NCBI RefSeq assembly: GCF_000814025.1
Contig: NZ_JWLL01000005.1
Location: 372,001-436,000 of the forward strand
Origin: Tateyamaria sp. ANG-S1
Lineage (GTDB): Bacteria > Pseudomonadota > Alphaproteobacteria > Rhodobacterales > Rhodobacteraceae
Reading direction: 5' to 3'
Length of the DNA: 64,000 nucleotides
The translations under genes and the position numbers were made by a program. Numbering within the stretch: position 1 is the stretch's first letter; the number at the start of each line of letters is the position of its first letter. Positions 1 through 64,000 of the stretch are shown one piece after another. The notes under the pieces are model-generated. The model did not search any database, was not told the DNA's origin, and was given only the letters and a program-made list of their open reading frames with translations.

Positions 1-2594
1 TCGAGCGCCTCGCGAGGCGTGAGTTCGTCGGGATGGATCGACTCAACCATCTCTAACACGGGCGATTTTTCGATTTTCACCGGTTGCGGCGGTGGTGCCG
101 CCGAGAATAGCGGCAGATCATCGATCAGCGTCTTTTGTGTGGCGCCGCCTTCGCGCTCGCCGGATTCCAATGCGTCCAGTACGACCCGCGCGCGGGCAAT
201 AACCGCGGGTGGTAGGCCCGCCAATTGCGCCACTTGCACGCCATAGGATCGGTCCGCTGCGCCGCGTTTGACCTCGTGGAGGAAAATGACCTCGCCATCC
301 CATTCCTTGACCGACACAGTGGCGTTTTCCACTCCGTCCAACTTGCCTGCCAGCGCCGTCATCTCGTGATAATGCGTGGCAAAAAGCGCGCGGGACTTGT
401 TCACATCATGCAGGTGTTCAAGCGTGGCCCAGGCGATGGACAGTCCGTCATAGGTTGCCGTGCCGCGCCCGATTTCGTCGAGGATCACCAGCGCGCGATC
501 ATCGGCCTGGTTAAGAATGGCCGCCGTCTCGACCATTTCGACCATAAAGGTCGACCGTCCGCGTGCCAGATCGTCGGACGCACCAACACGGCTAAAAATC
601 TGGCTGACGAGCCCGATATGCGCTGACTGTGCGGGAACGAAACTGCCCATTTGCGCGAGGATTGCGATGAGCGCGTTCTGACGCAGGAAGGTCGACTTAC
701 CCGACATGTTCGGCCCTGTCAGAAGCCAAACCGCCGCACCATCTTCTGCGTTCAGTTCGCAATCATTGGCAATGAAAGGTGAACCACCTTGCTTGGATAG
801 TGCGTGTTCAACAACAGGATGCCGGCCGCCTGCAATTTCAAATGTGCGAGACGTATCGAGGTTGGGTTTGGTCCAATTCTGGGCCGTAGCCAGCGTGGCC
901 AAGCCGGTGGCCAGATCAATCTCGGCCAAGGCATTTGCCGTTTGACTGATCTGGGCTGCGTTGTCCAAAACTAGCGTTTTCAGGCTTTCATAGAGACGCT
1001 TTTCGATTTCAAGCGCCCTGCCACCAGCATTCAGGATGCGCGTTTCCAGGTCTGACAGTTCCACGGTCGTGAACCTAATCTGATTGGCCGTCGTCTGCCG
1101 GTGAATAAAGGTTTCGTTCAGCGGCGCGGACATCATCTTGTCCGCATGGGTCGCTGTGACTTCGATGAAGTAGCCGAGCACATTGTTGTGCTTGATCTTT
1201 AAGGATTGAACGCCGGCTTGGGCGGCGTAGTCCTGTTGCATCTTGGCGATGACTGATCGCCCCTCGTCCCGCAATTGCCGCGCTTCGTCCAAGTCGGCAT
1301 CGCATCCGGTCGCGATGAACCCGCCATCGCGTGCGAGCAGTGGCGGATCGGCAACCAGATCATTTTCCAAACGCTCAATGAGGTCTGCATGTCCGGCGAG
1401 ATCCCGGTAAGCACGCACCAGCAATTCAGGCAAATCGTCAGGTTGCGTGTCGAACAGCGCCTGTGCTTGACCCAATCCGTTGCGCAAAGCGGCCAGATCA
1501 CGCGGCCCGCCCCGATCGAGAGACAGCCGTGACAATGCGCGATCCATATCCGGGACACGTTTGAGTGCCTCTCGGATAGCGCGTGCAAATTCAGCGTTCT
1601 CGGTGCTGTAATCTACGGCATTCAAACGATCTGAAACCGTCTCTAACACGCGCGAAGGCGAGGAAAGCCGCCGTTCCAGCAGCCTTGCACCTGCTGCGGT
1701 GACGGTCTGGTCGATCACTGACAGAAGCGATCCGTTGCGCCCACCTGACAGCGCGGATGTCAGTTCAAGATTGCGGCGCGTGGCGGCATCGATCTGCACG
1801 GTGCGCGCTTGAACCTCCTGCCGAGGTGGGCGGAGGAGGGGCAGTTTGCCCTTTTGCGTGATCTTAAGATACTCGACCAGCGCACCCATGGCGCCAACCT
1901 CGGCCCGTGAAAACGTACCGAACGCGTCGAGTGTTTGCACATTGAACAGCGTCCCAACGCGGTCGGCACCCGCAGTGCTGTCGAACGCCGCGCCTCCAAG
2001 CGCCGTGATCGAAATGCCAAAATCTTCGACCAAGGGGCGCAACTCGGCCTCCTTCGCATCGGTGACGATCAGTTCGGAGGGTGCGAGGCGGGCCAATTCA
2101 GGCCCTAACAAGGTCAAATCAAGCGACATCACCGATAGCGCACCGGTTGAGATGTCGACCCAAGCCAATGCGCCTTCGCCCCGCACATCGGCAAAGGCAG
2201 CAAGGAAATTGTGTCGCCGTGCTTCGAGCAGTGTGTCTTCGGTCAACGTCCCAGGTGTGACCAGCCGCACGACATCGCGCTTCACGACCGACTTCGATCC
2301 GCGTTTCTTCGCCTCCGCCGGGCTTTCCATCTGTTCACAGACCGCGACGCGAAAGCCTTTGCGGATCAAGGTCAGCAGATAGCCTTCGGCCGAATGCACG
2401 GGCACACCGCACATGGGGATGTCAGCGCCGTCATGCTTGCCGCGCTTGGTCAGGGCGATGTCCAGCGCCTCTGCTGCGTTGACTGCATCGTCAAAGAACA
2501 TCTCGTAGAAATCGCCCATGCGATAGAACAGAAGCGCACCGGGGTGCGCCTCCTTGATCTCGAGATATTGCGCCATCATGGGCGTGACCGACAT
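1..2594 (-). CDS. mutS: DNA mismatch repair protein MutS (3' end cut by window edge)
   Basis: MutS binds base mismatches and small loops after replication and, with MutL, licenses strand excision. The frame is open from an ATG at 2594 (MSVTPMMAQYLEIK) to base 1, about 864 codons. The N-terminal mismatch-binding domain has the family motif LLFYRMGDFYEMF near residues 21-33, which contains the wedge Phe-x-Glu. The C-terminal ABC-type ATPase has the P-loop TGPNMSGKST at residues 626-635 and Walker B/D-loop DEIGRGTAT from residue 706. The last visible residues (DELTPREALE) match the usual MutS tail, so probably only a dozen or so residues are missing. It is divergent from maeB across 121 bases. 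No frameshift is seen. Identity is very secure. Confidence 0.97.
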   Translation of the reverse strand, partial: MSVTPMMAQYLEIKEAHPGALLFYRMGDFYEMFFDDAVNAAEALDIALTKRGKHDGADIPMCGVPVHSAEGYLLTLIRKGFRVAVCEQMESPAEAKKRGSKSVVKRDVVRLVTPGTLTEDTLLEARRHNFLAAFADVRGEGALAWVDISTGALSVMSLDLTLLGPELARLAPSELIVTDAKEAELRPLVEDFGISITALGGAAFDSTAGADRVGTLFNVQTLDAFGTFSRAEVGAMGALVEYLKITQKGKLPLLRPPRQEVQARTVQIDAATRRNLELTSALSGGRNGSLLSVIDQTVTAAGARLLERRLSSPSRVLETVSDRLNAVDYSTENAEFARAIREALKRVPDMDRALSRLSLDRGGPRDLAALRNGLGQAQALFDTQPDDLPELLVRAYRDLAGHADLIERLENDLVADPPLLARDGGFIATGCDADLDEARQLRDEGRSVIAKMQQDYAAQAGVQSLKIKHNNVLGYFIEVTATHADKMMSAPLNETFIHRQTTANQIRFTTVELSDLETRILNAGGRALEIEKRLYESLKTLVLDNAAQISQTANALAEIDLATGLATLATAQNWTKPNLDTSRTFEIAGGRHPVVEHALSKQGGSPFIANDCELNAEDGAAVWLLTGPNMSGKSTFLRQNALIAILAQMGSFVPAQSAHIGLVSQIFSRVGASDDLARGRSTFMVEMVETAAILNQADDRALVILDEIGRGTATYDGLSIAWATLEHLHDVNKSRALFATHYHEMTALAGKLDGVENATVSVKEWDGEVIFLHEVKRGAADRSYGVQVAQLAGLPPAVIARARVVLDALESGEREGGATQKTLIDDLPLFSAAPPPQPVKIEKSPVLEMVESIHPDELTPREAL

Positions 2595-2715
2595 GACATT
2601 CCCCCGTTCGTCGCGCGACCTTACAAACGGTCACACCCAAGGAAAAGCCAAAGTCGATTGAGGCGCGGAACCTGGCGCGCTAAGACGCCATGGTGCGACG
2701 GGAGGACAACCGCAG

Positions 2716-4971
2716 ATGAGTAAGACAAAGGTGACGCCAGAAGAAGCGTTGGCGTTCCACACGGAACCCACGCCCGGCAAGTTCGAGATCCAGGCCACTG
2801 TGCCGATGACGACCCAACGGGATCTGAGCCTTGCTTACAGCCCCGGCGTTGCGGTGCCTTGTGAGGCTATCGCGGAAAATCCCGAAACGGCTTATGATTA
2901 TACGAACAAGGGCAACCTTGTGGCCGTGATTTCCAATGGCACTGCCGTGTTGGGCTTGGGCAATCTGGGCGCGCTTGGGTCGAAGCCTGTGATGGAAGGC
3001 AAGTCGGTCTTGTTCAAGCGGTTTGCGGACGTGAACTCCATCGACATCGAGCTGGACACCGAAGACCCGGATGCCTTCTGTCAGGCAGTGAAACTGATGG
3101 GTCCGACCTTTGGTGGCATCAATCTTGAGGACATCAAGGCGCCCGAATGCTTCATCATTGAACAGCGCCTGAAGGAAGAGATGGACATTCCGGTCTTCCA
3201 TGACGACCAGCATGGGACCGCCGTGATTTGTGCGGCTGGCCTGATCAATGCGCTGCATATCTCGGGCAAAAAGATCGAAGACGTGAAGATTGTTCTGAAC
3301 GGGGCAGGGGCTGCGGGTATCGCGTGTATCGAGCTGCTCAAGTCGATGGGCGCGCGGCACGAGAATTGCATCGTGTGTGACACCAAGGGAGTCATCTACC
3401 AGGGCCGGACCGAAGGGATGAACCAGTGGAAGTCGGCCCATGCGGTTAAAACCGAGCTGCGATCGCTGGAAGAGGCCATGAAAGGTGCTGATGTCTTCCT
3501 TGGTGTGTCGGTCAAGGGGGCGGTGACGCCTGCGATGGTTGAAAGCATGGGCGACAACCCGGTGATCTTTGCTATGGCGAACCCGGATCCCGAGATCACG
3601 CCCGAAGAAGCGCATGAGGTCCGAATGGACGCCATCGTTGCGACCGGGCGCAGCGACTATCCGAACCAGGTCAACAACGTGCTTGGGTTCCCGTACCTCT
3701 TCCGAGGCGCGCTGGACATCAATGCACGCGCCATCAACGACGAGATGAAGATCGCCTGCGCCCACGCCCTTGCCGCGCTTGCCCGCGAGGATGTGCCGGA
3801 CGAAGTGGCGCTGGCCTATGGCAAGTCGCTGTCCTTTGGACGCGATTACATCATTCCGACACCGTTTGACCCGCGCCTTATCCACCGTATTCCCCCTGCC
3901 GTGGCCAAGGCTGGTATGGACACAGGTGCAGCGAGGCGCCCCATCATCGACATGGAGGCGTACGAACTGAGCCTGAAGTCCCGCATGGACCCGACGGCCA
4001 GCATCCTGACCGGCATCAACGCCCGCGCGCGCGCGGCACAGGCGCGCATGATCTTTGCCGAAGGCGACGATCCGCGCGTCTTGCGCGCTGCTGTCATGTA
4101 CCAGCGCAACGGCTTCGGCAAAGCGCTGGTCGTGGGACGGCAGGACGAGGTGAAGGCCAAGCTGGAACAGTCTGGCCTTGGCGATGCCGTGCGTGAACTG
4201 GAGGTCGTGAATGCCGCCAACACCACGCATCTGGATGCTTACAAATCGCATCTTTATGACCGTTTGAACCGCCGTGGATTTGACCGTCAGGACATCCACC
4301 GGCTTGCCGCGCGGGATCGACACGTTTTTGCGGCCCTTATGCTGGCCCATGGACACGGCGACGGGATTGTAACGGGCGCAACGCGCAAGTCTGCCCACGT
4401 CCTGGACCGGATCGGCCATGTCTTTGACGTTCAACCGAAAAGCAAGACCGCCGGGATCACGGCCCTGATCCAGAAGGGGCGCATCGTGTTCATGGCGGAT
4501 ACGCTGGTGCATGAATGGCCGGACGAAGAGGATTTGGCAGACATTGCCGAACAGGCCGCAACGGTCGCACGCAACATGGGGCTTGAGCCGCGCGTTGCCT
4601 TTGTCAGCTTCTCGACCTTTGGCTACCCGGTGTCGGAACGGGCTGAAAAGATGCACAAAGCGCCGCTGGTTTTGGACGAACGTGGGGTCGATTTCGAATA
4701 CGAAGGCGAGATGACAGTTGATGTTGCGCTGAACGCGCAGGCGCAGGCGGCCTATCCGTTCTCGCGCCTGACAGGGCCTGCCAATATCCTCGTTGTACCA
4801 GCCCGTCACTCGGCGAGTATTTCGGTCAAGTTGATGCAGGAAATGGGTGGTGCCACGGTGATTGGCCCCATCCTTGCCGGTGTTGGGGGGTCGATCCAGA
4901 TTTGTTCGGCCGTATCGACGGCCAATGATATCCTCAACATGGCGGTCCTTGCCGCGTGCAAGGTGGGCTGA
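2716..4971 (+). CDS. maeB: NADP-dependent malic enzyme, MaeB type with fused phosphotransacetylase-like domain
   Basis: Decarboxylates L-malate to pyruvate with reduction of NADP, feeding pyruvate and NADPH to a cell growing on C4 acids. The 751-residue protein has the long MaeB architecture. The malic enzyme part covers residues 1 to about 420, with [11 protein letters not shown] (39-49), FHDDQHGTA (161-169) and the dinucleotide-binding GAGAAG (196-201). The C-terminal part, about 430-751, resembles phosphate acetyltransferase; in this family it acts as a regulatory acetyl-CoA-sensing module rather than an enzyme. The start is supported by GGAGG shortly upstream. The stop overlaps the next start in TGATG, so translation of the sugar kinase downstream is probably coupled. 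NADP preference is inferred from the architecture. Confidence 0.96.
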
Positions 4972-5846
4972 TGGCTGTCTGGAACCTCGGCTCCATCAAT
5001 ATCGACAATGTGTATCGCGTGCCGCACCTGCCTGCGGCGGGTGAGACGTTAGCGGCGACGGAGTTCAGCCAGGGTCTGGGCGGCAAGGGGGCCAATATGT
5101 CCGTCGCGATTGCCCGGGCCGCGGCCCGTGTTGCGCACATTGGTGCCGTTGGATCTGAGGGGAAATGGACGGTCGAACGCTTGATGGAATACGGCGTAGA
5201 CACGCGCCCCATTGAGGTGATGAGTGATCGTGCGACGGGCCACGCAAACATCGCGGTGGCTGAAGATGGCGAAAACCAAATCGTGCTGTTTTCAGGCTCT
5301 AACAGGGCGATTTCGTCGTCCTCTGTTGGTCAAGCTCTCGCCGAAGCATCGCCGGGCGACACGTTCATCACGCAGAATGAGACCAACGGTCAGCGAGAGG
5401 CAGCAGAGATCGCCAAGCAGTTGGGTCTGCGGGTGATTTACGCCGCCGCACCCTTCGACCCGGATGCCGTTCGCGATGTTTTGCCCTTTGTCGACTTGTT
5501 GGTACTGAACCAGGTTGAGGCCGAACAGCTTGAGGACGCTCTTGGCAAACCGGTCCACGCGCTGGGCGTCGAAGATGTCGTTGTCACGTTGGGGTCAGGC
5601 GGGTGCTTGTGGCTGAACGGATCAGGTGAGGAAACGCATGTTCCAGCGATTTCCGTCACACCGGTCGATACCACAGGGGCCGGGGACACCTTTACGGGTT
5701 ATCTAGTGGCTGGCTTGGACCGTGGTATGCCCATGCAGCAGGCGTTGAACCTTGCGACACAGGCTGGCGCACTCATGGTCACGCGGTTGGGAACTGCCGA
5801 TGTCATCCCCGATCTGAAAGAGATCGAGGACGCCAAGCTCGGTTAG
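4971..5846 (+). CDS. PfkB-family carbohydrate kinase (ribokinase-like)
   Basis: A 291-residue ATP-dependent sugar or nucleoside kinase of the PfkB/ribokinase superfamily. The N-terminal signature GGKGAN is at residues 37-42. The C-terminal signature DTTGAGDTF contains the anion-hole GAGD at 236-239, with Asp239 as the expected catalytic base. The length fits ribokinase-type members. I chose the ATG at 4971 because it overlaps the maeB stop by one base (TGATG) and starts at a typical N-terminus ([15 protein letters not shown]). An in-frame start 15 bases earlier would lie inside maeB. The substrate cannot be read from sequence; ribose, adenosine and other furanoses are all possible. It overlaps msrA tail to tail by four bases. 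Confidence 0.88.
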   Translation: MAVWNLGSINIDNVYRVPHLPAAGETLAATEFSQGLGGKGANMSVAIARAAARVAHIGAVGSEGKWTVERLMEYGVDTRPIEVMSDRATGHANIAVAEDGENQIVLFSGSNRAISSSSVGQALAEASPGDTFITQNETNGQREAAEIAKQLGLRVIYAAAPFDPDAVRDVLPFVDLLVLNQVEAEQLEDALGKPVHALGVEDVVVTLGSGGCLWLNGSGEETHVPAISVTPVDTTGAGDTFTGYLVAGLDRGMPMQQALNLATQAGALMVTRLGTADVIPDLKEIEDAKLG

Positions 5847-6502
5847 CTTCCGGCAAACGGTGCCGCGTCGCCCCACAATTGGCGCACCCGCTCGTCCCGG
5901 CCACATGCCTCGCGGTAGGCTTTGTAAGCGTTTGCTTTCGATTTGGGGCCGAACCGGGTCAGGATGATGCCGGTTTGCTTGTAGTAGTCCTGATGATAGC
6001 TGTCCGCTGGGTAGAATTCTGATGCGTTCAGGATGGGCGTTACAACAGTCTGACCAAGTGCTGTCTGCGCGTCCGACTTTGCTTGTTCGGCAGCTGCCTT
6101 TTGATCCGGACTGGCGAAGATAGCCGTCCGGTAGCTTTCACCCCGGTCGCAGAACTGGCCGCCAGCGTCCGTGGGATCAACGGAACGGAAAAACAGATTG
6201 TAGAGCGTATCGGCAGACACCTTGGACGGGTCGTATGTGATCTGCACCGCCTCGTAGTGGCCCGTTCCGCCCTTCACCACTTGCTTGTAGGTTGGGTTTG
6301 CGACTGTGCCACCGGCAAAACCTGACACGGCTTCGGTCACGCCATTCACCTTTTCAAAGTCCGCCTCGACGCACCAGAAACAGCCACCAGCGACGGTGAT
6401 GGTTTCAAGCTGCTGCGCGTGGGCAGTTTTTGCCTGCGCTAGAAATCCCAGCCCAATCATGAAGCCAAGTGAGACGGTTTTCAGTGTGCGAACGGATGTC
6501 AT
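5843..6502 (-). CDS. msrA: Peptide-methionine (S)-S-oxide reductase MsrA, exported form
   Basis: Reduces the S-epimer of methionine sulfoxide in oxidised proteins. The 219-residue protein starts with a Sec-type signal peptide of about 29 residues (basic start, hydrophobic stretch, AHAQ cleavage site), so it should act in the periplasm. The catalytic motif GGCFWC is at residues 39-44, with Cys41 as the nucleophile. GHYEAVQ, RSVDPTD and the ESYR region are typical of the family. A Cys near the C-terminus (YREACGRD) could serve for resolution. No msrB or quinone-linked partner lies nearby. The gene is transcribed alone, convergent with the PfkB kinase, sharing four bases at the stops. Confidence 0.94.
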   Translation of the reverse strand: MTSVRTLKTVSLGFMIGLGFLAQAKTAHAQQLETITVAGGCFWCVEADFEKVNGVTEAVSGFAGGTVANPTYKQVVKGGTGHYEAVQITYDPSKVSADTLYNLFFRSVDPTDAGGQFCDRGESYRTAIFASPDQKAAAEQAKSDAQTALGQTVVTPILNASEFYPADSYHQDYYKQTGIILTRFGPKSKANAYKAYREACGRDERVRQLWGDAAPFAGS

Positions 6503-6625
6503 AATGTGCCTCCTCTGTCCCCAGCCAGGTTAACGCGATGCGCAAGACGCTCAATTCACAGGACAGAGAGATCGCGCAAGCGTGAGATTGTTTACCGTCC
6601 GCGTGAACCCGCGTAGCGTCGCGCC

Positions 6626-7330
6626 ATGACGATACGCATTGCCATGTGGTCCGGCCCCCGCAACCTGTCGACTGCCATGATGTACAGCTTTGCGGCGCGG
6701 GGTGATTGCCGGGTGGTGGATGAGCCCTTTTACGCCGCATACCTGGCGCAAACGGGGGCCGATCATCCAATGCGGGACGATGTGTTGCGAACGCAAAACC
6801 AGGACCCGGATCGTGTTGCGGAAACACTGATTTCCCCTGTGTTAGAGCCTCTTTTTTACCAGAAGCATATGACCCACCACATGTTGGATGAATGGAGTAC
6901 GGAGTGGATGGACCATGTCATGCACTTGTTCCTAATCCGGCACCCGGCACGGGTTGTCGCCAGCTATGCCCGCAAGCGTGAAGCGCCGGTTTTCGAGGAT
7001 TTGGGCTTTGCCCAGCAAGCTCAGATATTTGCCCAGCTCGGCGGAGGCATTGTTGTGGATTCGAGTGATATCCGCGCTGACCCTGCAGGAGTGTTACAGA
7101 AGCTTTGCAACGCAATCGGCATTTCTTGGACCGAAAGGATGTTGTCTTGGCCTGCCGGTGGGCACCCCGACGACGGAGTGTGGGCTGCGCATTGGTATAA
7201 TGCGGTTCATGCCTCGACCGGATTTGATGAGGCAGAGGGGCCTTTACCGGAGTTAGCCGGTAAATACGCAGTTTTAGTGGATGCGGCGATGCCCTATTAC
7301 GAGGCGCTCGCCGCACACAGAATCACTTGA
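6626..7330 (+). CDS. Sulfotransferase-like P-loop protein
   Basis: A 234-residue protein of the sulfotransferase-like family found in many proteobacteria. The start [19 protein letters not shown] resembles the 5'-phosphosulfate-binding loop of PAPS sulfotransferases: a strand followed by GPRNLST at about residues 10-16. Further on, [17 protein letters not shown] resembles the 3'-phosphate-binding Arg/Ser motif. No acceptor can be predicted and enzymatic activity is not certain for this family. It stands alone between msrA (divergent) and argG (convergent), overlapping the argG stop by eight bases. Family membership is fairly secure; function is inferred only. Confidence 0.75.
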
Positions 7331-8540
7331 GCCGACGGTCCCGCGCGGCCAACAGCTTGAGCCGCAGAGCGTTCAGTTGGATGAACCCTGCTGCGTCCTT
7401 CTGATCATAAGCGCCAGCGTCATCTTCGAAGGTCACGTGCGCTTCGGAGTAGAGCGAGTGATCCGACCAACGGCCGACTGTACGTGCCAGACCCTTGTAG
7501 AGTTTCAAACGGACAGTTCCCGTCACATGCTCCTGGCTTTTGTCGATCAGGGCTTGCAACATCTCGCGTTCGGGCGAGAACCAGAAGCCGTTGTAGATCA
7601 GTTCGGCATAGCGCGGCATCAATTCGTCCTTGAGGTGCGCAGCCCCGCGGTCCAGCGTGATCTGTTCGATCCCGCGATGGGCCTCCAGCAGGATCGTGCC
7701 GCCGGGCGTTTCGTAGATGCCGCGGGATTTCATGCCGACAAAGCGACCCTCGACCAGATCGAGACGGCCAATCCCGTGTTTGCCGCCCAGTTCGTTCAAT
7801 TTGGTCAGAACGGTGGCCGGCGACATCATTTCGCCGTTGATAGAGACTGCATCGCCTTTGTCGAAGCCCACTTCGATGTACTCGGGCGTGTCCGGCGCAT
7901 CCTCAGGATTGACAGTGCGTTGGTATACGTAATCGGGCGCATCCTCGGCTGGATCTTCCAGCACTTTGCCCTCGGATGAGGTGTGCAGCAGGTTGGCGTC
8001 CACGCTGAAGGGGGCCTCGCCGCGCTTGTCCTTGGCGATGGGGATTTGATTTTTCTCTGCAAAGTCGATCAGTTTCGTCCGGCTGGACAGGTCCCATTCG
8101 CGCCAGGGTGCGATGACCTTGATGTCGGGGTTGAGCGCGTATGCGGCCAGTTCGAACCGGACCTGATCGTTGCCTTTGCCGGTGGCGCCGTGGGCGACGG
8201 CATCCGCGCCTTCTGCGGCAGCAATTTCAACCAGCCGTTTGGAAATCAACGGGCGCGCGATGGAGGTGCCCAGCAGATACAAACCTTCATAAAGGGCATT
8301 GGCGCGGAACATTGGGAAGACGAAATCGCGTACGAATTCTTCGCGTACGTCTTCGATGTAGATCGCGGATGCACCCATCATTTCCGCCTTGGCGCGTGCC
8401 GGTTCCAGTTCTTCGCCCTGGCCCAGATCGGCGGTGAAGGTCACGACCTCGCACCCGTATTCCGTCTGCAGCCATTTCAGGATGATCGAGGTGTCGAGGC
8501 CGCCGGAATAGGCCAGCACAACTTTCTTGGGTGCGCTCAT
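7323..8540 (-). CDS. argG: Argininosuccinate synthase
   Basis: Condenses citrulline and aspartate with ATP to argininosuccinate, the penultimate step of arginine synthesis. The 405-residue length is normal. The ATP pyrophosphatase loop AYSGGLDTS is at residues 10-18. [13 protein letters not shown] and the [13 protein letters not shown] segment are also typical of the family. The ATG at 8540 follows a purine-rich AAGGGAAGA. It is divergent from ilvA. argJ, another arginine gene, lies about 29 kb away, so the pathway is dispersed. Identity is very secure. Confidence 0.98.
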
Positions 8541-8657
8541 CGTCTGTCTTCCCTTGCAAGAGTTGGCTGCCGATAGCCGTTTTGGCGCAGAGGGGCAAGA
8601 TTGACCCGTGTTGGCGGTGCCGCTAGGTCAGTGAGATTGCCGCGAAGGGGTGAATGG

Positions 8658-9884
8658 ATGAGCTTTCAGGATGATGCGCGCGCCGGGGAACAGGCCATGC
8701 GCGCGGTTTTTCCGCCAACTCCGCTGCTTCGGAACGAGGTGCTGTCGGATCGGTACAAAGCCGATATCTGGCTCAAGCGCGAGGACCTGAGCCCAGTACG
8801 ATCCTACAAGCTGCGCGGCGCGTTCAACGCGATGCGGAAGGTGATGACCGATGGCGCTGTGTTCGTCTGTGCCAGTGCGGGCAATCACGCGCAGGGTGTT
8901 GCCTTCATGTGCAAGCATTTCGGTGTGCATGGCGTGATCTTCATGCCGGTCACGACGCCACAGCAGAAGGTCATGAAGACCCAGATGTTTGGCGGCGATC
9001 ATGTCGAGGTGCGTCTGACTGGTGACTACTTTGACGACACACTTGCCTCTGCCCAAAGGTTTTGCGCGGACGCGGACGCGCATTTTTTGTCGCCTTTCGA
9101 TGATGGGGATGTGATTGAAGGGCAAGCGTCTGTTGCGGTCGAGATCGAGTCACAGTTGGGTCGCGCCCCTGATCACATTATCCTGCCCGTCGGCGGCGGT
9201 GGACTGTCCGCAGGCACACGCAGCTATTTCGAAGAGCGCGTGCACTACACATTTGTAGAGCCGACTGGTGCGCCGTCGCTCGCCAGCGCGGTTGCGGCCG
9301 GTCATCCGGTCGACGTGTCGCCGATCAATACCTTTGTTGATGGTGCTGCCGTGGCAACTATCGGTGCGCGCACTTTTGCACGGTTGAAAACCGTTAACCC
9401 ATCGGACGTGATCGACATCCCCGAGGACCGCATTTGTACCACGATCATCGACATGTTGAATGTAGAAGGCATTGTGCTGGAACCCGCTGGCGCACTGGCC
9501 ATCGAAGCGCTGGGCGATGTCGCGGATCGGATCGTGGGCAAAACGGTTGTCTGTGTCACATCCGGTGGAAACTTCGATTTCGAGCGGTTGCCCGAGGTCA
9601 AGGAACGCGCGCAGCGATATTCCGGTGTGAAGAAGTATTTCATCCTGCGGATGCCGCAGCGCCCCGGTGCGTTGAAGGACTTTCTGAATATCCTTGGACC
9701 GGATGATGACATTGCCCGCTTTGAATATCTCAAGAAGTCAGCGCGCAATTTCGGGTCTGTCCTGATCGGGATCGAGACGAAGCGCCCCGAAAACTTTGAC
9801 CGCTTTCTGTCGGAGCTGGATGCGGGTGGCTTTACCTACACCGACATCACCAACGACGAAACTCTGGCGCAATTCGTGATCTAG
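8658..9884 (+). CDS. ilvA: Threonine ammonia-lyase (threonine dehydratase)
   Basis: PLP enzyme that deaminates L-threonine to 2-oxobutanoate, the first step toward isoleucine. The protein is 408 residues from the ATG at 8658, which follows GAAGGGGTG at good distance. An upstream in-frame start at 8601 would add 19 basic residues not typical of the family. The PLP lysine is in RSYKLRGA (Lys51). The phosphate-binding loop VGGGGLSAG lies mid-protein, and the C-terminal part (FILRMPQRPGAL and following) is an ACT-like regulatory domain, so isoleucine feedback is plausible. Its stop shares the four bases CTAG with the convergent Hpt gene. A catabolic TdcB-type role is possible but the ACT-like tail favours IlvA. 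Confidence 0.93.
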   Translation: MSFQDDARAGEQAMRAVFPPTPLLRNEVLSDRYKADIWLKREDLSPVRSYKLRGAFNAMRKVMTDGAVFVCASAGNHAQGVAFMCKHFGVHGVIFMPVTTPQQKVMKTQMFGGDHVEVRLTGDYFDDTLASAQRFCADADAHFLSPFDDGDVIEGQASVAVEIESQLGRAPDHIILPVGGGGLSAGTRSYFEERVHYTFVEPTGAPSLASAVAAGHPVDVSPINTFVDGAAVATIGARTFARLKTVNPSDVIDIPEDRICTTIIDMLNVEGIVLEPAGALAIEALGDVADRIVGKTVVCVTSGGNFDFERLPEVKERAQRYSGVKKYFILRMPQRPGALKDFLNILGPDDDIARFEYLKKSARNFGSVLIGIETKRPENFDRFLSELDAGGFTYTDITNDETLAQFVI

Positions 9885-10213
9885 GCGGCTTGGCCATCAG
9901 CGAGACCGGATGTGAATGCGGCCTTGGATGCGTCAAAACTCGTCAGAATCGCAGTTATGTCGACCTCTGACGCCTTACCCTTGGCCGATAGCGCTTCACC
10001 CTTGTGACAGAGCGTCGAAAACTCGGTAAAACCAAGGTTGAGAGCGCTGCCTTTGAGTGCGTGAAGGTCCTCTTCCAAACGGGACAAATCCGGTCCCGCC
10101 CGCAGGCCGTCGATGATTTCTGTGACCTCTTCGATGAACAGCGGAACCACTTCTTCGAAGTCTTCTTCGCCGATTTCAGCACGCAGGGTGCTGACACGTT
10201 CCCAATCAATCAT
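9881..10213 (-). CDS. Hpt (histidine phosphotransfer) domain protein
   Basis: A single-domain phosphorelay protein of 110 residues. The phosphoacceptor motif is LHALKGSALNLG, with His51 as the expected phosphorylated residue. The rest is predicted as a helical bundle, as in other Hpt proteins. The start chosen (MIDWERVSTL at 10213) gives a normal Hpt length; a longer frame from 10255 begins with 14 basic residues unlike the family. It is divergent from a response regulator with a phosphatase output, separated by 149 bases that include a perfect short palindrome, so the two probably work in one pathway. The cognate kinase is not in the window. Confidence 0.88.
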   Translation of the reverse strand: MIDWERVSTLRAEIGEEDFEEVVPLFIEEVTEIIDGLRAGPDLSRLEEDLHALKGSALNLGFTEFSTLCHKGEALSAKGKASEVDITAILTSFDASKAAFTSGLADGQAA

Positions 10214-10262
10214 TACCGTCTCCGATCGCTTTGACCGCGTTTCAGCACAGATCACGTTAAGG

Positions 10263-10275
10263 AACGGTGACCGTT
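10263..10275. promoter_or_regulatory. Short palindrome in the Hpt / response-regulator divergent promoter region
   Basis: AACGGT-G-ACCGTT is a perfect inverted repeat of 6 bp around one central base, located between two divergently transcribed signalling genes. Its size suits a dimeric regulator half-site pair. No known consensus is claimed. Confidence 0.35.
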
Positions 10276-10362
10276 AAAGGTTTAGGTAATCGGGTTTTCA
10301 GTTTCACTGCCTGTTAAGTGGCCGGACCTATCCAGCACTCAAGCAGTTGGAATACGCGGTAC

Positions 10363-11628
10363 ATGAATGTTGAATTGATCCAGCAGGAGGAGGCTTCTGC
10401 CCCCGACGCCACACATCGTGTGCTGATTGTCGACGACAGCCGTCTACAACGCAAAATCTTGTCGAGTTCCGTGAAGCGCTGGGGGTTCGAGGTTTATGAG
10501 GCAGGCTCGGGTGAGGAAGCGCTGAGTGTATGCAGGGATGTATTGCCTGATTTGGTCCTGAGCGATTGGATGATGCCGGGCATGACTGGGCTCGAATTCT
10601 GTGCCGCCTTTCGAGAGTTGAGCAAGGACCAATACGGCTACTTCATCCTTCTGACATCCAAGAGCGAAAAGGCCGAAATCGCCATGGGGCTTGAGGCAGG
10701 TGCGGACGACTTTGTGACGAAGCCGGTTGATGCCAATGAATTGCGCGCACGGATCGCTGCTGGTGAACGCATCCTGCACATGCAGCGCGAATTGACTGAA
10801 AAAAACCGCCTGATCACCGACACGCTGGATGAATTGCAGCGGCTTTATGATTCGCTCGACAGTGATTTGCTTGAGGCGAAGAAGTTGCAGCAATCGCTTG
10901 TCCGTGAACGCCACAAATCGTTCGATACAGGTGATCTAAGCCTGATGCTACGCTCCAGCGGGCACGTCGGCGGTGACCTTGTCGGCTTCTTTCCTGCGCA
11001 ACCGGGCCATCTGGGGCTTTTTTCCATTGATGTGTCCGGCCATGGGATCAGTTCCGCGTTGATGACGGCACGTCTGGCGGGTTACCTGTCTGCCGCAGCG
11101 CCAGACCAAAACGTGGCGCTTGAGCGTAGCGACGATGGGTCATACGCATTTTTGCCACCGGAAGACGTCATTGAAACCCTGAATGATCTTGTCCTCGATG
11201 AAATGGAGACAGAGCACTACTTTACCCTGCTTCTGGCCGATGTGGATTTGACAACCGGACATGTCAGGATGGCACAGGCAGGTCACCCGCATCCTGCAGT
11301 CCAACGCCAGGACGGCACGATTGAACAGGATGGCCCCGGCGGGTTCCCCGTTGGGCTGATGTCGGGGATCTCCTTCACTCAGTTTGAAACGCAACTGACA
11401 CCGGGCGACCGGCTTTTGTTGCTGTCGGATGGCGTGACGGAATGCCCGGGCACCGATGGTGAGATGCTTCAGGAGGCGGGCCTTGCAAATCTGATGCAAG
11501 ACTTGGCTGATGTTTCGGGACCTGCTTTTTTCGAAGCACTCTTGTGGCGCATGACCGAGTTTGCGGGTGAAACGACATTTCCCGATGATGTGTCCGGCAT
11601 TCTCTTTGAATTCCGAGGTGCAGACTAG
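10363..11628 (+). CDS. Response regulator with PP2C/SpoIIE-type serine phosphatase output
   Basis: A 422-residue signalling protein. Residues about 18-135 are a receiver domain: acidic pair VDD (24-25), phosphoacceptor Asp68 in LVLSDWMMPGM, Thr98, and Lys120 in FVTKPVD. A charged, heptad-like linker (about 140-185) leads to a C-terminal SpoIIE/RsbU-type phosphatase domain with the metal-binding signatures GGDLVG, DVSGHG and LLLLSDGVTE. Such proteins dephosphorylate anti-sigma antagonists in partner-switching circuits. I prefer the ATG at 10363 over an in-frame GTG at 10318; neither has a strong ribosome-binding site. No anti-sigma or STAS gene lies adjacent. Its stop shares CTAG with the next gene. 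Confidence 0.9.
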   Translation: MNVELIQQEEASAPDATHRVLIVDDSRLQRKILSSSVKRWGFEVYEAGSGEEALSVCRDVLPDLVLSDWMMPGMTGLEFCAAFRELSKDQYGYFILLTSKSEKAEIAMGLEAGADDFVTKPVDANELRARIAAGERILHMQRELTEKNRLITDTLDELQRLYDSLDSDLLEAKKLQQSLVRERHKSFDTGDLSLMLRSSGHVGGDLVGFFPAQPGHLGLFSIDVSGHGISSALMTARLAGYLSAAAPDQNVALERSDDGSYAFLPPEDVIETLNDLVLDEMETEHYFTLLLADVDLTTGHVRMAQAGHPHPAVQRQDGTIEQDGPGGFPVGLMSGISFTQFETQLTPGDRLLLLSDGVTECPGTDGEMLQEAGLANLMQDLADVSGPAFFEALLWRMTEFAGETTFPDDVSGILFEFRGAD

Positions 11629-12062
11629 ATGAAGTATCGGTTTAGGAACATCCGATCGCCGTCGTTGTAAACAGCGTCAGTGGCTGATGTCGAGTTCATC
11701 CAGATCACGGTATGGTCAGGCTCCAGCGGTTCGCCCAAACGCATCACGGGGCGCGCAACGAACACGTGGCATAGCTTTTCGGCCCATAGATCGTATTCTG
11801 GCATATATGTGAAACGACGGAACGCCCCCAGCTTTCGCGGCGATCCGATGTGCCAGCCGGTTTCCTCATAGACCTCGCGGTGCAATGCCCGGATCGGGCT
11901 TTCGCCAGGATCAATGCCGCCGCCGGGTAATTGGAATTCCGGCTCTGGACGGCTTTGAAAGGTGAGCATGACCGAAGGTCCGCGATGCAGTATCGCATAC
12001 GCGCCGGGCCGCATCGTGTACCTGCGTCTGGGGTCGGGCTGTTCGCCAAAACGCCGGATCAT
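11625..12062 (-). CDS. Nudix hydrolase (first of three in the window)
   Basis: A 145-residue Nudix enzyme. The Nudix box is complete at residues 48-70: Gly48, Glu54, Arg62-Glu63, Glu66-Glu67, Gly69. Such enzymes cleave nucleoside diphosphates linked to another group; the substrate is unknown. It starts with MIRRFGEQPDP, in common with alphaproteobacterial homologues sometimes labelled MutT-like. It is divergent from hslO and convergent with the response regulator, ending in a shared CTAG. Confidence 0.87.
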   Translation of the reverse strand: MIRRFGEQPDPRRRYTMRPGAYAILHRGPSVMLTFQSRPEPEFQLPGGGIDPGESPIRALHREVYEETGWHIGSPRKLGAFRRFTYMPEYDLWAEKLCHVFVARPVMRLGEPLEPDHTVIWMNSTSATDAVYNDGDRMFLNRYFI

Positions 12063-12070
12063 GCGCCCCC

Positions 12071-12098
12071 CTTTCAGTTTCCGCCCGCTATCCTATAT
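12071..12098 (+). promoter_or_regulatory. Candidate heat-shock (RpoH-type) promoter of hslO
   Basis: CTTT at 12071-12074 and CCTATAT at 12092-12098 are 17 bases apart, close to the alphaproteobacterial RpoH pattern CTTG-N17/18-CYTATNT. The -10 element fits fully and the -35 element in three of four bases. It lies 41 bases before the hslO ATG. Inference from consensus only. Confidence 0.45.
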
Positions 12099-12138
12099 AG
12101 TCGCGATATGCCAATGACTGGCACCAAAGGAAACCCCA

Positions 12139-13125
12139 ATGACACTCGGTTCGCAACTCGCGTGGGACGATACCGTCCTGCCCTTCCAACTTGATGCTTC
12201 CGACATCCGCGGGCGCGTTGCGCGTCTGGACGGAGTGTTGGATGGCATCCTGAAACAACATGATTACCCGCCGCAGGTTGAGGCGCTGATTGCTGAAATG
12301 GCATTGCTAACAGCGCTGATCGGCCAGACGATCAAGCTGCGTTGGAAGCTGTCGCTGCAGGTGCAATCCAAGGGTCCCGTGCGGATGATCGCGACGGACT
12401 ACTACGGACCGGAGAACGAGGGCGACATCGCCCGTATCCGTGCTTACGCCAGCTTTGATCGTGATCGGCTGACCGATGGTGCGCCCTTTGAACAGGTGGG
12501 CGAAGGCTATTTTGCCATCATGATCGATCAGGGGACCGGCATGACGCCCTACCAAGGCATCACGCCGCTGGATGGCGCATCGCTTGCCGCCTGCGCACAG
12601 ACCTACTTTGCGCAATCCGAACAGCTTCCGACACGGTTCCAGCTGAGTTTTGGTAAGTCTACCGAAGCTGGCGGGCCCGAGCACTGGCGCGCAGGTGGCG
12701 TGATGCTACAACACATGCCCAAGGCCTCACCCTTTGCCGCAACGTCCGAGGGTACGGGCGACGTGCTGCGGTCCGATGACCTGCTTGAAGGCGATGAGTC
12801 CGAGAACTGGAATCGTGTGAACATCCTGCTCGATACCGTGGAAGAGATGGAATTGATCGGACCGCACCTTGCGCCGAACGACTTGTTGCTACGGCTCTTC
12901 CACGAGGAGACACCGCGCGTGTTCGACACCCAGCCGATCCGCTTCGGTTGCACATGTTCCGAGGATCGCGTGCGCCAAAGCCTGTCGATCTATTCTGCGC
13001 GGGACATTGAGAAGATGACTACCGAAGACGGCCGCGTTACAGCAGATTGCCAGTTTTGCGGCGCGCATTACGACCTGGACCCGGCCACGGTTGGATTCGA
13101 GGCGGAAACCCAGGGCGGTGCCTGA
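12139..13125 (+). CDS. hslO: Redox-regulated holdase chaperone Hsp33
   Basis: Hsp33 is a cytoplasmic chaperone held inactive by zinc on four cysteines and switched on by oxidation plus unfolding. The 328-residue protein carries the C-terminal zinc switch: Cys271-x-Cys273 (FGCTCSEDRV) and Cys304-x-x-Cys307 (DCQFCG). The N-terminal part is the substrate-binding core. The ATG follows AAAGGAAACCCC. A candidate heat-shock promoter lies just upstream. The downstream Nudix gene starts inside its last codons, so the two are likely co-translated, followed by a nucleotidyltransferase gene. Confidence 0.95.
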   Translation: MTLGSQLAWDDTVLPFQLDASDIRGRVARLDGVLDGILKQHDYPPQVEALIAEMALLTALIGQTIKLRWKLSLQVQSKGPVRMIATDYYGPENEGDIARIRAYASFDRDRLTDGAPFEQVGEGYFAIMIDQGTGMTPYQGITPLDGASLAACAQTYFAQSEQLPTRFQLSFGKSTEAGGPEHWRAGGVMLQHMPKASPFAATSEGTGDVLRSDDLLEGDESENWNRVNILLDTVEEMELIGPHLAPNDLLLRLFHEETPRVFDTQPIRFGCTCSEDRVRQSLSIYSARDIEKMTTEDGRVTADCQFCGAHYDLDPATVGFEAETQGGA

Positions 13126-13717
13126 TCTTCTGGAACAAACACGAGCGGCGCTGGCACAAACCGGCGCCGCTTCGTCTGACTACGATTTGAACAAAGGCGT
13201 TCTTCTGCCTGAGGGACGCAAACTGCGTCCCGCTGCGGTCCTTGCTCCGATCATTGAGGGACCAAACGGGTACGAACTGATCCTCACCAAACGGTCTTCG
13301 GCACTCAAGCACCATCCGGGTCAGATCGCCTTTCCGGGGGGGAAGCAGGATGATGATGACAGTGATCTGGTTGCGACTGCATTGCGCGAAGCGCATGAAG
13401 AAATAGGGTTACAGAGCAACAGTGTCGAAGTGCTTGGCACATTCGCGCCGCACGAGACTGTGACATCTTTCACCGTCACACCGGTTGTTGCCTTTGTGAA
13501 CGGCCGTTTCGATGCCATTCCCGAAGTTGGTGAGGTGTCAGAGGTGTTTCGCGTGCCTTTGTCCCATGTTCTGCAATCGGCCAATTTCGTTGTTGAGGCC
13601 CGGCAGTGGCGCGGACAAAAACGGATGTATTATACGGTGCCCTACGGCCCCTATTACATATGGGGCGCAACCGCGCGTATATTGCGGGCATGGACCGACC
13701 TATTGCCCCCAGACTAG
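13118..13717 (+). CDS. Nudix hydrolase of the CoA pyrophosphatase (NudL) type
   Basis: A 199-residue protein with the two signatures of the CoA-pyrophosphatase Nudix branch: LTKRSSALKHHPGQIAFPGG (about residues 56-75) just before the Nudix box, and TALREAHEEIGL. The family hydrolyses CoA and its derivatives to 4'-phosphopantetheine and 3',5'-ADP. I chose the GTG at 13118, which overlaps the hslO stop by eight bases and gives MPDLLEQTRAAL; an in-frame TTG at 13091 is the alternative. Its end overlaps the next gene by 28 bases. Substrate assignment is by family only. Confidence 0.85.
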   Translation: MPDLLEQTRAALAQTGAASSDYDLNKGVLLPEGRKLRPAAVLAPIIEGPNGYELILTKRSSALKHHPGQIAFPGGKQDDDDSDLVATALREAHEEIGLQSNSVEVLGTFAPHETVTSFTVTPVVAFVNGRFDAIPEVGEVSEVFRVPLSHVLQSANFVVEARQWRGQKRMYYTVPYGPYYIWGATARILRAWTDLLPPD

Positions 13718-14862
13718 AGCCTAACACTGCCTTTTTGACCGATACGGCCGCGCAAGAGCTGTGCGCAGCGTTTGCTGAAGCGGGCTTTCGAGCGCTTTTT
13801 GTCGGAGGGTGTGTGCGCAACGCGATCATGTGCGTTCCTATTTCGGACATCGACATCGCGACTGACGCGACACCGGATCAAACCATCAAGATTTGCACCG
13901 ACGCGGGGTTTCGATGTGTCCCGACCGGAATTGACCATGGCACCGTGACGGTGGTGGTGCAGGGCCATCCGTTTGAGGTGACGACCTTTCGCAAAGATGT
14001 TGCAACCGATGGGCGCCGTGCTGTCGTGGCGTTTTCACGTCATATGGGCGACGACGCCCGGCGGCGGGATTTCACCATGAACGCCCTCTATGCAGATGCG
14101 CATGGGGTGATCTTTGACCCGGTTGATGGCTTGAACGACGCCCGAGCGAGGTATGTGCGGTTCATTGATGATGCCGGTCAGCGCATCCGCGAAGATTATC
14201 TGCGGACCCTTCGTTACTTCCGCTTCTCTGCCCAATACGCGGACCCAGCTGCCGGTTGGGATGCAGAAGCTTTGGCTGGCATCGCCGAGAACCTCGACGG
14301 GCTTGAAACGCTGTCCGCCGAGCGGGTGGGTTCCGAGTTGTTGAAACTGCTGTCCGCGCCTTACGCATCGCCAGCGGTTTCCGTCATGCACCAGACGGGT
14401 GTTCTTTCACGGTTGCTGCCTGGTGCAGATCCGACATTTCTGGGACCGCTTGTTCACTTGGAAGATCTGACAGGTACCGATCCCGACCCGTTGGTTCGTC
14501 TTGCGGCGCTGGGCGGGCAAGATGTTGAGGCGCGACTTCGTCTGTCACGGCGTGATCAGCGACATCTCGAATCGGTGCGGACCTTGTCTGTGTCATCAAA
14601 CAGCGCTGTTGTGATCGGATACCTGGCTGCCAAGGATGCCGGTCGGGGTGCGGTGCTGCTGAAAGCTGCTTATTCGGGCAACGTTCTTGATCCGAACCTT
14701 TTGCGACAAGTGGACAAGGGCGCCGAGGCAGTTTTCCCATTGCTTGCCAGAGACTTGCCGCACCTCTCGGGGCCTGAGTTGGGTGCTGAACTCAAGCGGT
14801 TGAAGCAGCTCTGGCTCGACTCCGACTTGATGAAGAGCAAGGAAGAGCTGCTCGCCCCGTGA
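13690..14862 (+). CDS. CCA-adding tRNA nucleotidyltransferase / poly(A) polymerase family protein
   Basis: Class II nucleotidyltransferase of 390 residues that adds or repairs the 3' CCA of tRNA, or adds A tails. The head domain has FVGGCVRN (38-44) and the metal-binding DID at 53-55, followed by RRDFTMNALY and the REDYLRTLRYFRF helix that are standard for the family. No HD phosphohydrolase motif is obvious in the C-terminal half. The ATG at 13690 lies inside the end of the Nudix gene (28-base overlap); an earlier in-frame ATG at 13606 would be fully within that gene. Only one such gene is visible, so a CCA-adding role is likely. Confidence 0.88.
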   Translation: MDRPIAPRLEPNTAFLTDTAAQELCAAFAEAGFRALFVGGCVRNAIMCVPISDIDIATDATPDQTIKICTDAGFRCVPTGIDHGTVTVVVQGHPFEVTTFRKDVATDGRRAVVAFSRHMGDDARRRDFTMNALYADAHGVIFDPVDGLNDARARYVRFIDDAGQRIREDYLRTLRYFRFSAQYADPAAGWDAEALAGIAENLDGLETLSAERVGSELLKLLSAPYASPAVSVMHQTGVLSRLLPGADPTFLGPLVHLEDLTGTDPDPLVRLAALGGQDVEARLRLSRRDQRHLESVRTLSVSSNSAVVIGYLAAKDAGRGAVLLKAAYSGNVLDPNLLRQVDKGAEAVFPLLARDLPHLSGPELGAELKRLKQLWLDSDLMKSKEELLAP

Positions 14863-15023
14863 CATTTGACCCCTCCGTCACTATGTGTCGTTACAACCTG
14901 ATGGAGAGCGCAATGGTACCAAGGATCTGGAACGACGCCTGATCGTCGCTGAACGTCCTTTGTGACGCGCGTGGCCTTGGCTCGCGTCACATACCTATTG
15001 CACCACATCTCTACGGACCAATC
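14863..15023. other. Intergenic region with a 9-bp inverted repeat before the ABC exporter pair
   Basis: TGTGACGCG (14961-14969) and CGCGTCACA (14983-14991) form a perfect 9-bp inverted repeat with a 13-base loop, 33 bases before the exporter start. There is no U tract, so it is more likely an operator or leader hairpin than a terminator. A 19-codon open frame (14883-14942) has no ribosome-binding site and is not called as a gene. Confidence 0.3.
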
Positions 15024-16865
15024 ATGTTTAAGTTCTTTGAATCGCTAGTCGATCCATACCTGCCTTATACGGAAGCCGACACGCCCCCGACCAAGCTTTG
15101 GCCATTTCTTCGGGAGTATCTGAAGCCGTTCCGTTGGGTGATTGCCATCACCTTCATCTTCAGCACGGTTGTCGCGTTTGGTGAAATCCTGCTGATCTGG
15201 TACGTGGCGCGGATCGTCGATCTGCTGGCGCAGGGAACGCCGGAAGCGATTATTCCGGAATACGGTCTTGAGTTCATGCTGGTCGCCCTGTGGGTGTTGG
15301 TGTTGCGCACGCTGATGGCCTTTGTGGATGTTGCGCTACTGCACAATACGCTTCTGCCCAACCTTGGCACGTTGATCCGTTGGCGGTCACACAAGCACGT
15401 GTTGCGCCAGTCGGTGGGCTGGTTCGAAGATGACTTTGCCGGGCGCATCGCCAACCGCATCATGCAAACGCCGCCTGCCACGGGTGAGGCGATGTTTCAG
15501 GTGCTGGATGCCGGGTCATTCTTTGTCACGTCGGTGATCGGTGCGACCATCCTTTTGATTAGCTTTGATTTGTGGCTTGCTCTGCCGCTGATCCTCTGGA
15601 TTGTCGGGTATTTGCTGTTGATGCGCTGGGTAATCCGCCGTGCGGGTCCTGCGTCCAAGGCCAGTTCGGACGCACGCAGTGCGATCACGGGCCGGGTCGT
15701 GGACAGCTATTCGAACATTCATTCCGTCAAGATGTTCGCCCACCACGACCGCGAGATCGACTACGCCAAAGAGGCGATTGAGAACGCGCGTCAGACCTTC
15801 ATGAAAGAGATGCGTATCATCGTCAAAATGGACGTGTGCCTGACCATCCTGAACGCGAGCATGATCGTGTCGATGGGTGCACTGGCCATCTGGCTTTGGA
15901 TCGGTGGGTTCACGACCGAAGGAATGGTGGCGGCTGCACTGACAATTGCGCTGCGCTTGAACAACATGACTTACTGGATCATGTGGGCCATGACATCTCT
16001 GGTCCAGAATCTGGGTATCATCTCCGAAGGGATGGAGACGATTGCCCAGCCTGTCACGCTTGTCGATGCGCCTGATGCCAAACCGCTTGAACTGACCCGT
16101 GGCGAAATTGCCCTGGAAGATCTGACGCACCACTACGGACGTGGCAGCGGCGGTCTGCAAAGTATCTCCACTGTCATTCAGCCCGGCGAAAAGGTGGGCC
16201 TTATCGGTCGGTCTGGCGCTGGTAAATCGACTTTGGTCAAGCTTCTATTGCGGTTTTACGACGCCGAGGCGGGGCGCATCACCATTGACGGTCAGGACAT
16301 TGCAAAGGTGACGCAAGACAGTCTGCGCCTGAACATCGGTATGGTGCAGCAGGACAGCTCGCTTTTGCACCGGTCTGTCCGTGACAACATTCTGTACGGT
16401 CGCCCGAACGCCACAGAGGAAGAGATGGTTGCCGCAGCCGTTCGGGCCCAGGCGCACGAGTTCATCCTTGATCTTTCTGATCCGGAGGGGCGCACCGGGT
16501 ATGATGCGCAGGTCGGCGAACGCGGCGTGAAGCTTTCGGGCGGCCAACGGCAGCGGATCACGCTGGCGCGTGTGATCCTCAAGAACGCGCCAATTCTTGT
16601 TCTTGATGAAGCCACCAGCGCACTCGACAGTGAGGTCGAAGCAGCCATTCAGGATACGCTCTACCAGATGATGGAGGGCAAGACGGTGATCGCGATCGCT
16701 CACCGCCTGTCCACCATCGCAGAGATGGACCGCATTCTGGTCCTCGATAACGGGAAAATCGTCGAGGATGGCAGCCATGACGCGCTTTTGGCGCAGGGCG
16801 GCCTATATGCCGAACTCTGGGCGCGCCAATCCGGTGGGTTCATCGCGACCGAGGCAGCAGAATGA
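15024..16865 (+). CDS. ABC exporter half-molecule (permease-ATPase), first of a coupled pair
   Basis: A 613-residue type IV ABC exporter of the MsbA/Atm1/MdlB class. The N-terminal half holds several hydrophobic membrane segments (for example around residues 38-60, 80-105 and 160-200). The C-terminal ATPase has Walker A GRSGAGKST at 395-403, the signature LSGGQRQR and Walker B ILVLDEATSALD, all intact. It ends with ATGA overlapping the next gene, a close paralogue, so the two probably form a heterodimer. The substrate (lipid, peptide or drug) cannot be read from sequence. Transcription is away from the nucleotidyltransferase gene across a 161-base gap. Confidence 0.9.
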   Translation: MFKFFESLVDPYLPYTEADTPPTKLWPFLREYLKPFRWVIAITFIFSTVVAFGEILLIWYVARIVDLLAQGTPEAIIPEYGLEFMLVALWVLVLRTLMAFVDVALLHNTLLPNLGTLIRWRSHKHVLRQSVGWFEDDFAGRIANRIMQTPPATGEAMFQVLDAGSFFVTSVIGATILLISFDLWLALPLILWIVGYLLLMRWVIRRAGPASKASSDARSAITGRVVDSYSNIHSVKMFAHHDREIDYAKEAIENARQTFMKEMRIIVKMDVCLTILNASMIVSMGALAIWLWIGGFTTEGMVAAALTIALRLNNMTYWIMWAMTSLVQNLGIISEGMETIAQPVTLVDAPDAKPLELTRGEIALEDLTHHYGRGSGGLQSISTVIQPGEKVGLIGRSGAGKSTLVKLLLRFYDAEAGRITIDGQDIAKVTQDSLRLNIGMVQQDSSLLHRSVRDNILYGRPNATEEEMVAAAVRAQAHEFILDLSDPEGRTGYDAQVGERGVKLSGGQRQRITLARVILKNAPILVLDEATSALDSEVEAAIQDTLYQMMEGKTVIAIAHRLSTIAEMDRILVLDNGKIVEDGSHDALLAQGGLYAELWARQSGGFIATEAAE

Positions 16866-18694
16866 AGATTTCGAACTGGATCGACTCATTCAGGCGGGCG
16901 GAGGGGTCTCCGCCGCAATCCCTATGGCCGTTCATGCGCTGGTGCCTGTCCGGTGCGTGGCCTGCCCTGTGGTTGGCCGCTGCGTGTTCGGCTGCAGCTG
17001 GCGCGCTTGAGGCGGGCACAGCGCTGATCCTAGGTAAGGTGATCGACGCGACAGTTCAGCTTGGGCCAGATGGCTTCTTTTCCGTCTCTAACATTGGGCT
17101 TGTTGTGGGTGCTCTCGCGTTCTTTCTGATCGCGCGCCCGATCTTGTTTGGGCTAAGCGCGGCAACTAATGCCATCATCGTGCAGCCGAATGTAAACCCG
17201 CTGGTCCTGTCTCGCCTGCATCGTTGGACCCTTGGGCAGTCGGTGACATTCTTCGATGATGATTTCGCAGGTCGTATCGCGCAAAAGCAGATGCAGGCGG
17301 CACGGGCTGTTACTGATGTCGTGTCCGAATTCATCAACGTCGTTGCCTTTGCGCTAGCGTCGCTCGCAGGGTCGATCATTCTGCTGTTCGCGATTGACTG
17401 GCGTGTCGCTATTGGCTTCGCCGTTTGGCTTGTTGCCTACTTCACCTTGATCCGCTGGTATCTGCCACGCATCCGCAAACGGTCTGCGGCGCGTGCGGCA
17501 GCACGGGCCATGGTGTCAGGCCAGGTCGTGGACACCATTACGAACATCAAGACAGTGAAGTTGTTCGCCCATGACGACCACGAAGATCAGGCTGCGCTGG
17601 GCGCGATGGGCCATTTTCGCAAGACAGCGGTGGATTTCGGTATCCTGTCCGCCGGGTTCCGCTTTGCCCTGATGACCCTGGCCGGGCTGCTGCCTGTGCT
17701 TTTGCTGGGTGGTACCATCGTCATGTGGCGACAGGGTATCGCGACACCGGGCGATATCGTTGCGTCCGGTGCAATTGCTATCCGCATTGCGCAGATGACG
17801 GGTTGGGTCAGCTTCACGCTAATGGCGATCTATTCGAACGTGGGTGAGATTGAGGACGGCATGCGCACCCTGACCCCGCGCAACCGGGTGCAGAATGCCG
17901 AAGGTGCCAAGGCACTTGGCGACGTTGCCGGTGAGGTTGTCTTTGACAATCTCGGCTTCAGTTACGGGCGTGATACAGGTGGGATCACAGGCATTTCGCT
18001 GCGCATCGCTCCGGGTGAAAAGGTTGGCATTGTTGGCGCGTCGGGCGCAGGCAAGTCAACACTCGTTTCGTTGCTTTTGCGTCTCTATGAAGGGGAAAGT
18101 GGCCGTGTTCTGATTGATGGGCACGACATCAATCATGTGACACAGGACAGTCTGCGCCACAATATTGGGATGGTCACGCAGGAAACGGCGATGTTCAACC
18201 GCTCGGCCCGTGAGAACATTCTGTATGGGCGACCGACTGCATCAGAGACTGATATGATCGCAGCTGCACAAAAAGCGGAAGCCCACGAGTTCATCCTGGA
18301 TCTGCAGGACCACAAGGAACGCAAAGGATACGAAGCGCATCTTGGTGAGCGTGGCGTGAAGCTGTCGGGCGGTCAGCGTCAACGCATAGCCCTGGCGCGC
18401 GCCATCCTGAAAGACGCTCCAATCCTTGTCTTGGACGAAGCCACCAGCGCGCTTGATAGTGAGGTCGAGGCGTCGATCCAATCCGCGCTGACCCGCGTGA
18501 TGGAGGGTAAGACCGTACTTGCTATCGCGCACCGCCTGTCCACGCTGACCGAGATGGACAGAATTGTAGTGATGGATCAGGGCCGCATTGTCGAGGAAGG
18601 TCCACACGATGCGCTCTTGGCCAAAGGCGGGCTTTATGCGCGCTACTGGCAGCGGCAATCCGGCGGTTTCATCAGCACGCAGGCTGCGGAATAG
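16862..18694 (+). CDS. ABC exporter half-molecule (permease-ATPase), second of a coupled pair
   Basis: A 610-residue paralogue of the preceding gene with the same order: membrane domain then ATPase. Walker A GASGAGKST is at 392-400, and the signature LSGGQRQR and Walker B LVLDEATSALD are intact, so unlike many heterodimeric exporters neither partner shows an obviously dead ATP site. The two proteins share their N-terminal pattern (PP.sLWPF) and C-terminal ending (QSGGFI.T.AAE), evidence of tandem duplication. The four-base ATGA overlap indicates translational coupling. Substrate unknown. Confidence 0.9.
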   Translation: MKISNWIDSFRRAEGSPPQSLWPFMRWCLSGAWPALWLAAACSAAAGALEAGTALILGKVIDATVQLGPDGFFSVSNIGLVVGALAFFLIARPILFGLSAATNAIIVQPNVNPLVLSRLHRWTLGQSVTFFDDDFAGRIAQKQMQAARAVTDVVSEFINVVAFALASLAGSIILLFAIDWRVAIGFAVWLVAYFTLIRWYLPRIRKRSAARAAARAMVSGQVVDTITNIKTVKLFAHDDHEDQAALGAMGHFRKTAVDFGILSAGFRFALMTLAGLLPVLLLGGTIVMWRQGIATPGDIVASGAIAIRIAQMTGWVSFTLMAIYSNVGEIEDGMRTLTPRNRVQNAEGAKALGDVAGEVVFDNLGFSYGRDTGGITGISLRIAPGEKVGIVGASGAGKSTLVSLLLRLYEGESGRVLIDGHDINHVTQDSLRHNIGMVTQETAMFNRSARENILYGRPTASETDMIAAAQKAEAHEFILDLQDHKERKGYEAHLGERGVKLSGGQRQRIALARAILKDAPILVLDEATSALDSEVEASIQSALTRVMEGKTVLAIAHRLSTLTEMDRIVVMDQGRIVEEGPHDALLAKGGLYARYWQRQSGGFISTQAAE

Positions 18695-18733
18695 CACTTT
18701 TCCGCCCGCGCCGATCCCGGTAGGCCACCTGAC

Positions 18734-19963
18734 ATGACGACAGTGACGATTGAGAGAATGGGCCAGCAGGGTGATGGTATTGCGCCGGGTCCGATCTATG
18801 CCCCCATGACATTGCCTGGAGAGGTGGTGACGGGCAAGGTTGATGGTACGCATCTCACCGATATCCGGATCGTTACTCCGTCGCCTGATCGTGTGTCCCC
18901 GCCGTGTTCTCACTTTCGCTCTTGTGGCGGTTGTCAGTTGCAGCACGCATCTGGCGATCTGGTGGCGGACTGGAAGCGCGAGGTGGTCGCGGGTTACCTC
19001 AAACATGCCGGTTTAGAGGCTGATGTTCGACCAACAATAACATCCCCGGCGCAATCGCGCCGCCGTGCAAGTTTCGCGGCAAGGCGTACCAAAAAGGGCG
19101 CGATGGCGGGTTTTCACGGTCGAAAATCCGATACCATCGTGCAGGTGCCGAACTGCATCCTGATTACACCAACGCTCCGCACGGCTTTGCCGATGTGCGA
19201 AGATCTTGCCGTCGCCGGTGCCAGTCGCAAGGCGGCCCTGTCCATCACGGTTACTGAATCGGATACGGGACCGGATGTTGCCGTAACGGGGGGCAAGCCA
19301 TTGGATGGTACTTTGCGGATCACGCTTGCGGCTTTGTGTGAACAGCATCGTCTTGCGCGCCTGACATGGGATGGCGAGCTCATCGGGATGCGCGCACCGC
19401 CAGGCCAGTCCATGGGAACCGCGCGGGTCGTGCCCCCCGCCGGTGCGTTTCTTCAGGCCACGGAACACGGGCAGCAAACGCTGACTGACCTTGTGTGCAG
19501 TATCGTCAGTTCGGCGAAATCCGTCGTGGACCTTTTTGCCGGATGCGGCACGTTTGCCTTGCCCTTGGCTGAAACGGTAGAGGTGCACGCGGTCGAGGGC
19601 GACAGCGACATGATGATAGCGCTCGATGCAGGTTGGCGGCAGGCCGCTGGATTGAAACGGGTGACGACCGAGACGCGCGACCTGTTCCGGCGCCCGCTCC
19701 TGCCGGATGAGCTTGCACGGTTTGATGCGGTCGTGATTGATCCGCCGCGTGCAGGCGCGGTCGCTCAGATGGCGGAACTGGCGCGCGCGCAGGTGCCGGT
19801 CATCGCACATGTGTCCTGCAACCCGCAGACCTTTGCGCGTGATGCCGAAACCTTGTGCAATGCCGGATATCTGCTGGATTGGGTGCAGCCGGTGGATCAG
19901 TTCCGCTGGTCTACCCATGTGGAACTTGTCGGTGCCTTCCGTTTGGCCCATATCGCCGCGTGA
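18734..19963 (+). CDS. TrmA/RlmD-family RNA (uracil-C5) methyltransferase
   Basis: A 409-residue S-adenosylmethionine-dependent methyltransferase of the uracil-5 class. The first 50 residues resemble a TRAM RNA-binding domain. An iron-sulfur cluster motif follows: Cys58, Cys64, Cys67 in the CSHFRSCGGC segment, with a further Cys in VPNCILITP. The C-terminal domain has VVDLFAGCGTFALPLA for cofactor binding, VIDPPRAG, and the catalytic Cys362 in HVSCNPQTFARD. The target could be U747/U1939 of 23S rRNA or U54 of tRNA; sequence alone does not decide. It precedes the sodium channel gene by 12 bases, so they may share a transcript. Confidence 0.9.
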   Translation: MTTVTIERMGQQGDGIAPGPIYAPMTLPGEVVTGKVDGTHLTDIRIVTPSPDRVSPPCSHFRSCGGCQLQHASGDLVADWKREVVAGYLKHAGLEADVRPTITSPAQSRRRASFAARRTKKGAMAGFHGRKSDTIVQVPNCILITPTLRTALPMCEDLAVAGASRKAALSITVTESDTGPDVAVTGGKPLDGTLRITLAALCEQHRLARLTWDGELIGMRAPPGQSMGTARVVPPAGAFLQATEHGQQTLTDLVCSIVSSAKSVVDLFAGCGTFALPLAETVEVHAVEGDSDMMIALDAGWRQAAGLKRVTTETRDLFRRPLLPDELARFDAVVIDPPRAGAVAQMAELARAQVPVIAHVSCNPQTFARDAETLCNAGYLLDWVQPVDQFRWSTHVELVGAFRLAHIAA

Positions 19964-19975
19964 AGGAGACGAGAC

Positions 19976-20743
19976 ATGGACCGGACCACCCTTGCCCTGT
20001 GGCTTGAAAGCGCGCGTGTCACGAATGCGATTATTGCGGTCATCATTTTGAACGCAATTACGCTGGGTCTGGAAACGTCCCAGGCTGCCATGTCGGTTGC
20101 TGGTGGGTTGATCCTCGCCGTGGATCGCATTTGCCTTGGTATCTTTACTGTTGAGATCATTCTGAAGCTGATCGCGTACCGCGGTAAGTTCTTCCGTAAT
20201 GGCTGGAATGTCTTCGACTTCGTGATCGTTGGTATCGCCCTTATGCCCAGCACGGGTGGTCTGTCCGTCCTGCGCGCGCTGCGTATATTGCGGGTCTTGC
20301 GGGTGATTTCAGTGGCGCCAAGCCTGCGCCGCGTCGTTGAGGGGTTTGTGACTGCTTTGCCGGGTATGGGCAGCGTTTTCCTTTTGATGGCGCTGATTTT
20401 CTATATCGGTGCGGTCATGTCGACCAAGCTGTTCGCAAGCAGCTTTCCCGAGTGGTTCGGCGATCTTGGCCGCAGTGCCTATTCGCTCTTTCAGATCATG
20501 ACCTTGGAATCATGGTCCATGGGCATCGTCCGCCCGGTGATGGAGGTGTATCCCTACGCCTGGCTCTTCTTTGTGCCGTTCATCATGATGACCACCTTTG
20601 CCGTCGTGAACCTGTTGGTCGGTTTGATCGTCAATTCGATGCAGGATGCGCACGCCGAGGAATCGAATGCAGCAACGGACAGCTACCGGGATGAAGTGCT
20701 GAAGCGTTTGGACGCAATCGAGTCAAAGCTGCGCGACAAGTGA
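19976..20743 (+). CDS. Bacterial voltage-gated sodium channel (NaChBac/NavAb family)
   Basis: A 255-residue single-domain six-helix channel subunit that forms tetramers. S1-S3 occupy about residues 15-92. The S4 voltage sensor shows arginines at 100, 103, 106 and 109, each three apart, in LRALRILRVLRV. The pore follows, with selectivity filter TLESWSM at 176-182, the sequence typical of sodium-selective bacterial channels, and S6 ends near residue 222. A charged C-terminal tail (KRLDAIESKLRDK) is consistent with the four-helix coiled coil that assembles the tetramer. The start follows AAGGAGACGAG. In marine bacteria such channels are linked to sodium and pH homeostasis or motility; the role here is inferred. 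Confidence 0.95.
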   Translation: MDRTTLALWLESARVTNAIIAVIILNAITLGLETSQAAMSVAGGLILAVDRICLGIFTVEIILKLIAYRGKFFRNGWNVFDFVIVGIALMPSTGGLSVLRALRILRVLRVISVAPSLRRVVEGFVTALPGMGSVFLLMALIFYIGAVMSTKLFASSFPEWFGDLGRSAYSLFQIMTLESWSMGIVRPVMEVYPYAWLFFVPFIMMTTFAVVNLLVGLIVNSMQDAHAEESNAATDSYRDEVLKRLDAIESKLRDK

Positions 20744-20848
20744 TCACGCGCTGGTGATCATGCTGGTCAAAATGCCGCTAGGCTGGACGCCGCCGACCGT
20801 GGTATTTTTTGCCCAACTACAAAAACAACCCATTGGGACAGGATTTTC

Positions 20849-21349
20849 ATGAAACGCAGACATCTTATGATGGGCGGAGCGGCGGCCATGAGCCTTGGCG
20901 CCTGTTCATCCCCAAGCAAGTTCAAGACCTATCGCGGACCTGACGTGACCTACATCGTGGTGAACAAGGAACCGCGGCGCATGTATCTCATGCATGGTGA
21001 CAGAGTTCTGAAGGACTATGACATCGACCTGGGCTTTGCCCCGATCGGCGACAAGTTCTTTGAAGGGGATGGGCGCACGCCCGAGGGCACCTACATCATC
21101 GACCGGCGCAATCCGAACAGCCAGTTCCACTTGTCGTTGGGCATCTCATATCCCAATGCAAGGGACCGGATGGAGGCTGCAGCGTTGGGAAAGCCTCCCG
21201 GTGGTGACATCTTTATTCATGGCGAATCCAGCCCGTTCAAGCGCAGGCGAGAGGATTGGACGTGGGGATGCATCGCGGTGACCAACCGCGAGATGGAAGA
21301 CGTCTATGCTATGGTGCGCAACGGCACGCCGATCCAGATCAATCCCTGA
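20849..21349 (+). CDS. L,D-transpeptidase (YkuD) family lipoprotein
   Basis: A 166-residue exported protein. A basic start and short hydrophobic stretch end in a lipobox LGAC (16-19), so Cys19 should be lipidated and the protein anchored in the envelope. The rest is a YkuD domain with the catalytic signature His124 (IFIHGES) and Thr-Trp-Gly-Cys at 138-141 (TWGCIAVTN). YkuD enzymes make 3-3 crosslinks in peptidoglycan, attach lipoproteins to it or cleave such bonds. A second YkuD protein and a CAP-domain lipoprotein follow within 1.4 kb, suggesting a cell-wall neighbourhood. Confidence 0.88.
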   Translation: MKRRHLMMGGAAAMSLGACSSPSKFKTYRGPDVTYIVVNKEPRRMYLMHGDRVLKDYDIDLGFAPIGDKFFEGDGRTPEGTYIIDRRNPNSQFHLSLGISYPNARDRMEAAALGKPPGGDIFIHGESSPFKRRREDWTWGCIAVTNREMEDVYAMVRNGTPIQINP

Positions 21350-22003
21350 TTACGTCGCGGGCGTCGTGGTGATGATGACCGCGTCGTCCTGAGTGTCGTC
21401 AATGTTGACCGCCGCAGCATCCGGGTTTGGTGTTGGATCGGGCACAAGCCGGGTCGCCGACGGGTTTGCCTCAGGGATCAACGCGACAGAGTTCGGATTG
21501 CCCATGACCATAGTCCACCAGATCTTGCCGTTCTGCTCCTGGAACCAGGCAAAACCCATGTCGCGTGCCTGGGGTGACAGGATCGTGCGGCGCGTGTCCG
21601 GCTGCTCCATCCATGCAGCGAGCGTTTCAAGTTCGGTTTCGTAGGTTTCGGATATGTTTTCGCCAATTAGGCTGCCGGAATACCCGACGCGCTGCAGGCG
21701 GTCGATGGGCGACGACCCGTCTGATCCGAAGTGCCACGGGCGGTTCTGAACGGACATATCCCGGGCATGGGTTGCTGCCGCTGCATTCAGTTGTGGGTTC
21801 AACTCAACAGGCGCTGCGCCTTGAGCGCCGCGCAATGCGTTCACGGAATCAAGCATACGGAACTGTAGCTTCGCTGTATCACCGCCACGTATGCGATACA
21901 GTTGGGGTAGCGGACGACCGTCCTCCCCAACCGTCGGTACTGGAGGTGTCGCACAAGCCGCAAGGGTCATCATCGCGACCAGAAGAACCGAGAAAATACG
22001 CAT
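21350..22003 (-). CDS. CAP (SCP/PR1)-domain lipoprotein
   Basis: A 217-residue envelope protein. The start at 22003 gives a signal peptide ending in a lipobox LAAC with Cys17; a longer frame from 22129 adds 42 residues that do not look like an export signal. Residues about 50-180 form a CAP domain: LNPQLNAAAATHARDMS, the HFGSDGSS stretch, IGENI and a WWTMVMG ending are typical. Function of bacterial CAP proteins is not well defined; cell-wall or lipid binding has been proposed for some. The C-terminal tail is Asp/Pro/Thr-rich. It sits back to back with two L,D-transpeptidase genes. Confidence 0.84.
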   Translation of the reverse strand: MRIFSVLLVAMMTLAACATPPVPTVGEDGRPLPQLYRIRGGDTAKLQFRMLDSVNALRGAQGAAPVELNPQLNAAAATHARDMSVQNRPWHFGSDGSSPIDRLQRVGYSGSLIGENISETYETELETLAAWMEQPDTRRTILSPQARDMGFAWFQEQNGKIWWTMVMGNPNSVALIPEANPSATRLVPDPTPNPDAAAVNIDDTQDDAVIITTTPAT

Positions 22004-22175
22004 TGATCCTGCACATCGTTGTTGCCGTTTGAAACTCGATAGCGACTTGGGCGTTGCATTACAAACCCACATCGGCGTGATGCTGCATAGATGACATCTG
22101 TTTGATTTGCGATTGCGACATTCACGCAATAATTTTCACGGAACTGGCAGGAAAACATCATCGGAGAGGCATTCA

Positions 22176-22769
22176 ATGTCCAAATCACCTTTTAACAGTC
22201 CCAGCCGCCGCGCGTTTCTCGCTGGCTCGGCGGCCTTGCTCGGTGCCCCTGCGCTCGCGCAGAATGTGCCCGCCGGTCAGGCGTCGCGCGACCCGTCACA
22301 GTCGGTTCGTCGCAACATTTCCAGCTTCCGCTCCCTGGCGTGGGAGCCGTATTTCGACAACCTGAGAAACGGTGCAATTCTGGTCGATATCGACAGCCGT
22401 GCTGTCCACTACTGGAACGAAGACCAAACAATCTACAAGTTGTACCCCTCCAGTGTTCCGCTGACGGAGGATCTGACCCGTCGTGGCCGTACCCGTGTAA
22501 CGCTCAAGGACCCGAATCCGGATTGGCGCCCGACCCCCTCTATGAAGAAGCGCAACCCGGAATGGCCTGACTATATCGGCCCTGGTCCGGACAATCCGCT
22601 TGGCACGCGGTCCCTGCACCTGAGCTGGACCTATTACCGTATCCACGGCACCCACGATACGCGCAAGATTGGCCGCAAATCTTCGAACGGCTGCATTGGT
22701 TTGTATAACGAACATATCGAAGAGCTGTTCGAGATGGCGAACGTCGGGACGCAAGTGTTGCTAATTTGA
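22176..22769 (+). CDS. L,D-transpeptidase (YkuD) family protein with Tat-type signal
   Basis: A 197-residue exported protein. It begins with SRRAFLAGSAALLGAPALAQ, a twin-arginine-like signal with an alanine-rich cleavage site. The mature part is a YkuD domain with His157 in YRIHGTHDT and Ser170-Asn-Gly-Cys173, the usual catalytic set. The start at 22176 follows GGAGAGG; upstream in-frame codons lack a signal peptide. The two YkuD proteins of this region differ in export route and sequence, so this is not a recent duplication. Confidence 0.89.
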   Translation: MSKSPFNSPSRRAFLAGSAALLGAPALAQNVPAGQASRDPSQSVRRNISSFRSLAWEPYFDNLRNGAILVDIDSRAVHYWNEDQTIYKLYPSSVPLTEDLTRRGRTRVTLKDPNPDWRPTPSMKKRNPEWPDYIGPGPDNPLGTRSLHLSWTYYRIHGTHDTRKIGRKSSNGCIGLYNEHIEELFEMANVGTQVLLI

Positions 22770-22811
22770 CGACATTACGGCGGATCGGCGGCTAAGTCCC
22801 TGAAACACGGT

Positions 22812-22840
22812 TTGCAATTGCGCAATATTGCTGTTTACAG
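22812..22840 (+). promoter_or_regulatory. Candidate promoter of the 59-residue membrane peptide, with two abutting palindromes
   Basis: TTGCAA (22812-22817) and TTACAG (22835-22840) are 17 bases apart, a weak sigma-70-like pair. The spacer holds GCAATTGC (22814-22821) and GCAATATTGC (22822-22831), two perfect palindromes end to end, a possible operator. The distance to the ATG is 67 bases. Inference. Confidence 0.3.
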
Positions 22841-22907
22841 AGACCCACGAGGTAAGTCTTGGGTGCGTTCCAATGCTAATTGTTGGGGCGCTTAACTGGA
22901 GGTTAAT

Positions 22908-23087
22908 ATGAAAAAACTCGTTCTCGCTGCTGCTCTGACTGCTGCTGCTTCGACCGCATTCGCCGGCGCACCTGCCGAGCCGATCATCGAAGCACCCGTG
23001 ATCGTTGAAGAGACTCGTAGCTCTTCGGGCGGCATCGTTCTGCCCCTGCTGATCCTGATCGCAGTTGCAGCTGTTGTTGCGGACTAA
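22908..23087 (+). CDS. Small exported membrane peptide, 59 residues, function unknown
   Basis: A short gene with strong support: GGAGG five bases before ATG, a Sec-type signal (MKKLVLAAALTAAASTAFAG, with cleavage after AFA), an acidic linker rich in Pro and Glu, then a C-terminal hydrophobic helix (GGIVLPLLILIAVAAVVAD). The mature peptide would thus be about 40 residues, mostly a single membrane span. It is followed after 26 bases by a strong terminator. Codon use is that of a well expressed gene. I do not recognise a family; the position beside hemH may be conserved in relatives, but this must be checked by comparison. Confidence 0.75.
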   Translation: MKKLVLAAALTAAASTAFAGAPAEPIIEAPVIVEETRSSSGGIVLPLLILIAVAAVVAD

Positions 23088-23108
23088 GTCCTAAACAATT
23101 TACAAAAG

Positions 23109-23140
23109 AAAAAGGCGGCTCGTTTAGAGCCGCCTTTTTT
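23109..23140 (+). terminator. Rho-independent terminator, usable from both sides
   Basis: GGCGGCTC (23114-23121) pairs with GAGCCGCC (23127-23134) around GTTTA, followed by six T and preceded by at least five A. It ends the small peptide gene and, read on the other strand, the hemH transcript. Confidence 0.92.
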
Positions 23141-23164
23141 AATTGCTGACTGAGTACGGTACCG

Positions 23165-24226
23165 TCAGTCCAGCCAACCGCGTAGATTTTCTTCGATGAC
23201 GGTGTTCAAGGCATCAATGTGCGCGTCATCGTCATTGAGGCATGGAATATAGGTGAACGTCTCACCCCCGGCTTCTTCAAAGCTTTCCTTGATTTCTTCG
23301 TTGATCTCTTCCAGCGTTTCAATGCAATCCGCAGAAAACGCTGGCGCACATACGGCGATGTTCTTTTTCCCAGCTTCAGCCAGGCGCGCGACCTCTTCGA
23401 CCGTGTAAGGTTTCAGCCACTCTTCGGGTCCGAATTTCGATTGGAAAGTTGTTTTAATTTCAGTGTCTTGCCACCCAAGACGCTCTTTCAACAAGCGCGT
23501 CGTTTTCTGGCACTGACAGTGATACGGATCGCCTTCCATAAGGTAGCGCAGGGGCACGCCATGGTAGCTGCACACCAGAATGTCCGGGCGCGTATCCATG
23601 GCGCCATAAGCGCGCTCGATGGATTGGGCGAGCGCTTCGATGTATTTCGGATGTTCGAAGTAGGGCTGGACTGTCCGCGTTGTCGGCTGCCACTTCTCCT
23701 CCATGAGCGCGCGAAAGAACTGGTCATTCGCTGTGGCCGACGTCGCCCCGGCATAGTGCGGGTAAAGCGGGAAAAATAGGATCTTCTGGCACCCGGCCTC
23801 GACCATCTCACGGACTTTGGACTTGGTCGACGGGTTACCGTAGCGCATGCAGAAATCGACCATGACCTGATCGCCGTACTTGTCGTGCATGGCCGCCTTG
23901 ATCTTGGCCGTCTGATCCTTGGTGATCGTCATCAACGGGCTTTCGCCCGCCTCTTCGTTCCAGATCGACTTGTAGGCGGCGCCGGATGAGAAGGGACGCT
24001 TCGTCAGGATAATAAGCTGGAGAAGCGGCTGCCAGATCCAGGCGCTGTAGTCGATGACGCGCTTGTCGGACAGAAATTCGTTCAGATAGCGCCGCATGGA
24101 CCAATAGTCATAGCCATCCGGGGTGCCGAGGTTCGCCAGCAGAATGCCCACGCGGGCCGGCGGGATGGCCGGGTGATCGTCTTCCGCATGGGCCGGACGG
24201 GTCGCGGTCTTGCTGGTATCGAGCAT
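23165..24226 (-). CDS. hemH: Ferrochelatase
   Basis: Inserts ferrous iron into protoporphyrin IX, the last step of protoheme synthesis, at the inner membrane. The 353-residue length is normal. Family motifs include GILLANLGTPDGYD at the N-terminus, YPHYAGATSA, the active-site histidine in CSYHGVP, QSKFGPEEWLKPYT and CAPAFSADCIETLEE. It lies downstream of a methyltransferase gene on the same strand with a 54-base gap, so the two may be cotranscribed. It ends at a bidirectional terminator. Confidence 0.97.
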   Translation of the reverse strand: MLDTSKTATRPAHAEDDHPAIPPARVGILLANLGTPDGYDYWSMRRYLNEFLSDKRVIDYSAWIWQPLLQLIILTKRPFSSGAAYKSIWNEEAGESPLMTITKDQTAKIKAAMHDKYGDQVMVDFCMRYGNPSTKSKVREMVEAGCQKILFFPLYPHYAGATSATANDQFFRALMEEKWQPTTRTVQPYFEHPKYIEALAQSIERAYGAMDTRPDILVCSYHGVPLRYLMEGDPYHCQCQKTTRLLKERLGWQDTEIKTTFQSKFGPEEWLKPYTVEEVARLAEAGKKNIAVCAPAFSADCIETLEEINEEIKESFEEAGGETFTYIPCLNDDDAHIDALNTVIEENLRGWLD

Positions 24227-24280
24227 CTTGGTCTCTTCCTGGTCGCCAATGGGCCTGAGATAAACGGATTTGCGTGCACG

Positions 24281-25099
24281 TCAATCTGGCAGCGACGTTT
24301 CGTCCGTGTTGAGGGCGTCAGCCAGTCTGGCCTGCGCTGATCCGGGACGCAGCGGCTTTTGCTGGCTTTTATCCGGGGCCCAACCTGTCAGCACGATCAG
24401 TTCAAAGGTCGCAATCACACCGCCGTCGTCGCTGGGAAAGCTGGCCGCATATATGTCCGCCGCCCGTTTCAGCACGCCGGGCCGTGTCGCTGCCTTGTTG
24501 CGGGCATTGAGTGCATTCGCCTCGCCCATGGCACGCAGGTCTCGCATCAGATGCCATATAGACTTGTATTGCACGCGCAGAGGGACAGTGTCGGCGACTG
24601 GCAGTGCCAGACCGGCGCGTTGTAGCAGGGCGCCGAGGTCGCGCACCTCTGCCATCGGCGCGACGCGGGGTGACAAGCCACCTGTCTCTGCCACTTCCGC
24701 CTCCGCCAGACACGCGCGCAATTCATGCAGGGTTTGGCCACCCAGTGCGACCGCTAACAGAAGTCCGTCTGCTGTCAAAGCGCGGCGGCATTGGATCAGT
24801 TGCCCCACCGGATCATTGGCCCAATGCAGACCCAAACTGTGGATCACCAGATCATGTTTTGCCTGGTCGAGCGGTAGTGTTTCTTGTTCTTCCATGAGGT
24901 GCGCGCCGTCAACTTGGCCCCTCCACAGATCTGGGAAAGCCGCAACCACCGCAGCAGATGAAAAGGATTTGTTAACCATCATAAGTCGATCTTGGACCTC
25001 ATCACGTGCTGCTTCCTGAAGAAAAAGCGCGGATGCGTCGGCGCGCGCCCTGTTTCGGGTAAGTGCGCCAAGATCGGTCAAGGGGGCAGGCTGCGTCAT
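24281..25099 (-). CDS. NDUFAF5/BioC-like methyltransferase-fold protein
   Basis: A 272-residue protein related to the alphaproteobacterial family of mitochondrial complex I assembly factor NDUFAF5 and to BioC. Recognisable segments are LVIHSLGLHWANDPVGQL, RRALTADGLLLAVALGG and TLHELRACLAEAE. The glycine-rich SAM-binding motif expected near residue 45 is absent: the region reads MMVNKSFSSAAVVAAFP. Catalysis by the usual methyltransferase route is therefore doubtful. NDUFAF5 itself hydroxylates an arginine of complex I; whether this homologue does is unknown. It is divergent from comF across only 21 bases. Confidence 0.72.
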   Translation of the reverse strand: MTQPAPLTDLGALTRNRARADASALFLQEAARDEVQDRLMMVNKSFSSAAVVAAFPDLWRGQVDGAHLMEEQETLPLDQAKHDLVIHSLGLHWANDPVGQLIQCRRALTADGLLLAVALGGQTLHELRACLAEAEVAETGGLSPRVAPMAEVRDLGALLQRAGLALPVADTVPLRVQYKSIWHLMRDLRAMGEANALNARNKAATRPGVLKRAADIYAASFPSDDGGVIATFELIVLTGWAPDKSQQKPLRPGSAQARLADALNTDETSLPD

Positions 25100-25120
25100 G
25101 GCGGCATAGGTAGGACAGCA

Positions 25121-25846
25121 ATGGGTCTTTTACAAACGGCGCTCACTGCAATTTATCCGCCCCGGTGCCTTGGGTGCGGGCAGATGGTCGATAGTGATTT
25201 CGGCCTTTGTGGCACGTGCTGGGGGCAGACATCCTTTATAGGGGGCACGATCTGCGACAGTTGCAGCACGCCGCTCCCCGGTTCGGCGGTGGGCGAGATT
25301 GTTCATTGCGACGCTTGTTTGAAGTCGCCAAAGCCTTGGAAGCAAGGGCGCGCGGCGCTGATATACACCGGGATGGGTCGCAAGATGGTCCTGCGGCTCA
25401 AGCATGCTGACCGGCAAGAGATTGCGAAACCAGCGGCGGGTTGGATGCGCCAATCCGTTCTCGAAATCGCCCCAGACAATGCGTTGCTTGCGCCCGTCCC
25501 GTTGCATTGGATGCGCCTTGCCAAACGGCGATACAATCAATCCGCGCTGATCGCGATGCACTTGTCTGACAAAACCGGCCTAGATGTGTGCCCCGATTTG
25601 CTTGAACGCCCACGGCGGACCCCGTCACTCGACGGCAAGACAAAGGTTGAGCGTGCCGCCATCCTCGACGGCGCCATTCGCGTGGCCCAGCGTCGCCGCC
25701 ATCGGATCGTCGGTCGGTCGGTGGTGCTGATTGACGACGTGCTGACGACCGGTGCAACACTCGCCGCCTGTGCCGAAGCCTGTTGTGCGGCAGGTGCCGC
25801 AGACGTGTGCGTCGCTGTACTGGCGCGTGTCGTCAAAGACGCCTAG
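25121..25846 (+). CDS. comF: ComF-family phosphoribosyltransferase-fold protein
   Basis: A 241-residue ComF/GntX-type protein. The N-terminal third has four Cys-x-x-Cys pairs (16/19, 30/33, 45/48, 63/66), suggesting zinc binding. The C-terminal domain has the PRPP-type loop VVLIDDVLTTGATL. In competent bacteria ComF works in DNA uptake, and many non-competent species also keep it, so the role here is open. The ATG at 25121 gives the standard family start (MGLLQTALTAIYPPRC). It appears to lead a same-strand run with grxC, a nitrilase and a MarR regulator. Confidence 0.88.
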   Translation: MGLLQTALTAIYPPRCLGCGQMVDSDFGLCGTCWGQTSFIGGTICDSCSTPLPGSAVGEIVHCDACLKSPKPWKQGRAALIYTGMGRKMVLRLKHADRQEIAKPAAGWMRQSVLEIAPDNALLAPVPLHWMRLAKRRYNQSALIAMHLSDKTGLDVCPDLLERPRRTPSLDGKTKVERAAILDGAIRVAQRRRHRIVGRSVVLIDDVLTTGATLAACAEACCAAGAADVCVAVLARVVKDA

Positions 25847-25888
25847 ATAACCGGCAAATGTGACTTCGCTCCGAAAAGGACCCGCGCT

Positions 25889-26146
25889 GTGAAAGCTGTC
25901 GAAATTTATACATCGCCCTTGTGTGGCTTCTGCCACGCCGCCAAGCGTTTGCTCAAAGAAAAAGGCGTGGAATTTTCCGAGGTAAATGTCCTCGCCAACC
26001 CTGGTCGCAAGGCCGAGATGATCAAGCGCGCCAATGGCGGTCGGACCGTTCCCCAGATCTTTATCGGGGACACCCATGTGGGTGGGTGTGATGACCTTTA
26101 TGCGCTTGATGGTGCGGGCAAGCTCGACGCGCTGCTTGCATCCTGA
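25889..26146 (+). CDS. grxC: Glutaredoxin 3
   Basis: An 85-residue thiol-disulfide oxidoreductase using glutathione. The active-site motif is Cys12-Gly-Phe-Cys15 (the common form is CPYC), followed by GGRTVPQIFI and HVGGCDDLYAL, which bind glutathione. The start is GTG at 25889. The stop TGA is followed directly by the ATG of the next gene with no gap, so translation is probably coupled. Confidence 0.94.
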   Translation: MKAVEIYTSPLCGFCHAAKRLLKEKGVEFSEVNVLANPGRKAEMIKRANGGRTVPQIFIGDTHVGGCDDLYALDGAGKLDALLAS

Positions 26147-26977
26147 ATGAAGACAGCGCTGCTGCAACTCAACGTCTCTGACGATCCGATGGCCAACCTG
26201 CCGCAGACGATGGAGCTGGTTGAGAAAGCGGCAGACATGGGCGCCACGTTCATCTTGACGCCCGAAGTGACGAACTGCGTTTCGACCAGCCGGACACATC
26301 AACAGTTGGTTTTGCAGCCGGAAGAGGATGACCCGACCCTTGCCGCGCTCAGGCGGGTGGCGTCGGACAAGGGTGTCCATATCCTGATCGGCTCACTTGC
26401 ACTCAAGACGGACGATCCGGATGGGCGGTTTGCCAACCGGTCCTTTCTGATCTGTCCCCGCGGGGACATCCTTGCCCGCTACGACAAGATCCACATGTTT
26501 GATGTGACGATCAGCGATACCGAGACCTATCGAGAATCCGCAGGTTATAGGCCTGGCGAGCGCGCAGTTCTCGCGCGCACTGAATTCGCGCCCATTGGCA
26601 TGGCCGTTTGCTACGACATGCGCTTTCCGCGGTTGTCCGATGCTTTGGTCGGCGCGGGCGCACAAATTCTGACATTTCCATCCGCCTTTTCGCCCGTCAC
26701 CGGTGCGGCGCATTGGCACAGCTTGCTGCGCGCCCGCGCAATCGAAGCCGGGGCGTGGGTTCTGGCCCCGGCCCAGACAGGCACGCATTCCAGCGCGCAG
26801 AACAAGACGCGGACCACATATGGGCATTCACTTGCCGTCGATCCGTGGGGAGAGGTCTTACTTGACGCAGGGACGGCCCCCGGCGTTTATGTCTTTGATC
26901 TGGATTTGGAAAAGGTGGCCGAGGCGCGCCGCCGTGTCCCATCAAGGGAAAATGCGCGCCCGTTCGAAGCCCCCTGA
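26147..26977 (+). CDS. Carbon-nitrogen hydrolase (nitrilase superfamily, Nit1/Nit2-like)
   Basis: A 276-residue amidase of the nitrilase superfamily. The catalytic triad is visible as Glu40 (LTPEVTN), Lys114 (RYDKIHMFD) and Cys155 (GMAVCYDMRFP). The pattern is closest to Nit1/Nit2-type omega-amidases, which hydrolyse deaminated glutathione or alpha-ketoglutaramate. Its position immediately after a glutaredoxin gene fits a glutathione-repair role, but that is inference from context. Confidence 0.88.
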   Translation: MKTALLQLNVSDDPMANLPQTMELVEKAADMGATFILTPEVTNCVSTSRTHQQLVLQPEEDDPTLAALRRVASDKGVHILIGSLALKTDDPDGRFANRSFLICPRGDILARYDKIHMFDVTISDTETYRESAGYRPGERAVLARTEFAPIGMAVCYDMRFPRLSDALVGAGAQILTFPSAFSPVTGAAHWHSLLRARAIEAGAWVLAPAQTGTHSSAQNKTRTTYGHSLAVDPWGEVLLDAGTAPGVYVFDLDLEKVAEARRRVPSRENARPFEAP

Positions 26978-26983
26978 TGGCGC

Positions 26984-27436
26984 ATGAGCACGGACAAGAA
27001 CGCACTTGCCATTTCGCTGTTCAGCGAGGTGTTGGCGGCGGACCAAATGGTCCGCAACCGGCTGAGCCGTGTGCTGCCCAAAGGCATGGAAATCTCGCAC
27101 TTTTCAGTCCTGAACCACCTCGCCTGGCATGAGGGCGAGCGCAGCCCTGCGCAGTTGGCCGAGACGTTCAATGTGACCCGTGGGGCCATGACAAACACGC
27201 TCAATCGTCTGGAGTGGGCGGGATACATTCACATCCGCCCCGATTGGGACGACGCGCGTCGCAAGATGGTGGCCATCAGTCCCGCCGGTCGCCGCGCCCG
27301 TGATCAGGCGCTAAGTTCTATCGCGCCGGTGGTCGGAGAAGTGATCGACAAGCTGGGCGAGGATCGCGTGCGGTCGACCCTGCCCATTCTACGCCAGTTG
27401 CGCGTCGAGATGTCGAATAAGCCTAAGCCGGATTAA
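26984..27436 (+). CDS. MarR-family transcriptional regulator
   Basis: A 150-residue winged-helix regulator. The central segment [25 protein letters not shown] is the recognition helix region, and the wing includes [19 protein letters not shown], both typical of MarR proteins. It begins six bases after the nitrilase stop, so it belongs to the same unit as comF-grxC-nitrilase. The effector is unknown. Its end overlaps the convergent ubiG by 14 bases. Confidence 0.88.
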
Positions 27437-28169
27437 GGCTAGCGGTAACGTAGTTCACGCTCAGGTCTGTGTCGGACAGTTTCCAGGCCCAAGTCAGCGG
27501 ATTGAACACGAATCCCTTGCGATCCACGGGGTCCAGACCAGCGTTCCGCATCAGATCAAACAATTCATCTGGTGTGATGAACTTGTTCCACTCATGCGTA
27601 CCTTTGGGCAGCCAGCGCATCACATGCTCTGCCCCGATGATCGCCATCATGTAGGATTTCGGGTTCCGGTTGATGGTCGAGCAGATGTGCAGCCCCCCCG
27701 GTTTCAGAAGTTGCCGACACGCGGTGAGGTAGCTGAGCGGATCGGCCACATGCTCGACCACCTCCATGTTCAGCACGACGTCGAATTGTTCACCTGCCGC
27801 TGCCATATCTTCGGCCGTGGTGTGGCGATAGTCGATGGTCAGGCCGGATTGTTCTGCGTGAACCTTGGCCACGGGGATGTTGCGCTCTGCCGCGTCAGCG
27901 CCCACGACTTCGGCTCCCAAACGCGCCATCGGTTCAGATAGCAAACCGCCGCCGCATCCGATGTCGAGAATGCGCAGCCCTTTGAACGCCTCCGGCTCGG
28001 TCAGATCCCGGTCAAACTCTGCCGCGATCTGGCTGGTGATATAGTCCAGCCGACAGGGGTTCAGCATGTGCAGCGGCTTGAATTTCCCGTTCGGATCCCA
28101 CCATTCCGCTGCCATTGCCTCGAATTTTGCGATTTCCGATGGGTCAACGGTGGTTTGATGCGTTTGCAT
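27423..28169 (-). CDS. ubiG: Ubiquinone biosynthesis O-methyltransferase
   Basis: Performs both O-methylations in ubiquinone synthesis. The 248-residue protein has the family N-terminus ([20 protein letters not shown]), the SAM-binding loop [15 protein letters not shown] at about 68-82, NMEVVEHV, and the [12 protein letters not shown] and [12 protein letters not shown] segments specific for UbiG. It is transcribed toward marR and divergent from pip across 49 bases. Confidence 0.97.
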
Positions 28170-28218
28170 TTGCGTCTCCGTATGCTCATGTGCGTCTTAC
28201 GCCCTATGTAGGTCAGTA

Positions 28219-29190
28219 ATGGACAAACACAGCGATCAAAAGCGCGCGGTACAATATCTGTATCCGCCCATGGACCCCTACGACCAACGGATGCTGGAGG
28301 TTGGGCAGGGGCACCGTATTTATGTAGAGCAATGCGGCAATCCCAACGGGATGCCCGTGGTCGTTTTGCATGGCGGCCCAGGCGGTGGGTGCAGCCCAGC
28401 GATGCGGCGCTATTTCGATCCCGAACACTACCGGGTGATTCTGTTTGATCAGCGCGGTTGTGGGCGATCCCGTCCGCATGCGTCGGTGATGAACAACACA
28501 ACGTGGCATCTGGTTGATGACATCGAGTTGATCCGCAAGACGTTGGGTATCGACGCTTGGATCGTTTTTGGCGGGTCATGGGGCGCGACCCTTGCTCTAA
28601 TCTATGCCGAGGCGCATCCGTCTCGCGTGCGTAACCTCGTCCTGCGCGGCGTGTTTCTGATGACACAGGCAGAATTGGATTGGTTCTATGGCGGTGGCGC
28701 GGGCAAATTCTGGCCCGAGGTCTGGTCGCGGTTCGAAGGGCTGATCCCCGAAGACGAGCGTGGCGATCTGATAGGTGCATATCATCGGCGCCTGTTTTCG
28801 GGCGATGTGGCGATGGAGACGCGGTTTGCCCGCGCTTGGTCGTCGTGGGAAAATGCTCTGGCTTCCATCCATTCGTCAGGTGCCGGTGGCGAAGCGCCCG
28901 GCGACTATGCCCGCGCCTTTGCCCGGCTTGAGAATCACTATTTCACTAACGCTGGGTTCCTTGAGTTCGACGGCCAGATCCTGGCCCATGCCGGGCGGAT
29001 CAAGCACATTCCCGGCACCATTGTGCAGGGCCGCTACGATATGATTTGCCCGCCGGACAGCGCCTATGCCTTGTCCAAGGCGTGGCCGCTGGGTGAGCTG
29101 AAAATGGTGCGCAATGCCGGTCATGCCTTGTCTGAGCCGGGGATTTCGGCTGAATTGGTGCGCACCATGGACAGGATCGCAGGAAAATGA
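28219..29190 (+). CDS. pip: Proline iminopeptidase
   Basis: An alpha/beta hydrolase of 323 residues that removes N-terminal proline from peptides. The oxyanion-hole motif HGGPGGG is at 51-57 and the nucleophile Ser120 sits in GGSWGAT. The aspartate in GRYDMICPP and the histidine in NAGHALSEPG complete the triad. Family motifs such as VVLHGGPGGGCSP, FDQRGCGRS and RGVFL are all present. It overlaps the following gene by four bases (ATGA), so the two are coupled. Confidence 0.95.
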   Translation: MDKHSDQKRAVQYLYPPMDPYDQRMLEVGQGHRIYVEQCGNPNGMPVVVLHGGPGGGCSPAMRRYFDPEHYRVILFDQRGCGRSRPHASVMNNTTWHLVDDIELIRKTLGIDAWIVFGGSWGATLALIYAEAHPSRVRNLVLRGVFLMTQAELDWFYGGGAGKFWPEVWSRFEGLIPEDERGDLIGAYHRRLFSGDVAMETRFARAWSSWENALASIHSSGAGGEAPGDYARAFARLENHYFTNAGFLEFDGQILAHAGRIKHIPGTIVQGRYDMICPPDSAYALSKAWPLGELKMVRNAGHALSEPGISAELVRTMDRIAGK

Positions 29191-29957
29191 CCCGCATCGA
29201 CCGCCGCGCGCTATTTGCTTCCGGTGCTGCCGCAGCCTTGCTCGCGGCCACGGGCGCATCGGCGTTGCCACAGCGCGGTGGGCGGTTGCGGGCGGCATTG
29301 TCGCCTGAGTTGTTCGAGCGGGCGGTGGCCGCGACGGTCTATGACAACCTGACCGAGATTGCGGCAGATGGCACGTTGCGTGGCGAGCTGGCGACGGATT
29401 GGTCGTCGGACGCGGATGCGCGTGTGTGGCGGTTCAAGCTGCGTGAGGGCGTGACCTTCCACGATGGGACACCGTTTGATGCTTCAGCCGTCGCCCATCT
29501 GATGTGGGATGTTGAAGCACTGGATGCTCTGACAGTTCAGATCACTCTGGATGCGCCAAACCCGAGCCTGCCTTACCTGCTGGCCCAACCGGGCTTCGAA
29601 ATTTGCGGGGCGACAGGCACTGGCCTTTATGAAGTGCAAAAGCTGGATGAAGGGCGCCACTTCATCGGGACGCGCTTGGCGGATCACTGGAAACAGGGCG
29701 CAGGCTGGTTCGATTCTGTTGAGTTCGTGCAGTTCAGTGCGGACCACGTACGTGGCGAAGCGCTGCGCGACGGGTTGGTCGATGTGGCGGATGTCATTGC
29801 GCTGGATGACTATGCAGACCCGCGCGATTTCCAGACGTTACCCAATGCGCACGCCCCGACGCATATTGCCAGCCGGTCAGTCACTGTGCCTGTCACGGTC
29901 GGCAAATCCTGGCCACTGGACAACCTGCGCATGTCGGAACGGTGGTGGATGGCCTGA
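29187..29957 (+). CDS. Half-length solute-binding protein (SBP family 5-like) with Tat signal
   Basis: A 256-residue exported protein. It starts with TRIDRRALFASGAAAALLAATGASA, a twin-arginine-type signal. The mature part matches the first domain of family 5 peptide-binding proteins (ATVYDNLTEIAADGTLRGEL, VWRFKLREGVTFHDGTPF) but the usual length is about 500 residues. Here the middle is shortened and the end (LDNLRMSERWWMA) resembles an internal segment of the family. No frame continuing the homology follows the TGA, so it looks like a stable compact form, not a recent truncation. It is translationally coupled to pip, so a role in peptide handling is possible. No transporter genes adjoin. Confidence 0.72.
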   Translation: MTRIDRRALFASGAAAALLAATGASALPQRGGRLRAALSPELFERAVAATVYDNLTEIAADGTLRGELATDWSSDADARVWRFKLREGVTFHDGTPFDASAVAHLMWDVEALDALTVQITLDAPNPSLPYLLAQPGFEICGATGTGLYEVQKLDEGRHFIGTRLADHWKQGAGWFDSVEFVQFSADHVRGEALRDGLVDVADVIALDDYADPRDFQTLPNAHAPTHIASRSVTVPVTVGKSWPLDNLRMSERWWMA

Positions 29958-30046
29958 AGGGCTTGCAGACTCAGGGGCACATGCGTATATCCCATTCAAC
30001 AGCGGCGCGCTGGGGTCCACACCCAACGCTCCACCGGGTAACATCA

Positions 30047-30069
30047 ACGGGCCGCGCGCCCGTTTTTTT
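30047..30069 (+). terminator. Intrinsic terminator or attenuator just before rimP
   Basis: ACGGGC (30047-30052) and GCCCGT (30058-30063) form a GC-rich hairpin around CGCGC, followed by six T. It lies 27 bases before the rimP ATG, leaving too little room for an ordinary promoter in between. Confidence 0.8.
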
Positions 30070-30096
30070 GTGCCCTGCACATAGATATTGGACACC

Positions 30097-30690
30097 ATGA
30101 CCAACGACCTGATTGCCAAAGCTGCCATCGACCGCCGCCTGGCCGAGATCATCACCCCGGTGATCGAGGATCTGGGCTATGAGCTGGTGCGTGTGCGGCT
30201 GATGAGCGGCAAGGAAACGACGCTGCAGGTCATGGCCGACAAGCCCGATGGCGGGATTGAGGTCGATGATTGTGCGGCGATTTCGACTGCTGTGAGTGCG
30301 ACCTTGGATGTCGAGGACCCGATCCTTGACGCCTACACGCTTGAAGTGTCCTCACCTGGCATCGACCGTCCGCTGACGCGGCTCAAGGACTTCGATATGT
30401 TCGAAGGGTACGAGGCCAAGCTGGAAACCGATGAGCTGATCGATGGACGTCGCCGCTTCAAAGGCGTGCTGGCCGGGATCGAGGACGATGAGGTTCTGAT
30501 CAACGTCACGGGTGGCGGCGACGGCGAAGAGATCACCATCGGCCTGAAGTTCGAGTGGTTGAGCGATGCCAAGCTGGTCCTGACGGACGAGCTGATCAAA
30601 GAAATGCTGCGCCAGCGCAAAGCCGCGGGCGTGTTGAACGAAGACAATTTCGACGAGATTGAGACCGAAGGGTCAGAGGAGGACAGCTGA
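30097..30690 (+). CDS. rimP: Ribosome maturation factor RimP
   Basis: Needed for assembly of the 30S subunit. The 197-residue protein has both family parts: an N-terminal domain with [17 protein letters not shown] and the [17 protein letters not shown] signature, and a C-terminal SH3-like domain, then an acidic tail. The ATG at 30097 is preferred to a TTG nine bases upstream. The TGA overlaps the nusA ATG by one base. It is the first gene of the conserved rimP-nusA-ylxR-infB order. Confidence 0.95.
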
Positions 30691-32309
30691 TGGCCATTAC
30701 ATCTGCAAACCAGCTTGAGCTGCTGCAAACCGCCGAGGCGGTGGCCCGCGAAAAGATGATCGACCCCGCGCTCGTGGTCGAGGCGATGGAAGAATCGCTC
30801 GCCCGTGCGGCGAAGTCCCGCTACGGCGCCGAAATGGACATTCGCGTGTCCATCGACCGCAAGACCGGCAAGGCAACCTTTACCCGTGTCCGCACCGTGG
30901 TCGAGGAAGAAGAGCTGGAGAACTACCAGGCCGAGTTCACTGTTGAGCAGGCCAAGCAGTACATGGACAACCCAGCCGTCGGTGACACCTTTGTTGAGGA
31001 AGTCCCTCCGGTCGAGATGGGCCGGATCGCCGCCCAATCCGCCAAGCAGGTGATTCTGCAGAAGGTCCGCGAGGCTGAGCGGGATCGTCAGTACGAAGAG
31101 TTCAAGGATCGTGCGGGCACCATCATCAACGCGCTGGTCAAGCGTGAGGAATACGGCAACGTCATCGTCGATGTGGGTGCGGGCGAAGCAATCCTGCGCC
31201 GCAACGAAAAGATCGGCCGCGAATCGTACCGTCCGAATGATCGCATTCGCTGCTACATCAAGGATGTGCGGCGTGAGCAGCGTGGCCCGCAGATCTTTCT
31301 GAGCCGCACGGCGCCTGAGTTCATGGCCGAGCTGTTCAAGATGGAAGTGCCCGAGATCTACGACGGCATCATCGAGATCAAAGCGGTTGCCCGTGACCCG
31401 GGTTCGCGCGCGAAGATTGCCGTGATTTCCTATGACAACTCCATCGACCCCGTCGGTGCCTGTGTTGGTATGCGTGGTTCCCGCGTGCAGGCCGTTGTGA
31501 ACGAACTGCAAGGCGAAAAGATCGACATCATTCCATGGAATGAGGACCAGCCGACCTTCCTCGTGAACGCATTGCAGCCCGCCGAGGTCAGCAAGGTGGT
31601 TCTGGATGAGGAGGCGGGCAAGATCGAAGTGGTTGTGCCCGAGGAGCAGTTGAGCCTCGCCATTGGTCGCCGTGGTCAGAACGTGCGTCTGGCCTCGCAA
31701 CTGACCAACCTCGACATCGATATCATGACCGAGGCTGAAGAATCGGCGCGTCGTCAGGCCGAATTCGAAGAGCGCACCAAGCTGTTTATGGACACGTTGG
31801 ACCTTGACGAATTCTTTGCCCAGCTGCTGGTGTCCGAAGGGTTCACGAACCTGGAAGAGGTCGCTTACGTCGAACTGGACGAACTGTTGGTCATCGACGG
31901 CGTGGACGAAGGCACTGCCGAAGAACTGCAGGCCCGTGCCCGCGACGTGCTGGAAGCCCAAGCCAAGGCAGCGCTAGACAATGCGCGCAGCATGGGAGCC
32001 GAGGACAGCCTTATTGAATTCGACGGGCTCACACCCCAAATGGTAGAGGCGCTCGCCAAGGACGACGTCAAAACCCTCGAAGATTTTGCAACTTGCGCAG
32101 ACTGGGAACTGGCCGGTGGCTGGACAACCGTCGATGGCGAACGTCACAAGGACGATGGTGTTCTGGAACCCTTCGACGTGTCGCTGGAAGAGGCGCAGCA
32201 CCTGATCATGACCGCCCGTGTTCTGCTGGGTTGGGTTGATCCCGCTGAATTGGAAGCCGAAGCCGAGGCTGAAGACGGCGAAGAGCTGACCGAGGAGGCC
32301 GAGGCCTGA
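30690..32309 (+). CDS. nusA: Transcription termination/antitermination factor NusA
   Basis: Binds RNA polymerase and nascent RNA to modulate pausing, termination and antitermination. The 539-residue protein has the NusA N-terminal domain (1 to about 130), S1 domain (about 135-200), two KH domains ([18 protein letters not shown] and [16 protein letters not shown]), then acidic repeat-like segments with helix-hairpin-helix character (about 350-539). The extra C-terminal repeats are usual in alphaproteobacteria. Its stop codon lies inside a 20-base near-perfect palindrome. NusA is known to regulate its own operon by termination in the leader in enterobacteria. Confidence 0.97.
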
Positions 32310-32320
32310 TCTCAGGCCTC
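32301..32320. repeat. Inverted repeat across the nusA stop codon
   Basis: GAGGCCTGA-TC-TCAGGCCTC: nine base pairs around two bases, containing the nusA stop. As RNA it gives a compact eight-pair hairpin with a four-base loop. No T tract follows, so it is probably not a terminator; it sits about ten bases before the ylxR start and could modulate reinitiation or RNA processing. Confidence 0.55.
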
Positions 32321-32331
32321 GGGTGGGCCTG

Positions 32332-32982
32332 ATGGGTCGCGGTGGCGTCTCAAAGGATCGGTCGGATGGACCGGAGCGCAAGTGCATTGCCACGGGCGAG
32401 GTGCAACCCAAGCATGGGTTGATCCGCTTTGTCGTGGGACCCGATGCGCAGATCGTGCCGGACATCGCGGGCAAGCTGCCCGGTCGTGGCATCTATGTTG
32501 CGGCGGATCGGGCAGCCTTGGACAAGGCGGTGCAGAAAAAGCTGTTTGCACGGGGTGCCAAGCAACCCGTGCAGGTGCCGGATGATCTGGTGGCTGAGGT
32601 TGAGCGGCAATTGGCGCGGCGGGTCATTGACCTGATCGCGCTGTCCCGCAAGGGCGGTCGGGCCGTCGCGGGCTATGAAAAGGTCAAGAACATGCTCCAG
32701 ATGGAAGAGGCGCAGGTTCTGATCCAGGCGGTCGACGGGTCTGGTCGTGGCAAGTCCAAGTTGAGTACGCCGCATTTCGGCACGTATATCGGCTGGCTGA
32801 CGGCAGATGAGTTGGGTTTGGCTTTTGGCCGTCAAACTGTGATACATGGGGCGCTCGCCTCTGGTGGACTCACGCAACGTGTTGTAGAGGAAGCCAACCG
32901 CTTACGCGGATTCCGCGAAAGTGCAGTGGCTGGCGCCACCGGGCGCGAAAATGACGGCGGCAAGGGCCGCCGGGAAGGATAG
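32332..32982 (+). CDS. YlxR (DUF448) RNA-binding protein with C-terminal L7Ae-like domain
   Basis: A 216-residue protein between nusA and infB, the usual place of ylxR. The N-terminal domain has ERKCIATGEVQPKHGLIRF and the LPGRGIYVAADRAAL segment of DUF448. The C-terminal part (about 95-200) has LIALSRKGGRAVAGYEKV, similar to L7Ae/YlxQ-type RNA-binding domains; in Firmicutes these are two separate genes. An in-frame GTG nine bases earlier is an alternative start. Role: probably RNA or nucleoid binding linked to translation; not precisely known. Confidence 0.88.
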   Translation: MGRGGVSKDRSDGPERKCIATGEVQPKHGLIRFVVGPDAQIVPDIAGKLPGRGIYVAADRAALDKAVQKKLFARGAKQPVQVPDDLVAEVERQLARRVIDLIALSRKGGRAVAGYEKVKNMLQMEEAQVLIQAVDGSGRGKSKLSTPHFGTYIGWLTADELGLAFGRQTVIHGALASGGLTQRVVEEANRLRGFRESAVAGATGRENDGGKGRREG

Positions 32983-32991
32983 ACGAGCTTT

Positions 32992-35463
32992 ATGAGCGAT
33001 ACTGACGGGAAAAAGACACTGGGTCTGCGCAGCGGCGCGCGTCCGGGCAATGTGAAACAGAGTTTCAGCCACGGCCGGACCAAGAATGTCGTCGTCGAAA
33101 CCAAGCGCAAGCGCGTTGTGGTGCCGAAGCCCGGTGCCGCGAAGCCTGCTGGTGCCGGTGGTGCTGCCGGGGGTGACCCCAGCCGTCGCCCGGCGGGCAT
33201 TTCAGATGCCGAGATGGAGCGCCGCCTGAAGGCTGTTCAAGCGGCCAAGGCGCGTGAAGTCGAAGAAGCCGCCAAGCGCGAGGCCGAAGAAAAGGCCCGC
33301 GAAGCCGAACGCGAGCGTCGCCGTGCCGAAGCCGAAGCCAAGGAAAAGGCCGAGCGCGAACGCGAAGAGGCTTTGAAGGCTAAGGAAGAAGAAGAGAAGC
33401 GCAAGGCCGCCGAAGCGGCTGCGGCTGCTCAAGCTGCGGCTGCCGCACCTGCCGAAAAAGCGCAACCGGCGCAACGTCAGGCGCAGCCTGCCGCGACCCC
33501 GCGCAAGAACGAGCGTGACCGCGATCAGCGGCCCAACAACCGCGGTCGCGACGATGGCGGTCGCCGTTCGGGCAAGCTGACGCTGAACCAGGCGCTGTCC
33601 GGTGGCGAAGGTGGACGTCAGCGGTCGATGGCGGCCATGAAGCGCAAACAGGAACGTGCCCGGCAAAAAGCCATGGGCGGTTCGGTCGAGCGTGAAAAGG
33701 TTGTACGCGACGTGCAGGTGCCCGAGGCCATCGTCGTGAGCGAGCTTGCCAACCGCATGACCGAAAAGGTCGGCGATGTGGTCAAGGCGCTGATGAACAA
33801 CGGCATGATGGTCACGCAGAACCAGACCATCGACGCCGACACCGCCGAACTGATCGTCGAGGAGTTCGGCCACCGCGTGCAGCGTGTGTCCGACGCCGAT
33901 GTCGAGGACGTGATTAAAGAGGTTGAGGACAAGGCAGAAGACCTGCTGGGTCGTCCGCCGGTCATCACCATCATGGGTCACGTCGACCACGGTAAAACAT
34001 CGCTGCTTGATGCGATTCGTGATGCGAAGGTTGTGGCCGGCGAAGCTGGCGGGATCACGCAGCACATTGGTGCCTACCAGGTCAAAACCGATGATGGCGT
34101 GACGCTGTCATTCCTCGATACACCTGGCCACGCGGCGTTTACGTCGATGCGGTCGCGCGGTGCGCAGGTGACGGACATCGTGGTGCTGGTTGTTGCGGCA
34201 GATGACGCCGTGATGCCGCAGACGATCGAGGCCATCAACCATGCCAAGGCAGCTGAGGTTCCGATGATCGTTGCGATCAACAAATGCGACAAGCCGGAGG
34301 CGAACCCGGACAAGGTGCGCACCGACCTGCTGCAGCACGAAGTGATCGTCGAGAAGATGTCCGGTGAAGTGCAGGACGTCGAAGTGTCTGCCATCACGGG
34401 TAAGGGTCTGGATGAACTGCTGGAAGCCATTGCGCTTCAGGCCGAAATTCTGGAACTGAAAGCGAACCCCGACCGCGCGGCCCAAGGTGCTGTGATCGAG
34501 GCGCAGCTGGATGTGGGCCGCGGGCCCGTTGCGACCGTTCTGGTTCAGACCGGCACGCTGCGCCAAGGCGATATCTTTGTTGTGGGTGAGCAGTACGGTA
34601 AGGTCCGGGCGCTCATCAACGACAAGGGCGAGCGCGTGAAAGAGGCGGGACCGTCTGTTCCGGTTGAGGTGCTTGGCCTGAACGGTACGCCCGAGGCGGG
34701 TGACGTTCTGAACGTGACCGAGACCGAAGCGCAAGCGCGCGAGATCGCGGAATATCGCGAGAAAGCGGCCAAGGATAAACGTGCCGCAGCCGGTGCGGCG
34801 ACAACCCTCGAACAGCTTATGGCCAACGCTAAGGCGGACGAGAACGTCAGCGAACTGCCCATTCTGGTCAAAGCGGACGTGCAGGGTTCTGCCGAGGCTA
34901 TCGTTCAGGCGATGGAAAAGATCGGCAACGACGAAGTCCGTGTGCGTGTGCTGCACTCCGGTGTGGGCGCGATCACTGAAACCGATGTCGGTCTCGCTGA
35001 AGCGAGCCAGGCGCCGATCATGGGCTTCAACGTCCGTGCGAATGCCTCGGCCCGGAACACGGCGAACCAGAAAGGCGTGGAGATTCGGTATTACTCGGTC
35101 ATCTACGACCTTGTGGATGATGTGAAAGCGGCTGCGTCTGGCCTGCTGAGTGCTGAGATTCGCGAGAACTTCATCGGCTACGCCGAGATCAAGGAAGTCT
35201 TCAAAGTTACTGGCGTTGGCAAGGTTGCCGGGTGTCTGGTGACCGAAGGTGTTGCCCGCCGTTCGGCAGGTGTGCGGCTGCTGCGTGATAACGTGGTGAT
35301 CCACGAAGGCACCCTGAAAACCCTCAAACGATTCAAGGATGAAGTGGCAGAAGTTCAGTCGGGTCAGGAATGCGGTATGGCGTTTGAAAACTACGACGAT
35401 ATTCGCCCGGCCGACGTCATCGAGATTTTCGAGCGGGAAGAAGTCACCCGGACGCTGGACTGA
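32992..35463 (+). CDS. infB: Translation initiation factor IF-2
   Basis: GTPase that brings initiator tRNA to the 30S subunit and promotes subunit joining. At 823 residues it has a long N-terminal region with an Ala/Glu/Lys/Arg-rich coiled segment (about 75-160), the conserved IF2-N domain, and the G domain with GHVDHGKT at 329-336, DTPGHAAF and NKCDKPE, followed by domains II to IV. The low-complexity N-terminal segment is expected for the family. It closes the rimP-nusA-ylxR-infB unit and is followed by a strong terminator. Confidence 0.98.
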
Positions 35464-35481
35464 TAGGTACCTGCAAGAACG

Positions 35482-35519
35482 AGAAAAGGGGACGGTATGA
35501 AACCGTCCCCTTTTCTATT
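35482..35519 (+). terminator. Rho-independent terminator after infB
   Basis: A 15-bp perfect stem (35482-35496 with 35502-35516, core AGGGGACGGT/ACCGTCCCCT) around ATGAA. The T-rich arm is part of the stem, and the A-rich opposite arm makes it usable from the other strand for the small gene that ends at 35532. Confidence 0.9.
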
Positions 35520-35531
35520 CAGATCGTCGCG

Positions 35532-35666
35532 TTATGCAGCTTGCGAAACGGGCATTCCGGAATATTGGGCTCCGTCAACCCGAACAGTCATCCGTCCATC
35601 TGGAAGGGTCTTGACGTAAACCCCTTGGATCAAAACGGCGCTGCCCAAAGCAATAGTGCGTAGCAT
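35532..35666 (-). CDS. Conserved-looking small protein, 44 residues, function unknown
   Basis: A short gene with a strong ribosome-binding site (GGAGGAAAG seven bases or less from ATG), candidate promoter and terminator of its own. The product starts MLRTIALGSAVLIQGVYVK and continues with LPDGRMTVRVDGAQYSG, a hydrophobic N-terminus (a short signal-like or membrane stretch) followed by what looks like a small beta hairpin. No family is recognised. It is flanked by the infB terminator and mutT. The tidy expression signals are the main evidence that it is real. Confidence 0.65.
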   Translation of the reverse strand: MLRTIALGSAVLIQGVYVKTLPDGRMTVRVDGAQYSGMPVSQAA

Positions 35667-35701
35667 GACTTTCCTCCCCAAAAAGAAAGTTGTGCACTCA
35701 A

Positions 35702-35731
35702 CTATAAGTAATTCGGTTAACGAGTCATCAA
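35702..35731 (-). promoter_or_regulatory. Candidate sigma-70 promoter of the 44-residue protein
   Basis: On the minus strand TTGATG (35731-35726) and TTATAG (35707-35702) are 18 bases apart, in an AT-rich island that stands out from the surroundings. The -10 end is 35 bases from the ATG. Confidence 0.5.
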
Positions 35732-35786
35732 CAATGTCACAAAAATGTCGTTTTTTTTGTCGTTTTGAGAAAGTTGTTACCCAACG

Positions 35787-36185
35787 TTACAACCAATCCC
35801 GAAGAATTGGGATCAAAGGAATGTCCGCTTCCGGCATTGGATAGTTTTTTAGGTCATTCGGTTTGACCCATTTTAGCGCCTGATTTTCGCGAGATTGGGG
35901 TGTGCCTTCCCACTTTCTACATGCAAAAAGCGGCATCAAAAGGTGGAAGTCCGCATAGCTGTGGCTGGCAAATGTAAGTGGTGCCAGGCACGACGCCCAG
36001 GTGTCTATGCCAAGTTCTTCGTCCAATTCACGAATCAGCGCTGCTTCGGGGCTTTCGCCCGCCTCGACCTTGCCCCCGGGAAACTCCCAAAGGCCGGCCA
36101 TCGACTTGCCTTCGGGTCGCTGGGCCAGCAATACTCTGCCGTCAACGTCAATCAGCGCGACCGCTGATACCAGCACAACCTTCAT
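35787..36185 (-). CDS. mutT: 8-oxo-dGTP diphosphatase MutT (third Nudix protein)
   Basis: Cleans oxidised GTP/dGTP from the pool to prevent A:T to C:G mutation. The 132-residue protein has a perfect Nudix box at residues 38-60 (Gly38, Glu44, Arg52-Glu53, Glu56-Glu57, Gly59). LLAQRPEGKSMAGLWEFPGG just before it is the MutT signature. The ATG at 36185 overlaps the argJ stop as ATGA. It is the last gene of the ppiC-argJ-mutT unit. Confidence 0.94.
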   Translation of the reverse strand: MKVVLVSAVALIDVDGRVLLAQRPEGKSMAGLWEFPGGKVEAGESPEAALIRELDEELGIDTWASCLAPLTFASHSYADFHLLMPLFACRKWEGTPQSRENQALKWVKPNDLKNYPMPEADIPLIPILRDWL

Positions 36186-37408
36186 GATCGATAATCCGCG
36201 TTGATGTCGATGTATCCGTGGGTCAAATCGCAGGTCCAGACCGTGGCCGATCCTTCGCCCATACCGCAATCCACGCGGATGCGAATGTTGTCCTGCTTCA
36301 TATGTGCGGCGGCGTCCTCTTCGCGATAGGTCGGGCTGACCCAACCGTTTTCTGCCACGAGTATATCGCCGAACCAGATGGACAGTGTATCGCGGTCTGC
36401 CGGAGCGCCTGACTTACCAACGGCCATCACAACGCGGCCCCAATTGGGATCCTCGCCTGCGATAGCGGTTTTGACCAAGGGCGAATTTGCGATCGACAGA
36501 CCATGGGTCTTGGCCGCCGACGCATCTGTGCAGCCTGTGACATCAATCGTGATGAACTTCGTAGCACCCTCTCCATCGCGCACCACTTGATGCGAGAGGT
36601 CGAGCATGACGGCTTGCAAAGCCTCTTCGAACTCTGCGTTGCCGGTGACGTCAACGCCGCTCCACCCTGTCGCGGCAACGATCAGGCTGTCCGACGTCGA
36701 GGTATCGCTATCCACTGTGATGCAGTTGAACGTCGTATCTGCTGCGGCGCCCACCATGTCCTGCAATGCGCTCTGCGACACCTGTGCATCGGTAAAGATG
36801 TAAACCAACATCGTCGCCATGTCGGGGGCAATCATGCCGCTGCCTTTCGCGATACCTGCAATCTTCACGGGCTTTCCGTTGGCGTTGATCGTGCGCGTGG
36901 CACCCTTGGGATAGGTGTCTGTGGTCATGATGGCAGACGCCGCAACTGCAATGGCGTCCGCGGATTGCAGCGTAACCAGATTGGACAGATGTGCTGTGAT
37001 CCGCTCGTGCGGCAGCGGTTCGCCGATGACGCCGGTTGATGCGGTGAATATCCGTTCTGCGGGCAATCCGGTGGCTTGCGCTGTCGCATCGACAACAGCG
37101 GCCACTGCATCCACCCCGTTGCGTCCGGTGAATGCGTTGGCATTGCCTGCATTCACCAGAATGGCAGCGCCTGCGTCCTGTCGCCCGCCCAGTTTGGCCT
37201 GGCAATCCAGAACCGGTGCCGCGCGGGTCGAAGATTTGGTGAAAACGCCAGCGACGCTTGTGCCGGGGGCACAGATAGCCAGCATGACGTCCAGCCGTCC
37301 GGAATACCGGACGCCAGCCTCGACCGCGGCAAAGGTGATGCCGTCAATCTGTGGCAGCTTGGGAAACGTCTCGGGCGCCAGCGGCGAGCGAGGCAGCGCA
37401 CCAGCCAT
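36182..37408 (-). CDS. argJ: Bifunctional glutamate N-acetyltransferase / N-acetylglutamate synthase
   Basis: Transfers the acetyl group from N-acetylornithine to glutamate, recycling it in arginine synthesis; the bifunctional form also uses acetyl-CoA. The 408-residue precursor cleaves itself into two chains; the site is Ala198-Thr199 in KGSGMIAPDMATML, with Thr199 the nucleophile. FTKSSTRAAPV and LVNAGNANAFTG are also family marks. It starts three bases after the ppiC stop and overlaps mutT by four bases. Confidence 0.96.
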   Translation of the reverse strand: MAGALPRSPLAPETFPKLPQIDGITFAAVEAGVRYSGRLDVMLAICAPGTSVAGVFTKSSTRAAPVLDCQAKLGGRQDAGAAILVNAGNANAFTGRNGVDAVAAVVDATAQATGLPAERIFTASTGVIGEPLPHERITAHLSNLVTLQSADAIAVAASAIMTTDTYPKGATRTINANGKPVKIAGIAKGSGMIAPDMATMLVYIFTDAQVSQSALQDMVGAAADTTFNCITVDSDTSTSDSLIVAATGWSGVDVTGNAEFEEALQAVMLDLSHQVVRDGEGATKFITIDVTGCTDASAAKTHGLSIANSPLVKTAIAGEDPNWGRVVMAVGKSGAPADRDTLSIWFGDILVAENGWVSPTYREEDAAAHMKQDNIRIRVDCGMGEGSATVWTCDLTHGYIDINADYRS

Positions 37409-37411
37409 CCC

Positions 37412-38251
37412 TTATTCCACCAGTCCCAGATCGGACAGGATCTCGGGATCAAGGTCAGCAGCGCCCGATTGGTCGATCTGAGCGTTTGCTGTCAGGGATG
37501 CGACGTATTCTTCGACCGCTGCATCGCGTACTTCCGCAAGCAACTCTTCGCGGACGTCATCCAGTTTGGGCGCATCGGGCACCCGCGTTTCGTTCAAAAT
37601 GATGACGTGCCAGCCGAACTGCGTTTGCACCGGGTCGGAAACCTCGCCCACTTCCAGGGAGATCACGGCAGCTTCGAAACTCGGCACCATCGCACCTGCG
37701 CCAAACCAGCCAAGCTGTCCGCCATTGGGCCCGGACGGACCGGTCGATTTTTCCCGCGCGGTGGCGGCAAAGTCTGCTCCGCCGTCAAGCTCCGCCTTAA
37801 TGGCTTTGGCTTCTTCCTCTGTCTCCACCAGAATGTGCGAGGCGTTGTACTCTTCCTGAGGGGTCACGCCTTCGTACTTTGCTTCATAGGCGGCCTGAAT
37901 TGCTTCGTCCGTCAGCTTTTCCTGAAACAGCGTTTCCAGCTCTTCGCCCGCGGTGAGTGACCGCGTCTCGTTCTCGATCTGCAGCAAAGTCCGTTTGGGC
38001 AGGTCGCCGTCGAAAGACTGCGCCAAAAGCGTCTGGTTGATCAGTTGCTCAAGGATACCGCTGAACAGAACATCGTTCGGCAATTGTTGGAACTGCTGGG
38101 GCAGCGATGCGCGCGCCACGATCATGTGACCGACCGTGATGTCGGTCCCGTTTACCGTGGCAACAACCGTGTCTGCATCCTGCGCTGTTGCCGGGGTGGC
38201 CAGGGCTGCAATCAAACCCAGCGCGGGCAGCGAGAAGAAACGTTTATTCAT
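37412..38251 (-). CDS. Exported parvulin-type peptidyl-prolyl isomerase
   Basis: A 279-residue periplasmic PPIase. From the ATG at 38251 the protein has a signal peptide (MNKRFFSLPALGLIAALATPATAQ). A helical N-terminal region follows, then a parvulin rotamase domain at about 130-225 with YNASHILVETEEEAKAI, FAATAREKSTGPSGPNGGQLGWF and FGWHVIIL. Such proteins assist folding of outer-membrane and secreted proteins. It is divergent from secA across 178 bases, a fitting neighbour for export. Confidence 0.92.
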   Translation of the reverse strand: MNKRFFSLPALGLIAALATPATAQDADTVVATVNGTDITVGHMIVARASLPQQFQQLPNDVLFSGILEQLINQTLLAQSFDGDLPKRTLLQIENETRSLTAGEELETLFQEKLTDEAIQAAYEAKYEGVTPQEEYNASHILVETEEEAKAIKAELDGGADFAATAREKSTGPSGPNGGQLGWFGAGAMVPSFEAAVISLEVGEVSDPVQTQFGWHVIILNETRVPDAPKLDDVREELLAEVRDAAVEEYVASLTANAQIDQSGAADLDPEILSDLGLVE

Positions 38252-38429
38252 GTAACAGTCCTTGGGGCTCTTGCGCCCCACCCGGGGCGCGCATTGACAC
38301 GGTTTCACGTGACCCTTACATCGCCCTATGGACGCGGCCGGGGCCGATTTTCGCCCACCGTTATTATGGGCTTGGCACGCGCCCGGCAAGCAGTTGCTGT
38401 ATAGACACTAACGATCGGCTGGAGAACGT

Positions 38430-41129
38430 ATGCTCGGTTTCGGTACCCTCACGAAGAAGGTGTTTGGCACCCCCAATGATCGCAAGATCAAGAGCACGCG
38501 CCCGCTGGTTGAAAAGATCAACGCGCTAGAGCCGGAATTCGAGGCGCTGAGCGATGAGGGTCTGAAGGACAGGACACAGGCCCTTGCCGAACGCGCCATG
38601 GGTGGTGAAAGCCTGGACGACCTGCTGCCCGAAGCCTTCGCCAACTGCCGCGAGGCGGCGAAGCGTACGCTGGGCCTGCGCGCCTATGACACGCAACTTC
38701 TGGGCGCGATCTTTCTGCACCAGGGCAATATCGCCGAGCAGAAGACCGGTGAGGGCAAGACCCTGACCGCAACCTTTGCCACGTATCTGAATGCGCTGAC
38801 GGGCAAGGGCGTGCATGTGGTCACGGTCAACGACTATCTGGTTCAGCGCGATGCAGAATGGATGGGTAAAGTGTTTTCGGCCCTTGGGCTGACAACGGGT
38901 GTTGCCATCGCTGGCATGGATGAAGAGGCCAAGCGCGCTGCCTATGCCTGCGACGTAACCTACGCCACCAACAACGAGCTGGGCTTCGATTATCTGCGCG
39001 ACAACATGAAGCCGTCCATCGAAGAGATGGTGCAGCGCGGCCACAACTTCGCAATTGTGGATGAGGTCGACAGTATCCTGATCGATGAGGCGCGCACGCC
39101 GCTGGTCATCTCCGGCCCGCTGCAGGACCGGTCCGAGATGTACGTGACCATCGACGGCATCATCCCGTTGATCGAGGATGATCACTATACCCTCGACGAA
39201 AAGCAGAAGAACGTGACCTTCACTGACGAAGGCAACGAGTTCGTCGAAGAGCAGTTGCGCGTCCGTGGCCTGATTGAAGAGGGGGCGTCGCTTTACGATC
39301 CGGAAAGCACCACAATCGTTCACCACGTGAACCAGGGTCTGCGCGCGCACAAGCTGTTTCAGAAGGACAAGGACTATATCGTCCGCGACAGTCAGGTTGT
39401 CCTGATCGACGAATTTACCGGTCGGATGATGACGGGCCGCCGCCTGTCCGATGGTTTGCACCAGGCGATCGAAGCCAAAGAAGGCGTGCAGATCCAGCCC
39501 GAGAACCAGACGCTCGCGTCTGTGACCTTCCAGAACTACTTCCGGCTTTACGAAAAGCTTGCAGGCATGACCGGCACTGCTGCGACCGAAGCGGAAGAGT
39601 TCCAGACAATCTACGGCCTTGGTGTGGTCGAAGTGCCAACCCACAAGCCCATCGCACGACTGGACGAAGACGATCAGGTCTATCGCACCGGGCAGGAAAA
39701 ATACAAAGCCATGATCGGTGAGATCAAGGCGGCGCATGAAAAGGGGCAACCGATTCTGGTCGGCACCACATCCATCGACAAGTCCGAAATGTTCTCGGAA
39801 GCGCTCAAGTCCGAAGGGATTGCGCACAACGTCCTGAACGCGCGCCAGCACGAGCAGGAGGCGCAGATCATCGCGGATGCGGGCAAATTCGGCGCCGTAA
39901 CCATCGCAACCAACATGGCCGGGCGGGGCACGGACATTCAGCTTGGCGGCAATGTCGAGATGAAGGTACTGGAAGCCATCACCGCCGATCCCGAGGCTGA
40001 TCCGGAAGATACGCGCAAGCGCATCGAAGCCGAACACGAGGACGAAAAGCGGAAGGTGCTTACCGCTGGTGGCCTCTTCGTTCTTGCGTCCGAACGGCAC
40101 GAAAGCCGCCGGATCGACAACCAATTGCGCGGCCGGTCTGGTCGTCAGGGTGATCCGGGGCGCACGTCCTTCTATTTGAGCCTGGAAGATGACTTGATGC
40201 GCATCTTCGGCTCTGACCGGTTGGACAAGGTGCTGAAGACGCTTGGCCTGGAAGAAGGCGAAGCCATCGTGCACCCTTGGGTGAACAAGTCTCTTGAACG
40301 GGCGCAGGCCAAGGTCGAGGGGCGTAACTTCGACATCCGCAAGCAGCTTCTGAAGTTTGACGACGTGATGAACGATCAGCGCCGCGTGATCTTTTCGCAG
40401 CGCCGTGAGATCATGGAAGCCAAGGACTTGTCGGAAATCACCTCTGACATGCGGGACGAGGTCATTGACGACCTGATTGATCAATACATGCCCCCCAACA
40501 GCTATGCTGATCAGTGGGACACCGAAGCACTCTATGCAGCGGTCATTGAAAACCTTGGCATCGATGTACCTGTCATGGAATGGTGCGAAGAAGAGGGCGT
40601 TGACGATGAACAGGTCCGCGAGCGCCTGATCGAAGCCAGCGACAAGATGCTTGCCGAAAAGGCCGAAGCCTTTGGCGAAGAGAACATGCGCAGCATCGAA
40701 AAGCAGCTGATCCTGCAGGCGATTGATGGCAAGTGGCGCGAGCATCTGCTGACACTTGAACACCTGCGGTCTGTGGTCGGGTTCCGCGGCTATGCCCAAC
40801 GCGATCCGCTGAACGAATACAAGAACGAGGCGTTCCAGCTGTTCGAAGGGATGCTTGAAAGCCTCCGCAGCGAGGTCACCAACAAACTGTCCCGTATCCG
40901 TCCGCTCACTGACGAGGAACGCGAACAGATGATGGCCCAGATGGCGGCCCAACAACAGCAGGTGGCTGATGTCTCCACACCGAACGCGCCACCGGCACCG
41001 ACGGAAGAGGCCGTTGCCAACGGGTTCGATGAAAATGACCGAAGTACGTGGGGCAATCCGGGTCGGAATGACCTCTGCCCATGCGGTTCCGGCAAGAAGT
41101 TCAAGCATTGCCACGGCGCGTTTGTCTGA
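38430..41129 (+). CDS. secA: Preprotein translocase ATPase SecA
   Basis: Motor of the Sec export pathway. The 899-residue protein has Walker A in [15 protein letters not shown] (Lys110), [15 protein letters not shown], and the second RecA fold with NMAGRGTDI. The C-terminal zinc-binding tail has Cys883, Cys885, Cys894 and His895, which binds SecB and phospholipid. An acidic Gln/Met-rich linker precedes the tail. Start ATG follows GGAGAACGT. No frameshift is seen. Confidence 0.98.
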
Positions 41130-41236
41130 TCTGCGCGCCGTATTCCTGCCGTAAAGACTCCCCACCGCCGTCATAAGACAGCCCGCTTCGTCGATCATCC
41201 TGACCATGAACCAATCCGTGGGAAGGGAATGGGACG

Positions 41237-42235
41237 ATGCGATACCTCAAAGAGATCGCAACCGGCGTGGCGACGCTGGCAATTGCGGTCGGCATTGGCT
41301 TTGTTATGCAAAGTGGCGAAGCCGCCAAAGAACGATATGGAGCGGCTGCGCGTAACGCACCCGCGCCAGTGGATGAGACATTCACGGGTACGTCTGGCAC
41401 CGACATCTTGCTGGAAGTGCAGGAGATTGAGCTGACGTCCGCTTCGGACCCGGCCGCTGTGCCGGTTCCACAGACCGATTCAAACGTGCAGCGCGTTTCA
41501 GTTCCGGCCACGACCGATAGACCGGAAGAGAGCGACTTCCTGCCGCGTGCCGCGGGATGTGAGATGCGCGCCGAAGCCCAGGTTGGCCCGGCTGCGATGG
41601 TTTTGCTGTCCCTCGCGGCACCCTGTGCGGCCAACGAACGGCTGACCGTGCATCACAACGGGATGATGTTCACTGAAACCACCGACGCTAGTGGCAATCT
41701 GAACCTGACCGTTCCAGCGCTGTCAGAGCAGGCGGTTTTCATCATGGCGTTTTCCAACGGTGACGGCGCGGTAGCGCAGGCCAACGTGCCTGATGTGGCG
41801 CAGTACGACCGGACGACCCTGCAATGGCGTGGACAAGCAGGTTTTGAACTGCATGCCCGCGAATTCGGTGCGTCCTATGGTCAGAACGGTCATGTCTGGT
41901 CTGGTACGTCTCAGAACATCGAAGGAATGATGACGGGCGAGAACGGTTACCTCATGCGTCTTGGCGATACGCAATTGGATGAGCCCCTGATGGCGGAGAT
42001 TTACACCTACCCATCTGGCACATCCGCGAAATCGGGCACTATTGATCTGAGTGTCGAGGCCGAGGTCACGCTCAACAACTGTGGTATGGAGGTTGAGGCG
42101 CAGTCGCTTGAAATAATGGCGGATGGCGCGATGAAAACCCAGGATCTGACCCTCGCCGTTCCCGGTTGTGATGCCGTAGGCAGTTTTCTGGTGTTGAACA
42201 ATTTGGTCGCAGACCTGAAAGTCGCAAGCAACTGA
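41237..42235 (+). CDS. Exported or inner-membrane-anchored protein of unknown function
   Basis: A 332-residue protein. One N-terminal hydrophobic segment (residues about 8-27, IATGVATLAIAVGIGFVMQS) without an obvious cleavage site suggests a membrane anchor with a periplasmic body. A flexible Pro/Thr/Ser-rich linker (about 40-100) leads to a compact domain that is probably beta-rich, with four cysteines (GCEMRAE, APCAAN, NNCGMEV, PGCDAVG) that could form two disulfides. I recognise no catalytic motif. It follows secA by 107 bases and precedes the binding-protein/OmpA fusion by 22 bases, likely in one unit with it. Confidence 0.75.
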   Translation: MRYLKEIATGVATLAIAVGIGFVMQSGEAAKERYGAAARNAPAPVDETFTGTSGTDILLEVQEIELTSASDPAAVPVPQTDSNVQRVSVPATTDRPEESDFLPRAAGCEMRAEAQVGPAAMVLLSLAAPCAANERLTVHHNGMMFTETTDASGNLNLTVPALSEQAVFIMAFSNGDGAVAQANVPDVAQYDRTTLQWRGQAGFELHAREFGASYGQNGHVWSGTSQNIEGMMTGENGYLMRLGDTQLDEPLMAEIYTYPSGTSAKSGTIDLSVEAEVTLNNCGMEVEAQSLEIMADGAMKTQDLTLAVPGCDAVGSFLVLNNLVADLKVASN

Positions 42236-42257
42236 CCGCAGCGACAACAGGCTTGAT

Positions 42258-43811
42258 ATGGCTTTGATACGTGCGGCGATTTTCGCCGCACTTTCTCTTT
42301 GGGGGATCGCTTGCTTTGCGCAGGACGTGACACTGACTTCGCCGGATGGACAGGTGGAGTTGAGCGGCACGCTTCTGGGCTTTGACGGTGAGTTCTATCG
42401 CATCGAAACCATCTATGGCGAGCTGACCGTGGATGGGTCCGGTGTGCTGTGCGAAGGACCGGCCTGCCCAAACCTGCAGGACTTCGTCGCTGAGATCAGC
42501 GTATCCGGATCCTCCACGATGGGGGCGGTTCTGATGCCCGCATTGATCGAAGGCTTCGCGCTGCGCAACAACTACACGGCCTCACGTGAGGTCGTTGACG
42601 CGCGCAATTTCACATACACCCTATTGGATACGGATAGCGGCAAACCCGTCGCGCGTTTCTACTTTCACGTCTCGACCACGGACGAAGGGTTTGCTGACCT
42701 GCTGGCCAACGACGCTGATATCGTCATGGCTTTGCGCGAAATTCGTCCCGATGAACGCCAGCGTGCCCGTGATGCCGGGATGGGCGACATGACGGAGGCC
42801 AACCGCAGCCGCGTTCTGGCGCTGGATGCGATGGTGCCGATTGTTTCGCCGTCGAACCCGGTAGACAGGATTTCGCCGCAAGACCTCGCCTCTGTCTTTG
42901 CAGGGCGCATCACCAACTGGACCGACCTTGGTGGAGCAGATGCACCGATTGCCCTACATCTGCCGGGCGCGCGAACGGGCCTTGGGCAGTCGGTGGAAGA
43001 TGATGTCATGGGGCCAGCCCGGTCCACATTCGCCGAAGGGATCGAACGTCACGACCGCGGGCTGGACGTGGTGAACGCGGTGCTACGCGATCCTTTTGCC
43101 ATTGGGATTGCAAGTTATGCCGATACGGGCGATGCCCGCGCGCTTACCCTGACAGGAGCCTGCGGTTTTTCGTTGTCGGCGGCGCGCGGTACGATCAAGA
43201 CCGAGGACTATCCCCTCACGGCACCGATGTTTCTGTACCTTCCTGCGCGTCGGTTGCCCAAGATCGGGCGCGAATTTCTGGCTTTTACCCGCGGTCCGTC
43301 GGCGCAAGTTGTGATCCGGCGTGCAGGCTTTGTGGATCAGGCGCCAGAGGAGGTTTCGATCAATGATCAGGGTTACCGCTTTGCAAATGCAGTGACTTCT
43401 GCTGGTCCGGAGGTGTCGCTGGAGGAGTTGCAACGCATGACCCGGACGCTGTACGGCATGGCGCGTCTAACGACGTCGTTCCGGTTTGAGGCAGGGTCGG
43501 TGAGGCTCGATGCGCAATCGCGATCGAATGTGCAGCAATTGGCCCGCGCGCTTGAGCAGGGAAAGTATGATGCGCGGCAGATTTTGCTGGTGGGATTCAG
43601 CGACGGTGACGGGCCCGCAGCCGCCAATCGCGACATTGCAATGCGCCGGGCAGAGGCGGTGCGGAGGGCGGTTGAAACGGCTGCTCAGACCGCGAATTTC
43701 GAGCGATTTCAAATGGATGTGGATGCGTTTGGGGAGGCGCTGCCGATGGCCTGTGATGACAGCGCGTGGGGGCGGCAGGCCAATCGGCGGGTCGAGGTTT
43801 GGGTGCGCTAG
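42258..43811 (+). CDS. Phosphate-binding-protein-like / OmpA C-terminal fusion protein
   Basis: A 517-residue exported protein. A signal peptide (about 1-21) is followed by a short beta domain (LTSPDGQVELSGTLLGFDG). Then comes a PstS-like periplasmic binding domain, about residues 75-350, with SGSSTMGAVLMPALIEGF, the ADIVMALREI turn and VDRISPQDLASVFAGRITNW, all typical of phosphate-binding proteins. The C-terminal 120 residues are an OmpA-type peptidoglycan-binding domain (FRFEAGSVRLDAQSRSNVQQL, RRAEAVRRAV and NRRVEVWV). A wall-tethered binding protein is unusual. No pst transporter genes are nearby, so phosphate uptake is not implied. Its stop shares CTAG with radC. Confidence 0.85.
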   Translation: MALIRAAIFAALSLWGIACFAQDVTLTSPDGQVELSGTLLGFDGEFYRIETIYGELTVDGSGVLCEGPACPNLQDFVAEISVSGSSTMGAVLMPALIEGFALRNNYTASREVVDARNFTYTLLDTDSGKPVARFYFHVSTTDEGFADLLANDADIVMALREIRPDERQRARDAGMGDMTEANRSRVLALDAMVPIVSPSNPVDRISPQDLASVFAGRITNWTDLGGADAPIALHLPGARTGLGQSVEDDVMGPARSTFAEGIERHDRGLDVVNAVLRDPFAIGIASYADTGDARALTLTGACGFSLSAARGTIKTEDYPLTAPMFLYLPARRLPKIGREFLAFTRGPSAQVVIRRAGFVDQAPEEVSINDQGYRFANAVTSAGPEVSLEELQRMTRTLYGMARLTTSFRFEAGSVRLDAQSRSNVQQLARALEQGKYDARQILLVGFSDGDGPAAANRDIAMRRAEAVRRAVETAAQTANFERFQMDVDAFGEALPMACDDSAWGRQANRRVEVWVR

Positions 43812-44557
43812 AGGTACCCCTCGGACTTGAAGCTCAGCTCGCGGCTTTTGCCGACGATCAGGTGGTCGTGGACAGTGATGCCCAAGGCGGAACAAGCCAT
43901 TTCCATCTTGGCTGTCATGTCGATGTCAGACTGGCTCGGGGTTGGATCGCCCGAGGGGTGATTGTGCACCAGGATCAGGGCGGAGGCGTTGAGTTCGAGT
44001 GCGCGTTTCGCCACCTCGCGTGGGTATACCGGCACGTGATCGACAGTGCCCTTGGCCTGCTCCTCGTCCGCGATCAGGACGTTTTTTCGATCAAGATACA
44101 GAACTCGAAACTGCTCGGTCTCGCGGTGAGCCATGGTGGTGTGACAGTAGTCGATCAGGGCGTCCCAACTTGAAATAGCGTTCTTTTTCAAAACTTTGGC
44201 GCGTGCCATTCGATGGGCCGCTGCTTCAACGATCTTCAACTCGCAGATCACGGCGTGGCCCACACCTTTGAAGGATTGCAACCGGTCCACGGGTGCCGTG
44301 ATCACACGGTTGAAGTCGCCAAATTCCGCCATCAGGGCATGCGCCAGCGGCTTGACGTCCTGGCGTGGGATGGCCCGGAACAAGACGAGTTCAAGCATTT
44401 CGTAGTCGGGCAAGGCCGCCGCGCCGCCTGCCATGAAGCGGGTGCGCAGACGCTTGCGGTGATCGGCCATGTAGGATGGAGTGCGGCCCTTTGGCAGCGC
44501 AACCGGATCGGCTTCGTCCAGATCGAAAGGGAGCGGCTGTTCAGAGAAATGGGACAT
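43808..44557 (-). CDS. radC: RadC-family JAB/JAMM-domain protein
   Basis: A 249-residue RadC protein. The N-terminal part has a helix-hairpin-helix (FKGVGHAVICELKIVEA). The C-terminal JAMM metalloprotease-like domain keeps the zinc ligands His198, His200 and Asp211 in HNHPSGDPTPSQSD. Despite the name, a direct role in DNA repair has not held up for E. coli RadC; the function is uncertain. The start MSHFSEQPLPFDL at 44557 is preferred to a longer frame from 44653, which would run through a repeat-rich stretch. Confidence 0.9.
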   Translation of the reverse strand: MSHFSEQPLPFDLDEADPVALPKGRTPSYMADHRKRLRTRFMAGGAAALPDYEMLELVLFRAIPRQDVKPLAHALMAEFGDFNRVITAPVDRLQSFKGVGHAVICELKIVEAAAHRMARAKVLKKNAISSWDALIDYCHTTMAHRETEQFRVLYLDRKNVLIADEEQAKGTVDHVPVYPREVAKRALELNASALILVHNHPSGDPTPSQSDIDMTAKMEMACSALGITVHDHLIVGKSRELSFKSEGYL

Positions 44558-44619
44558 GCCCAAACGTGCGGCGAAGTTGGTTAGCGGGAAGTTAATTTTG
44601 CGGCCAAAACAGGGTGTCA

Positions 44620-44673
44620 CCCCCCGTGCAGCATGCGTACACCCCCTGTGCACCCCCCATGCACCCCCACCGC
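44620..44673 (-). repeat. Tandem 11-base repeats giving four G-runs (G-quadruplex-capable) upstream of radC
   Basis: On the plus strand C-runs of 6, 5, 6 and 5 lie at 44620-44625, 44642-44646, 44653-44658 and 44664-44668. The last three repeat with an exact 11-base period (units ACCCCCTGTGC, ACCCCCCATGC, ACCCCCACCGC). On the minus strand, sense for radC, these are G-runs with spacers of 5, 6 and 16 bases, 63-111 bases before the radC ATG. Confidence 0.8.
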
Positions 44674-44695
44674 GCGGTGAGATGCGGGGTCGCGC

Positions 44696-44731
44696 AACGC
44701 ATCGCTGCGTTCAAACGGTGATTCGAACGCA
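44696..44731. repeat. Two mutually exclusive hairpin stems
   Basis: TGCGTT at 44706-44711 can pair either with AACGCA at 44696-44701 (loop TCGC) or, extended to TGCGTTC, with GAACGCA at 44725-44731. Alternative pairing of one segment is the layout of leader switches, but both stems are short. Confidence 0.4.
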
Positions 44732-44768
44732 TGTTCCTGGCTGTTGTGTTGGTTAGGGTTGGAGCAGT

Positions 44769-44794
44769 GTAAGGCGGATCTTGATCCGCCTTAC
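44769..44794 (-). terminator. Hairpin at the end of the dnaKJ unit
   Basis: GTAAGGCGGATC (44769-44780) and GATCCGCCTTAC (44783-44794) form a perfect 12-bp inverted repeat with two central bases, six bases past the dnaJ stop. No U tract follows on the minus strand, so it may protect or process the RNA 3' end rather than terminate alone. Confidence 0.55.
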
Positions 44795-44799
44795 TGATG

Positions 44800-45960
44800 C
44801 TAGCCTTTCATCGAATCCCAGAAGGATTTGACGCTGGAAAAGAAGCTGGAGGATTCGGGGTTGTTCTCTTCCGAGAGGTCCTCGAATTCACGCAGTAGTT
44901 CCTTTTGGCGGGCTGTCAGGTTGACCGGTGTTTCGACCGCGAGTTCGATGAACATGTCCCCGGTTGCACCGCCGCGCAGGGCTGGCATGCCCTTGCTGCG
45001 CAAGCGCATCTGGCGACCCGATTGCGAGCCCGCCGGGATTTGAACACGGCCACGGCCACCGTCGATGGTGGGCACCTCGATGCTGCCACCGAGTGCGGCT
45101 GTCCCCATGCTGACCGGGACGCGGCAGAACAGGTTCGTGCCGTCGCGTTCGAACAGCTTGTGATCGGCCACGTCGATAAAGATGTAGAGATCGCCGGACG
45201 GTCCGCCGCGCATCCCTGCCTCGCCCTCGCCAGCCAGGCGGATGCGGGTACCGGTTTCGACACCGGCGGGGATGTTCACGGACAGGGCGCGGTCCTTCTC
45301 GACCCGGCCTGCGCCGCCGCAGGCGCGGCAGGGGTCCTTGATGATCTGACCGAGACCCGAACATGTAGGACAGGTGCGTTCCACGGTAAAGAAACCCTGC
45401 TGCGCACGCACCTTGCCCATGCCCGAACATGTGGGGCAGGTCGTTGGTTCGGACCCATCTTCGGCACCCGTGCCGGTACAGGCGTCACATTGGACAGAGG
45501 TCGGGACGTTGATGGTTTTCTGCATTCCTGCAAATGCGTCTTCGAGCGAGACGCGCAGGTTGTAGCGCAGGTCGGACCCGCGTGATGCGCGTTGGCGCCC
45601 GCCGCCGCCACCGCGTTGGCCGCCCATGAAGTCACCGAAAAGATCGTCGAATACGTCTGAGAACGCCGAGCCGAAGTCGCCCTGACCGCCGCCAAAGCCG
45701 CCGCCGGGGCGTCCGCCGCCACCGCCCATGCCGCCCTCGAATGCGGCGTGGCCGAATCGGTCATAGGCCGCTTTCTTATCGGCGTCCTTGAGGACTTCGT
45801 AGGCTTCGTTGGCTTCCTTGAACTGCGCTTCGGCGTTGGGGTTGTCCGCGTTGCGGTCGGGGTGCAGTTCCTTGGCCTTGCGGCGGTAGCCTTTCTTGAT
45901 CTCGTCGGCCGAGGCGCCTTTCGAGACGCCAAGCACCTCGTAATAGTCACGTTTTGCCAT
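44800..45960 (-). CDS. dnaJ: Chaperone DnaJ (Hsp40)
   Basis: Co-chaperone that delivers unfolded proteins to DnaK and stimulates its ATPase. The 386-residue protein has a J domain with His33-Pro34-Asp35, a Gly/Phe-rich region (about 75-125), and a zinc domain with four repeats ([32 protein letters not shown]), then the C-terminal substrate domain. It lies 79 bases after dnaK, with a strong hairpin in between. Confidence 0.98.
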
Positions 45961-45986
45961 GGATCATGTCCTTTGCTGGAACGTCT

Positions 45987-46013
45987 GAGGCCGGCCTAAT
46001 AGGGGCCGGCCTC
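45987..46013 (-). promoter_or_regulatory. Stable hairpin between dnaK and dnaJ
   Basis: GAGGCCGGCC (45987-45996) and GGCCGGCCTC (46004-46013) give a 10-bp GC stem with a seven-base loop, on the dnaK-dnaJ transcript. No U tract follows. It may attenuate dnaJ or protect the dnaK end of a processed RNA. Confidence 0.6.
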
Positions 46014-46039
46014 GTGATTGGTTCCTCTGAGGCCCAAAA

Positions 46040-47950
<1,911 letters not shown>

Positions 47951-48030
47951 GTTTTTCGATCCCTCATATCAGTTCAAGGCGATGACACGAGGCGGCGACC
48001 CGTTTCGGCATCGACGCCCCGCATAGGTTT

Positions 48031-48048
48031 GCGCACGATTTCGTGCGC
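48031..48048. repeat. Inverted repeat in the dnaK leader
   Basis: GCGCACGA-TT-TCGTGCGC, eight perfect base pairs around two bases, between the candidate dnaK promoter and its start (ATG at 47950). It could be a leader RNA hairpin or an operator. It does not match the CIRCE element. Confidence 0.5.
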
Positions 48049-48058
48049 GCTGCGGCGT

Positions 48059-48099
48059 ATATAAGGAGGGGATATAGGCGCTGCAACCATTCTGACAGG
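48059..48099 (-). promoter_or_regulatory. Candidate heat-shock promoters of dnaK
   Basis: Two overlapping patterns resemble CTTG-N17/18-CYTATNT on the minus strand: CCTG (48099-48096), 17 bases, CCTATAT (48078-48072); and GTTG (48087-48084), 18 bases, CTTATAT (48065-48059). The same segment holds a sigma-70-like TTGCAG-N17-TATATA. Inference from consensus. Confidence 0.5.
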
Positions 48100-48143
48100 G
48101 TGCGAAAGGCCAAAATGTCTACATATTGAGGGGGACATGCGCG

Positions 48144-48752
48144 ATGCGGGTCACGGTGCGGGGATTCGAGATTTACAAAGGGTATCTGGACCCGGCTGCG
48201 CAGGCGTCACTTGTGTCGGACGTGCGTCAGGTTGCCGAGGCGGCGCCGATGTTTTCGCCCGAGACGCCATATGGCAAGCCGATGTCGGTGCGCATGACGT
48301 CCGCCGGGTCCGTGGGCTGGTATGCGGATCGGTCGGGGTATCGCTATGCGCCGCAGCATCCGAGTGGTGTTGCGTGGCCAGCGATTCCGGAAGCTGTCCT
48401 GACGTTATGGACAGATTTGACCGGTCTTGATCGGATGCCGGATTGCTGCCTGATCAACTACTATGGGGAAGGCGCGCGGATGGGCATGCACCAGGACAAG
48501 GATGAGGCGGATTTCAAATGGCCGGTCCTTTCGGTATCTCTGGGTGATGCGGGCCTGTTTCGCATCGGGAACACCACGCGCGGGGGCAAGACCGAGTCGC
48601 TTTGGTTGGAAAGCGGAGATGTGGTGGTGATGGGGGGCGATGCGCGCCTCACCTATCACGGGGTGGACCGCATCCGCTTTGGATCATCATCGCTGTTGCC
48701 AAAAGGTGGGCGGATCAACCTGACCTGCCGTGTAGTGCACGCAGATTTGTAA
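48144..48752 (+). CDS. alkB: AlkB-type 2-oxoglutarate/Fe(II) dioxygenase
   Basis: Oxidatively removes methyl groups from 1-methyladenine and 3-methylcytosine in DNA. The 202-residue protein has the iron ligands His116 and Asp118 (GMHQDKDE) and His172 (LTYHGVDRI). Arg190 and Arg196 in GGRINLTCRVV are expected to bind 2-oxoglutarate. NYYGEGARMGMHQDKDE is the family signature. The ATG at 48144 follows AGGGGG at nine bases; a TTG at 48126 is less likely. No ada or other alkylation-response gene is adjacent; dnaK is divergent. Confidence 0.94.
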   Translation: MRVTVRGFEIYKGYLDPAAQASLVSDVRQVAEAAPMFSPETPYGKPMSVRMTSAGSVGWYADRSGYRYAPQHPSGVAWPAIPEAVLTLWTDLTGLDRMPDCCLINYYGEGARMGMHQDKDEADFKWPVLSVSLGDAGLFRIGNTTRGGKTESLWLESGDVVVMGGDARLTYHGVDRIRFGSSSLLPKGGRINLTCRVVHADL

Positions 48753-48920
48753 AAGTTTGACGTCACGTTATTGAACCGTCCAGTTCAGTTCATAGGTGTG
48801 GTGCAGCACGCACCACTCCCCTGCGCGCTTTGACGACATGACGTTCCCAACCACGCGGCACTGGCTTTGCGTGAACAATCGCGTTCGCCTGTGCAGCCAC
48901 TACATGACTGGACACATATC

Positions 48921-50033
48921 GTGAGACATCCCCAAAGACTTGTTCCCTTGTTTGCAGGCCTTGCCGGGCTGATTGCTTTGCCAGCTGTCGCAGATACGGT
49001 CTACACCTCGCCCGGTGGCGCGACCTTTACCCCCTATGGGCACCTGAATTTCGGTATCACGTCCTTTGATGACGGGCAGGATGAGACCAGTCAGTTCACG
49101 GACAATGCGGCGTCCACCTCGCGCCTTGGCTTTCGTCTGCGCCAGCAATTTGGCGAAAGCGAACTGACATTCCGGTTCGAGACATCCATCGGCTTTGCGT
49201 CGAGTGACGATTTCAGTCAGACGTCTGATCCTGACGACTTCGACTGGGACCAGACAAACCTGCGGCACGTGGACCTGATCTATGACACGGGTCGGTTCGG
49301 GACGTTCTATCTGGGTCAGGGCAGTATGGCGTCCGATGGGATCGGTCAGTTCGACACCTCGGGCACAGGCTTGGCCGCATCGGTCGCCATCGGTGACGTC
49401 GCAGGCGGGTTCGAGTTGCGCGAGGCCAACGGGGCATTGAGCGGTATCGAGATCGGGGACGCCTTTGCCACGTTTGACGGCACCCGCGCAGGCCGCATTC
49501 GGTATGACACGCCCGAGTTCAATGGCTTCACGTTGTCTATCGCGGCGGGTGAAAACATTCTGAGCGATAACAATGATGACGAGTTTTACGACATCGCCTT
49601 TAGCTATGAGGGCGACATTGGCCCCACCCAAGTGTCGGCCGGTGTGGGCTATTCCGTGCGTGAACGTCCCGGCAGCGAAGACCGCGAAGACACATTCGGC
49701 TCGGTCGCCGTGATGTTGCAAAATGGGCTGAACTTCGCCCTTTCCGCGGGCGATCGGAATACGGCGGGTAACTATGTCTATGCCAAGGTTGGGTATGAAA
49801 CCGATTGGTTTGATGTGGGATCAACCGCTTTGTCCCTGGACTACTTCAGTGGATCGGATGCTGTATCGAACGGGGACGATGCAGAATCCTTTGGTATCGC
49901 GGTGGTGCAGGACTTTGATCGCCAGAACATTGAGGCCTATTTCGGCTTCCGCGACTATTCGTACTCTGACACGAGCGGTACGCAGTTTCAGGATGCGTCA
50001 TCTTATATCATCGGGGCGCGTTGGAGCTTTTGA
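48921..50033 (+). CDS. Outer-membrane porin
   Basis: A 370-residue exported beta-barrel protein of the Rhodobacter-type general porin family. From the GTG at 48921 the protein has a signal peptide ending in LPAVADT. The body alternates amphipathic strands (FTPYGHLNFGITSF, RLGFRLRQQFGESELTFRFE) with Gly/Asp-rich loops, and ends in GARWSF with a terminal Phe as needed for BAM-mediated insertion. The first in-frame start (TTG at 48867) would place 18 residues before the signal. It is convergent with the KpsM-type permease. Confidence 0.87.
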   Translation: MRHPQRLVPLFAGLAGLIALPAVADTVYTSPGGATFTPYGHLNFGITSFDDGQDETSQFTDNAASTSRLGFRLRQQFGESELTFRFETSIGFASSDDFSQTSDPDDFDWDQTNLRHVDLIYDTGRFGTFYLGQGSMASDGIGQFDTSGTGLAASVAIGDVAGGFELREANGALSGIEIGDAFATFDGTRAGRIRYDTPEFNGFTLSIAAGENILSDNNDDEFYDIAFSYEGDIGPTQVSAGVGYSVRERPGSEDREDTFGSVAVMLQNGLNFALSAGDRNTAGNYVYAKVGYETDWFDVGSTALSLDYFSGSDAVSNGDDAESFGIAVVQDFDRQNIEAYFGFRDYSYSDTSGTQFQDASSYIIGARWSF

Positions 50034-50046
50034 TCTGACCGGCCTT

Positions 50047-50076
50047 GGAGCGCGCGGTGCTATCGCCGCGCGTTCC
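50047..50076. terminator. Hairpin between convergent porin and permease genes
   Basis: GGAGCGCGCGG (50047-50057) and CCGCGCGTTCC (50066-50076) pair over eleven positions with one G-T, loop of eight. It overlaps the end of the permease gene. There is no T tract, so termination is only possible. Confidence 0.4.
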
Positions 50077-50884
50077 AGCTGATCGAGGCGTGGCGCCGCG
50101 TATAAAACTCGCCCATCAGCCCGATCATCAACAGCACAACGCCCACCCACCATGCGTATTCCCAAGTTGAGTAACGCGGGTTGTAGTTGATGAAGGTGAA
50201 GCCGCGCGACTGGTCAATAATGTGAAACAGCGGGTTCCAGTCGAACATGGCCAGCATGAAACTGGGCAACGTATTGGCGACGAACATCTTGCCTGACGCG
50301 ATCATGTTGGCGCGCTGGTAGATGGTTGAGAAAATCGACACGAATGTCGGAAACCACGGTTTGATCGCAAGCAGGACCACGCCGAGCGCACAGCCGGTGA
50401 ACCACGCCAGCAGCAGCATACCGAACGCCGCAAAGGGTTGTTCGATATGAATGGGCGTGAACGCGACATGGTAGATGAACAGAATCACAAACAGAGACAG
50501 CACTTGGATATAGAGCGCGCCGAGTGCAGCCGAGCAGATGGACACGATGGTGTTCATCGGCGCGTGTTGCATCATGGGACTGGCCGGACCTTCGGCACCC
50601 ATGACCGCGCCCAGTGACTTCACATGTGTCATGTACAGGAAGATGCCTGTCATGATGTAGAGCAGAAAGTCGCCCCGGATCGCAGCACCGCGCAGGCCGA
50701 GGATCGAGAACATCACGTAGAATGCCAACACGAAGATGGCGGCCTGCAACATATTGAGCGCAATCGCCATAAAGGCGTTGTTGTGGCTTTTCCGCACGCT
50801 CCGCACGATCGAGTGATAGATCACCTCGAACATTGCGACGGCGCTGCCCAGGCCCGTCTGCGGTTTGCGCGTTGATTGAAACAT
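50060..50884 (-). CDS. ABC-2-type polysaccharide export permease (KpsM/RfbA-like)
   Basis: A 274-residue membrane protein with about six hydrophobic segments (for example MLQAAIFVLAFYVMFSILGL, YIQVLSLFVILFIYHVAF and YAWWVGVVLLMIGLM), the ABC-2 permease pattern used to export capsule or O-chain. ATG at 50884 is chosen (MFQSTRKPQTGLGS); the longer frame is implausible. Its ATPase partner (KpsT) is not in the window and the gene upstream, cysQ, is divergent, so it is an orphan here. The adjacent glycan genes support a capsule export role. Confidence 0.83.
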   Translation of the reverse strand: MFQSTRKPQTGLGSAVAMFEVIYHSIVRSVRKSHNNAFMAIALNMLQAAIFVLAFYVMFSILGLRGAAIRGDFLLYIMTGIFLYMTHVKSLGAVMGAEGPASPMMQHAPMNTIVSICSAALGALYIQVLSLFVILFIYHVAFTPIHIEQPFAAFGMLLLAWFTGCALGVVLLAIKPWFPTFVSIFSTIYQRANMIASGKMFVANTLPSFMLAMFDWNPLFHIIDQSRGFTFINYNPRYSTWEYAWWVGVVLLMIGLMGEFYTRRHASISWNARR

Positions 50885-51003
50885 AAGCGGTTTTGCCTCG
50901 TGCGGTGCGAAAGTCGCAGGGAAATCTTGCCGTTCCGTTATCGCGCGACCATAAGGACGACGCGGGCCGTTTTCAACAAATGCCCGACAATGGAGACTTT
51001 TTG

Positions 51004-51801
51004 ATGACCTATGATGATTTGATCCCGGTGATACGCAAGCTGGCACTCGAGGCGGGCGACAAGATCATGGAGATCTATGACGCCGACGATTTCGATGTGA
51101 AAGTCAAATCCGATGACAGCCCTGTGACCGAAGCCGACGAGGCGGCGGATGCGCTGATCTCGGCGGGTCTGCGCGCTGCCTTTCCTGATGTGATGCTGGT
51201 GACTGAAGAACAGGCCGCCACGCACGACACGACCGGCACCACCTTCCTGATTGTCGATCCGCTGGATGGGACCAAGGAGTTCGTGCATCGCCGTGGCGAC
51301 TTCACCGTCAACATTGCGCTGGTCGAAGATGGCGCGCCGACCCGTGGTGTCGTCTATGCGCCCGCCAAGGGGCGGATGTTCTACACGCAGGCCGATGGTC
51401 AAACGGTCGAAGAAACTGGCGCGCTGGACAAGGATACCGTGGGTGAGGTCACGCCTCTGTCCGTTGCCGACAGCGACAATACCGCATTGATGGTTGTCGC
51501 CTCCAAATCCCACCGGGATCAGGCGACGGATGACTACATCAACAAATATGCAGTCAAAGACATGAAAAGCGCGGGATCGTCCCTGAAATTCTGCCTTGTG
51601 GCGACGGGCGAAGCGGACATTTACCCGCGCGTTGGCCGTACGATGGAATGGGACACCGCCGCAGGGCATGCCGTGTTGAAGGGTGCAGGCGGCAAGGTGG
51701 TTCGGTTCGATGACCACTCCCCCCTTGCTTATGGCAAGGACGGATATGCGAACCCGTTCTTCATCGCCTATGCGCCTGCGGTGGACCTGAAACCGGCCTG
51801 A
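51004..51801 (+). CDS. cysQ: 3'(2'),5'-bisphosphate nucleotidase CysQ
   Basis: Hydrolyses 3'-phosphoadenosine 5'-phosphate, the by-product of PAPS use, to AMP. The 265-residue inositol-phosphatase-fold protein has metal-binding Glu68-Glu69 (VTEEQ), DPLDGTKEF at 85-93 and the C-terminal WDTAAGHAVL. The ATG at 51004 follows GGAGAC at good distance; an in-frame ATG at 50980 is less favoured. Its TGA overlaps the kdsB ATG by one base. Linkage to kdsB and, 8 kb on, to a sulfotransferase suggests that it supports glycan sulfation in addition to sulfate assimilation. Confidence 0.93.
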   Translation: MTYDDLIPVIRKLALEAGDKIMEIYDADDFDVKVKSDDSPVTEADEAADALISAGLRAAFPDVMLVTEEQAATHDTTGTTFLIVDPLDGTKEFVHRRGDFTVNIALVEDGAPTRGVVYAPAKGRMFYTQADGQTVEETGALDKDTVGEVTPLSVADSDNTALMVVASKSHRDQATDDYINKYAVKDMKSAGSSLKFCLVATGEADIYPRVGRTMEWDTAAGHAVLKGAGGKVVRFDDHSPLAYGKDGYANPFFIAYAPAVDLKPA

Positions 51802-52601
51802 TGTCCGTACTGATCGTCATTCCGGCCCGCTATGCGTCGTCCCGCTATCCGGGCAAGCCGCTTGTGCCTTTGACCGGTGCGACCGGGCAGGCACAAACGC
51901 TGATCGAGCGCAGCTGGCGGGCTGCCATGGCGGTGAGCGGGGTCGACCGCGTCGTGGTTGCGACCGACGATGATCGGATCAAGGCGGCGTCCGAAGCGTT
52001 CGGCGCCGAGGTCGTGATGACATCCGAAGCCTGTCAGAATGGGACTGAGCGCTGCGCCGAAGCGCATGCCGCGCTGGGCGGTGGATATGACGTGGTTGTC
52101 AATCTGCAGGGCGATGCGCCGTTGACCCCCGCCTGGTTCATCGAAGATCTTGTCGCTGGTCTGAACGCTGCGCCAGAGGCCGAGATCGCAACGCCGGTGC
52201 TGCGCTGTGACGGTGCCACGCTGCGCGGGTTTCTGGAGGATCGCAAAGCCGGGCGTGTTGGAGGTACCACCGCGGTGTTCGGCGCGTCGGGGCAAGCGCT
52301 GTATTTTTCGAAGGAAGTGATTCCCTTCACCAACGAAACCTACGCAGACGATGCGGACACACCGGTGTTCCACCATGTCGGGGTCTATGCTTATCGTCCG
52401 GATGCACTGGCTGCCTATTCCGGCTGGTCTGTTGGACCGCTTGAGAGCCTGGAAGGTTTGGAGCAGTTGCGGTTCCTTGAGAACGGGCGGCAGGTCCTGT
52501 GTGTCGAGGTCGAGGCGCGGGGGCGGCAGTTCTGGGAGCTGAACAACCCGGCGGATGTGCCCAAGATCGAGGCGATGATGGCGGAGATGGGTGTGGCATG
52601 A
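51801..52601 (+). CDS. kdsB: CMP-Kdo synthetase (3-deoxy-manno-octulosonate cytidylyltransferase)
   Basis: Activates Kdo as CMP-Kdo for lipopolysaccharide or for the Kdo linker of capsules. The 266-residue protein has VIPARYASSRYPGKPL at residues about 6-21, NLQGDAPLTP, FHHVGVYAYRPDAL and LESLEGLEQLRFLENG. This is close to the capsule-type KdsB/KpsU group, but the two cannot be separated by eye. It overlaps the next glycosyltransferase by four bases (ATGA), so cysQ-kdsB-GT2 form one coupled unit. Confidence 0.92.
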   Translation: MSVLIVIPARYASSRYPGKPLVPLTGATGQAQTLIERSWRAAMAVSGVDRVVVATDDDRIKAASEAFGAEVVMTSEACQNGTERCAEAHAALGGGYDVVVNLQGDAPLTPAWFIEDLVAGLNAAPEAEIATPVLRCDGATLRGFLEDRKAGRVGGTTAVFGASGQALYFSKEVIPFTNETYADDADTPVFHHVGVYAYRPDALAAYSGWSVGPLESLEGLEQLRFLENGRQVLCVEVEARGRQFWELNNPADVPKIEAMMAEMGVA

Positions 52602-53827
52602 CCCAACCCAAGGTCAGTGTTGTGGTGGTCAGCCGCGACCGGCCAGATGCGCTGACCTGGTGCCTGACGGGACTGTCGCAACTTCAGTACACCGCGTTTG
52701 AAATTGTCGTCGTCGCCGATCCACCGGGGTATGAGGCCGTTCAGGCGGGCCCCTTTGCAGATCAGGTCAAGCTGGTTCCCTTCGACCGCCCGAATATCTC
52801 GGAGGCGCGCAATCTTGGGATCAGCCACGCCGCCGGTGACATTGTCGCTTTCATTGATGATGACGCTGTGCCTGAACCCAGCTGGCTGCATCAGCTGATT
52901 GCCCCGGTATCCCGACCTGACGTGGCGGCGATGGGCGGTTTCGTGCGCGGGCGCAACGGTATCTCGTGGCAGTGGCAAGCCCGTACAGTCGATGAAACCG
53001 GTGCAACCGAAGCGCTGGAAGTCAGTCCGCACCGGGCGACGGTTCTGACACCAAAGGGTGCTCGCGCCATCAAGACCGAAGGGACGAACATGGCCGTGCG
53101 CCGTGACGTGTTGGTCGCGCTTGAGGGGTTTGATCCGGGTTTTGCCTTTTACCTTGATGAAACGGACCTGAACCTGCGCTTGAAACGGGCGGGCTATGCC
53201 ACCGCCTTGGTGCCTGGGGCCGAGGTGCATCATGGATTTGCTGCAAGCCCACGGCGGCGCAAGGATCGCGTGCCCCGCGATCTGTTTGATATCGGGTCAA
53301 GCTGGGCCGTTTTTCAGCGCAAGTATCTGCAAGAGGCGCAGCGCCGCGACCACTGGCGGCACCTCAGGGAACATGAGCGCAGGCGCGTGCTGGAGCATAT
53401 GGTGTCCGGACGGCTTTTGCCGCGAGACGTGCGCTATCTCATGGCGCGTCTTGATCAGGGGTACAGCCAGGGTTTGATGCGGCAACGCGGCGGTGCTCAG
53501 ATTTCGAACAGTCCGGTGTCAGCATTCAAACCGTTTCCGGCGTCGCAGCGCGCATCGATCGTACTGGCGGGCCGAAGCTGGCAGCGCAAAAAGTTGCGGG
53601 CCGAAGCTGCCGAGAGAGCGCAGAGCGGAGACATCGTGACCTTGTTCCTGTTCTCGCCAACGGCGCTCTATCACACGGTCCGATTTGACCCTGCCGGATT
53701 CTGGGAGCAACGGGGTGGTGTGTTTGGTCGCTCTGTGCGAGAAGCGCCCTTGTTTCGAATGTTTACATTTTCTGAGCGGGTCGCGGCGGAAACACGCCGC
53801 ATCGGCAAACAAAGGCTGATTTTTTGA
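52598..53827 (+). CDS. Family 2 glycosyltransferase with basic C-terminal extension
   Basis: A 410-residue protein. Residues 1 to about 220 are a GT-A fold of family 2: VSVVVVSRDRPDAL, the metal-binding Asp87-Asp88-Asp89 (AFIDDDAVPEP) and YLDETDLNLRLKRAGY. The remaining 190 residues are strongly basic with no recognised domain. It uses a nucleotide sugar; donor and acceptor are unknown. Translation is coupled to kdsB by the ATGA overlap, so the enzyme could act on a Kdo-linked glycan. No membrane segment is apparent, so the protein is probably a peripheral cytoplasmic enzyme. Confidence 0.85.
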   Translation: MTQPKVSVVVVSRDRPDALTWCLTGLSQLQYTAFEIVVVADPPGYEAVQAGPFADQVKLVPFDRPNISEARNLGISHAAGDIVAFIDDDAVPEPSWLHQLIAPVSRPDVAAMGGFVRGRNGISWQWQARTVDETGATEALEVSPHRATVLTPKGARAIKTEGTNMAVRRDVLVALEGFDPGFAFYLDETDLNLRLKRAGYATALVPGAEVHHGFAASPRRRKDRVPRDLFDIGSSWAVFQRKYLQEAQRRDHWRHLREHERRRVLEHMVSGRLLPRDVRYLMARLDQGYSQGLMRQRGGAQISNSPVSAFKPFPASQRASIVLAGRSWQRKKLRAEAAERAQSGDIVTLFLFSPTALYHTVRFDPAGFWEQRGGVFGRSVREAPLFRMFTFSERVAAETRRIGKQRLIF

Positions 53828-53949
53828 TGCTCTTGGCGCCTACAGGCAATATTTATCCGTCGTGGATGACCCATCAGGTTTTGGACATTTTTTTATCGTG
53901 ATTTAGTAGTAAGACACGATCAAACCCGGATAACTTTTAAGTTCAGAGG

Positions 53950-54849
53950 ATGATTATGCGAAAAAAGGTAACCAAAGCGATCTTTCCGGTGGCAGGTTTG
54001 GGCACGCGGTTCTTGCCGGCGACCAAATCCGTCCCGAAAGAGATCATGACACTCGTTGATCGTCCGCTGATCCAGTATGCCATTGATGAAGCCCGCGCCG
54101 CTGGCATCAAGGAATTCATCTTTGTTACATCGCGCGGCAAGGGCGCACTTGAGGACTACTTTGATCATTCGCCAACCCTGGAACAGGAGTTGCGCAAGAA
54201 GGGCAAGGACGACTTGCTGGACGTGCTCAAGGGCACCAACATGGATAGCGGTGCAATCGCGTATATCCGTCAGCACAAGGCGCTTGGCCTGGGCCACGCG
54301 GTCTGGTGCGCGCGGCGTCTGATCGGCAATGAACCCTTTGCCGTGATCCTGCCCGATGACGTGATTGCCGCAGACACGCCGTGCCTGCAGCAAATGGTCG
54401 AGGCTTACAACGAAACCGGCGGCAACGTGGTTGCCGCCATGGAGGTGCCGCCCGAGCGTGCGTCGTCCTATGGTGTCTTGGACATCAAGGAAGACATGGG
54501 TCATCTGGTCGAAGCCAAGGGCATGGTTGAGAAACCGGCTCCGGGCGAGGCACCCTCGAACCTGGCGGTCATTGGCCGCTACATTCTCACGACCAAGGTG
54601 CTGCGTTCCCTGAACCAGATGAAGTCGGGTGCGGGTGGTGAAATTCAGCTGACCGACGCGATCGCGAGCGAGATTGGCGGCGAAGATGGGGTCTATGGCT
54701 ACCGCTTCCGTGGTCAGCGGTTCGACTGCGGTTCGAAGTCGGGCTTCTTGCAAGCGACTGTTGCGTTCGGCCTGGCCCGCGAAGAATTGCGGGATGACCT
54801 TTTGGGTTATATCCGTGATGTTGTCCAAATGGACAAGGCGGCCGAATAG
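53950..54849 (+). CDS. galU: UTP-glucose-1-phosphate uridylyltransferase
   Basis: Makes UDP-glucose, precursor for many glycans. The 299-residue protein has the nucleotide-binding start FPVAGLGTRFLPATKSVPKEIM (residues 13 onward), TSRGKGALEDYFD, LGLGHAVWCARRLIG and VEKPAPGEAPSNLAVIGRYIL. Start ATG at 53950 (MIMRKK); ATG at 53956 is also possible and lies well behind AGAGGATG. The 122 bases upstream are AT-rich and contain an ATCGTG/CACGAT inverted pair, so a promoter probably lies there. It is followed by galE after 14 bases. Confidence 0.95.
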   Translation: MIMRKKVTKAIFPVAGLGTRFLPATKSVPKEIMTLVDRPLIQYAIDEARAAGIKEFIFVTSRGKGALEDYFDHSPTLEQELRKKGKDDLLDVLKGTNMDSGAIAYIRQHKALGLGHAVWCARRLIGNEPFAVILPDDVIAADTPCLQQMVEAYNETGGNVVAAMEVPPERASSYGVLDIKEDMGHLVEAKGMVEKPAPGEAPSNLAVIGRYILTTKVLRSLNQMKSGAGGEIQLTDAIASEIGGEDGVYGYRFRGQRFDCGSKSGFLQATVAFGLAREELRDDLLGYIRDVVQMDKAAE

Positions 54850-54863
54850 AACGGAACGACAGC

Positions 54864-55847
54864 TTGGCACATTTGCTTGTCACTGGTGGAGCCGGTTACA
54901 TCGGCTCCCACGCATGCAAGGCGTTGCGGAACGCGGGCTTTGTTCCCGTCACCTTTGACAACCTGGAAACCGGCTGGAGCGATGCCGTAAAGTTTGGGCC
55001 GTTTGTGCAGGGCGATCTTTTGGACCGTGCGGCCGTTGACCGCGCCTTTGCCGAATACAGTCCTGTTGCAGTCATGCACTTTGCCGCGCTCAGCCAGGTT
55101 GGCGAGAGCATGCAGGACCCAGGTCGCTACTGGCGCAACAACGTTATGGGTTCGCTGACGCTGATTGAAGCTGCCGTGGCTGCGGGGTGTCTGGATTTCG
55201 TATTCTCCTCGACCTGCGCCACCTATGGCGATCAGGACAATGTCGTGCTGGATGAAAGCAGTGCGCAACTGCCGATCAACGCCTATGGCGCATCAAAGCG
55301 CGCCATCGAGGATATGCTGCGCGACTTTGAAGCGGCCCATGGGCTGCGCCATGTGATTTTTCGCTATTTCAACGTGGCGGGTGCCGATCCAGAGGGCGAG
55401 GTGGGTGAGTTCCACCAACCTGAGACGCATCTTGTCTCCCTGATGCTTGATGCCATTGCTGGCAAGCGTGATGCGCTGACCGTTTACGGTACCGACTATG
55501 ACACGCCTGACGGCACGTGCATTCGTGACTACGTGCATGTGTGCGATCTGGTGGACGCGCATGTGCTGGGCCTGAAGTGGTTGCAGGACGGCAAGGGCAG
55601 TCGGGTGTTCAATCTGGGCACCGGCAGTGGCTTTTCCGTGCGGGAAGTGATTGATCATTCGCGTGCTGTCACGAACAAGAGCGTGCCGTACGTAGACGGG
55701 GAACGGCGCCCCGGCGATTGCACCAAGCTGGTGTCGGGTTCCACGCGCGCCGAGGCCGAACTGGGTTGGACGCCGAAGCGGTCAACGCTAGACATCATGA
55801 TCAAAGACGCCTGGAGATGGCACCAAACTGGGCACTACGACGCATAA
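54864..55847 (+). CDS. galE: UDP-glucose 4-epimerase
   Basis: Interconverts UDP-glucose and UDP-galactose. The 327-residue Rossmann-fold protein has VTGGAGYIGSHAC (6-18) and the catalytic pair Tyr141 and Lys145 in NAYGASKRAIE, plus Ser/Thr of SSTCATYG. YVHVCDLVDAH and NLGTGSGFSV are also typical. The start is TTG, one of several non-ATG starts in this cluster. Directly after galU, it supplies two UDP-sugars to the glycan pathway. The next gene follows without a visible canonical start (see findings). Confidence 0.95.
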   Translation: MAHLLVTGGAGYIGSHACKALRNAGFVPVTFDNLETGWSDAVKFGPFVQGDLLDRAAVDRAFAEYSPVAVMHFAALSQVGESMQDPGRYWRNNVMGSLTLIEAAVAAGCLDFVFSSTCATYGDQDNVVLDESSAQLPINAYGASKRAIEDMLRDFEAAHGLRHVIFRYFNVAGADPEGEVGEFHQPETHLVSLMLDAIAGKRDALTVYGTDYDTPDGTCIRDYVHVCDLVDAHVLGLKWLQDGKGSRVFNLGTGSGFSVREVIDHSRAVTNKSVPYVDGERRPGDCTKLVSGSTRAEAELGWTPKRSTLDIMIKDAWRWHQTGHYDA

Positions 55848-55884
55848 ACCCCCTACTGCACGCCTGCTGGATCTGACACGGCTG

Positions 55885-56997
55885 ATGCGCCGGGTGGGGC
55901 GTGTGTTGACAGGGGTGGACCGGGTTGAGCGTGCTTACCTGCTTGCACTGCAGGACGCGCCGGAACCGCTCTATGGCCTCGTCCGATCAAGATATGGGTA
56001 CATTCTGCTGGATCCGGGTGGCGTTGCTGAAATGACGCCGATCCTGTCCGGTCGCGCGAACAAGGGTCAGTGCGCGAGGGCGTGGCAGGTCGCGCGCCGC
56101 GCCGCCGTGTCGCGTGGATTACCTTGGGCACTGCCCCGCATGTTGCGGAAGCATGTCCCAGCGGGCAGTGCTTACCTGAACACCGGTCATTCGAATGTCA
56201 CTGAGCGTGTCCTGCGTGCCATGGAAAGCGCCGAAATCTCCATCGCGGTGTTTGTTCACGATGTTATTCCGCTGGAGTTTCCCCACTTCCAGCGTGACGG
56301 ATCTGTCACACCATTTCGGGCGATGATCGACCGCGTCGCGGCGCGTGCGGACCTGGTTATCTACAATTCCGACGACACGAAGACACGGGCCGAAGCACAT
56401 ATGCCGGACCGCATACCGCAATCTATTGTCGCCCATCTGGGAACAGAGATTGCCTCTCCGCAGCCCGAGGATCTGCCAAAGGACCTGCCGCCCGAGGGTC
56501 CTTACTTTGTCACACCGGGCACGATTGAGCCGCGCAAAAACCATGCCTTTCTGCTCGATCTATGGGACGAAATGGGTGCGGATGCGCCTGTTCTTGTCAT
56601 TGCTGGGTCGCGCGGGTGGAAGAATGAAGCCGTCTTTTCGCGTCTCGACGCGCTGGGCAAGGGAAGCCGTGTCAGGGAAGTGTCCGGGCTCAGCGACGGT
56701 GCGTTAAGCGCTCTGGTCAGTGGTGCGGCTGGCGTTTTGTTGCCCTCTCATGCCGAAGGGTTCGGGCTTCCTGCGGTCGAGGCTGCGGCTCTTGGTGTTC
56801 CTGTGGTGGTGAACACGCTGGATGTCTATGGCGAGTTCCTCGGCGACATACCCATTTACGCAGACGTTTCAGATCGTTATCTGTGGATAAGGACAATCAA
56901 AACACTGACCGAAGCAGGGCAACGCACGTATCAGGATCACACGTTTGATTTGCCCAGTTGGGAGGCGCACTTCAAGACTGTGTTAAGGTTGACCTGA
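55885..56997 (+). CDS. Family 4 (GT-B) glycosyltransferase, start uncertain
   Basis: A GT-B-fold transferase of 370 residues from the ATG at 55885. The C-terminal half has GTIEPRKNHAFLLDLWDEM, the nucleotide-sugar-binding PSHAEGFGLPAVEAAALGVPVV with its Glu-x7-Glu pattern, and VVNTLDVYGEF. The frame remains open upstream and reads TARLLDLTRLMRRVGR across the ATG; family members commonly begin with this LLDLTR stretch. No ATG, GTG or TTG occurs upstream before the in-frame stop at 55798, but a CTG at 55828 sits eleven bases after GGAG. Donor and acceptor unknown. 37 bases after galE, probably cotranscribed. Confidence 0.82.
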   Translation: MRRVGRVLTGVDRVERAYLLALQDAPEPLYGLVRSRYGYILLDPGGVAEMTPILSGRANKGQCARAWQVARRAAVSRGLPWALPRMLRKHVPAGSAYLNTGHSNVTERVLRAMESAEISIAVFVHDVIPLEFPHFQRDGSVTPFRAMIDRVAARADLVIYNSDDTKTRAEAHMPDRIPQSIVAHLGTEIASPQPEDLPKDLPPEGPYFVTPGTIEPRKNHAFLLDLWDEMGADAPVLVIAGSRGWKNEAVFSRLDALGKGSRVREVSGLSDGALSALVSGAAGVLLPSHAEGFGLPAVEAAALGVPVVVNTLDVYGEFLGDIPIYADVSDRYLWIRTIKTLTEAGQRTYQDHTFDLPSWEAHFKTVLRLT

Positions 56998-57045
56998 TAG
57001 GCGCGGACAAGGCCGGACCTCTCGGCCGGCACAGGACGGGGTAAT

Positions 57046-58056
57046 TTGGGTGCTTGGCAGTCATATAGGCTGAGGCTTCAGCGTAAGCGGTGGCGTATCC
57101 GGGCGTTCCGGAAGCGCAGGGAATTGTCGCGTATCGTAGACCGCACGGATCAGATCCGCCCCTCTGACCTGTTGTGCTTTTCCACCCAACGGAACGAAGC
57201 GATCCGGCTGCCGTATTTCCTGAACTACTACCGCGACATGGGCATCAACCATTTCCTGATCGTGGACAATGACAGTTCGGACGGGTCGCTTGATTATCTT
57301 GCTCAGCAGCCCGATGTGTCCGTCTGGTCGACCAAGGCCAGCTACAAACGCTCGCGCTTTGGCGTGGACTGGTTGAACTGGCTTCAGATGAAGTACGGGC
57401 ATGGTCACTGGACGCTGGTTGTCGATCCGGATGAGTTCCTTGTCTATCCGTTCTGCGACACGCGGCCATTGCGGGCGCTGACCGATTGGCTGGACGCCTC
57501 TTCGATCAAGTCGTTTTCGGCCATGCTGCTCGACATGTACCCGAAAGGGCGCTTGGATGCGCAGCCCTATGTTGCCGGGCAGAACCCGATGGAGATTGCC
57601 AGCTGGTTCGACAGCGGCAACTATACGATTTCGAAGAACCATGCGCTGGGAAATCTGTGGATTCAGGGCGGCCCCCGGGCACGTGTCTTTTTCCCCGACG
57701 AACCGGCCCGCGCGCCTGCGCTGAACAAGATACCGCTGGTCAAGTGGGACCGGCGCTATGCCTATGCCAGCTCGACCCATATGCTGTTGCCCCGTGGTCT
57801 GAACCAGGTGTTTGACGAATGGGGTGGTGAAAAGGCCTCGGGCGTTTTGTTGCATGCCAAGTTTCTCGACACGTTCACGGCCAAGGCGGCCGAGGAACTG
57901 GCCCGCAAGCAACACTATTCGGCTTCGGTTGAATACAAGGCGTATGCTGCAACCATGCGCGATGATCCGGATCTGTGGTGCAAGTGGTCCGAAAAGTACA
58001 TCAACTGGCGCCAGCTTGAGATTCTGGGCCTGATGTCCAAGGGCAACTGGGCATGA
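57046..58056 (+). CDS. GT2-like glycosyltransferase (Glyco_tranf_2_4 type)
   Basis: A 336-residue protein. The motif LCFSTQRNEAIRLPYFLNYY (about 43-62), then HFLIVDNDSSDGSLDYL and LVVDPDEFLVYP (metal-binding Asp-x-Asp), mark the Glyco_tranf_2_4 group of GT-A enzymes, often found in surface polysaccharide loci of roseobacters and related species. It starts at a TTG (57046) after GACGGGG. A basic N-terminal helix (RLRLQRKRWRIRAFRKRR) could touch the membrane. It overlaps the following gene by four bases (ATGA). Confidence 0.85.
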   Translation: MGAWQSYRLRLQRKRWRIRAFRKRRELSRIVDRTDQIRPSDLLCFSTQRNEAIRLPYFLNYYRDMGINHFLIVDNDSSDGSLDYLAQQPDVSVWSTKASYKRSRFGVDWLNWLQMKYGHGHWTLVVDPDEFLVYPFCDTRPLRALTDWLDASSIKSFSAMLLDMYPKGRLDAQPYVAGQNPMEIASWFDSGNYTISKNHALGNLWIQGGPRARVFFPDEPARAPALNKIPLVKWDRRYAYASSTHMLLPRGLNQVFDEWGGEKASGVLLHAKFLDTFTAKAAEELARKQHYSASVEYKAYAATMRDDPDLWCKWSEKYINWRQLEILGLMSKGNWA

Positions 58057-59750
58057 GCGTCGGTATCGTCATGCTGGTGCATACCGCACTTGATCGCGCC
58101 GAACAGGCGGCGCGGTTCTGGGCCACCGGTGGCTGCCCGGTGGTCATCCATGTCGACGTAAACGTGCGGAAGCCGATATTTGAGGCTTTTGCAAAGGCGC
58201 TGTCTGACGTGCCAATGATCAAGTTTTCAAAGCGGTTCCGCTGTGAATGGGGCACCTGGGGCATCGTGGCCGCCAGTCAGGCCGCATCAGAGATGATGCT
58301 GGATAGCTTTCCGGATATGCGTCATGTCTACCTGGCGTCCGGGTCCTGTTTGCCGCTGCGCCCGGTCGATGAACTGGTCGATTACCTTGCCGATCGACCC
58401 CGGACGGATTTCATCGAAAGCGCTACCACGGCCGATGTCCCCTGGACCGTCGGTGGTCTGGACCACGAACGTTTTACCCTGCGCTTTCCATTCTCGTGGA
58501 AGCGGAACCGGTTCCTGTTTGATAAATACGTCGACCTGCAGCGCAAGTTTGGCATGAAGCGCAAGCTTCCAGCGGGCATTGTGCCGCATATGGGCAGCCA
58601 ATGGTGGTGCCTGACGCGCCAAACCCTTTCGGCGATCCTTCAAGGCCCCGACCGTCAGGAATACGATGCCTATTTCAAGCAGGTGTGGATCCCGGACGAA
58701 AGCTATTATCAGACACTGGCGCGGCAATATTCGATTGAGATCGAAAGCAGGTCACTGACCCTGTCCAAGTTCGATTTCCAGGGCAAGCCTCACATTTTTT
58801 ATGATGATCACCTGCAGCTTTTGCGCCGGTCCGACTGTTTTGTCGCGCGCAAGATCTGGCCCCATGCCAATCGTCTGTATGACGCATTCCTGACTGATCC
58901 GGCAGGCGCGATGAAGCGGACCGAGCCCAACCCGGGCAAGATTGACCGCATCTTTGCCAAGGCTGTTGAGCGCCGTACGCGCGGTCGGCCCGGGCTTTAC
59001 ATGCAAAGCCGTTTTCCGAACGAAGACTGGGAAAACGGGGTAACGGCGGCGCCTTATTCGGTCTTTCAGGGCTTTACCGAAATCTTTGAGAATTTCGAGC
59101 CATGGTTGGCCAAGGCAACGGGCGCGCGGGTGCATGGTCATCTGTTCCATCCCAAGCGCGTCGAGTTTGCGGATGGTGAGACGACGCTGAACGGTGCCCT
59201 CAGCAACAGCCCCAAAACGCGCGATTACAACGCCAATGCCTTTCTGACCAACCTGATCTGGAACACGCGCGGCGAACGGCAATGCTTCCAATTTGGCCCC
59301 GATGACAATCAGGCCGTCAATTGGAAGATCGCCAAGGACCCGAACGCGCAAATCTCAGTTATCTCGGGCGCCTGGTCGGTTCCTCTTTTTCGGTCGAACC
59401 TGAACTTCATGGACATCCGGAAAGAGGCAGCGCGCCTGCAAAAGATCGAAAGCGATCACCTTGACGTGTTGCGGTCGCCCTATGCCAAGGCGCGCATTCG
59501 CATCTGGACCATGGCCGAATTTGTCGAGGCACCGATGGAGCCCTTGCAGGGCATATTGGACGAGATTGGCCTGACCCACGCCCGTCGCTTGTCCGAGGTG
59601 CCGAAGCTCGCAAACCTGACGGGTTTTGGTCAGTTCCTGCAAAACCTGAAAAACCAGGGCATGCACCCGTATTTGATGGGTGATTTTCCCGTGGCACTCG
59701 GCCCCAAGGTGGCCGAGGCTCCGCCACGCAAACCTTACTTGGTGCGTTAA
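58053..59750 (+). CDS. Core-2/I-branching-like GlcNAc transferase (GT14) with extra C-terminal domain
   Basis: A 565-residue protein. The first 280 residues match the Branch domain of family 14 transferases: GIVMLVHTALDRAEQAARF, VYLASGSCLPLRPVDELVD, GSQWWCLTRQTLSAIL and WIPDESYYQTLARQY. In animals such enzymes add branching GlcNAc; the bacterial enzyme is inferred to add a branching sugar, probably from a UDP sugar. Residues 290-565 form a second domain without a motif I recognise; it is common in alphaproteobacterial homologues. It is coupled to the GT2-like gene before it and lies six bases before the sulfotransferase, so the three probably modify the same polymer. Confidence 0.87.
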   Translation: MSVGIVMLVHTALDRAEQAARFWATGGCPVVIHVDVNVRKPIFEAFAKALSDVPMIKFSKRFRCEWGTWGIVAASQAASEMMLDSFPDMRHVYLASGSCLPLRPVDELVDYLADRPRTDFIESATTADVPWTVGGLDHERFTLRFPFSWKRNRFLFDKYVDLQRKFGMKRKLPAGIVPHMGSQWWCLTRQTLSAILQGPDRQEYDAYFKQVWIPDESYYQTLARQYSIEIESRSLTLSKFDFQGKPHIFYDDHLQLLRRSDCFVARKIWPHANRLYDAFLTDPAGAMKRTEPNPGKIDRIFAKAVERRTRGRPGLYMQSRFPNEDWENGVTAAPYSVFQGFTEIFENFEPWLAKATGARVHGHLFHPKRVEFADGETTLNGALSNSPKTRDYNANAFLTNLIWNTRGERQCFQFGPDDNQAVNWKIAKDPNAQISVISGAWSVPLFRSNLNFMDIRKEAARLQKIESDHLDVLRSPYAKARIRIWTMAEFVEAPMEPLQGILDEIGLTHARRLSEVPKLANLTGFGQFLQNLKNQGMHPYLMGDFPVALGPKVAEAPPRKPYLVR

Positions 59751-59756
59751 TTCTCT

Positions 59757-61184
59757 ATGGCCAATTTCGACTATTTCGTTGTGTTCGCAGAGATGCGCAC
59801 AGGGTCCAATTTTCTTGAGACGAACCTGAACGCCTTTGACGGCATCTCGTGTCACGGAGAGGCTTTCAACCCGTTTTTCATCGGTTACCCGAACAAGGAT
59901 GACATTCTGGGCGTCACGTTGGCCGCACGGGATGACAATCCGAAAACCCTGTTGCGCGCGATAAAGAAAGCGCCGGATCTGAACGGGTTTCGTTATTTCC
60001 ACAACCATGATCCGCGCATCTTTGACAAGATCATGGACGATCCAAAATGCGCCAAGATCGTGCTGACGCGCAATCCGGTTGACAGCTATGTCTCTTGGAA
60101 GATTGCGCGGGCCACCGGCCAATGGAAGCTGACGGATGCCAAGGCGCGCAAGGATGGCAGAGCCACATTTGATGCAGACGAGTTCGCGGCCCATCTGGGT
60201 GCGCTGCAGGATTTTCAGGTGACCTTGCTGAACCGTCTGCAGGCATCGGGCCAGACCGCATTCTACCTTGCCTACGAGGATTTGCAGAGCTTGAGCGCCA
60301 TGAACGGCCTGGCCAAGTGGTTGGGTGCGAACAGTACGCTTGAGGCATTGGACAAGAGCCTAAAGGTGCAAAACCCCAGTGCGTTGTCTGACAAGGTCAG
60401 CAATTTCCGGCATATGACCGATGCGTTGTCCGGTCTGGACCGGTTCAATCTGACGCGCACACCGAATTTCGAACCGCGGCGTGGTGCGGCTGTGCCCACT
60501 TACTTCGCCAGCCAGACTGCCCCGCTCATGTATCTTCCGGTTCGTGGTTGGCCAGAGGATCAGGCGCTGCGTTGGATGCAGGCGATAGATGGGGTTGAGG
60601 GCGCTAAGCCTGCATCGAAGTTGTCACAGAATGAAATGCGGGATTGGATGCGTGCCCATCCGGGCCACCGCAGTTTCAGTGTCCTGCGCAATCCGCTGGC
60701 CCGTGCCCACGCTGTGTTCTGCCACCGCATTCTGAATACGGGCCAGGGCGGCTACGGCGGCATCCGTTCCGTTCTGATCAAGCGGTACAAGATGGTCCTG
60801 CCCGATGATCCGGGCGCGGCCACCTACGACAAGGCTGCGCACAGGGATGCGTTCGCGGCCTTCCTGACGTTTCTCAAGGCCAATCTAAATGGCCAGACAT
60901 CTGTGCGGGTGGACCCAGATTGGGCAAGCCAAGCCAAGATTATCGAGGGGTTTGCCGAGTTTGTCCTGCCGGATCGGTTGGTCCGCGCTGAAACGATGGC
61001 TGACGAATTGGCTGAACTGGGCGCAGCGGTCGGGCTGAACTCTGTGCCCGAACCCGGCGCTGCGGCTGCCGACGCGCCCTATCAATTGATCGACATTTAC
61101 GATTCACAAATCGAAGAGATGTGTCGCGCCGTTTACGCTCGCGACTACCTGATGTTCGGCTTCAAAGACTGGGCGCCGGCCTAG
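59757..61184 (+). CDS. Sulfotransferase with two sulfotransferase-like halves
   Basis: A 475-residue protein. The first half has the PAPS phosphosulfate loop FAEMRTGSNFLETNL (10-24) and the 3'-phosphate-binding IVLTRNPVDSYVSWK with Arg105 and Ser110, as in Stf0/NodH-type enzymes. The second half has SFSVLRNPLARAHAVFCHRI (from residue 306, Arg311), similar to the 3'-phosphate motif of sulfotransferase family 2, but no clear P-loop of its own. It would transfer sulfate from PAPS to a sugar hydroxyl. The position after three transferases and in the same region as cysQ suggests sulfation of the exported polysaccharide. It shares CTAG with ptsN. Confidence 0.85.
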   Translation: MANFDYFVVFAEMRTGSNFLETNLNAFDGISCHGEAFNPFFIGYPNKDDILGVTLAARDDNPKTLLRAIKKAPDLNGFRYFHNHDPRIFDKIMDDPKCAKIVLTRNPVDSYVSWKIARATGQWKLTDAKARKDGRATFDADEFAAHLGALQDFQVTLLNRLQASGQTAFYLAYEDLQSLSAMNGLAKWLGANSTLEALDKSLKVQNPSALSDKVSNFRHMTDALSGLDRFNLTRTPNFEPRRGAAVPTYFASQTAPLMYLPVRGWPEDQALRWMQAIDGVEGAKPASKLSQNEMRDWMRAHPGHRSFSVLRNPLARAHAVFCHRILNTGQGGYGGIRSVLIKRYKMVLPDDPGAATYDKAAHRDAFAAFLTFLKANLNGQTSVRVDPDWASQAKIIEGFAEFVLPDRLVRAETMADELAELGAAVGLNSVPEPGAAAADAPYQLIDIYDSQIEEMCRAVYARDYLMFGFKDWAPA

Positions 61185-61645
61185 GCGGCCTGCGCAGGTT
61201 TCGCTTCGTTCAGGATTGCAAAAAGCGTGCTGGCGTCGGGATTGGCGCGCAGCTTGGTGCAAATGGCCGGGTCGCGCAATGTGCGCGACACCAAGGCCAG
61301 CGCCTTGAGATGTTCAACGCCCGCCTCTTCGGGCGCAAACAAGGCAAAGGCGATGTCGACCGGCTGACGGTCAACCGCGTCGAAATCAATGGGCTTGTCG
61401 AGCAGAACAAACGCGCCGATCACGTCCGAGACGTCATCAAGCCGTGCATGGGGCAGCGCAACGCCATTGCCCACACCCGTGGGCCCCAATGCCTCGCGTG
61501 CGATCAAGGATTCGACCACTTGCCCGGCATTCACGTCATAGGCGCTTTGCACAAGATCACCGATCTCGTGAAAAAGCCGCTTCTTGGACGAGGCGGAGGT
61601 CACGACCTTGACCGCCTCGGGTTTCAAAAGGGTCCCAAAATTCAT
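61181..61645 (-). CDS. ptsN: Nitrogen-related PTS EIIA protein
   Basis: The 154-residue EIIA-Ntr accepts phosphate from the nitrogen PTS and modulates potassium, carbon and nitrogen regulation by protein contact. The phosphorylated His66 lies in NGVALPHARLDD. It follows hpf by 36 bases on the same strand, the usual hpf-ptsN pair. No rpoN gene occurs in this cluster. It is convergent with the sulfotransferase. Confidence 0.95.
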   Translation of the reverse strand: MNFGTLLKPEAVKVVTSASSKKRLFHEIGDLVQSAYDVNAGQVVESLIAREALGPTGVGNGVALPHARLDDVSDVIGAFVLLDKPIDFDAVDRQPVDIAFALFAPEEAGVEHLKALALVSRTLRDPAICTKLRANPDASTLFAILNEAKPAQAA

Positions 61646-61681
61646 TCTGCTCGCTTGTCGGTGCGCCGTGGCACCGATCCC

Positions 61682-62245
61682 TTACGGGTCGATCCAGCCA
61701 ATGTTCCCGTCATCGCGACGGTAGACCACGTTCAGCCCGTCTTTCCCTTCGTTTCGGAACACCAGCACAGGGGCGCCCGCCAATTCCATTTGCATGACCG
61801 CTTCACCGACCGAAAGGGATGGGATCTTGGTTTCCATCTCGGCCACGATCATTGGCTGCAGGGTCTCAGGCTCCGAGTCGCCTGCGCCATCGTCAGAGGC
61901 GAGGATATAAGAGGCTGCGCCGGAGAGTTCAACCGGCTGCGCGCGTTCCTTGTGATGGTCCTTGAGCCGCCGCTTGTAGCGCCGCAACTGCTTTTCCATT
62001 TTATCGGAACAGCCGTCAAAAGCGGCATAGATTTCAGTGGCATGGGCCTTGGCCTGGGCGGTCAGGCCGGTAGACAGGTGCACGGTCGCCTCGCAGACGA
62101 ATTCATGTGCCGACTTGGAAAACACGACTTGGGCATTGGTCGGGCGTTCGGCATATTTCTGCACAACTGCCCCCAAATCATCCCGTACATGGGTTTGCAG
62201 CGCTTCGCCGATGTCGATCTGTTTGCCACTGATTTGATACTGCAT
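61682..62245 (-). CDS. hpf: Long-form ribosome hibernation promoting factor
   Basis: A 187-residue protein that dimerises 70S ribosomes in slow growth. The N-terminal domain (1 to about 105) has QISGKQIDIGEALQTHV, IYAAFDGCSDKMEKQLRRYK, which bind the 30S. The C-terminal domain (about 128-187) has KIPSLSVGEAVMQMELAGAP and NVVYRRDDGNIGWIDP, the dimerising part of the long form, which makes 100S ribosomes without a separate RMF. I chose the ATG at 62245 because it starts at the conserved MQYQISGKQ. A good promoter candidate lies between lptB and this gene. Confidence 0.95.
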   Translation of the reverse strand: MQYQISGKQIDIGEALQTHVRDDLGAVVQKYAERPTNAQVVFSKSAHEFVCEATVHLSTGLTAQAKAHATEIYAAFDGCSDKMEKQLRRYKRRLKDHHKERAQPVELSGAASYILASDDGAGDSEPETLQPMIVAEMETKIPSLSVGEAVMQMELAGAPVLVFRNEGKDGLNVVYRRDDGNIGWIDP

Positions 62246-62415
62246 TCTTGCTCCTTCTGGTATGTCCGCGACGCACGTCCTTGACCACCAAGTCATTGGC
62301 GGCGCTGACGTATCTAGAATGGCGGATTTGGCCTGTCGTGACCCTGATCTATGTCAACACGCCTCGGATGGGCGACGACATTGCAGATCATGGACAGCGT
62401 GACAGCCATACCGGT

Positions 62416-62445
62416 ATTGCACGCCAAAAGTGCACCCGGAGTCAA
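62416..62445 (-). promoter_or_regulatory. Candidate promoter of hpf-ptsN
   Basis: On the minus strand TTGACT (62445-62440) and TGCAAT (62421-62416) are 18 bases apart, a good sigma-70-type pair, about 20 bases past the lptB stop and 170 bases before the hpf ATG. It would allow hpf-ptsN to be expressed apart from the lpt genes. Confidence 0.55.
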
Positions 62446-62464
62446 TGAAAAGCGGTTGTGTCGG

Positions 62465-63223
62465 TTACCCGATCCGGAAGTTCTCGCCCAGATAGACGCG
62501 GCGCACATTCTCGTTCTGTACCACGTCGTGTGGTGTGCCGGACATCAACACCTGCCCATCGTGCAGAATATAAGCGCGGTCCACGATTTCGAGCGTTTCA
62601 CGCACATTGTGGTCCGTGATCAGCACGCCAATCCCACGCTTTTTCAGATCGCCAACCAGATGCCGGATGTCTCCGACAGAAATCGGGTCCACCCCGGCAA
62701 AGGGTTCGTCCAAAAGCAGGTATTTCGGATCCGCTGCGAGTGATCGCGCAATCTCCACCCGGCGCCGTTCCCCGCCAGACAGGGCCAGCGCGGGGGCGCG
62801 GCGCAAATGTTCGATCGAAAACTCGCTTAGTAACTCTTCGAGCCGTTCGCGCCGTTTGTGGCGATCCGGTTCAGTGATGTCGAGGATGGCAAGGATGTTG
62901 TCCTGCACGCTCAGCCCGCGAAAGATGCTCATCTCTTGCGGCAGATACCCGATCCCCATTTGCGCACGGCGATACATGGGCAGGTTGGTGACATCCGCAC
63001 CGTCCAGCGTGACGGAACCACCCTCGGCAGTGACGAGGCCTGCGACAGCATAAAAGGTTGTCGTTTTGCCGGAACCGTTTGGCCCCAGCAATGCCACGAC
63101 CTCGCCCCGGTTCAGCTCCATGGAAAAGTCCCGGATCACCAGCTTCTTGCGGTAGGACTTGCGCAAATGCGAAATGCGCAGACCGGATGAGCCCTCCGCC
63201 ACTTTCAGGTCAGGGGCCGCCAT
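62465..63223 (-). CDS. lptB: Lipopolysaccharide export ATPase LptB
   Basis: ATPase of the LptB2FGC complex that extracts LPS from the inner membrane. The 252-residue protein has Walker A GPNGSGKT (47-54), signature LSGGERRR, Walker [13 protein letters not shown] and the switch histidine in [11 protein letters not shown]. The [16 protein letters not shown] segment is characteristic for LptB. The start ATG overlaps the lptA stop by one base, so the pair is translationally coupled. Confidence 0.97.
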
Positions 63224-63711
63224 CAGTCGCTACCGGTTTGCAGGATCGTTTTGACGCTGCCCTGCATCCGTGCGGTGCCGTCTTCGAGGTTGACGGTCAT
63301 CCGTTCGGACGCAATCGCGCTTTGCCCTTGGGTCAGCAGTACGTCACCGGTCATCACGATCAGTCCGGTGTCGATGCTGTAATCAGCACGTTGGGATTCG
63401 GCCGCATCCGGGCCAGATACCAACGTGACGCCACCGGTTGCTTCCATCCGTTCGATCCCCGCCTGATTATCGCGATAGATCACAAGCACGCGGGGTGCAG
63501 ACAGGCGCATCTCACCCTGACCGATGACCACGTTGCCCGTGAACACCGCGGCCCCCGTTTCCTGATCCACGTTCAATTCGTCCGCACTCACCTCGACGGG
63601 GGCGGACGTATCCTGCTGGATCGCGCCAAAGGCAACCTGGGTGCCCTGTGCGTAAAGTGGAGTGATCAGACCCATCAGGATCAGGCAGGCTATGGCACGC
63701 AAAAAAGTCAC
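63223..63711 (-). CDS. lptA: Lipopolysaccharide transport periplasmic protein LptA
   Basis: Forms the periplasmic bridge that carries LPS to the outer membrane. The 162-residue protein has a signal peptide ([23 protein letters not shown]) and an OstA-like beta-jellyroll: [38 protein letters not shown], and [19 protein letters not shown]. It begins four bases after the lptC stop and overlaps lptB by one base. Confidence 0.94.
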
Positions 63712-63715
63712 GGGT

Positions 63716-64000
63716 CTATTCTTCTTCCAAGTCTTGCGGGCGGTATATCAACTTTACGCCGTTTGTGAAAACCAATTGGGCGTTCTCGCCCCCGCCCGGC
63801 TTTTCCAGACGCATGTTGCCAGCTTCCAACGTGCCGGACAGGCCCGTTCCATTCACTGGCCCGGGCGATATGACGGTCATGTTTTCGAAGTCGGTCAGCA
63901 GTTCTTCGGAGTTTAGCTTGTATCCGGTCGATGTGGTGATCACGACGTTGCCTTCAAGCGATGAGGCGCCGCGCATCATGTCGAAGGCTCCCCTGTCCGA
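63716..64000 (-). CDS. lptC: Lipopolysaccharide export protein LptC (5' part outside window)
   Basis: The open frame runs to the right edge, so only the C-terminal 94 or so codons are present. FDMMRGASSLEGNVVITTSTGYKL, LNSEELLTDFENMTVISPGPVNGTG and MRLEKPGGGENAQLVFTNGVKLIY are typical of the LptC beta-jellyroll of alphaproteobacteria. LptC passes LPS from LptFG to LptA. It is first of the lptC-lptA-lptB set here. Confidence 0.88.
   Translation of the reverse strand, partial: SDRGAFDMMRGASSLEGNVVITTSTGYKLNSEELLTDFENMTVISPGPVNGTGLSGTLEAGNMRLEKPGGGENAQLVFTNGVKLIYRPQDLEEE

Follow-up and report, generated by a model that had tools for sequence, protein, structure and literature searches.

Does a locus that joins a capsule-type permease, kdsB, cysQ and a sulfotransferase make a sulfated, Kdo-linked surface polymer, and where does the rest of its export machinery lie? 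The question is raised by positions 50060 to 61184 of a stretch of 64,000 nucleotides from Tateyamaria sp. ANG-S1 (in the following, the window). Our favoured reading, with a probability of roughly two in three, is that the window holds the synthesis and permease part of a dispersed, Kdo-primed, ABC-exported and probably sulfated capsule, which is encoded at four loci and conserved across the family. It draws on what the sequence shows: what each part is, the PAPS motifs, the conserved synteny, the unlinked placing of the loci and their co-inheritance.

Gene content and conservation of the locus

All genes that an earlier note had named here were found by profile matches; its transferases are present, although their count has to be corrected to four glycosyltransferase (GT) genes (GT2, GT4, PF13704 GT2, GT14-DUF5927). 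The locus and its right-hand flank read as follows:

50060..50884, minus strand: capsule-type ABC permease, VexB/KpsM-like; ATG start at 50884 assumed, no KpsT adjoining
51004..51801, plus strand: cysQ, 3'(2'),5'-bisphosphate (PAP) phosphatase, backbone gene; TIGR01331 above cut-off
51801..52601, plus strand: kdsB, CMP-Kdo synthetase, backbone gene; NF003950 above cut-off
52598..53827, plus strand: GT2 glycosyltransferase (PF13641/PF00535); in 18/26 relatives seen whole
53950..54849, plus strand: galU, UDP-glucose pyrophosphorylase, backbone gene; TIGR01099 above cut-off
54864..55847, plus strand: galE, UDP-glucose 4-epimerase, backbone gene, variably present; TIGR01179 above cut-off
55885..56997, plus strand: GT4 glycosyltransferase (PF00534); in 17/26 relatives seen whole
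57046..58056, plus strand: PF13704 GT2-like glycosyltransferase, core module gene; 28/28 loci
58053..59750, plus strand: GT14 'Branch' domain fused to DUF5927, core module gene (PF02485 E 2e-14, PF19349 E 7e-165); 28/28 loci
59757..61184, plus strand: two-domain sulfotransferase; NodH-like N half, Sulfotransfer_2-like C half
61181..61645, minus strand: ptsN, PTS EIIA-like (PF00359), flank, the usual right-hand neighbour
61682..62296, minus strand: hpf, S30AE ribosome-associated protein (PF02482, PF16321), flank
62465..63711, minus strand: lptB and lptA, LPS export genes (PF00005+PF12399 and PF03968), flank; named from matches and neighbourhood

The permease is transcribed divergently from cysQ-kdsB-GT2-galU-galE-GT4-GT2-GT14/DUF5927-sulfotransferase, and its assumed start lies 119 bp from that of cysQ. 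The genes from cysQ to the sulfotransferase all run in the same direction and are spaced by -4 to 122 bp, so they plausibly form one operon. The GC content of the locus is in line with the rest of the window. An antisense reading frame at 61121-62284 gave no Pfam match, and a defence library searched with three of the proteins gave 0 hits.

Conserved order across relatives, which the earlier note had proposed as a check, was indeed observed. Among the 28 loci carrying the sulfotransferase, ptsN follows in 26 (exceptions L068 and L107) and the permease is visible in 26, one of the others starting inside the locus (L067) and one being split (L108); such constancy of neighbours indicates that the arrangement is not due to chance. 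Genera differ in their GT2 and GT4 genes, and in the 9/26 relatives seen whole that have no GT4, a second PF13704 GT2 takes its place. At the corresponding loci of module-free genomes, none of 13 contains the permease, the GTs, DUF5927 or the sulfotransferase (three of these stretches, L079, L082 and L086, end at contig ends). The lpt neighbours remain where the module is gone (e.g. L072-L075, L081), and cysQ followed by galU persists in 7/13.

This retention of cysQ, kdsB and galU makes their adjacency uninformative. The earlier note had read sulfation from the pairing of cysQ with the sulfotransferase and Kdo linkage from that of kdsB with the permease; neither pairing carries this weight, as both backbone genes are kept where the module is missing. 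Nor do we accept that cysQ lying next to kdsB speaks for sulfation or Kdo linkage: the two genes are neighbours in 14 of the 22 sulfotransferase-less genomes having both, that is, in most but not in all, as the earlier note had worded its own counter-case. In another 35 genomes, cysQ lies near the sulfotransferase and kdsB elsewhere. In the source genome, cysQ is the sole match at E<=1e-20 and kdsB the sole match of the protein search (a second, weak Pfam match falls in another frame of 474 aa), so that lipid A would need kdsB anyway.

The sulfotransferase and its possible acceptor

The N half of the sulfotransferase, as a 22-row profile, matched the 'LPS sulfotransferase NodH' chain 9vki (E 4e-15), the alignment covering the first 150 or so residues. 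Residues R14, G16, S17 and N18 as well as R105, P107 and S113, which we take to be the PAPS motifs (5'-PSB loop and 3'-PB), are invariant in 22/22 rows. The C half matched Sulfotransfer_2 (PF03567, E 9e-5), and neither this match, which begins at profile position 63, nor hhalign revealed a recognisable PAPS P-loop there; the hhalign alignment with a second sulfotransferase of the genome (probability 93.7) begins at residue 73 of the latter. Aligned against each other, the two halves reached only 21.8. The enzyme thus resembles NodH-type sulfotransferases in its N half and differs from them by a fused Sulfotransfer_2-like domain without a P-loop. Its structure model had a mean pLDDT of 53.8 and was usable in the C half only. 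With this weak model, a fold search returned 269 matches at E values of up to 10, none at E <= 0.001, the best being 3rnl, a sulfotransferase (E 0.05). The sulfotransferase of Tateyamaria omphalii, a culturable relative, is 86% identical.

The adjoining GT14-DUF5927 protein gave a poor structure model (44.9). We do not claim DUF5927 as a sulfotransferase domain: its highest hhalign probability, reached with the N half, was 37. A second GT14 protein carries DUF5928, which did not align with DUF5927 (0.5), while the GT14 parts of the two proteins did (100). Among the matches listed, GT14-DUF5928 and the second sulfotransferase point away from each other with 112-212 bp between them in 27/28 genomes; the 28th genome with a listed second GT14 match has no such sulfotransferase.

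The capsule could be real and the sulfotransferase inactive or directed at a different acceptor, such as a lipid or LPS sugar. The enzyme is dispensable: one genome (G057) keeps the permease, GTs, DUF5927, KpsT, KpsC/S and the second sulfotransferase and has no window-type sulfotransferase, and another (G074) keeps the module without either sulfotransferase, the first being represented only by unlinked, partial relatives. Sulfation is therefore separable from the capsule. The missing P-loop in the C half also favours this alternative. However, the PAPS motifs are intact in every row, its gene starts 1.0-1.9 kb from the start of GT14-DUF5927 and shares its strand in 116/119 genomes that have the two, and a different sulfotransferase is paired with the second GT14 protein. 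We consider this alternative rather unlikely.

Unlinked capsule genes and their co-inheritance

The window permease fell below the Pfam ABC2_membrane cut-off (E 0.36) and, likewise below cut-off, matched the NCBIfam profiles KpsM (E 1e-6) and VexB (E 1e-10). In a solved series of capsule exporters, its 24-row profile matched the permease chain 8tsh_C (E 6e-17), as expected for the KpsM-type permease of an ABC-dependent (group 2/3) capsule. No KpsT was found adjoining it: of the genes scanned in the window, from about 42.3 to 63.7 kb, lptB alone encodes an ABC ATPase. The KpsT of a second locus, which lies on contig C4, served as query and led to the partner on contig C23.

Three loci unlinked to the window emerged: a KpsT-KpsE pair, a KpsS-Wza-KpsC group and the second GT14-sulfotransferase pair. 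The remote KpsT matched 8tsi_A (E 8e-39) and VexC (E 2e-29, below cut-off). The adaptor KpsE matched BexC_CtrB_KpsE (E 8e-58, below cut-off) and 8tsh_E (E 4e-29), so that KpsM, KpsT and KpsE all match chains of one solved series, 8tsh/8tsi. KpsC is dual-module, matching both solved KpsC modules (6mgc and 6mgd); KpsS matched its profile (E 9e-65, below cut-off), and a search for a solved relative found none. The Wza/VexA-type outer-membrane exporter carries PF02563 and SLBB and matched VexA (E 1e-30, below cut-off). KdsA adjoins kpsT-kpsE in the source genome. There, no two of kpsM, kpsTE and kpsS-wza-kpsC share a contig, and in five single-contig genomes they are about 0.36-1.6 Mb apart (circular chromosomes assumed). 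A KpsE family protein follows KpsT in all six loci in which it was checked; the Wza-like protein was checked in four only.

Alternatively, the module might sulfate and extend the outer core or O-antigen of lipopolysaccharide, the permease being a Wzm-like O-antigen exporter. It does adjoin lptB-lptA and kdsB, and the N half of the sulfotransferase matches a chain named for LPS. Yet the permease resembles VexB and KpsM, and 8tsh_C was a better match than TarG (6jbh, E 6e-5) or chains 6oih and 6m96 (about 1e-3), which are presumably Wzm. Many Wzt proteins bear an extra C-terminal domain, and some do not; the co-inherited ATPase, with 219 aa and an ABC_tran match only, has no such domain, which argues against a Wzt role without being exclusive. 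The KpsE that follows it in 6/6 loci read, the co-occurrence of KpsC/S with the module and the persistence of the lpt genes without the module also speak against an LPS function, which we regard as improbable.

The capsule reading gains from inheritance, by which its four loci are linked statistically. We compared 149 genomes of the family, one per genus, 132 of them with >=90% completeness. For these 132, the following counts give genomes with both genes, with the window-type sulfotransferase only, with the other gene only and with neither:

Window-type KpsM (hits weaker than about 1e-39 scored absent): 111/0/2/19
DUF5927: 109/2/2/19
KpsC/S (PF05159, which does not separate KpsC from KpsS; five genomes with only weak hits, E > 1e-20, scored as without): 111/0/6/15
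KpsT (20 candidates scored per genome; five genomes with only <=43% identical KpsT scored as without): 110/1/3/18
Second sulfotransferase: 106/5/2/19
Backbone control cysQ: 110/1/19/2 (p 0.07)
Backbone control kdsB: 108/3/19/2 (p 0.18)

Here, G074 was scored without the sulfotransferase, its only hits being partial and unlinked (best E 2e-10); the cysQ-kdsB adjacency and spacing counts scored it with the enzyme. The remote capsule genes are thus mostly kept or lost together with the window module, while cysQ and kdsB are each kept in 19/21 of the genomes without the sulfotransferase. In a 38-row tree (37 loci and the window, five further loci without a profile left out, with three long branches, L080, L086 and L107, and 14 rows with under half the columns), the state of the module changed 9 times; a larger tree of 42 loci and the window, which like the smaller one leaves out L067 and three paralogue loci, also gave 9 Fitch changes. 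Well-supported branches of the smaller tree offered 6 independent pairs: KpsT changed in the same direction in 6, KpsC/S in 5.6 and the second sulfotransferase in 5.4 on average, and none ever in the opposite direction.

A plain housekeeping neighbourhood, in which co-inheritance stems from genome size, assembly gaps or ancestry and each locus has its own job, is very unlikely: several module-free genomes are indeed basal or small, shared ancestry inflates the Fisher tests, and even the controls are weakly associated in all 149 genomes (cysQ p 0.02, kdsB p 0.006), but the changes are repeated and nested, unlinked loci change together, and each control survives in most of the genomes of >=90% completeness without the module.

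The sulfated Kdo-linked polymer of the earlier note is therefore favoured, on the co-inheritance of unlinked KpsT, KpsC/S and the second sulfotransferase and not on its original cysQ/kdsB reasoning, which fails. To call such a polymer uncommon among bacteria overstates the case for this family, in which 122/149 sampled genera carry a match. Its suggested mimicry of host or algal glycans gains no support from these data.

A possible route and known systems

From these parts, we infer a chemistry, an acceptor, a linkage, sulfation in the cell and one product from four loci. The remote dual-module KpsC, together with KpsS, would build a short Kdo linker on lipid from CMP-Kdo, supplied by the window KdsB and the KdsA beside kpsT-kpsE. 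GT2, GT4, the PF13704 GT2 and GT14-DUF5927 would extend the glycan with UDP-Glc and UDP-Gal from GalU and GalE. The NodH-like enzyme would then add sulfate from PAPS, in most genomes alongside the second sulfotransferase next to GT14-DUF5928, and CysQ would clear PAP after sulfate transfer. The window KpsM, the remote KpsT and KpsE may assemble in the inner membrane, and the Wza/VexA-type protein would pass the chain outward.

All six export and Kdo-linker components of group 2/3 capsules (KpsMTEDCS) also occur in the source genome, with export and synthesis genes outside a single cluster. The permease, ATPase, KpsE-like and outer-membrane proteins match the VexB, VexC, VexD and VexA profiles of the Vi antigen exporter, below cut-offs. 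To our knowledge, the Vi system has neither KpsC/S nor sulfotransferases, both of which are present in Tateyamaria sp. ANG-S1.

A related bacterium, Rhodobacter capsulatus, also has a capsule, which binds the gene transfer agent RcGTA and, in the accessible part of the report, needs rcc01081-01086, a repeat-unit initiation gene and wzc-wzb-wza (PMC10218006), a layout that we would read as Wzy-type; the scan of window genes from about 42.3 to 63.7 kb gave no wzc or wzb match. Sulfated ABC-exported capsules are already known from Cobetia (PMC11766843) and Vibrio (PMC11641403). As far as the available text of the latter goes, Vibrio sp. KMM 8419 shares an ABC exporter, kpsS, several sulfotransferases and remote genes (kpsF and kpsU far from its cluster), and differs by an 80-gene locus without kpsC and with a rhamnose operon, of which we found none among the same window genes. 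In Cobetia marina KMM 1449, according to the accessible sections, the capsule is sulfated and a single gene cluster comprises some 70 genes, divided into several regions; its kpsETMD operon stands opposite kpsSC, the cluster also includes a sulfotransferase, cysQ and PAPS genes, and galF is found 584 kb away (PMC11766843). Here, in contrast, kpsM, kpsT-kpsE and kpsS-wza-kpsC occupy three unlinked places, and the second GT14-sulfotransferase pair a fourth.

Somewhat short of even odds, we tentatively propose that a capsule that in most genera of this large marine family is split into four unlinked pieces, each conserved in itself yet gained or lost almost as a whole, and that has two GT14-sulfotransferase pairs (DUF5927 with the fused double enzyme, DUF5928 with a single one), is an apparently undescribed route to a sulfated, Kdo-anchored polymer and a near-default roseobacter surface trait. 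Our literature search, whose coverage was thin for subscription journals, found no description of such a system nor of DUF5927 or DUF5928. If true, a sulfated capsule would be common to most sampled genera (one genome per genus) of a widespread, mostly marine family, and gene-cluster searches would miss it because its parts are not clustered. The two unnamed domains would gain a likely function class, genetics would have four defined loci to work on, and sulfated polymer in the sea would have a source open to testing. Links to phage binding, biofilm or algal contact are no more than a suggestion.

The source genome also has the second KpsM-KpsT-KpsE set on contig C4. We do not favour it as the partner of the window GTs: its permease is 22% identical to that of the window, and C4-type ATPases occur in two module-free genomes (G067 and G130). 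Second KpsM and KpsT matches were found in other genomes as well, and such sets could share KpsC/S.

Gene content and comparison of the window locus

The gene set described in an earlier note in the window (C28:372001-436000, in a genome of 4.43 Mb) was confirmed, as all genes from cysQ to the sulfotransferase are present together with the divergent permease. From cysQ through the sulfotransferase, the intergenic gaps range from -4 to 122 bp.

Gene order at the window locus
Left flank, past the permease: porin, 2OG-Fe(II) oxygenase (labelled alkB in the locus comparison), dnaK, dnaJ
Minus strand, divergent from cysQ: VexB/KpsM-type permease
Plus strand, in this order: cysQ, kdsB, GT2 (52598-53827), galU, galE, GT4 (55885-56997), PF13704 GT2, GT14 'Branch'+DUF5927, sulfotransferase
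Right flank, facing the cluster: ptsN, hpf, lptB, lptA

A 303-aa protein encoded about 23 kb left of the window (L120:9672-10583) shows a weak Capsule_synth match (PF05159, E 2e-7).

The window genes were compared with 46 loci by tblastn, and counts were read off the resulting table. PF13704 and DUF5927 occur in all 28 loci having the sulfotransferase; the permease was seen in 26/28 (L067 begins inside the locus and L108 is split), and ptsN comes next in 26/28 (exceptions L068 and L107). In the split case, from genome G075, permease-cysQ-kdsB (G075:C1:3591353-3593895) lies ~147 kb from PF13704-DUF5927-sulfotransferase (L108). Of the 26 loci seen whole, 18 have the GT2 gene and 17 have GT4; in the other nine a second PF13704 gene replaces GT4. 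These nine relatives, with which the window GT2 and GT4 were compared, are L064, L068, L083, L092, L096 and L098-L101; they carry a second PF13704 GT2 at the GT4 place, and all except L064 also lack the GT2 gene. As GT4 is replaced in nine relatives and GT2 missing in eight, part of the glycan probably differs between genera.

Permease, GT2, GT4, PF13704, DUF5927 and sulfotransferase were found in 0/13 loci from sulfotransferase-free genomes (G057 and G074 excluded; three stretches end at contig ends), whereas seven of them keep galU after cysQ, whether or not kdsB is present, with ptsN beyond in 5/7. cysQ, kdsB, galU and galE thus form a backbone, and permease, glycosyltransferases and sulfotransferase a unit whose members are mostly all there or all missing.

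The cysQ and kdsB neighbourhood

The earlier note had taken the pairing of cysQ with the sulfotransferase, and of kdsB with the permease, as a sign of a sulfated, Kdo-linked surface polymer. We examined 149 family genomes, one per genus, counting genes as near when on the same strand within 15 kb. The sulfotransferase was matched in 122/149, kdsB in 141/149 and cysQ in 142/149 genomes. Where both genes are present, the sulfotransferase is near DUF5927 in 116/119 and near cysQ in 102/119 genomes (15 of the remaining 17 on separate contigs), but near kdsB in only 68/119 (41 on separate contigs, 10 on the same contig yet not near). The sulfotransferase has cysQ nearby and kdsB elsewhere in 35 genomes; in three, kdsB is near it with cysQ on another contig. 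This closer association of cysQ than of kdsB with the sulfotransferase agrees with what the earlier note predicted, although cysQ also holds its place in module-free loci.

The neighbourhood of cysQ and kdsB is similar with and without the sulfotransferase (near each other in 76/117 vs 14/22 genomes having both genes) and therefore little informative about sulfation; start to start, one pair is 13.6 kb apart and all others <0.9 kb. As an argument for a sulfated Kdo polymer it was rejected, and the suggested mimicry of host or algal glycans is unsupported.

Sulfotransferases and remote capsule genes

The window sulfotransferase has 475 aa, and its closest named relatives among six loci found are from Tateyamaria (86, 81 and 78% identity). 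Its N half matches PDB chain 9vki, 'LPS sulfotransferase NodH', with E 8e-5 as a single sequence and E 4e-15 as a 22-row profile. R14, G16, S17, N18, R105, P107 and S113 are invariant in 22/22 rows, consistent with the two PAPS-binding motifs of the fold. The C half lacks the P-loop part, because its match to Sulfotransfer_2 begins only at profile position 63 and its hhalign alignment to the second sulfotransferase of this genome at residue 73 of the latter (probability 93.7). The protein thus combines a complete sulfotransferase-like domain with a reduced one.

Contig C1 carries this second sulfotransferase (Sulfotransfer_2, PF03567, E 3e-35) in a divergent pair with another GT14 protein, one that has DUF5928 (L069:6141-8679). 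Among 28 genomes with the second GT14 among the matches listed, the two hits are divergent and 112-212 bp apart in 27, and the 28th has the GT14 without such a sulfotransferase.

Further capsule genes are located elsewhere. On contig C32, KpsS, a Wza/VexA-type protein and a dual-module KpsC stand in a row among riboflavin genes, a row also present in 3/3 other loci read. Contig C23 carries KpsT and KpsE, with KpsE after KpsT in 6/6 loci read, followed downstream by kdsA in 4/6 and phosphoglucomutase in 5/6; in this genome, kpsT-kpsE are followed by both (L121:9884-14555). With kdsA there and kdsB at the permease locus, both genes adjoin split capsule export genes. A search of this genome with the window permease gave no match at the C23 locus. 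The window permease, C23 KpsT and C23 KpsE each match chains of one solved set (8tsh/8tsi and others). In five single-contig genomes, assuming circular chromosomes, distances among the window locus, KpsT and KpsS run from ~0.36 to 1.6 Mb, and 70 to 429 kb separate the second sulfotransferase from the window locus.

Co-inheritance and the proposed capsule

The window sulfotransferase co-occurs with these remote genes across genomes, the second sulfotransferase included. KpsC/S was scored by PF05159, which fails to separate KpsC from KpsS.

Genomes with both / sulfotransferase only / other only / neither (132 genomes at least 90% complete; all 149)
Window-type KpsM: 111/0/2/19; 119/2/5/23
DUF5927: 109/2/2/19; 118/3/3/25
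KpsC/S: 111/0/6/15; 121/0/12/16
KpsT: 110/1/3/18; 120/1/8/20
Second sulfotransferase: 106/5/2/19; 115/6/5/23
cysQ (backbone): 110/1/19/2; 118/3/24/4
kdsB (backbone): 108/3/19/2; 118/3/23/5

With ancestry ignored, Fisher p in the 132 genomes was <=2.5e-15 for each of the first five, and 0.07 and 0.18 for the backbone controls cysQ and kdsB; across all 149 the controls were weakly associated too (0.02 and 0.006). On a tree of modest quality (38 rows, five marker proteins; 14 rows with less than half the columns, three long-branched), the module changes state nine times. Among six pairs on well-supported branches, KpsT changed in the same direction as the module in six, KpsC/S in a mean of 5.6 and the second sulfotransferase in a mean of 5.4, none of the three in the opposite direction (the median p of the sign test was 0.03 with KpsT and with KpsC/S, and 0.06 with the second sulfotransferase).

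Exceptions exist. G057 is without the window sulfotransferase and keeps permease, glycosyltransferases, DUF5927, KpsT, KpsC/S and the second sulfotransferase; DUF5927 directly adjoins ptsN (L088:6900-8727), a natural capsule set without the window enzyme. In G074 the module is present but both sulfotransferases are missing from their places, and only partial unlinked relatives of the window sulfotransferase occur. G057 and G074 are among the six good genomes (of the 132) with KpsC/S but without the window sulfotransferase; five others have it without the second one. These cases suggest that capsule machinery and sulfation are linked yet separable.

The sulfated Kdo-linked polymer has become more likely through the unlinked kps loci and co-inheritance, although the original reasoning fails. 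Read most economically, the genes would specify a Kdo-primed, ABC-exported capsule with a sulfated chain, its parts encoded at separate loci. Identity, motifs, synteny and co-inheritance are observed; linkage, acceptor and sulfate of the product are predicted. Kdo would prime the capsule, the window transferases would make the chain, and one or two sulfotransferases would add sulfate to it. Export would use the window KpsM with the remote KpsT-KpsE and the Wza-like protein, while CysQ and KdsB would serve capsule and rest of the cell alike.

As the full set of six is present (KpsM, KpsT, KpsE, a KpsD-like protein, KpsC and KpsS), the system, judged from its genes, would work like a group 2/3 capsule, whereas the usual gene clustering is not seen in this genome. 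Sulfated ABC capsules are described in Cobetia marina, where cysQ is accompanied by PAPS genes and a sulfotransferase (PMC11766843), and in Vibrio (PMC11641403); both papers present a single gene cluster, apart from a few distant genes. Rhodobacter capsulatus has a capsule that binds RcGTA, and this one requires other genes (PMC10218006). The literature searched, which leaves most subscription journals outside, yielded no account of this roseobacter-type system.

Another KpsT-KpsE-KpsM set lies on contig C4 (L119:6565-18254), accompanied by a UDP-sugar dehydrogenase, a large glycosyltransferase and a WbsX/RgpF protein; the same genome thus probably has another exporter of a capsule or glycan.
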